Assembly (NCBI GenBank): GCA_028276365.1
Contig: JAPYWL010000022.1
Location: 1-17,704, forward strand
DNA from: Deltaproteobacteria bacterium
Lineage (GTDB): Bacteria > DRYD01
Reading direction: 5' to 3'
DNA length: 17,704 bases
This document shows positions 1 through 17,704 of this stretch, one piece after another (the stretch's first letter is position 1; each line of letters starts with the position of its first letter). The notes beneath the pieces were generated by a model. That model did no database searches. It worked only from the letters and a program-made list of their open reading frames with translations, and was not told the origin of the DNA. The position numbers were made by a program, and so were the translations under genes.

Positions 1-223
1 GTTTAGCTTACCCATAGGGGAATTGAAAGCCTGAGAAGTTCAAAAAATCTTTCAGGGCTGTACCAGTTTAGCTTACCCATAGGGGAATTGAAAGTAGATA
101 TCATTTAGCAATATTCTTGTAAAGTTTGAAAGTTTAGCTTAGATGGGAATTGAAAGATAAATAAATTAGTAAAAGTATTCTATAGACCCAAAAATTCTAG
201 CTTACCCCTAGGGGAATTGAAAT
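1..223 (+). CRISPR. End of a CRISPR array with decaying terminal repeats
   Basis: Four repeat copies are visible. Copies at 1-29 and 66-94 are identical 29-mers: they begin GTTTAGCTTACCC, have a short ATA centre and end GGGGAATTGAAAG. The copy at 132-156 is shortened to 25 nt by loss of bases in the centre. The copy at 195-223 is 29 nt with changes at both ends and a centre reading CCCCTAGGGG. Spacers are 36, 37 and 38 nt (30-65, 95-131, 157-194) and unrelated to each other. The ATTGAAAG end resembles the 5' handle of type I-B-like crRNAs, so the array probably reads left to right and this is its leader-distal end, where repeats usually decay. Leader and cas genes would lie outside the window. 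I saw no match to the spacers elsewhere in the window. Confidence 0.88.
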
Positions 224-477
224 TAGGATTTTCTGTAAGTTATTCTTCCTTTAGTTAGATCATAAATTGATAATTGAACTACTACTCTGTCACCTACGGA
301 AACTTTAATAAAATTAACTCTCATTTTTCCAGATAAGTGAACTAAAACAATATGCCCATTATCTAACTTAACTCTAAACATCCCATTAGGTAGGGCTTCA
401 ATAACTTCGCCTTCAGTTTCTACAAAATCCTTTAAGACTTTTATATTTTGATCTTTTTTATTTTTTTTGTTAGACAT
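223..477 (-). CDS. infA: Translation initiation factor IF-1
   Basis: IF-1 binds the A site of the 30S subunit and helps IF-2 and IF-3 select the initiator tRNA. The 84-residue protein carries the S1/OB-fold signature nearly complete: [15 protein letters not shown], then [23 protein letters not shown] and [11 protein letters not shown] at the C-terminus. It is about 12 residues longer than the usual 72 because of a Lys/Asn-rich N-terminal extension. No other ATG, GTG or TTG lies before the conserved core, so the ATG at 477 is the only standard start. No Shine-Dalgarno sequence precedes it: the 12 nt between tRNA-Asp and the ATG are pyrimidine-rich. The gene is normally in the spc ribosomal operon but here follows a tRNA. 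Its stop codon touches the last CRISPR repeat. Confidence 0.95.
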
Positions 478-489
478 AAAGATAAGAAG

Positions 490-564
490 CGGGGACGACG
501 GGACTTGAACCCGCGACCTTTGGCGTGACAGGCCAACGTTCTAACCGTGCTGAACTACGCCCCC
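490..564 (-). tRNA. tRNA-Asp (anticodon GUC)
   Basis: The minus strand folds as a complete cloverleaf. The acceptor is GGGGGCG with CGTCCCC (one G-U pair), discriminator G at 490. The D arm is GTTC/GAAC. The anticodon stem TTGGC/GCCAA encloses loop CTGTCAC, giving anticodon GUC. The T arm is GCGGG with loop TTCAAGT and CCCGT. The 3' CCA is not encoded, so it must be added after 3' processing. The tRNA is followed after 12 nt by the infA start codon, and a perfect TATAAT lies just upstream, so tRNA and infA probably share a transcript. Confidence 0.96.
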
Positions 565-579
565 AAGCCTATTAAACCT

Positions 580-585
580 ATTATA
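580..585 (-). promoter_or_regulatory. -10 box of the tRNA-Asp/infA transcript
   Basis: A perfect TATAAT on the minus strand lies 15 nt upstream of the first tRNA base, which would place transcription start about 8 nt before the tRNA. I see no convincing -35 hexamer at the usual spacing (the position reads AAAAGT). Confidence 0.5.
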
Positions 586-819
586 TTTATTCTACTTTTT
601 TTACTTTTCCCCTTCTTATTTTTTTTATTTCTTTATTTTTTTTATTGCCTATAAAAAAAAGTAAATAAATTAATTTATGTTTATTAAGAATTTTATTTAA
701 TTTTACTAAGGGAATGCTTTTGTTAAAAAAAAGTAAAAATTAAAATTTTTATTTAAAATGTAAAAAAAATGTAAAAAAATAAAAATTAAACCTTTATATT
801 TCAGATTTTTGTATATATA
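586..819. other. A/T-rich gene-free stretch between divergent transcripts
   Basis: The stretch separates the tRNA-Asp promoter on the minus strand from the promoter of the plus-strand gene at 863. It is made of A and T runs and imperfect AT palindromes. I found no reading frame, repeat copy or RNA gene in it. Confidence 0.6.
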
Positions 820-857
820 GATAATGGATAAAAAATCTAAAATTCAATAAAGGAGGT
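820..857 (+). promoter_or_regulatory. -10 box and strong ribosome binding site for the gene at 863
   Basis: GATAAT at 820-825 matches the -10 consensus in five of six positions; the -35 position is weak. AGGAGGT at 851-857 is a full-strength Shine-Dalgarno sequence five bases before the ATG. It is the best ribosome binding site in the window, which argues that the downstream frame is translated. Confidence 0.55.
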
Positions 858-862
858 AAAAA

Positions 863-2611
863 ATGATTAACGTAAATAATATAAACTCCTTTAATTTTAA
901 TAATATAAATAATATAAATTTGATTAATTCGGGAATTCAAATTAATAATAATATACAAATTATAAATAATTTTTATGATATAAATTTAATAAGATCAGGA
1001 CTACAATTGCAAAATCAACTAATAAATATCTATAATCAAGCCTTGGGAGCTAATAATGCTATACTTTCATTGGGAAATTCAATGATATTTACTGATAATA
1101 ATAATGAATTAAGACTGATCCTAATGTTATAGTTAAATATACTTCTTAGTTCCTTATATAACTCTCAAAACAACTATAATCCCTATAATTATAATCCTTT
1201 ATATGGTAGTTATCCTCAAAATTATTTAGATCAAAATTATCAAGATTACCAAAATTATTATAATCCTAATTACTATGATAATTATGGTAATTATAATTAC
1301 GATGATTTAAACTATGGTTTCCAATCATCTCAATTTAGTAATAGTGTTAATAATCCGAACACAACACATAATAGTAATGCTCAAAGAGTAGGTGATAGTA
1401 ATGTAAGAAGGGGAGGTAGTAGTAGTGGTGGTAGTGGTAATAGTGTAAGTAACAGAGCTGGTAGTAAGGAAACCAGTGACGAAACTTATTATCATGGAAA
1501 AAGAACAAAAATAGAAGGAAATACATATTATGATAAAGATGGAGATGGACAAAGAATATTATATAAAAGAGGAAATAGTTTTGTTTCTGTGGGAATTGGA
1601 GACAAAGCAGAAGAAGTTGAGAATGGGATTGGAGGAAAAGCAAGAGTATCAGCTAAGGGAACAGTACAAGCAGATGTAGGGAATGGTAGTGGTATTAAAG
1701 TAGAAGGTGAAGCATATATTGAAGGAGGAGTATGGGCAGAAGGTGAAGCTTCATTAGGACGCACAAGACGTGTTAGTAAGGAAGGAAATGATTATATAGT
1801 ATATAAACAGGGGATTTCAGCTAGTGCTGGAGCTGGAGTTTCTGCTGGGGTAAGAGGAGCTGTTAGTGTATATAATGGATATGACTCTATTACTGGAGAA
1901 GTAGACCTTTCTAAAGGTATATCAGGAATGTCAGCTGGTATTGAAGCACAAAGGGGAGCAGCTTTAAATACTAATAACTGGCTATTAGAATTTGGGGGAG
2001 CTTTTGGATTAGATATAGGAGACATTTTGCAATTTATTCCGGTTGCAGGTCCAATAGCTAAAATATTGGAGTTTGGATTTAGAATATCTTTATCAGGTAA
2101 AGTACAATTACATGAAGCAGCTAATCAATCTAAACAAGAAATAAAATCAGAAGCAGATAAGATATTTAATCAAGAATTAAATCAGATGAAACAACAAACA
2201 GTAAACGACTTAAAACAAAATAATAAAGTAAGTAAAAGTGAAATACAAAATAAAGCTCAAGAAATAAAAAATAAAAGAAATGAATTATATAAAAAAGCTT
2301 TACTAAAAGCATGGAATTCCAAACAACATGAAGTAAAACAAAAATTAAAAACTGAAGCTAGAAATAGAATGACTAACATTCTACCTAAATTTGCTAGAGA
2401 ACTTGTAAATAACAGAATCGCTCCATTGATAAATAGCTCATTAAGTTCATTACCAGGATTTGTTAGAAATGGAATTATAAGAGCATTACAAGCAAGCGGC
2501 CAAGTAAATAGTTTTATTGCTAATATGTTAATATTACCTGATTATATAATACTAATGGAAAGAGTTATAAATGAAGTAAAAGTAACTGATTTCTTTAAAG
2601 ATGTAAAATAA
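863..2611 (+). CDS. Unrecognised Asn/Tyr-rich modular protein, frame interrupted by one TAG
   Basis: One reading frame runs for 582 codons and is broken only by TAG at codon 90 (1130-1132). Between that TAG and a GTG at 1589 the frame is open for 152 codons with no ATG, GTG or TTG, yet its composition continues smoothly. I therefore read it as one gene, either carrying a nonsense mutation or using readthrough. Order of regions: Asn/Ile-rich repeats (1-60), a hydrophobic stretch around the TAG, a Tyr/Asn/Pro-rich prion-like tract (about 101-161), a Ser/Gly linker (184-193), a Gly/Ala/Glu/Val-rich part with alternating small residues such as VEGEAYIEGGVWAEGEA (about 243-368), a hydrophobic segment ILQFIPVAGPIAKILEFG (about 388-405), a Lys/Gln/Asn-rich helical part (about 417-510) and a hydrophobic C-terminus. 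No signal peptide or catalytic motif is visible. The Gly/Ala-rich part and hydrophobic segment recall secreted or toxin-like proteins, but I cannot assign a function. Confidence 0.6.
1130..1132 (+). other. In-frame TAG interrupting the gene at 863
   Basis: TAG follows TTA and precedes TTA in a hydrophobic run (LILML, stop, LNILL). TAG is a real terminator elsewhere in the window, at the end of the protein kinase gene (12865-12867), so this is not a wholesale reassignment. The following bases are not a known strong readthrough context. Confidence 0.8.
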
Positions 2612-2720
2612 CAAATAATAATATTAAATTATAGATCTTTAGAAAAATTTTAAATTTCAGGCAGCATAAACTAAGCTAATTGAAAAAGTTATATATTAAC
2701 AAATTAAGGTATCCGAAATT

Positions 2721-4574
2721 TTATATATTTTTATATAAATCCTTATAAAAGGAATTAATTATAGGTACTCTTCTCTCTTTAGTAAATGAGAATTCAGAAA
2801 TTTTAAAACCTATTGGTGTTTGATACCTTTTATATTCATTTACATAAATTCTCTTTATTATATCTAAATACAAATTCTTTGTTATATCAATATTTTCTTC
2901 TTTCAATTTATTTTTTATTTGTTTAAAAGAAAATTTTTTTTCTAAGTGGTAATATAAGATTTTATCAAGGATATGATAAGGTGGTATATCGTCTTCGTCT
3001 TTTTGGTTATCTCTTAATTCAGCAGAAGGTTCTTTAAGAATAATTTCTCTTGGGATTACATTATTAAAAGTTTTATTAATATAATTAGCTAAGGAATATA
3101 CTTGGAATTTGTATAAATCTTTTAATGGAGCAATAGCTCCGATACTATCCCCATACAAAGTAAAATATCCAACACTAACCTCACTTTTATTAGAAGTAGC
3201 AATAACTAAAGAATTAGTTTTATTGGCGTAATACATCAAAATAATAGCACGTATCCGTGATTGTAAATTCTCATCCGCTAAATTAAAATCCTTATTAAAC
3301 CCAAATTCTTTAATTAACGACTCTCTTAATTTAAAATAAAATTCATCTATATTAACAATAAAATAGTTTAAGTTTAGGTTTTTACATAGATTAATTGCAT
3401 CTTTAATAGAAGAATCTTTATTAAATTTAGTAGGCATTATAATGGGAATAACATTATTAATAGAATGTTTTAATAAAACTAAACAAACAGCAGAATCAAT
3501 ACCACCACTAACTCCTATAACAGCACTATTAAAACCCGTATTTCTAAAATACTCTTTAATACCAAATATTAAAGCTTTATATATTAATTCATCATTTTCT
3601 TTAATTATTTTTGTTTTTTCTTCTTTATAAGAATTTTCATTATCTTTAATATTGATTTTATTTTTAAAATTAATTTTAATGATCTGCTTTTTAAAACCTT
3701 TGTAGAATTTAAGATAATTATTTAAGCTTGATTTAAAAATCTTTTTTAGGATATTCCTATATGATTTTTTATTATCTATTTTTTTTTCAATATTTATAAA
3801 AGCTTTAGTGTTATGGAGATTATTAAGGTAACTGGATAAATCAAAATGAAAAATTTCTTCATTAAAAGGCTCTAAGTTATAAACAATATTACCTAAGTTA
3901 TCTACTATAAAGGAGTTTCCATCAAATAAAACATCATCATATAATCCCACAGTATTAACATATACAAAAAAAGCACTAATTTCTTTAGCTTTATTAATTA
4001 ATAAATCATATCGTTTTTTTTGTTTATTAATTTCAAAGGGTGAAGCATTTATAACTATAAAACCCAAAATATTATATTTATATTTTAGATAATAAACTGG
4101 TGTAAAATTATCCCAAATATCCTCACATATTAATAAACTTAAATTATAAAGTTTTTTGTTATAATTGATTTTAAAAATAATAAAGGAACTCCCAGAAATA
4201 AAATATCTTTTTTCATCAAATACTCCATAGTTAGGTAAAAATATCTTATTATAAACAAATATTTTATTTTTATAAAAAATAAATGCTGAGTTATAGATTT
4301 TGTTATTCTTATAAAAAGGGGAACCTAAAATAAAAATCTTGTCTTTAAATCCTTTTTTTAGAATAATATTTTTTAAATTATTAATTTTAAAATTGATAAT
4401 TTTTTTAAATTCACTAATTAATAATATGTCACTTGGTATATAGCCGCTTAAGAATAACTCAGGGAATATAATTATATCAGAATTATGGAAATTATCTAAA
4501 TTTTCTATGATTTTATTAAAATTAGATTCAATATTAGCATTTGAAAAGGTAAGTTGAGCTAGGGAGATTATCAT
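2721..4574 (-). CDS. nadE: Glutamine-dependent NAD+ synthetase
   Basis: The enzyme amidates nicotinic acid adenine dinucleotide to NAD+ using ATP and ammonia released from glutamine, the last step of NAD synthesis. The N-terminal nitrilase-type glutaminase domain (about 1-265) has the expected triad: E39 in IIFPELFLSGY, K110 in VYNKIFLPNYG and C150 in LLICEDIW. The C-terminal synthetase domain has the ATP-pyrophosphatase P-loop SGGIDS at 356-361, then ATSNKSEVSVGYFTLYGD and PSAELRDNQKDEDDIPPY. At 617 residues it has the length expected of the two-domain form, so it does not need free ammonia. The ATG overlaps the TGA of the upstream histidine kinase gene (ATGA), with no Shine-Dalgarno, so it is probably translated by coupling. 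It converges on the gene at 863-2611. Confidence 0.95.
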   Translation of the reverse strand: MIISLAQLTFSNANIESNFNKIIENLDNFHNSDIIIFPELFLSGYIPSDILLISEFKKIINFKINNLKNIILKKGFKDKIFILGSPFYKNNKIYNSAFIFYKNKIFVYNKIFLPNYGVFDEKRYFISGSSFIIFKINYNKKLYNLSLLICEDIWDNFTPVYYLKYKYNILGFIVINASPFEINKQKKRYDLLINKAKEISAFFVYVNTVGLYDDVLFDGNSFIVDNLGNIVYNLEPFNEEIFHFDLSSYLNNLHNTKAFINIEKKIDNKKSYRNILKKIFKSSLNNYLKFYKGFKKQIIKINFKNKINIKDNENSYKEEKTKIIKENDELIYKALIFGIKEYFRNTGFNSAVIGVSGGIDSAVCLVLLKHSINNVIPIIMPTKFNKDSSIKDAINLCKNLNLNYFIVNIDEFYFKLRESLIKEFGFNKDFNLADENLQSRIRAIILMYYANKTNSLVIATSNKSEVSVGYFTLYGDSIGAIAPLKDLYKFQVYSLANYINKTFNNVIPREIILKEPSAELRDNQKDEDDIPPYHILDKILYYHLEKKFSFKQIKNKLKEENIDITKNLYLDIIKRIYVNEYKRYQTPIGFKISEFSFTKERRVPIINSFYKDLYKNI

Positions 4575-7500
4575 AATTTTAAAGAAAAATAGAAAGTAGT
4601 ACCTTTATTTAGCTCACTTTCAACCCAGATTTTTCCGTTATGTAATTCTATTAATTTTTTAGTTATATAAAGTCCTAAGCCTTTACCTGATATCTTCTTT
4701 TGTTTAGTAGCTTCTGTAGTTCTATAGTATTTATCAAAGATCTTATTAATTTCATCAGGAGGTATCCCCATCCCTTGATCTGAGATTCCTACTATTATTT
4801 CTTTTTTTGTTTTTTTAACAGTAATGGTAATTTTACCACCTGCTGGGGAATATTTAACAGCATTAGATAGTAAATTATGTAAAACTTGTTCAATTTTATC
4901 TTTATCAGCATTAACTATAATACTATCTTCATCTGTAATTAACTCAAATTCATACCTAACATAACTTAACTCAAATATATTAACTACTTTTTTAATAACT
5001 TTAATTAAATCAAATTTGGTTAAATTAACTTTTAAAACATTACCTTCTAATTTTCTAAGATCCATCAAATTGTTAAGCATTCTGTTAATTCTATCTATTT
5101 CGGAATTAATAACTCTTAAATAGGAATCTCGTTGCTCATCTGTTATTTTATCTGAGTATCTAAGTAAGGCTGTAATATACCCTTTCATGGTAGTCAATGG
5201 AGTTTTAATATCGTGTGAAATAGAAGCAATAAAATCATCTTTCTCTTTTTCTATTTCCTTTTTTTCTGTTATATCTCTAATAACTAGTAAATAACCTATA
5301 ATATCATCATCGATAGTTATATAAGAAATGAAATATTCGATGTTTTTTATAGTGTTTCCTATTTCATAAGTTGTTTCTTTGTTGATAATTTTAGGAAATT
5401 CATTGTTATTAAAGTAATTGTCAAGTATTTGATTAATTTGGGTTAAATCAGAATATAATAAAGAATTTCTATCTAATATTAAATCATCTATTTTATATCT
5501 ATAGTTAATTTGATTATAATTATTAGAATTTATCTCTAAGATCTTAATAGCACTTTTGTTAATCAAAATGACATTTCGTTCTAAATCAAAAGCAATTATG
5601 CCTTCTTTCATTATTTCAAACATTTCTTCTAATATTTCTTTATCCCTAATATTAATATATCTTAGGAAAGCATTATTGTATATTATTGAGGGAATTTTAC
5701 AAGCTAAATGTAAAATATCAGTATCTAATATGTTTAAATCTTTGGATAGAGATATAATAAAAACATATTTATATTCATAATGGTTATTAAAAATCTCGTA
5801 ACTGCCTATAGGTAATATAAGAATATTATTTATTTCTGGATTATCATAAAAGATCTTTTTTGTAAGTAAAGATAAAGAGTCATCAGATAATTTATTAATA
5901 TTTTTCCTATCAATTATAATATTACTTTTTTGGGATATATTTTCTAAATCTATTAAAGAAATAGAAAAATTATCTAGAATTTTAAGATTTTGAGTATTTT
6001 CTAATAAATTATTATTTAATTTAAAATCTACGTTAGAATTATCTCGTTTATAACTGTAGTAAATAAAGCTATATCTAAAACCTGTATTCTTAAAGATTAA
6101 ATCAATAAATGAAAAAATATCTTCAAAAATATTTAATTTTTTTTCAAATTTAGAAATGTAGTTAAATAATTCAATTATAACACCCTGGATTGCTCTGAAT
6201 TTTACCAAAGATCTTTCATTTCTAAGTTTGTTTATAAATTTACCTATTTCATTAGATAGTGCTTTAAAAATATGGTATTCATTTCTGTTAAGTTCCTCTA
6301 TTTTATTGATGGAGTTTATTAAAATTGTACCTAAAATTTCGTTATTAAAGTAAATGGGAATGTTAATAATAGTATTAACTCTACCTTTTACAAGATTCTT
6401 TATTAAAAAATATTCAGAAGATGAAGAATTAATTAATTTAAATTCACTAAAAATCTCAAAATACTTTATAAAATCATCACTATTTGAAATATTATCTATA
6501 ATTTCAATAATTTGATTTTTATAATGCTCAGAAATATTAAAAGTAATTAACTTATCTAATCTTTGAAGTACTTTATTCCATATAATAATTAAGGCAGAAT
6601 TTATTTTGAAATCTGTTATATTATCTAATTCTTCTAAGATTTTTATTAACTTTTGTTCTAATTCGTTGTAATTATTACATTCATCTATACTATTTAAAAT
6701 AGTTTCTATAAATTGCTGAAATTCAAGTTTTAATTCTAAATCGCTTAATTTATTTTCATAAATTCTTAAATTATCTTCTAATTTCTTTTTATTTAGATAT
6801 AAGTTCCTTAACTCCAATTTTAAGTTATTTATTTCACTGTAAATAGAATTAATATAATCTACGATGAATATAATAACTGATAAAGCAGTTTTTAATATAA
6901 AAATTTCATCATTAGCTATTTTGATATTTCTATTGATAAAAACGATATCTATTAAGTAAATTGAATTTTTGTTTTTAAATATAATTGAAAAAGTGTTATT
7001 AAAGATATTAAATAAATTGGTATCTACTTTTGTTAATTTATTGTAAAAGTAACTTTTAAAAATATTTTGGTAATTAAAAATTAAGTTAGAATAATTTGTA
7101 AAATTTGGATTAATAACAACATGTTCAGAAAGAATTTCTTTTTTATTTAAATCAATATTTTTAAAAATAACAGCACTACTATTTAATAACTCAAAGAATA
7201 ATGAAGCAAAATTATTAAATACATTATCTAAACTAATATAATCTTTGCTTAATAAATTGTTAATTACTTCAAAAAATTTGTAATAAATTACAAAATAAGC
7301 TTGATTTTTATATATTTCATATAATTCCAAAATTCTCTCTAATAAAAAAGAAGTGTTATTATATTGATTTGTAGTATCAACAAATGAAAATAAAATGTTA
7401 TTTTTTTTTAGTTTTATTAATCTACAATAATAATTTCTAATTTTAGAATGTTTACATAAGAAGCTACTGTAAGGGGAATCCTTATAAAAGGCTGGACAAA

Positions 7501-8161
7501 TTTTGCTTAAATTACTCCAATTATCTATATAACAAGGTAAATTTCCATATTGTTTACCTGTCTCGTTTAAGACAGCTAAATCTGCTATTTCATGCCCATT
7601 CTTTTTAAATACCTCCTTTATTAACTCTATAAACTCGTTAATATTATAACTACTATATTCTCTAATATTTGTAAAAAATTGAGAAATTATAGAATAAAAA
7701 GTTTTTTTATAATTTTTATCATCAAATTCGCTAATTAACAAAACTAATTTATCTATGTATTTTTTTAATAAATTAATATCATAGTTAGTAATTTCCTTTT
7801 TTCTTTTAATAGTAATAGTTCCAAAGTTTTTATCTTTAAAAGAAATTGGCATAGCTAATAAAGTGTAATGATCAACAGAGAAAGGAGTAGTTAATACTCT
7901 CGGATCTTTTGTAGAATCCCAAATAACTATTGGAATATTTTCCTCAAAGGCTACTCTCTCTATACTATCTGAAACATATTTATGATAATTAACGCAATTG
8001 GAATCCAAACCTAAATGTATAACACAAGTGATACTAAAATCATCAAACTCTAAAATATAAACTTCATCTGCTTCAAAAACTTCTTTTATCTCTTGTAATA
8101 AATTATAAAACTTTTCACTATAAAATTCACTACTTACTTTATTTACTATTTTGTTTATCAT
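4571..8161 (-). CDS. Cytosolic multi-GAF/PAS sensor histidine kinase
   Basis: The 1196-residue protein ends in a complete kinase core. The HisKA box ASISHDIKTPLTTMKGY has phosphoacceptor His983; the N box LHNLLSNAVKYSP has N1100; the G1 box is SDQGMGIP (D1128); and the G2 box is GKGLGLYITKKLIELHNGKIWVES. Before it come a PAS domain (about 844-965), two GAF-like domains (about 490-650 and 660-830), a coiled coil (about 435-485), another GAF-like region (about 290-425) and an N-terminal GAF domain (about 15-140). Between residues 200 and 250 sit four cysteines (C210, C222, C236, C246) that could bind metal or sense redox. No transmembrane helices are evident, so the signal is probably intracellular. 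No response regulator is adjacent. The gene starts 18 nt after gyrB without a Shine-Dalgarno and overlaps nadE. The kinase call is secure; the ligands are unknown and the GAF boundaries are estimates. Confidence 0.92.
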   Translation of the reverse strand: MINKIVNKVSSEFYSEKFYNLLQEIKEVFEADEVYILEFDDFSITCVIHLGLDSNCVNYHKYVSDSIERVAFEENIPIVIWDSTKDPRVLTTPFSVDHYTLLAMPISFKDKNFGTITIKRKKEITNYDINLLKKYIDKLVLLISEFDDKNYKKTFYSIISQFFTNIREYSSYNINEFIELIKEVFKKNGHEIADLAVLNETGKQYGNLPCYIDNWSNLSKICPAFYKDSPYSSFLCKHSKIRNYYCRLIKLKKNNILFSFVDTTNQYNNTSFLLERILELYEIYKNQAYFVIYYKFFEVINNLLSKDYISLDNVFNNFASLFFELLNSSAVIFKNIDLNKKEILSEHVVINPNFTNYSNLIFNYQNIFKSYFYNKLTKVDTNLFNIFNNTFSIIFKNKNSIYLIDIVFINRNIKIANDEIFILKTALSVIIFIVDYINSIYSEINNLKLELRNLYLNKKKLEDNLRIYENKLSDLELKLEFQQFIETILNSIDECNNYNELEQKLIKILEELDNITDFKINSALIIIWNKVLQRLDKLITFNISEHYKNQIIEIIDNISNSDDFIKYFEIFSEFKLINSSSSEYFLIKNLVKGRVNTIINIPIYFNNEILGTILINSINKIEELNRNEYHIFKALSNEIGKFINKLRNERSLVKFRAIQGVIIELFNYISKFEKKLNIFEDIFSFIDLIFKNTGFRYSFIYYSYKRDNSNVDFKLNNNLLENTQNLKILDNFSISLIDLENISQKSNIIIDRKNINKLSDDSLSLLTKKIFYDNPEINNILILPIGSYEIFNNHYEYKYVFIISLSKDLNILDTDILHLACKIPSIIYNNAFLRYINIRDKEILEEMFEIMKEGIIAFDLERNVILINKSAIKILEINSNNYNQINYRYKIDDLILDRNSLLYSDLTQINQILDNYFNNNEFPKIINKETTYEIGNTIKNIEYFISYITIDDDIIGYLLVIRDITEKKEIEKEKDDFIASISHDIKTPLTTMKGYITALLRYSDKITDEQRDSYLRVINSEIDRINRMLNNLMDLRKLEGNVLKVNLTKFDLIKVIKKVVNIFELSYVRYEFELITDEDSIIVNADKDKIEQVLHNLLSNAVKYSPAGGKITITVKKTKKEIIVGISDQGMGIPPDEINKIFDKYYRTTEATKQKKISGKGLGLYITKKLIELHNGKIWVESELNKGTTFYFSLKL

Positions 8162-8179
8162 TAGAGTGTTGTAAAAAAA

Positions 8180-10129
8180 TTATAGATCAAGTTCTTCTAT
8201 AGAGAATTGATTAGCATTTTCTAATATAATTTTTTTTCTATTTTCAACTTCTATACCCATTAATATATTTATGATATTATGAGCTTTTTCAGCATCTAAT
8301 AATGAAACTTTTTTTAAGATCCTTGTTTTAGGATTCATAACTGTTTCCCATAATTGATTAGGATTCATCTCTCCTAAGCCTTTAAATCTTTGAACTTTAT
8401 AATTATTTGTATTTAAATTTTTTATAACTTTATTTAATTCTTTATCATTATATACGTAAAAAGATTCATTATTAGTAATAACTCTATAAAGAGGGGGTTG
8501 GGCTAAATAAACATGGCCTTTATATATTAACTGTTTCATATACTTAAAAAAGAAAGCTAATAAAAGAGTTCTAATATGGTATCCATCGATGTCTGCATCA
8601 GTAGCTATTATTATCTTTGAGTACCTTAGTTTAGAGATATCCAAATGTTTGTCTTCGTAATCGATCCCGCACCCTAAAGCTGCTATTATGCTCCTTATTT
8701 CATTATTTTGTAGGATTTTATCAATATTAGATTTTTCAACGTTTATAATTTTACCTTTTAGTGGCAAAACTGCTTGAGTATTTCTATCTCTACCAGCTTT
8801 AGCAGACCCCCCTGCACTGTCTCCCTCTACTATAAATAATTCCCGCTTCTCGAATTCTTTGGATATACAATCAGCTAATTTTCCTGCAACAGTATATAAT
8901 AATTCGCTCTTAGTTTTAGTTAATACTATTTGTTTAGCTCGTTTAGCTGCTTGACGAGCTTTATAACTTATTATCGCTTTATTTATTATTTTCTCTATTA
9001 TCTCTTGTTTGGTATCAAATACCTTTTTTAATTCATTATAAATTATACTTTCTAATATTGGCCTTATTTCACTGTTAACCAATTTAGCTTTAGTTTGACC
9101 TTCAAATTGAGGATTAGGTACTTTTACTGAGATAACATATACCATTGAGTTCCTTATATCATCCCCAGTTAAGTTTATATCTTTTTCTTTTAGTTTTTCT
9201 AAAAAGTAAGGTAAATAATTATTAACTACTTTGGTAAAAGCTTGTTTAAAAGCGCTTACATGAACTCCTCCATCTACCGTATTAATATTATTAGCAAATG
9301 ATTTAATTAGTTCTATTTCTGAATCAGTATGTACAAAAGAAGCTTCAATTATTAAATCTTGATTACTTCCTTTTATATAAACAATTTCATAAATTTCTTG
9401 TAAGTTATTATGTTTTAGTATAGTTTTGACAAAATCTACAATACCGCCTGGATAATTTATTACCCTTTTAATATTTTTTCTCTCATCAATAAATTCAATA
9501 GTTATAAAAGGATTAAGAAAAGCTAATTCTTCTAATCTTTCAAGTATGTATTCATCATCAAATTCGGTAACTTTAAAAATTTCAGGATCAGGCTTGAATT
9601 TTATAATTGTACCTGTTTTATTAGTTTTTCCTTTCTTTATAACTGGAGTAATTGGTATTCCTTTTTGATACTCTTGATAATAAATATAGCTATCTCTATG
9701 GACTTCTGCTTTTAAATAAGATGATAAAGCATTAACTACTGAAACACCTACTCCATGTAGTCCGCCTGAGATTTTATAAACTTTATTTGAAAATTTAGCA
9801 CCAGAATGCAAGGTAGTAAGTACTACTTCTAAAGCAGGTTTCCCTTCTGATTCTACTATATCAACAGGAATCCCCCTACCATTATCTTCTACTATACATT
9901 CTCCTTCTTTAGTAATAGTAACTTTGATATAATCACAATATCCAGCAACTGCTTCGTCTATACTATTATCTACTACCTCATTAATTAAATGATGTAGACC
10001 TTTTTTATCTGTAGAACCAATATACATAGCTGGACGCTGTCTTACAGCATCCAACCCCTTTAATACTTTTATATCCTTTCCTGTATAATTACTATTATCC
10101 TTATTTGTTTTTTTGTTTAATAATGTCAT
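8180..10129 (-). CDS. gyrB: DNA gyrase subunit B
   Basis: GyrB supplies the ATPase and part of the DNA cleavage site of gyrase, which introduces negative supercoils. The GHKL ATPase domain has NEVVDNSIDEAVAG with catalytic E51 and Mg-binding N55, then EDNGRGIPV and SGGLHGVGVSVVNALS. The TOPRIM domain has IVEGDSAGGSAKAGRDR (E435) and ATDADIDGYHI (D511, D513), and the tail has QRFKGLGEMNPNQLW and the GIEVENRKK ending. At 649 residues it is the short form lacking the insert found in E. coli GyrB. ParE of topoisomerase IV is the alternative; the sequence around QRFKGLGEMNPNQLW fits GyrB better. No gyrA or recF is adjacent. There is no clear Shine-Dalgarno: the start lies 8 nt after the stop of a small membrane-protein gene. 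Confidence 0.95.
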   Translation of the reverse strand: MTLLNKKTNKDNSNYTGKDIKVLKGLDAVRQRPAMYIGSTDKKGLHHLINEVVDNSIDEAVAGYCDYIKVTITKEGECIVEDNGRGIPVDIVESEGKPALEVVLTTLHSGAKFSNKVYKISGGLHGVGVSVVNALSSYLKAEVHRDSYIYYQEYQKGIPITPVIKKGKTNKTGTIIKFKPDPEIFKVTEFDDEYILERLEELAFLNPFITIEFIDERKNIKRVINYPGGIVDFVKTILKHNNLQEIYEIVYIKGSNQDLIIEASFVHTDSEIELIKSFANNINTVDGGVHVSAFKQAFTKVVNNYLPYFLEKLKEKDINLTGDDIRNSMVYVISVKVPNPQFEGQTKAKLVNSEIRPILESIIYNELKKVFDTKQEIIEKIINKAIISYKARQAAKRAKQIVLTKTKSELLYTVAGKLADCISKEFEKRELFIVEGDSAGGSAKAGRDRNTQAVLPLKGKIINVEKSNIDKILQNNEIRSIIAALGCGIDYEDKHLDISKLRYSKIIIATDADIDGYHIRTLLLAFFFKYMKQLIYKGHVYLAQPPLYRVITNNESFYVYNDKELNKVIKNLNTNNYKVQRFKGLGEMNPNQLWETVMNPKTRILKKVSLLDAEKAHNIINILMGIEVENRKKIILENANQFSIEELDL

Positions 10130-10137
10130 AAAGCTAT

Positions 10138-10350
10138 TTATAATTTATATTTATCTTTTTTGGATTGAGTAGATCTTAGTTTCAAAATAGTACCAATGAT
10201 AATCCCAATAATCATACCTAAAAATAATCCAATAATTGAAGTTATAATAATTCCTGCTACTAATGGTAAAAAATTACCAACTATTATCCCTATAATTAAT
10301 CCAATGATACTACAAATAACAACACTTATCCAGAATACTTTATCATCCAT
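10138..10350 (-). CDS. Small two-helix membrane protein
   Basis: The 70-residue product has two hydrophobic helices, roughly residues 6-28 and 32-57, with Gly-spaced faces (GLIIGIIVG, GLFLGMIIGIIIG) typical of packed transmembrane helices, then a charged tail (KLRSTQSKKDKYKL). The positive tail suggests it stays in the cytoplasm. I do not recognise the family. It lies 8 nt upstream of gyrB on the same strand and is probably the first gene of that transcript. A modest purine stretch (AAGGG) lies about 13 nt before the ATG. AT-rich DNA can yield hydrophobic frames by chance, so the call rests on the composition and the tight spacing to gyrB. Confidence 0.6.
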   Translation of the reverse strand: MDDKVFWISVVICSIIGLIIGIIVGNFLPLVAGIIITSIIGLFLGMIIGIIIGTILKLRSTQSKKDKYKL

Positions 10351-10518
10351 TTATAAATTACCCTTACTATATTTGTTTTTATTAAAAATGTTTAAAGGGA
10401 TTTTTAGTCAGTAAGTAGTTCTTATTATTTATATTCTTTAAATTGTTATATAACCCTTTGTAAGTATGTAAGTTTTATTAAATAAAGGAACTATTAGCTA
10501 AAAAATTAAATTAATATT

Positions 10519-12867
10519 ATGATGGATGATAAAACTCAAGATGATATAACAATAAAGATTTCAAAAGAATCTAACCAACAAACTGAAAATCTAATAAATC
10601 AAGATTTATTTTTTAATATAAAAGATCTAAAAAAAATTGGAAAGTATGAAATAATAAATGAAATAGAAAGTGTTGGGGGACAAGCAGATTTATTCCTTGT
10701 TAAAGATATAAACAATAAAAAATTTGTTTTAAAACTATATAAGAAAAATGTAGAAATAAATGATTTAGCTATAAAAAAAGTAATAGAGCTATCTAAAAGA
10801 TATCCCGAGTATTTTATAAATATTTATGAACTAAATTATGACCCAAATTTAAAAAGATATTATGAAATTCAAGAATATATTGACTATGGAAATTTAGAAG
10901 ATTTTAATAAAAATATACTTTCTAAAGATCTTAATTATGGACTAGTAGATAAAATTATATATAAATTAAATGAAGGGTTAAATATATTACATTCAAATGG
11001 GATAATACATCGTGACCTTAAACCCACTAATATCTTAATAAGAAATATTAAAAAGTATAAAGATAAAATTATAGATATAGAAACTATAATTACTGATTTT
11101 AATGTATCTACTTTAATAGAAGCTAATATAACAAAAAAGATAACACAAGATATAAAAGGAACAATTAGCTATTTAGCTCCCGAAACATTTAGTAATATTA
11201 TTAAAAAAGAATCAGATTATTGGGCTTTAGGAATAATCACTTATGAACTTTTAACTAATTCTAATCCTTTTGAAAATATTAATCTAAATTTAATAATATA
11301 TACTTTATTAACAAAGGGAATAGAGATTCCTGATAATATACCCTTAAAATATAGAGTTTTACTTAAGGGATTATTACAAACAAATCCTGATAAAAGATTT
11401 ACTTATAATCAAGTTAAAGAAGTATTACAAGCAAAAGATGAAACTGAACTAAAGAAAATAGAACAAAAATACTTTAATGAAAATTTAGTACCCCAAAGCC
11501 AATATCAACAGATTATAAGATATAACAATAAAGAATACTATTCCTTAGAAAATTTATTAACTGAATTTATAAAAGATTATAACTTATTCTTAAACGGTTT
11601 AGCTTTTTTTAAAACTGAACAATTTCAATCTTTACTTAACGATAATGATAAACAAATAATAAATAAAATTTATTCTTATGGTAATATTTCAGATGAAATA
11701 GCATTTAGTTTATTTTTAGCTTATAAGCTTAATTTACCTTTTTATCTTTATAACATAAATATTAACTCGGAAAATATATTAACAATAATAGATAAATACT
11801 TAGAAAAAAGAGAATTAAAACCAGAAGAATATAAAATATTAACTCTTTTAAATAACTTTTTTACAAAAAAACAAGATAACTTAGAAACATATTATAATAT
11901 TTATCTAAATCTTACTAATAAACGGAATATAGAGCTAGAAACTCTTTTATCCAATCTAAGTAAAATTAAATTACCCTTAACTAAAAATTTAAATAATGAA
12001 AGCATATTAAAATTTATACTTGTTTTAGGATTAAAAAATAAGGAAAATTATATCATCCCAAACCAATTGAAAAATTTTAATATATTTAAGTATCACTTAG
12101 TTTCTGATATTGATTTAATAGATAAATTTTTACAAAAACAAGAGTTAGAATATTTAAATAAAATTTATATACTGCCTTATGAAGTAAAAAATTTAGAAAA
12201 TTACTCAATAAAAGATTATATCCAAATAGTTAGTTGGTTAGACAAAAATAAAGATGATCTAATCTTAAGGAAAGACTTAAATATATCAAAAGAAATATAT
12301 ATAAAAGATTACGAAATATTAAGAAGAAAATTAGTGCAACAAAAAATTAATCAGCGAAATACTTTTTCTAATACTCTATCTATAAGTCAATTGGAATTTA
12401 ATAAATTAATTGTATTAAATAGGTTATTGATGGAAAATAATTTAAGAGATAATGAGTTAATGTATTATATTAACAATTATCAATATTTAAATTATCAAAT
12501 ATTTAATAGCCTGTATGAAAGGAATATAAATAGATTGGTGGATATTTTATATTCAAAAAATAGAAGATTTAGAATTCCATCTAGTTTAATAGTTTTGTTT
12601 TTTTTATCTATTTTTACTTGTTTATTTTTAGGGATTGGGTTTTTTGTTTGTAGAAATCCTTATATGTTTCTTTATATGTTTGGGTGGAATTTTGAATATT
12701 TATATGCTTGTTTATTTGGTGGCATTTTTTTAGCTTTTTTAATTCCTATGATAATTGTTCCTTTTATAATAGGAGATTTATTTACTTTTAGAAATATAAG
12801 TAAAGAAAAAATAAGAGTAGAATTAGAAAAAAGGATTACTTCTGAAGCTCAAAGAATTTTAAACTAG
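10519..12867 (+). CDS. Membrane-anchored Ser/Thr protein kinase
   Basis: The N-terminal Hanks-type kinase domain (about 40-305) has a glycine-loop variant VGGQADLFLV, β3 lysine K72 (FVLKLY), catalytic loop HRDLKPTNIL with D166, activation-segment start DFN (D193) in place of DFG, APE at 220-222 and SDYWALGII. All residues needed for phosphotransfer are present, so it should be active; the DFG glycine change is tolerated in some kinases. Residues about 330-680 are a helical, Asn/Lys/Leu-rich region I cannot assign. Two hydrophobic segments near the end (about 690-710 and 728-753) should anchor it in the membrane with the kinase domain inside. Start: ATGATGG at 10519 offers two adjacent ATGs and no close Shine-Dalgarno; the nearest AAAGGA is about 30 nt upstream. 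The gene stands alone, diverging from the gyrB block, and ends in TAG. Confidence 0.9.
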   Translation: MMDDKTQDDITIKISKESNQQTENLINQDLFFNIKDLKKIGKYEIINEIESVGGQADLFLVKDINNKKFVLKLYKKNVEINDLAIKKVIELSKRYPEYFINIYELNYDPNLKRYYEIQEYIDYGNLEDFNKNILSKDLNYGLVDKIIYKLNEGLNILHSNGIIHRDLKPTNILIRNIKKYKDKIIDIETIITDFNVSTLIEANITKKITQDIKGTISYLAPETFSNIIKKESDYWALGIITYELLTNSNPFENINLNLIIYTLLTKGIEIPDNIPLKYRVLLKGLLQTNPDKRFTYNQVKEVLQAKDETELKKIEQKYFNENLVPQSQYQQIIRYNNKEYYSLENLLTEFIKDYNLFLNGLAFFKTEQFQSLLNDNDKQIINKIYSYGNISDEIAFSLFLAYKLNLPFYLYNININSENILTIIDKYLEKRELKPEEYKILTLLNNFFTKKQDNLETYYNIYLNLTNKRNIELETLLSNLSKIKLPLTKNLNNESILKFILVLGLKNKENYIIPNQLKNFNIFKYHLVSDIDLIDKFLQKQELEYLNKIYILPYEVKNLENYSIKDYIQIVSWLDKNKDDLILRKDLNISKEIYIKDYEILRRKLVQQKINQRNTFSNTLSISQLEFNKLIVLNRLLMENNLRDNELMYYINNYQYLNYQIFNSLYERNINRLVDILYSKNRRFRIPSSLIVLFFLSIFTCLFLGIGFFVCRNPYMFLYMFGWNFEYLYACLFGGIFLAFLIPMIIVPFIIGDLFTFRNISKEKIRVELEKRITSEAQRILN

Positions 12868-12905
12868 ATCTATATAGTTAAATTATAAACAAATTCTATA
12901 TAGAT
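12868..12905. terminator. Inverted repeat between the convergent kinase and rpsB genes
   Basis: ATCTATATAG at 12868-12877 is matched exactly by CTATATAGAT at 12896-12905, with 18 nt between. It starts immediately after the kinase stop codon and lies between two converging genes, so it may act as a weak two-way terminator. The stem is almost all A/T and no strong T run follows, so the role is uncertain. Confidence 0.35.
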
Positions 12906-12948
12906 AATTCTATTATTAAAAGGAAAGGTGTTAGTAAGTGGGGGTAGT

Positions 12949-13650
12949 TTATACTGCTACAGTACTTTTATAAGCGTTTTTACCTTCAAATATTGCATCT
13001 GCTATTTTTGAAGTTAAGAATTGCACAGATTTTAGAGCATCATCGTTAGCGGGTATAGGTAAACTAACTATATCAGGATTACCATCAGTATCAACAATCC
13101 CGACAATTGGTATTCCTACTTTATTAGCTTCTGCTATTGCTATCTCTTCTCTTCTAACATCTACAATTATTAAAACATCTGGAACTCTATAAATATTTCT
13201 TAGTCCTTCATATTGAGTTTGTAGATATTGTAATTCTTTATGGTATTTTTTAGCAGTTTTTTTGGGTAATTGATCTAAGATTCCTTCATTTGCCATTTTT
13301 TCAAGCTGTAACATATAATCTATTCTGCTTCTAATTATACTAAAATTGGTAAATAATCCACCGATCCATCTTTCTACAATGAAGTGAATATTAGCTCTTT
13401 TTGCTTCGTTTCTGATTATATCTCTTGTGTGTCTTTTAGTACCAACTATTAAAAATTCTGCTCCATTTGCAGCTTGCTCTTTTAGATAATTGTATGCCTT
13501 TTGTAACTGATTTAAAGTTTTTGCTAAATCTATTATGTAGATTCCCCCACGTCTAGTAAATATATATTTTTTCATATTTGGGTGCCATTTTTTAGTAGGA
13601 TGACCAAAATGACAACCGTTTTCTAATAAATCTTTTATAGTTGCTACCAT
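12949..13650 (-). CDS. rpsB: 30S ribosomal protein S2
   Basis: S2 is assembled late into the 30S subunit and helps hold S1. The 233-residue protein carries the family signatures in order: LLENGCHFGHPTKKWHPNM near the N-terminus, FTRRGGIYIIDLAKT, LIVGTKRHTRDII, ERWIGGLFTNF, PDVLIIVDVRRE and GIPIVGIVDTDGNPD. The length is normal. GAGGAG sits just before the ATG, so the start is firm. The gene is alone: tsf, its usual downstream partner, is not present, and the next gene converges on it. The 5' leader carries two overlapping stems described separately, which may be a site of autoregulation by S2. Confidence 0.96.
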   Translation of the reverse strand: MVATIKDLLENGCHFGHPTKKWHPNMKKYIFTRRGGIYIIDLAKTLNQLQKAYNYLKEQAANGAEFLIVGTKRHTRDIIRNEAKRANIHFIVERWIGGLFTNFSIIRSRIDYMLQLEKMANEGILDQLPKKTAKKYHKELQYLQTQYEGLRNIYRVPDVLIIVDVRREEIAIAEANKVGIPIVGIVDTDGNPDIVSLPIPANDDALKSVQFLTSKIADAIFEGKNAYKSTVAV

Positions 13651-13671
13651 ATCTCCTCTTTGTTTTTATTA

Positions 13672-13705
13672 AAGTGGATATTTCTATTCCGCTTCCACTT
13701 AGCGG
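13672..13705 (-). promoter_or_regulatory. Structured rpsB leader: two interlocked stems, possible pseudoknot
   Basis: In the mRNA, CCGCU (13705-13701) pairs with AGCGG (13693-13689). The 7-nt loop between them, AAGUGGA (13700-13694), is fully complementary to UCCACUU (13678-13672), which ends 13 nt before the GAGGAG ribosome binding site. The two stems therefore either form an H-type pseudoknot or exclude each other. No loop base separates the stems, so in a pseudoknot some outer pairs would have to open. S2 leaders are known targets of feedback control in other bacteria; that this one is a target is inference. Confidence 0.5.
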
Positions 13706-13728
13706 GCTTTACATCATCCCTTTACTTT

Positions 13729-13743
13729 AAATGTTCTACATTT
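13729..13743. promoter_or_regulatory. Short dyad in the rpsB/fur divergent region
   Basis: AAATGT and ACATTT are separated by three bases and followed on the plus strand by a T run. No plus-strand transcript ends here, so it is more likely a protein-binding dyad or chance than a terminator. Confidence 0.25.
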
Positions 13744-13747
13744 TTTT

Positions 13748-13775
13748 TTAAAATCCTATTTAAAATAGATTTTAA
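13748..13775. promoter_or_regulatory. 28-bp near-palindrome upstream of fur, candidate operator
   Basis: TTAAAATC-C-TATTT is mirrored by AAAATAGATTTTAA, a palindrome broken only by one extra C. It lies about 80 bp upstream of the Fur-family gene and 98 bp upstream of rpsB, where an operator for either could sit. It resembles AT-rich PerR/Fur-type boxes in general form but does not match either consensus closely. Confidence 0.35.
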
Positions 13776-13854
13776 CATAAAGGATTACCTTAAATAAACA
13801 TTGAACTATATATTAGCTATTAAATTATTATTTTAAATTATTAAGGTGATAAAA

Positions 13855-14271
13855 ATGATAACAAATACGCAAGATTTAAAAAAAATCTTAATAAATAAAG
13901 GGATAAAACCTTCTTATATTAGATTAAAAATATTGGAGTACTTAATAACAAAAGAAAATCATCCTACTGTAGATGAAATATATCAAGAACTAAAACAAAT
14001 ATTCCCTACTTTATCTAAAACCACTATCTATTTAAATTTAAACCTATTTGTTAAACACAATATAGTTAAATCTTTTAATATGGATAATAATGAACAAAGA
14101 TTTGATTTTATTAAACAAGAACATATAAATTTCTTTTGTGAAAAATGTAAAAAAGTATATGATATTCCAGTAAATGAAATTAAAATTGAATACCAAAATA
14201 ATGAGCATAAAATAAAAGAAACTGTTTTATATTTAAAAGGTATTTGTAAAGAATGCTTTCAATTCTCCTAA
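13855..14271 (+). CDS. Fur/PerR-family metal-dependent repressor
   Basis: The N-terminal winged helix has HPTVDEIYQEL and the recognition-helix region TLSKTTIYLNLNLF. The C-terminal dimer domain has both structural zinc CXXC pairs (C95/C98 and C131/C134). Of the PerR regulatory metal ligands, H36, D84, H90 and D103 are present, while the position of the second His of the HXH motif is N92. This suggests a PerR-like peroxide or iron sensor with altered metal preference; Fur cannot be excluded. I start at ATG 13855 (138 residues) because AAGGTG six bases before it is a good ribosome binding site; a GTG at 13846 is part of that site. The last codons and the stop (CFQFS) fall inside a CRISPR-repeat-like half unit, so the C-terminus is shaped by the repeat. 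It diverges from rpsB and has no same-strand partner close by. Confidence 0.9.
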   Translation: MITNTQDLKKILINKGIKPSYIRLKILEYLITKENHPTVDEIYQELKQIFPTLSKTTIYLNLNLFVKHNIVKSFNMDNNEQRFDFIKQEHINFFCEKCKKVYDIPVNEIKIEYQNNEHKIKETVLYLKGICKECFQFS

Positions 14272-14319
14272 TTTTCAATTCCTCTAACTTTCAATTCCTT
14301 TAACTTTCAATTCCCCCAT
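14256..14319 (-). repeat. Four tandem 16-bp half copies of the CRISPR repeat
   Basis: Four consecutive 16-bp units (14256, 14272, 14288, 14304) begin CTTTCAATTC or TTTTCAATTC; the first three end CTCCTAA, CTCTAA and CTTTAA. Read on the minus strand each is TTA, a few G/A, then GAATTGAAAG, the 3' half of the repeat at 1-29. The first unit overlaps the end of fur and supplies its TAA. The fourth is the start of the longer copy at 14304-14333. Confidence 0.8.
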
Positions 14320-14333
14320 TTGCTAAGCTAAAC
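14304..14333 (-). repeat. Diverged full-length CRISPR-repeat copy
   Basis: On the minus strand this 30-mer begins GTTTAGCTTAG and ends GGGGGAATTGAAAG, matching the array repeat at both ends with a changed centre. Confidence 0.75.
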
Positions 14334-14350
14334 ATTCATATTGTGGACAA

Positions 14351-14361
14351 GTAAGCTAAAC
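14351..14361 (-). repeat. Truncated CRISPR-repeat copy (5' 11 bases)
   Basis: The minus strand reads GTTTAGCTTAC, exactly the first 11 bases of the array repeat; the rest is missing. It lies between two fuller copies, 17 nt from one and 24 nt from the other. Confidence 0.55.
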
Positions 14362-14385
14362 TTTCTGAAATTTCTTCTATTTTTT

Positions 14386-14414
14386 CTTTCAATTCCCATA
14401 TGGGTAAGCTAAAC
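14386..14414 (-). repeat. Solitary CRISPR-repeat copy, one mismatch
   Basis: The 29-mer is the reverse complement of the array repeat at 1-29 except for one central base (CCATATGGG in place of CCCTATGGG). It is more than 14 kb from the array and in the opposite orientation. Confidence 0.85.
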
Positions 14415-14487
14415 CTAATTTTCCTGGGGGAATCGACAGATTCAGTATTATCAAGCAAAAAGCATAATTTATAAACAAAAAACAAAA

Positions 14488-14520
14488 ATTCAATATTGAC
14501 TTTTGTCAATTTTTTTGAAT
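14488..14520 (+). terminator. Hairpin followed by a T run, probable rho-independent terminator
   Basis: ATTGAC (14495-14500), loop TTTT, GTCAAT (14505-14510), then six more T. Outer arms ATTCAA (14488-14493) and TTGAAT (14515-14520) can extend the stem. It is about 220 nt after fur, the only upstream plus-strand gene. The stem is A/T-heavy, so strength is uncertain. Confidence 0.5.
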
Positions 14521-14539
14521 ACTCAAAACTGATCGACAG

Positions 14540-14606
14540 AAACTAAAAAAATTAAAAATAAAAATTAAAAAATTAAAAAAAACAAAAATTAAACAAAATT
14601 AAAAAA
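14540..14606. repeat. A-rich low-complexity tract
   Basis: The tract is built of repeated AAAAATTAAA-like units, probably from replication slippage. No coding or RNA signal is seen. Confidence 0.6.
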
Positions 14607-14824
14607 TCCTCAAAATCCTTTTATGAAAATAAATTTTATAAAATAAATTACTAAAATCTACTCAAAAATCAAGGCAATCAACTTCAATCGGAGTTATATT
14701 AAAAGTTTTCATTACTAATTTAGATAGTTTCTTAAATAAAACCTGAATCATTCTTGGTATTATCCTCTTTCTTATATTTTAATTAGCAAGGGAAAAATAA
14801 TAAGAAAAAGAATAATAATATTAA

Positions 14825-14860
14825 TCTAAAAAACCAAAAATCTAAAAAAATCTAAAAAAT
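14825..14860 (+). repeat. Short direct repeats TCTAAAAAA before the lipoprotein gene
   Basis: TCTAAAAAA occurs at 14825, 14841 and 14851, ending five bases before the lipoprotein ATG. The leader of this gene is thus A-rich and has no Shine-Dalgarno sequence. Confidence 0.55.
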
Positions 14861-14865
14861 AAAAG

Positions 14866-15576
14866 ATGATTAAAAGAAATTATAATTTCATTACATTAGT
14901 AATTATAATAATAATTTTGTTTTTAAGTTCTTGTGCTACCCCTAACCCAATGCTTAAACCACCAACAATTACTAACAAATTACTAACTATCAGCGTTTAT
15001 TTTAAAAATACTATACAATCTAATTTTTCCTATACTTATAATAATCAAAATTTTAATTATAATTTTTACTGTGCCCTATGTTTTAGATTTGATCAAGATT
15101 TTAATAATTTAAATATAGATAGATGGAGTCATATATATTTTTTTGAAAATGGATTTAAGAGATTTAACCGTATTAATCCTCCTAGTCCCAATACAAGTAC
15201 ACTTGACGAATGGTCATCCATTATTATTGATACTAATTCTAATAAAAATAATAATATACTAAATTTTAACATCCCTATTCCAGATAATATAATAGGTAGC
15301 CCTACCATATATAATTTCATAGTAATAGTATTTTTAAGAGATTTTGAATATAATCAAATGTCAGATAATTTTGGGCAAAACCCCATAGATTACTATGGTA
15401 CAGGAGCTATTCAAAACATAACTATAAATACATCAAATACTAATATAAATCAAACATATGTATTACAAAATGAACAAGAAGGTGATTTAGATAATTCCAA
15501 CTTACCTCCAGGTTTTCCTGATAATTACAAAGATTCCTTAGATATAACTAAAATAGAATATATCATAAGACAATAA
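14866..15576 (+). CDS. Putative lipoprotein of unknown function
   Basis: The 236-residue product starts with a positive N-region (MIKRNYN), a hydrophobic core (FITLVIIIIILF) and a lipobox L20-S21-S22-C23, so it should be lipidated at C23 and anchored outside the inner membrane or in the outer membrane. The mature part begins with a Pro/Thr-rich linker, is rich in Asn, Tyr and Phe with alternating hydrophobic residues suggesting β structure, and ends in an acidic, Pro/Gly-containing tail. I do not recognise the family. No Shine-Dalgarno sequence precedes the ATG; the leader is A-rich. It lies 46 bp upstream of the cation exchanger gene on the same strand and may be co-transcribed with it. Confidence 0.8.
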   Translation: MIKRNYNFITLVIIIIILFLSSCATPNPMLKPPTITNKLLTISVYFKNTIQSNFSYTYNNQNFNYNFYCALCFRFDQDFNNLNIDRWSHIYFFENGFKRFNRINPPSPNTSTLDEWSSIIIDTNSNKNNNILNFNIPIPDNIIGSPTIYNFIVIVFLRDFEYNQMSDNFGQNPIDYYGTGAIQNITINTSNTNINQTYVLQNEQEGDLDNSNLPPGFPDNYKDSLDITKIEYIIRQ

Positions 15577-15622
15577 ATATAAAATATAAAAAAAGTTAAT
15601 CAATAAAAAAGGGGAAATTAAA

Positions 15623-16957
15623 ATGCTAACAAATATCGAAGAAAAAAATGAACACAAATTATCACAAGAATCTAAAAGAAAATATACTAATTTATTAATA
15701 ATGATGTTTTTAGTTTCATTACCTTGGATGATAATAAAATCTTTAACGTTAATAGGGGTATTTAAATGGGATTATGAGAATTATGCTTTAATGAGTGCTA
15801 TAATGACAGGGATAACAATAATAGCTTGCGCATTTATAGTTAGCTGGGCCTCAGAAGTATTACAAGAATACTTACCTCCTAATTTTGTTTTAGCTTTATT
15901 AGCAATAATAAACATATTACCTGAATATGTTGTAGATATTTACTTTACATATATGGCAGGTATAAAAGAAGAATATACACATTATGCAATAAGTAATATG
16001 ACAGGTGCTAATAGGATGCTAATAGGTTTAGTTTGGCCCCTAATTCTAATTATATATTTAATAGCTAAATCCAAAAAATCTCCAAGCCTACCTAACTATA
16101 TCCAACTTGATAAAACAAATATCTTAGAGATTACTTTCTTAATGATATCTACTTTATATTGTTTTACATTACCTTTTAAGGGAAATTTAAATTTAATAGA
16201 TACTTTAATATTGTTTATAATTTTTGGGATATATATATATTTAGCAACTAGAATGGGTAAAAGGGAACCGGAGTTAGAAGGCCCACCATTAATTATTTCA
16301 CAGCTGCCAGAAAAGTTTAAAAAATTTATGATATTTTTTATGTTTTCATTTTCAGGGTTAGGTTTTTTATTAAGTGCAGAGCCTTTTGGAGAAAGCCTAT
16401 TAGTATTAGGTAGCAAAATAGCAACCAATTTTGGGTTTGATGCAGATACTACTAAATTTCTAATGGTTCAATGGATAGCACCTATTGCTTCAGAATCTCC
16501 AGAAATAATTGTAGTTATTATATTTGCCTATAAACTTTTAGCCCCTGACGCTTTCTCTACCGTAGTATCTTCTAAAATAAACCAATGGACTTTATTAGTC
16601 GGATTTATTCCATTAGTTTTTTTTATTTCATTATTAATAAATTCTAAAACAGGAAAACCTTTAATTTTAGATGAATTACAAAAACATGAACTATTATTAA
16701 CTGCAGCTCAAAGCTTATTTGCTTTAGTAATGATATTAGATATGAAATTTAAAATAATAGATGCAATTCTATTATTTATTTTATTTACTACTCAACTAAT
16801 AATTCCTGATATAAGATTACAAGTAAGTATAGCATATATTATATTAAGTTTTATTTTCCTACTAAGGTTAATTACTTCAAAACAAGTTAGAAATACCCTT
16901 AAAGAATCATTTGATTATACTTTACATCAAATTAAAAACTCGGGTAAAGAAAATTAA
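15623..16957 (+). CDS. CaCA-superfamily cation exchanger (Na+/Ca2+ or cation/H+ antiporter)
   Basis: The 444-residue protein is highly hydrophobic, with about ten membrane helices. It shows the two inverted α repeats of the Ca2+/cation antiporter superfamily. The first is ILPEYVVDIYFTYMAG with E101, followed by YAISNMTGANRMLIG; the second is WIAPIASESPEIIVVIIFAYK with E294, followed by VVSSKINQWTLLVG. The two acidic residues in matching places are the expected ion ligands. It should exchange Ca2+ or another cation against Na+ or H+ across the inner membrane; the exact ions cannot be read from sequence. AAAAGGGG eight bases before the ATG fixes the start. It follows the lipoprotein gene by 46 bp and converges on cydB. 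A CRISPR-repeat-like element begins six bases after its stop codon. Confidence 0.88.
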   Translation: MLTNIEEKNEHKLSQESKRKYTNLLIMMFLVSLPWMIIKSLTLIGVFKWDYENYALMSAIMTGITIIACAFIVSWASEVLQEYLPPNFVLALLAIINILPEYVVDIYFTYMAGIKEEYTHYAISNMTGANRMLIGLVWPLILIIYLIAKSKKSPSLPNYIQLDKTNILEITFLMISTLYCFTLPFKGNLNLIDTLILFIIFGIYIYLATRMGKREPELEGPPLIISQLPEKFKKFMIFFMFSFSGLGFLLSAEPFGESLLVLGSKIATNFGFDADTTKFLMVQWIAPIASESPEIIVVIIFAYKLLAPDAFSTVVSSKINQWTLLVGFIPLVFFISLLINSKTGKPLILDELQKHELLLTAAQSLFALVMILDMKFKIIDAILLFILFTTQLIIPDIRLQVSIAYIILSFIFLLRLITSKQVRNTLKESFDYTLHQIKNSGKEN

Positions 16958-16962
16958 ATAAA

Positions 16963-17010
16963 CTTTCAATTCCCCTTCTTTTAATTAATTCCCTTAGGGG
17001 TAAGCTAAAC
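16963..17010 (-). repeat. Solitary CRISPR-repeat element: one half copy plus one full-length copy
   Basis: CTTTCAATTCCCC at 16963-16975 is the complement of the last 13 bases of the array repeat. After six bases a 29-nt copy follows (16982-17010) with centre CCCTTAGGGG and ending GTAAGCTAAAC. It sits between converging genes, starting six bases after the exchanger stop codon. The rest of the gap up to 17171 is A/T-rich without visible features. Confidence 0.8.
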
Positions 17011-17171
17011 TAAGGAAGGATGTATATTTACTCCAATATAATAATTATCTAAAAAAATAAAAAATCATTCATATAAATTTTTAATAAAAAAAATCTGTGG
17101 ATGTACAATAGGGTAATTTTTTTAATAAATATAAAATTCCCTCTTTATCTCAATATAAATTTTATAAATTT

Positions 17172-17704
17172 TTAATATAAATCTTCTTCAGGGGTGAATT
17201 TATTCCTAAATACGAAGTAACTATAATAAGTATAAGCTATAACAAATGGTAATCCAACAACTAATATAAATATCAATGCTTTTTGAGTTACAGGAGAAGA
17301 ACTAGCATTAAATATAGTAATACTATTTTCTAATCCTCTAACAACATTAGGATACATAATAACACCTATCAATGCCCAGCTAAAAAGTAATTGTAATGTA
17401 GTAATCCAAAAAGTGCTATTAATAAATTTATAAATAGCTAAACCTAATAAGATAATAATTACAGATAAAATTAAATATAAAGCAGTATTAAGCATTGTAT
17501 CTTTAAATATGAAGAATGCCCAAATGGAAAATATTATAAATAAAACAAGAAAAATAGAATTAGTAATAGGTAATAATTTTTTAGCTTTAGTAGTAGCCTC
17601 ACATTCTGTTTTTATTATTAAATAGCCTATAGAATGATTAATTAAAATAAATAAACTTAATAATCCCATAAATAAAGCAAAAGGTCTAAGTAAATCAAAA
17701 AATG
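17172..17704 (-). CDS. cydB: Cytochrome bd ubiquinol oxidase subunit II, C-terminal part (cut by window edge)
   Basis: CydB is the membrane subunit that pairs with haem-bearing CydA to oxidise quinol and reduce O2 to water. The visible C-terminal part has hydrophobic helices and the family landmarks in order: a PFALFMGLLSLF helix, HSIGYLIIKTECEATTKAKK (the usual HG-YL-KT-G--RA motif), MYPNVVRGLENSITIFNASSSP, and YSYFVFRNKF near the end. An ATG at 17669 lies inside the conserved region, and the frame stays open to the window edge, so the gene continues beyond it; the ATG is not the true start. cydA would be expected further along on the same strand. High-affinity bd oxidases commonly serve microaerobic respiration. 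Confidence 0.9.
   Translation of the reverse strand, partial: FFDLLRPFALFMGLLSLFILINHSIGYLIIKTECEATTKAKKLLPITNSIFLVLFIIFSIWAFFIFKDTMLNTALYLILSVIIILLGLAIYKFINSTFWITTLQLLFSWALIGVIMYPNVVRGLENSITIFNASSSPVTQKALIFILVVGLPFVIAYTYYSYFVFRNKFTPEEDLY

What the first reader, a model, noticed from the sequence alone, without database searches (positions are those of the whole stretch)
14256..17010. CRISPR-repeat-like elements sit directly after stop codons in a fixed orientation
Three of three strong loci show it: infA (repeat 195-223 ends on the stop codon), fur (unit at 14256 overlaps the stop) and the exchanger (16963, six bases after the stop). In every case the GAATTGAAAG end faces the gene, so the mRNA 3' end carries the repeat's complement. 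The last two loci are far from the array and have no array-like regular spacing. This looks like dispersal of the repeat as a 3'-end element. Possible roles are terminator, mRNA 3' processing, or pairing with crRNA repeat portions.
Basis: partly seen in the sequence, partly recalled or inferred. Interest (0 to 1): 0.72.

Follow-up and report, generated by a model that had tools for sequence, protein, structure and literature searches.

The report
Dispersed CRISPR leader-repeat units at gene ends
This bacterium has scattered about twenty short copies of the start of its own CRISPR locus (leader plus one repeat) through its genome, almost always back-to-front against the end of a gene, which suggests that the nucleus of a CRISPR array can itself spread like a small mobile element.

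Summary
The 29-mer recurs far outside arrays, but what is dispersed is not the bare repeat: 20 solo copies (19 sites, because two contigs are allelic) carry about 100 nt of CRISPR leader fused to one repeat. The same leader heads the true arrays, one of which follows a complete type I-B cas operon. At 16 of 19 sites the repeat's 3' end lies within 60 nt of a convergent stop codon (p about 8e-9). Between codirectional genes all 14 units are antisense (p = 6e-5). Array ends show the same placement, in a sister species too. At a dozen sites the sister's orthologous gene end has no unit, in one case with genes 2 nt apart, so units were inserted or differentially lost. Solos share derived features that the arrays lack (modified leader, 15-nt repeat extension), which points to copy-from-copy spread like a MITE. 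Two sites have older CRISPR loci in relatives, so array collapse explains some. Terminator and mRNA-processing readings have no support. The mobilising enzyme is unknown: no Y1 transposase, reverse transcriptase or target duplication was found. Most likely these are non-autonomous 'CRISPR seeds'. Whether they acquire spacers or make antisense RNA is untested.

The parts
1..223 (+). Distal end of a CRISPR array: repeats 1-29, 66-94, 132-156 (degenerate) and 195-223 (4 differences, centre CCCCTAGGGG). The last base overlaps the stop codon of infA (223-477, -).
14256..14303 (-). Three tandem 16-nt copies of the repeat's 3' half (GGAATTGAAAGTTA-like). They supply the last codons (FQFS) and the stop codon of the Fur-family gene (13846-14271, +).
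   Evidence: Fur identity
14304..14333 (-). Degenerate CRISPR repeat (4 edits) of the fur-locus array relic
14354..14364 (-). Truncated 5' half of a repeat (GTTTAGCTTAC) between the two fur-locus repeats
   Evidence: sequence
14386..14414 (-). CRISPR repeat, 1 mismatch, palindromic centre CCCATATGGG
14415..14690 (-). Upstream part of the long-form CRISPR leader, 75-92% identical to copies at C59, C84, C68, C71 and C72. The repeat-proximal ~100 nt of leader is missing here.
16963..17010 (-). Solo repeat with central and terminal changes plus the shared extension AAGGGGAATTGAAAG. It ends 5 nt after the stop of the Na/Ca-exchanger-family gene (15623-16957, +).
   Evidence: Pfam
17011..17121 (-). 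CRISPR leader (about 111 nt) of the same solo unit, junction subtype D (TACATCCTTCCTTA)

Best explanation
The elements are dispersed 'CRISPR seeds': a ~130-nt unit of the repeat-proximal CRISPR leader (~100 nt) plus one repeat, derived from the genome's own type I-B CRISPR locus, which has multiplied as a non-autonomous, MITE-like insertion. Each copy sits antisense, with the repeat's 3' end against the 3' end of a gene. Shown: fixed ends, about 20 copies, orientation and position bias, absence at a dozen orthologous gene ends in a sister species, derived features shared among solos, and true arrays at the same kind of site. Inferred: spread is by copying of the unit through an unidentified trans-acting recombinase (Cas1-Cas2 acting at the repeat-end site, or a transposase missing from the bin). 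Placement at gene ends reflects target choice plus selection, because the repeat complement brings stop codons and spares the upstream gene. Some units nucleate arrays by normal spacer acquisition, while most stay empty, decay or exchange sequence with each other.
For: Leader plus repeat query: 24 full units, and every full-length leader copy runs on to the repeat. Alignment shows common left and right ends and unrelated flanks. Orientation and stop proximity. Empty orthologous sites in G001, including TAAttATG at the C87 site and 10-22 nt intergenic gaps at C72, C106 and C6. The sister has only 5 leader-repeat copies: 4 arrays and 1 relic. Seven solos share the 15-nt extension, and most share CATTAACAG where arrays and relatives have ATCGACAG or ATCGACGG. 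Array-type units form one clade apart from most solos. Array ends at infA, C66 and C72 and in the sister's C22, C16 and C4 arrays also abut convergent stops. A complete I-B cas operon precedes a 32-repeat array.
Against: No target-site duplication. The inverted-repeat-like match of the ends is weak (9-10 of 11, shuffle p 0.003-0.015). No Y1 transposase or reverse transcriptase is encoded in the bin, although the bin is 87% complete. Two sites (fumC and C120) have CRISPR loci or relics at the orthologous place in relatives, so not every solo is a fresh insertion. Some solos have ancestral-type leaders. Two of 19 units do not face a near stop (C1, C124).
Confidence: 0.58

Rival explanations
1. 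The solos are collapsed ancient arrays. Recombination between first and last repeats removed all spacers and left leader plus one repeat at old CRISPR sites.
For: The fumC 3' end carries solo C54a here and an array in G002. The C120 site has degenerate repeats in G001. The fur locus is an evident decayed array. Array ends have the same position and orientation.
Against: About a dozen orthologous sites in the sister show no trace. Seven solos share a repeat extension and most share a derived leader that arrays lack, which independent collapses would not give. It still needs a way to seed about 20 loci.
Confidence: 0.24
2. CreA-like guides: the leader promoter drives a transcript through the repeat, and Cas6 cuts it to give 8-nt-tagged RNA antisense to the neighbouring gene's 3' end, which regulates that gene.
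For: Handle and leader are conserved in solos, a type I-B Cas6 is present, and orientation is nearly always antisense. One-repeat creA genes are known (PMC8501985).
Against: No expression data. The target would be only the unit's own flank, where the repeat itself should block type I interference. CreA repeats degenerate and lack leaders (PMC8501985, PMC9458426), the opposite of this pattern. The neighbouring genes are unrelated, many of them housekeeping genes.
Confidence: 0.1
3. The units are terminators or mRNA 3'-end elements for the upstream gene.
For: Constant position just after stop codons. Several copies have perfect palindromic centres.
Against: No terminator-like site. Neither strand of the unit folds better than shuffles. 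Many units lie between codirectional genes where termination would cut off the next gene. The conserved part includes 100 nt of CRISPR leader, which this idea does not need.
Confidence: 0.05

Closest known systems
CreTA / creA minimal CRISPRs (ectopic repeats; PMC8501985, PMC9458426)
   Same: Ectopic one- or two-repeat CRISPR derivatives in genomes with type I systems, including I-B
   Different: creA repeats are strongly degenerate, lack a leader and are single regulatory loci. Here the leader is retained, repeats are near-consensus, and there are about 20 copies at gene ends.
REP/BIME palindromes and MITEs (general knowledge)
   Same: Short, multi-copy, extragenic, often downstream of stop codons, non-autonomous
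   Different: Sequence is a CRISPR leader plus repeat. No RAYT/Y1 transposase in the bin, no clear terminal inverted repeats, no target duplication.
Multiple CRISPR arrays sharing one leader family, as in many thermophiles (general knowledge)
   Same: Several loci with one leader and repeat family served by one cas operon
   Different: Most loci here have a single repeat and no spacers. They share derived solo-only features and abut convergent stops.
De novo arrays from off-target Cas1-Cas2 integration (general knowledge)
   Same: A new CRISPR locus arises at a new chromosomal site
   Different: Off-target integration copies a spacer and a local pseudo-repeat. It does not carry the leader and repeat along.

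Membership tests
CRISPR array (type I-B) | Two or more repeats separated by spacers of regular length | tested here: not met
   Solo units have one repeat. True arrays in the same genome have 35-40-nt spacers.
CRISPR array (type I-B) | Leader adjoining the first repeat | tested here: met
   the same leader precedes solos and arrays
CRISPR array (type I-B) | Cognate cas operon in the genome | tested here: met
   cas8b-7b-5b-3b-4-6b-2-1
CreA antitoxin guide | Degenerate repeat(s), no leader | tested here: not met
   Leader present and repeats near consensus
CreA antitoxin guide | Spacer-like match to the promoter of a toxin gene | not tested
   No toxin gene was sought
MITE / non-autonomous transposon | Multi-copy unit with fixed ends and unrelated flanks | tested here: met
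MITE / non-autonomous transposon | Terminal inverted repeats | tested here: inconclusive
   9-10 of 11 matches near the ends, shuffle p 0.003-0.015
MITE / non-autonomous transposon | Target-site duplication | tested here: not met
   mean 3.45 against 3.29 in mismatched pairs
REP element mobilised by a RAYT | Y1 transposase in the genome | tested here: not met
   in an 87% complete bin
Intrinsic terminator | Stable GC stem followed by a U tract | tested here: not met

The most novel reading that the evidence does not exclude
A CRISPR leader-repeat unit behaves as a self-contained mobile element that inserts at gene 3' ends in a fixed orientation, possibly by the Cas1-Cas2 integrase cutting at the repeat end, and is the normal way new CRISPR arrays are founded in this lineage.
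Probability: 0.22. Interest if true: 0.88.

Novelty: new variant of a known kind. Interest (0 to 1): 0.63.

Why it matters
How a genome gains additional CRISPR loci with a working leader is poorly understood. Here about twenty leader-repeat units, arrays in similar positions and empty sites in a sister species give a natural series from seed to array to relic. It makes seeding of CRISPR loci, and a possible transposon-like role of the adaptation machinery, directly testable.

Tried and rejected
Strand-biased insertion coupled to replication was rejected: GC skew on the unit strand is mixed. Terminator structure was rejected. Target-site duplication was not found. IS200/605-type Y1 transposase and reverse-transcriptase carriers were not found. 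Carriage by viruses: no exact repeat or leader pattern in viral contigs. Spacers matching unit flanks: only short partial matches of about 18-27 nt. The literature searches found no description of dispersed leader-repeat units, but the library holds only open-licence papers. A covariance model and fold prediction were not used, as the question did not need them.

Full report
Observation. The window is contig C70 of a 1.59-Mb, 124-contig, 87% complete metagenome bin. The repeat GTTTAGCTTACCCATAGGGGAATTGAAAG occurs 105 times with up to 3 mismatches; the reversed control gives none. Most copies are in arrays: about 37 repeats in C72, 32 in C84, 9 in C59, plus short ones in C66 and at the window start. 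Many others are single.

What the unit is. Reading upstream of each solo repeat revealed a shared ~100-nt sequence that is also the leader of the arrays. Used as a query, leader plus repeat gave 24 full copies. Each runs through to the repeat, apart from small end changes. Twenty of these are solos (19 sites, since C16 and C83 are allelic contigs at about 94% identity); the other four are heads of arrays or contig ends. The left end is near (C)AG|AAAAATTA and the right end is GAATTGAAAG. Longer forms carry about 170 nt more leader. Thus infA is an array end, fur is a decayed mini-array with half-repeat expansions and a leader that has lost its proximal part, and the exchanger copy is a solo leader-repeat unit.

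Position and orientation. Of 26 unit or array ends, 24 face a convergent stop and 22 lie within 60 nt, against 52% and 21% for random intergenic positions. For leader-bearing solos alone it is 16 of 19 sites (p about 8e-9). Convergent and divergent contexts say nothing about orientation, so I also tested codirectional pairs alone: 14 of 14 are antisense (p 6e-5). The repeat side is tight (-27 to +13 nt for most), the leader side loose (0 to 463 nt). Where the insertion entered a coding end, the repeat complement supplied the new tail and stop (FQFP*, FQFPYG*, FQFS*). C124 faces a start codon and C1 lies far from any stop.

Comparison with relatives. The same-genus genome G001 is about 80% identical at the DNA level. 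It has a related repeat, four arrays, and five leader-repeat copies in all. Orthologues of 13 faced genes (12 sites) were found in the 1.24 Mb of G001 that I held, with no repeat remnant behind them. The best cases are C87 (next ATG 2 nt after the stop), rodA/C72 array, spoT/C106 and C6/hemE. Two sites behave otherwise: the C120 orthologue has degenerate CRISPR remains nearby, and the fumC end that carries C54a here carries an array in G002. Three G001 array ends abut convergent stops, two of them with half-repeat debris in between, while its type III-associated array faces a cas gene start. One G002 array also faces a start about 210 nt away.

Evolution of the units. Seven solos share a 15-nt extension after the repeat, and most carry CATTAACAG where the arrays have CATCGACAG and relatives have ATCGACGG or CATCGACAG. 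Array-type units form one clade, with C54b and C124 in or next to it. Body and junction subtypes reassort between loci, and the allelic pair C16a/C83a differs mainly in junction and extension, which points to exchange among copies. I infer copy-from-copy spread with later recombination. The leaderless repeat C16b is present in one strain contig and absent in the other.

Mechanism. Cas1 sits just upstream of the C84 leader in a complete I-B operon, so the machinery to turn a seed into an array is present. The right end of the unit coincides with the repeat-spacer junction, one of the two sites that Cas1-Cas2 attacks (established knowledge), but that Cas1-Cas2 moves the unit is only an inference. 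No target duplication, Y1 transposase or reverse transcriptase was found. An imperfect inverted match of the ends is suggestive only.

Function. The terminator reading has no support. The guide-RNA reading is possible but untested. Published ectopic repeats (creA) are degenerate and leaderless (PMC8501985, PMC9458426), unlike these.

Limits. Genes were called by a simple ORF procedure. The bin mixes at least two strains. Only part of the own genome and of G001 was read directly. Empty sites compare species at about 80% identity, so loss in G001 cannot be excluded site by site.

Noticed in passing
window 490-564 (-): tRNA gene beside infA (Rfam RF00005, 69.7 bits).
   Followed up: no
own genome, e.g. 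L040:4205-5731, L031:6860-8392, L042:475-2007: The predicted AAA-ATPase plus PD-(D/E)XK family (PF09820/PF08011) has 32 matches in this 1.6-Mb genome, some near CRISPR units; it rings in only 1 of 14 control genomes, below cut-off.
   Followed up: partly
L035 (C16) and L044 (C83): Two contigs are ~94% identical over 12.6 kb: the bin mixes at least two strains.
   Followed up: partly
L041:21-1316 (C68): A second leader plus repeat followed by a second cas6 copy but without cas1 and cas2.
   Followed up: no
window 14256-14303; L043 2646-2760; L099 about 1420-1510: Tandem half-repeats (CTTTCAATTCC, period about 15-16) accumulate at array ends next to stop codons in both species; origin unknown.
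   Followed up: partly
window 863-2611: Asn/Tyr-rich reading frame 863-1132 stops and a 340-aa frame (1589-2611) follows with no Pfam match; possibly one interrupted gene.
   Followed up: no
window 14690-14773 and G000:C52:37219-37302: An 84-nt stretch upstream of the fur-locus leader recurs at 89% identity on contig C52.
   Followed up: no
L222:4111-5393 (G001): Cluster of degenerate repeats and a decayed leader-repeat unit in the sister species, near the orthologue of the gene faced by C120.
   Followed up: partly
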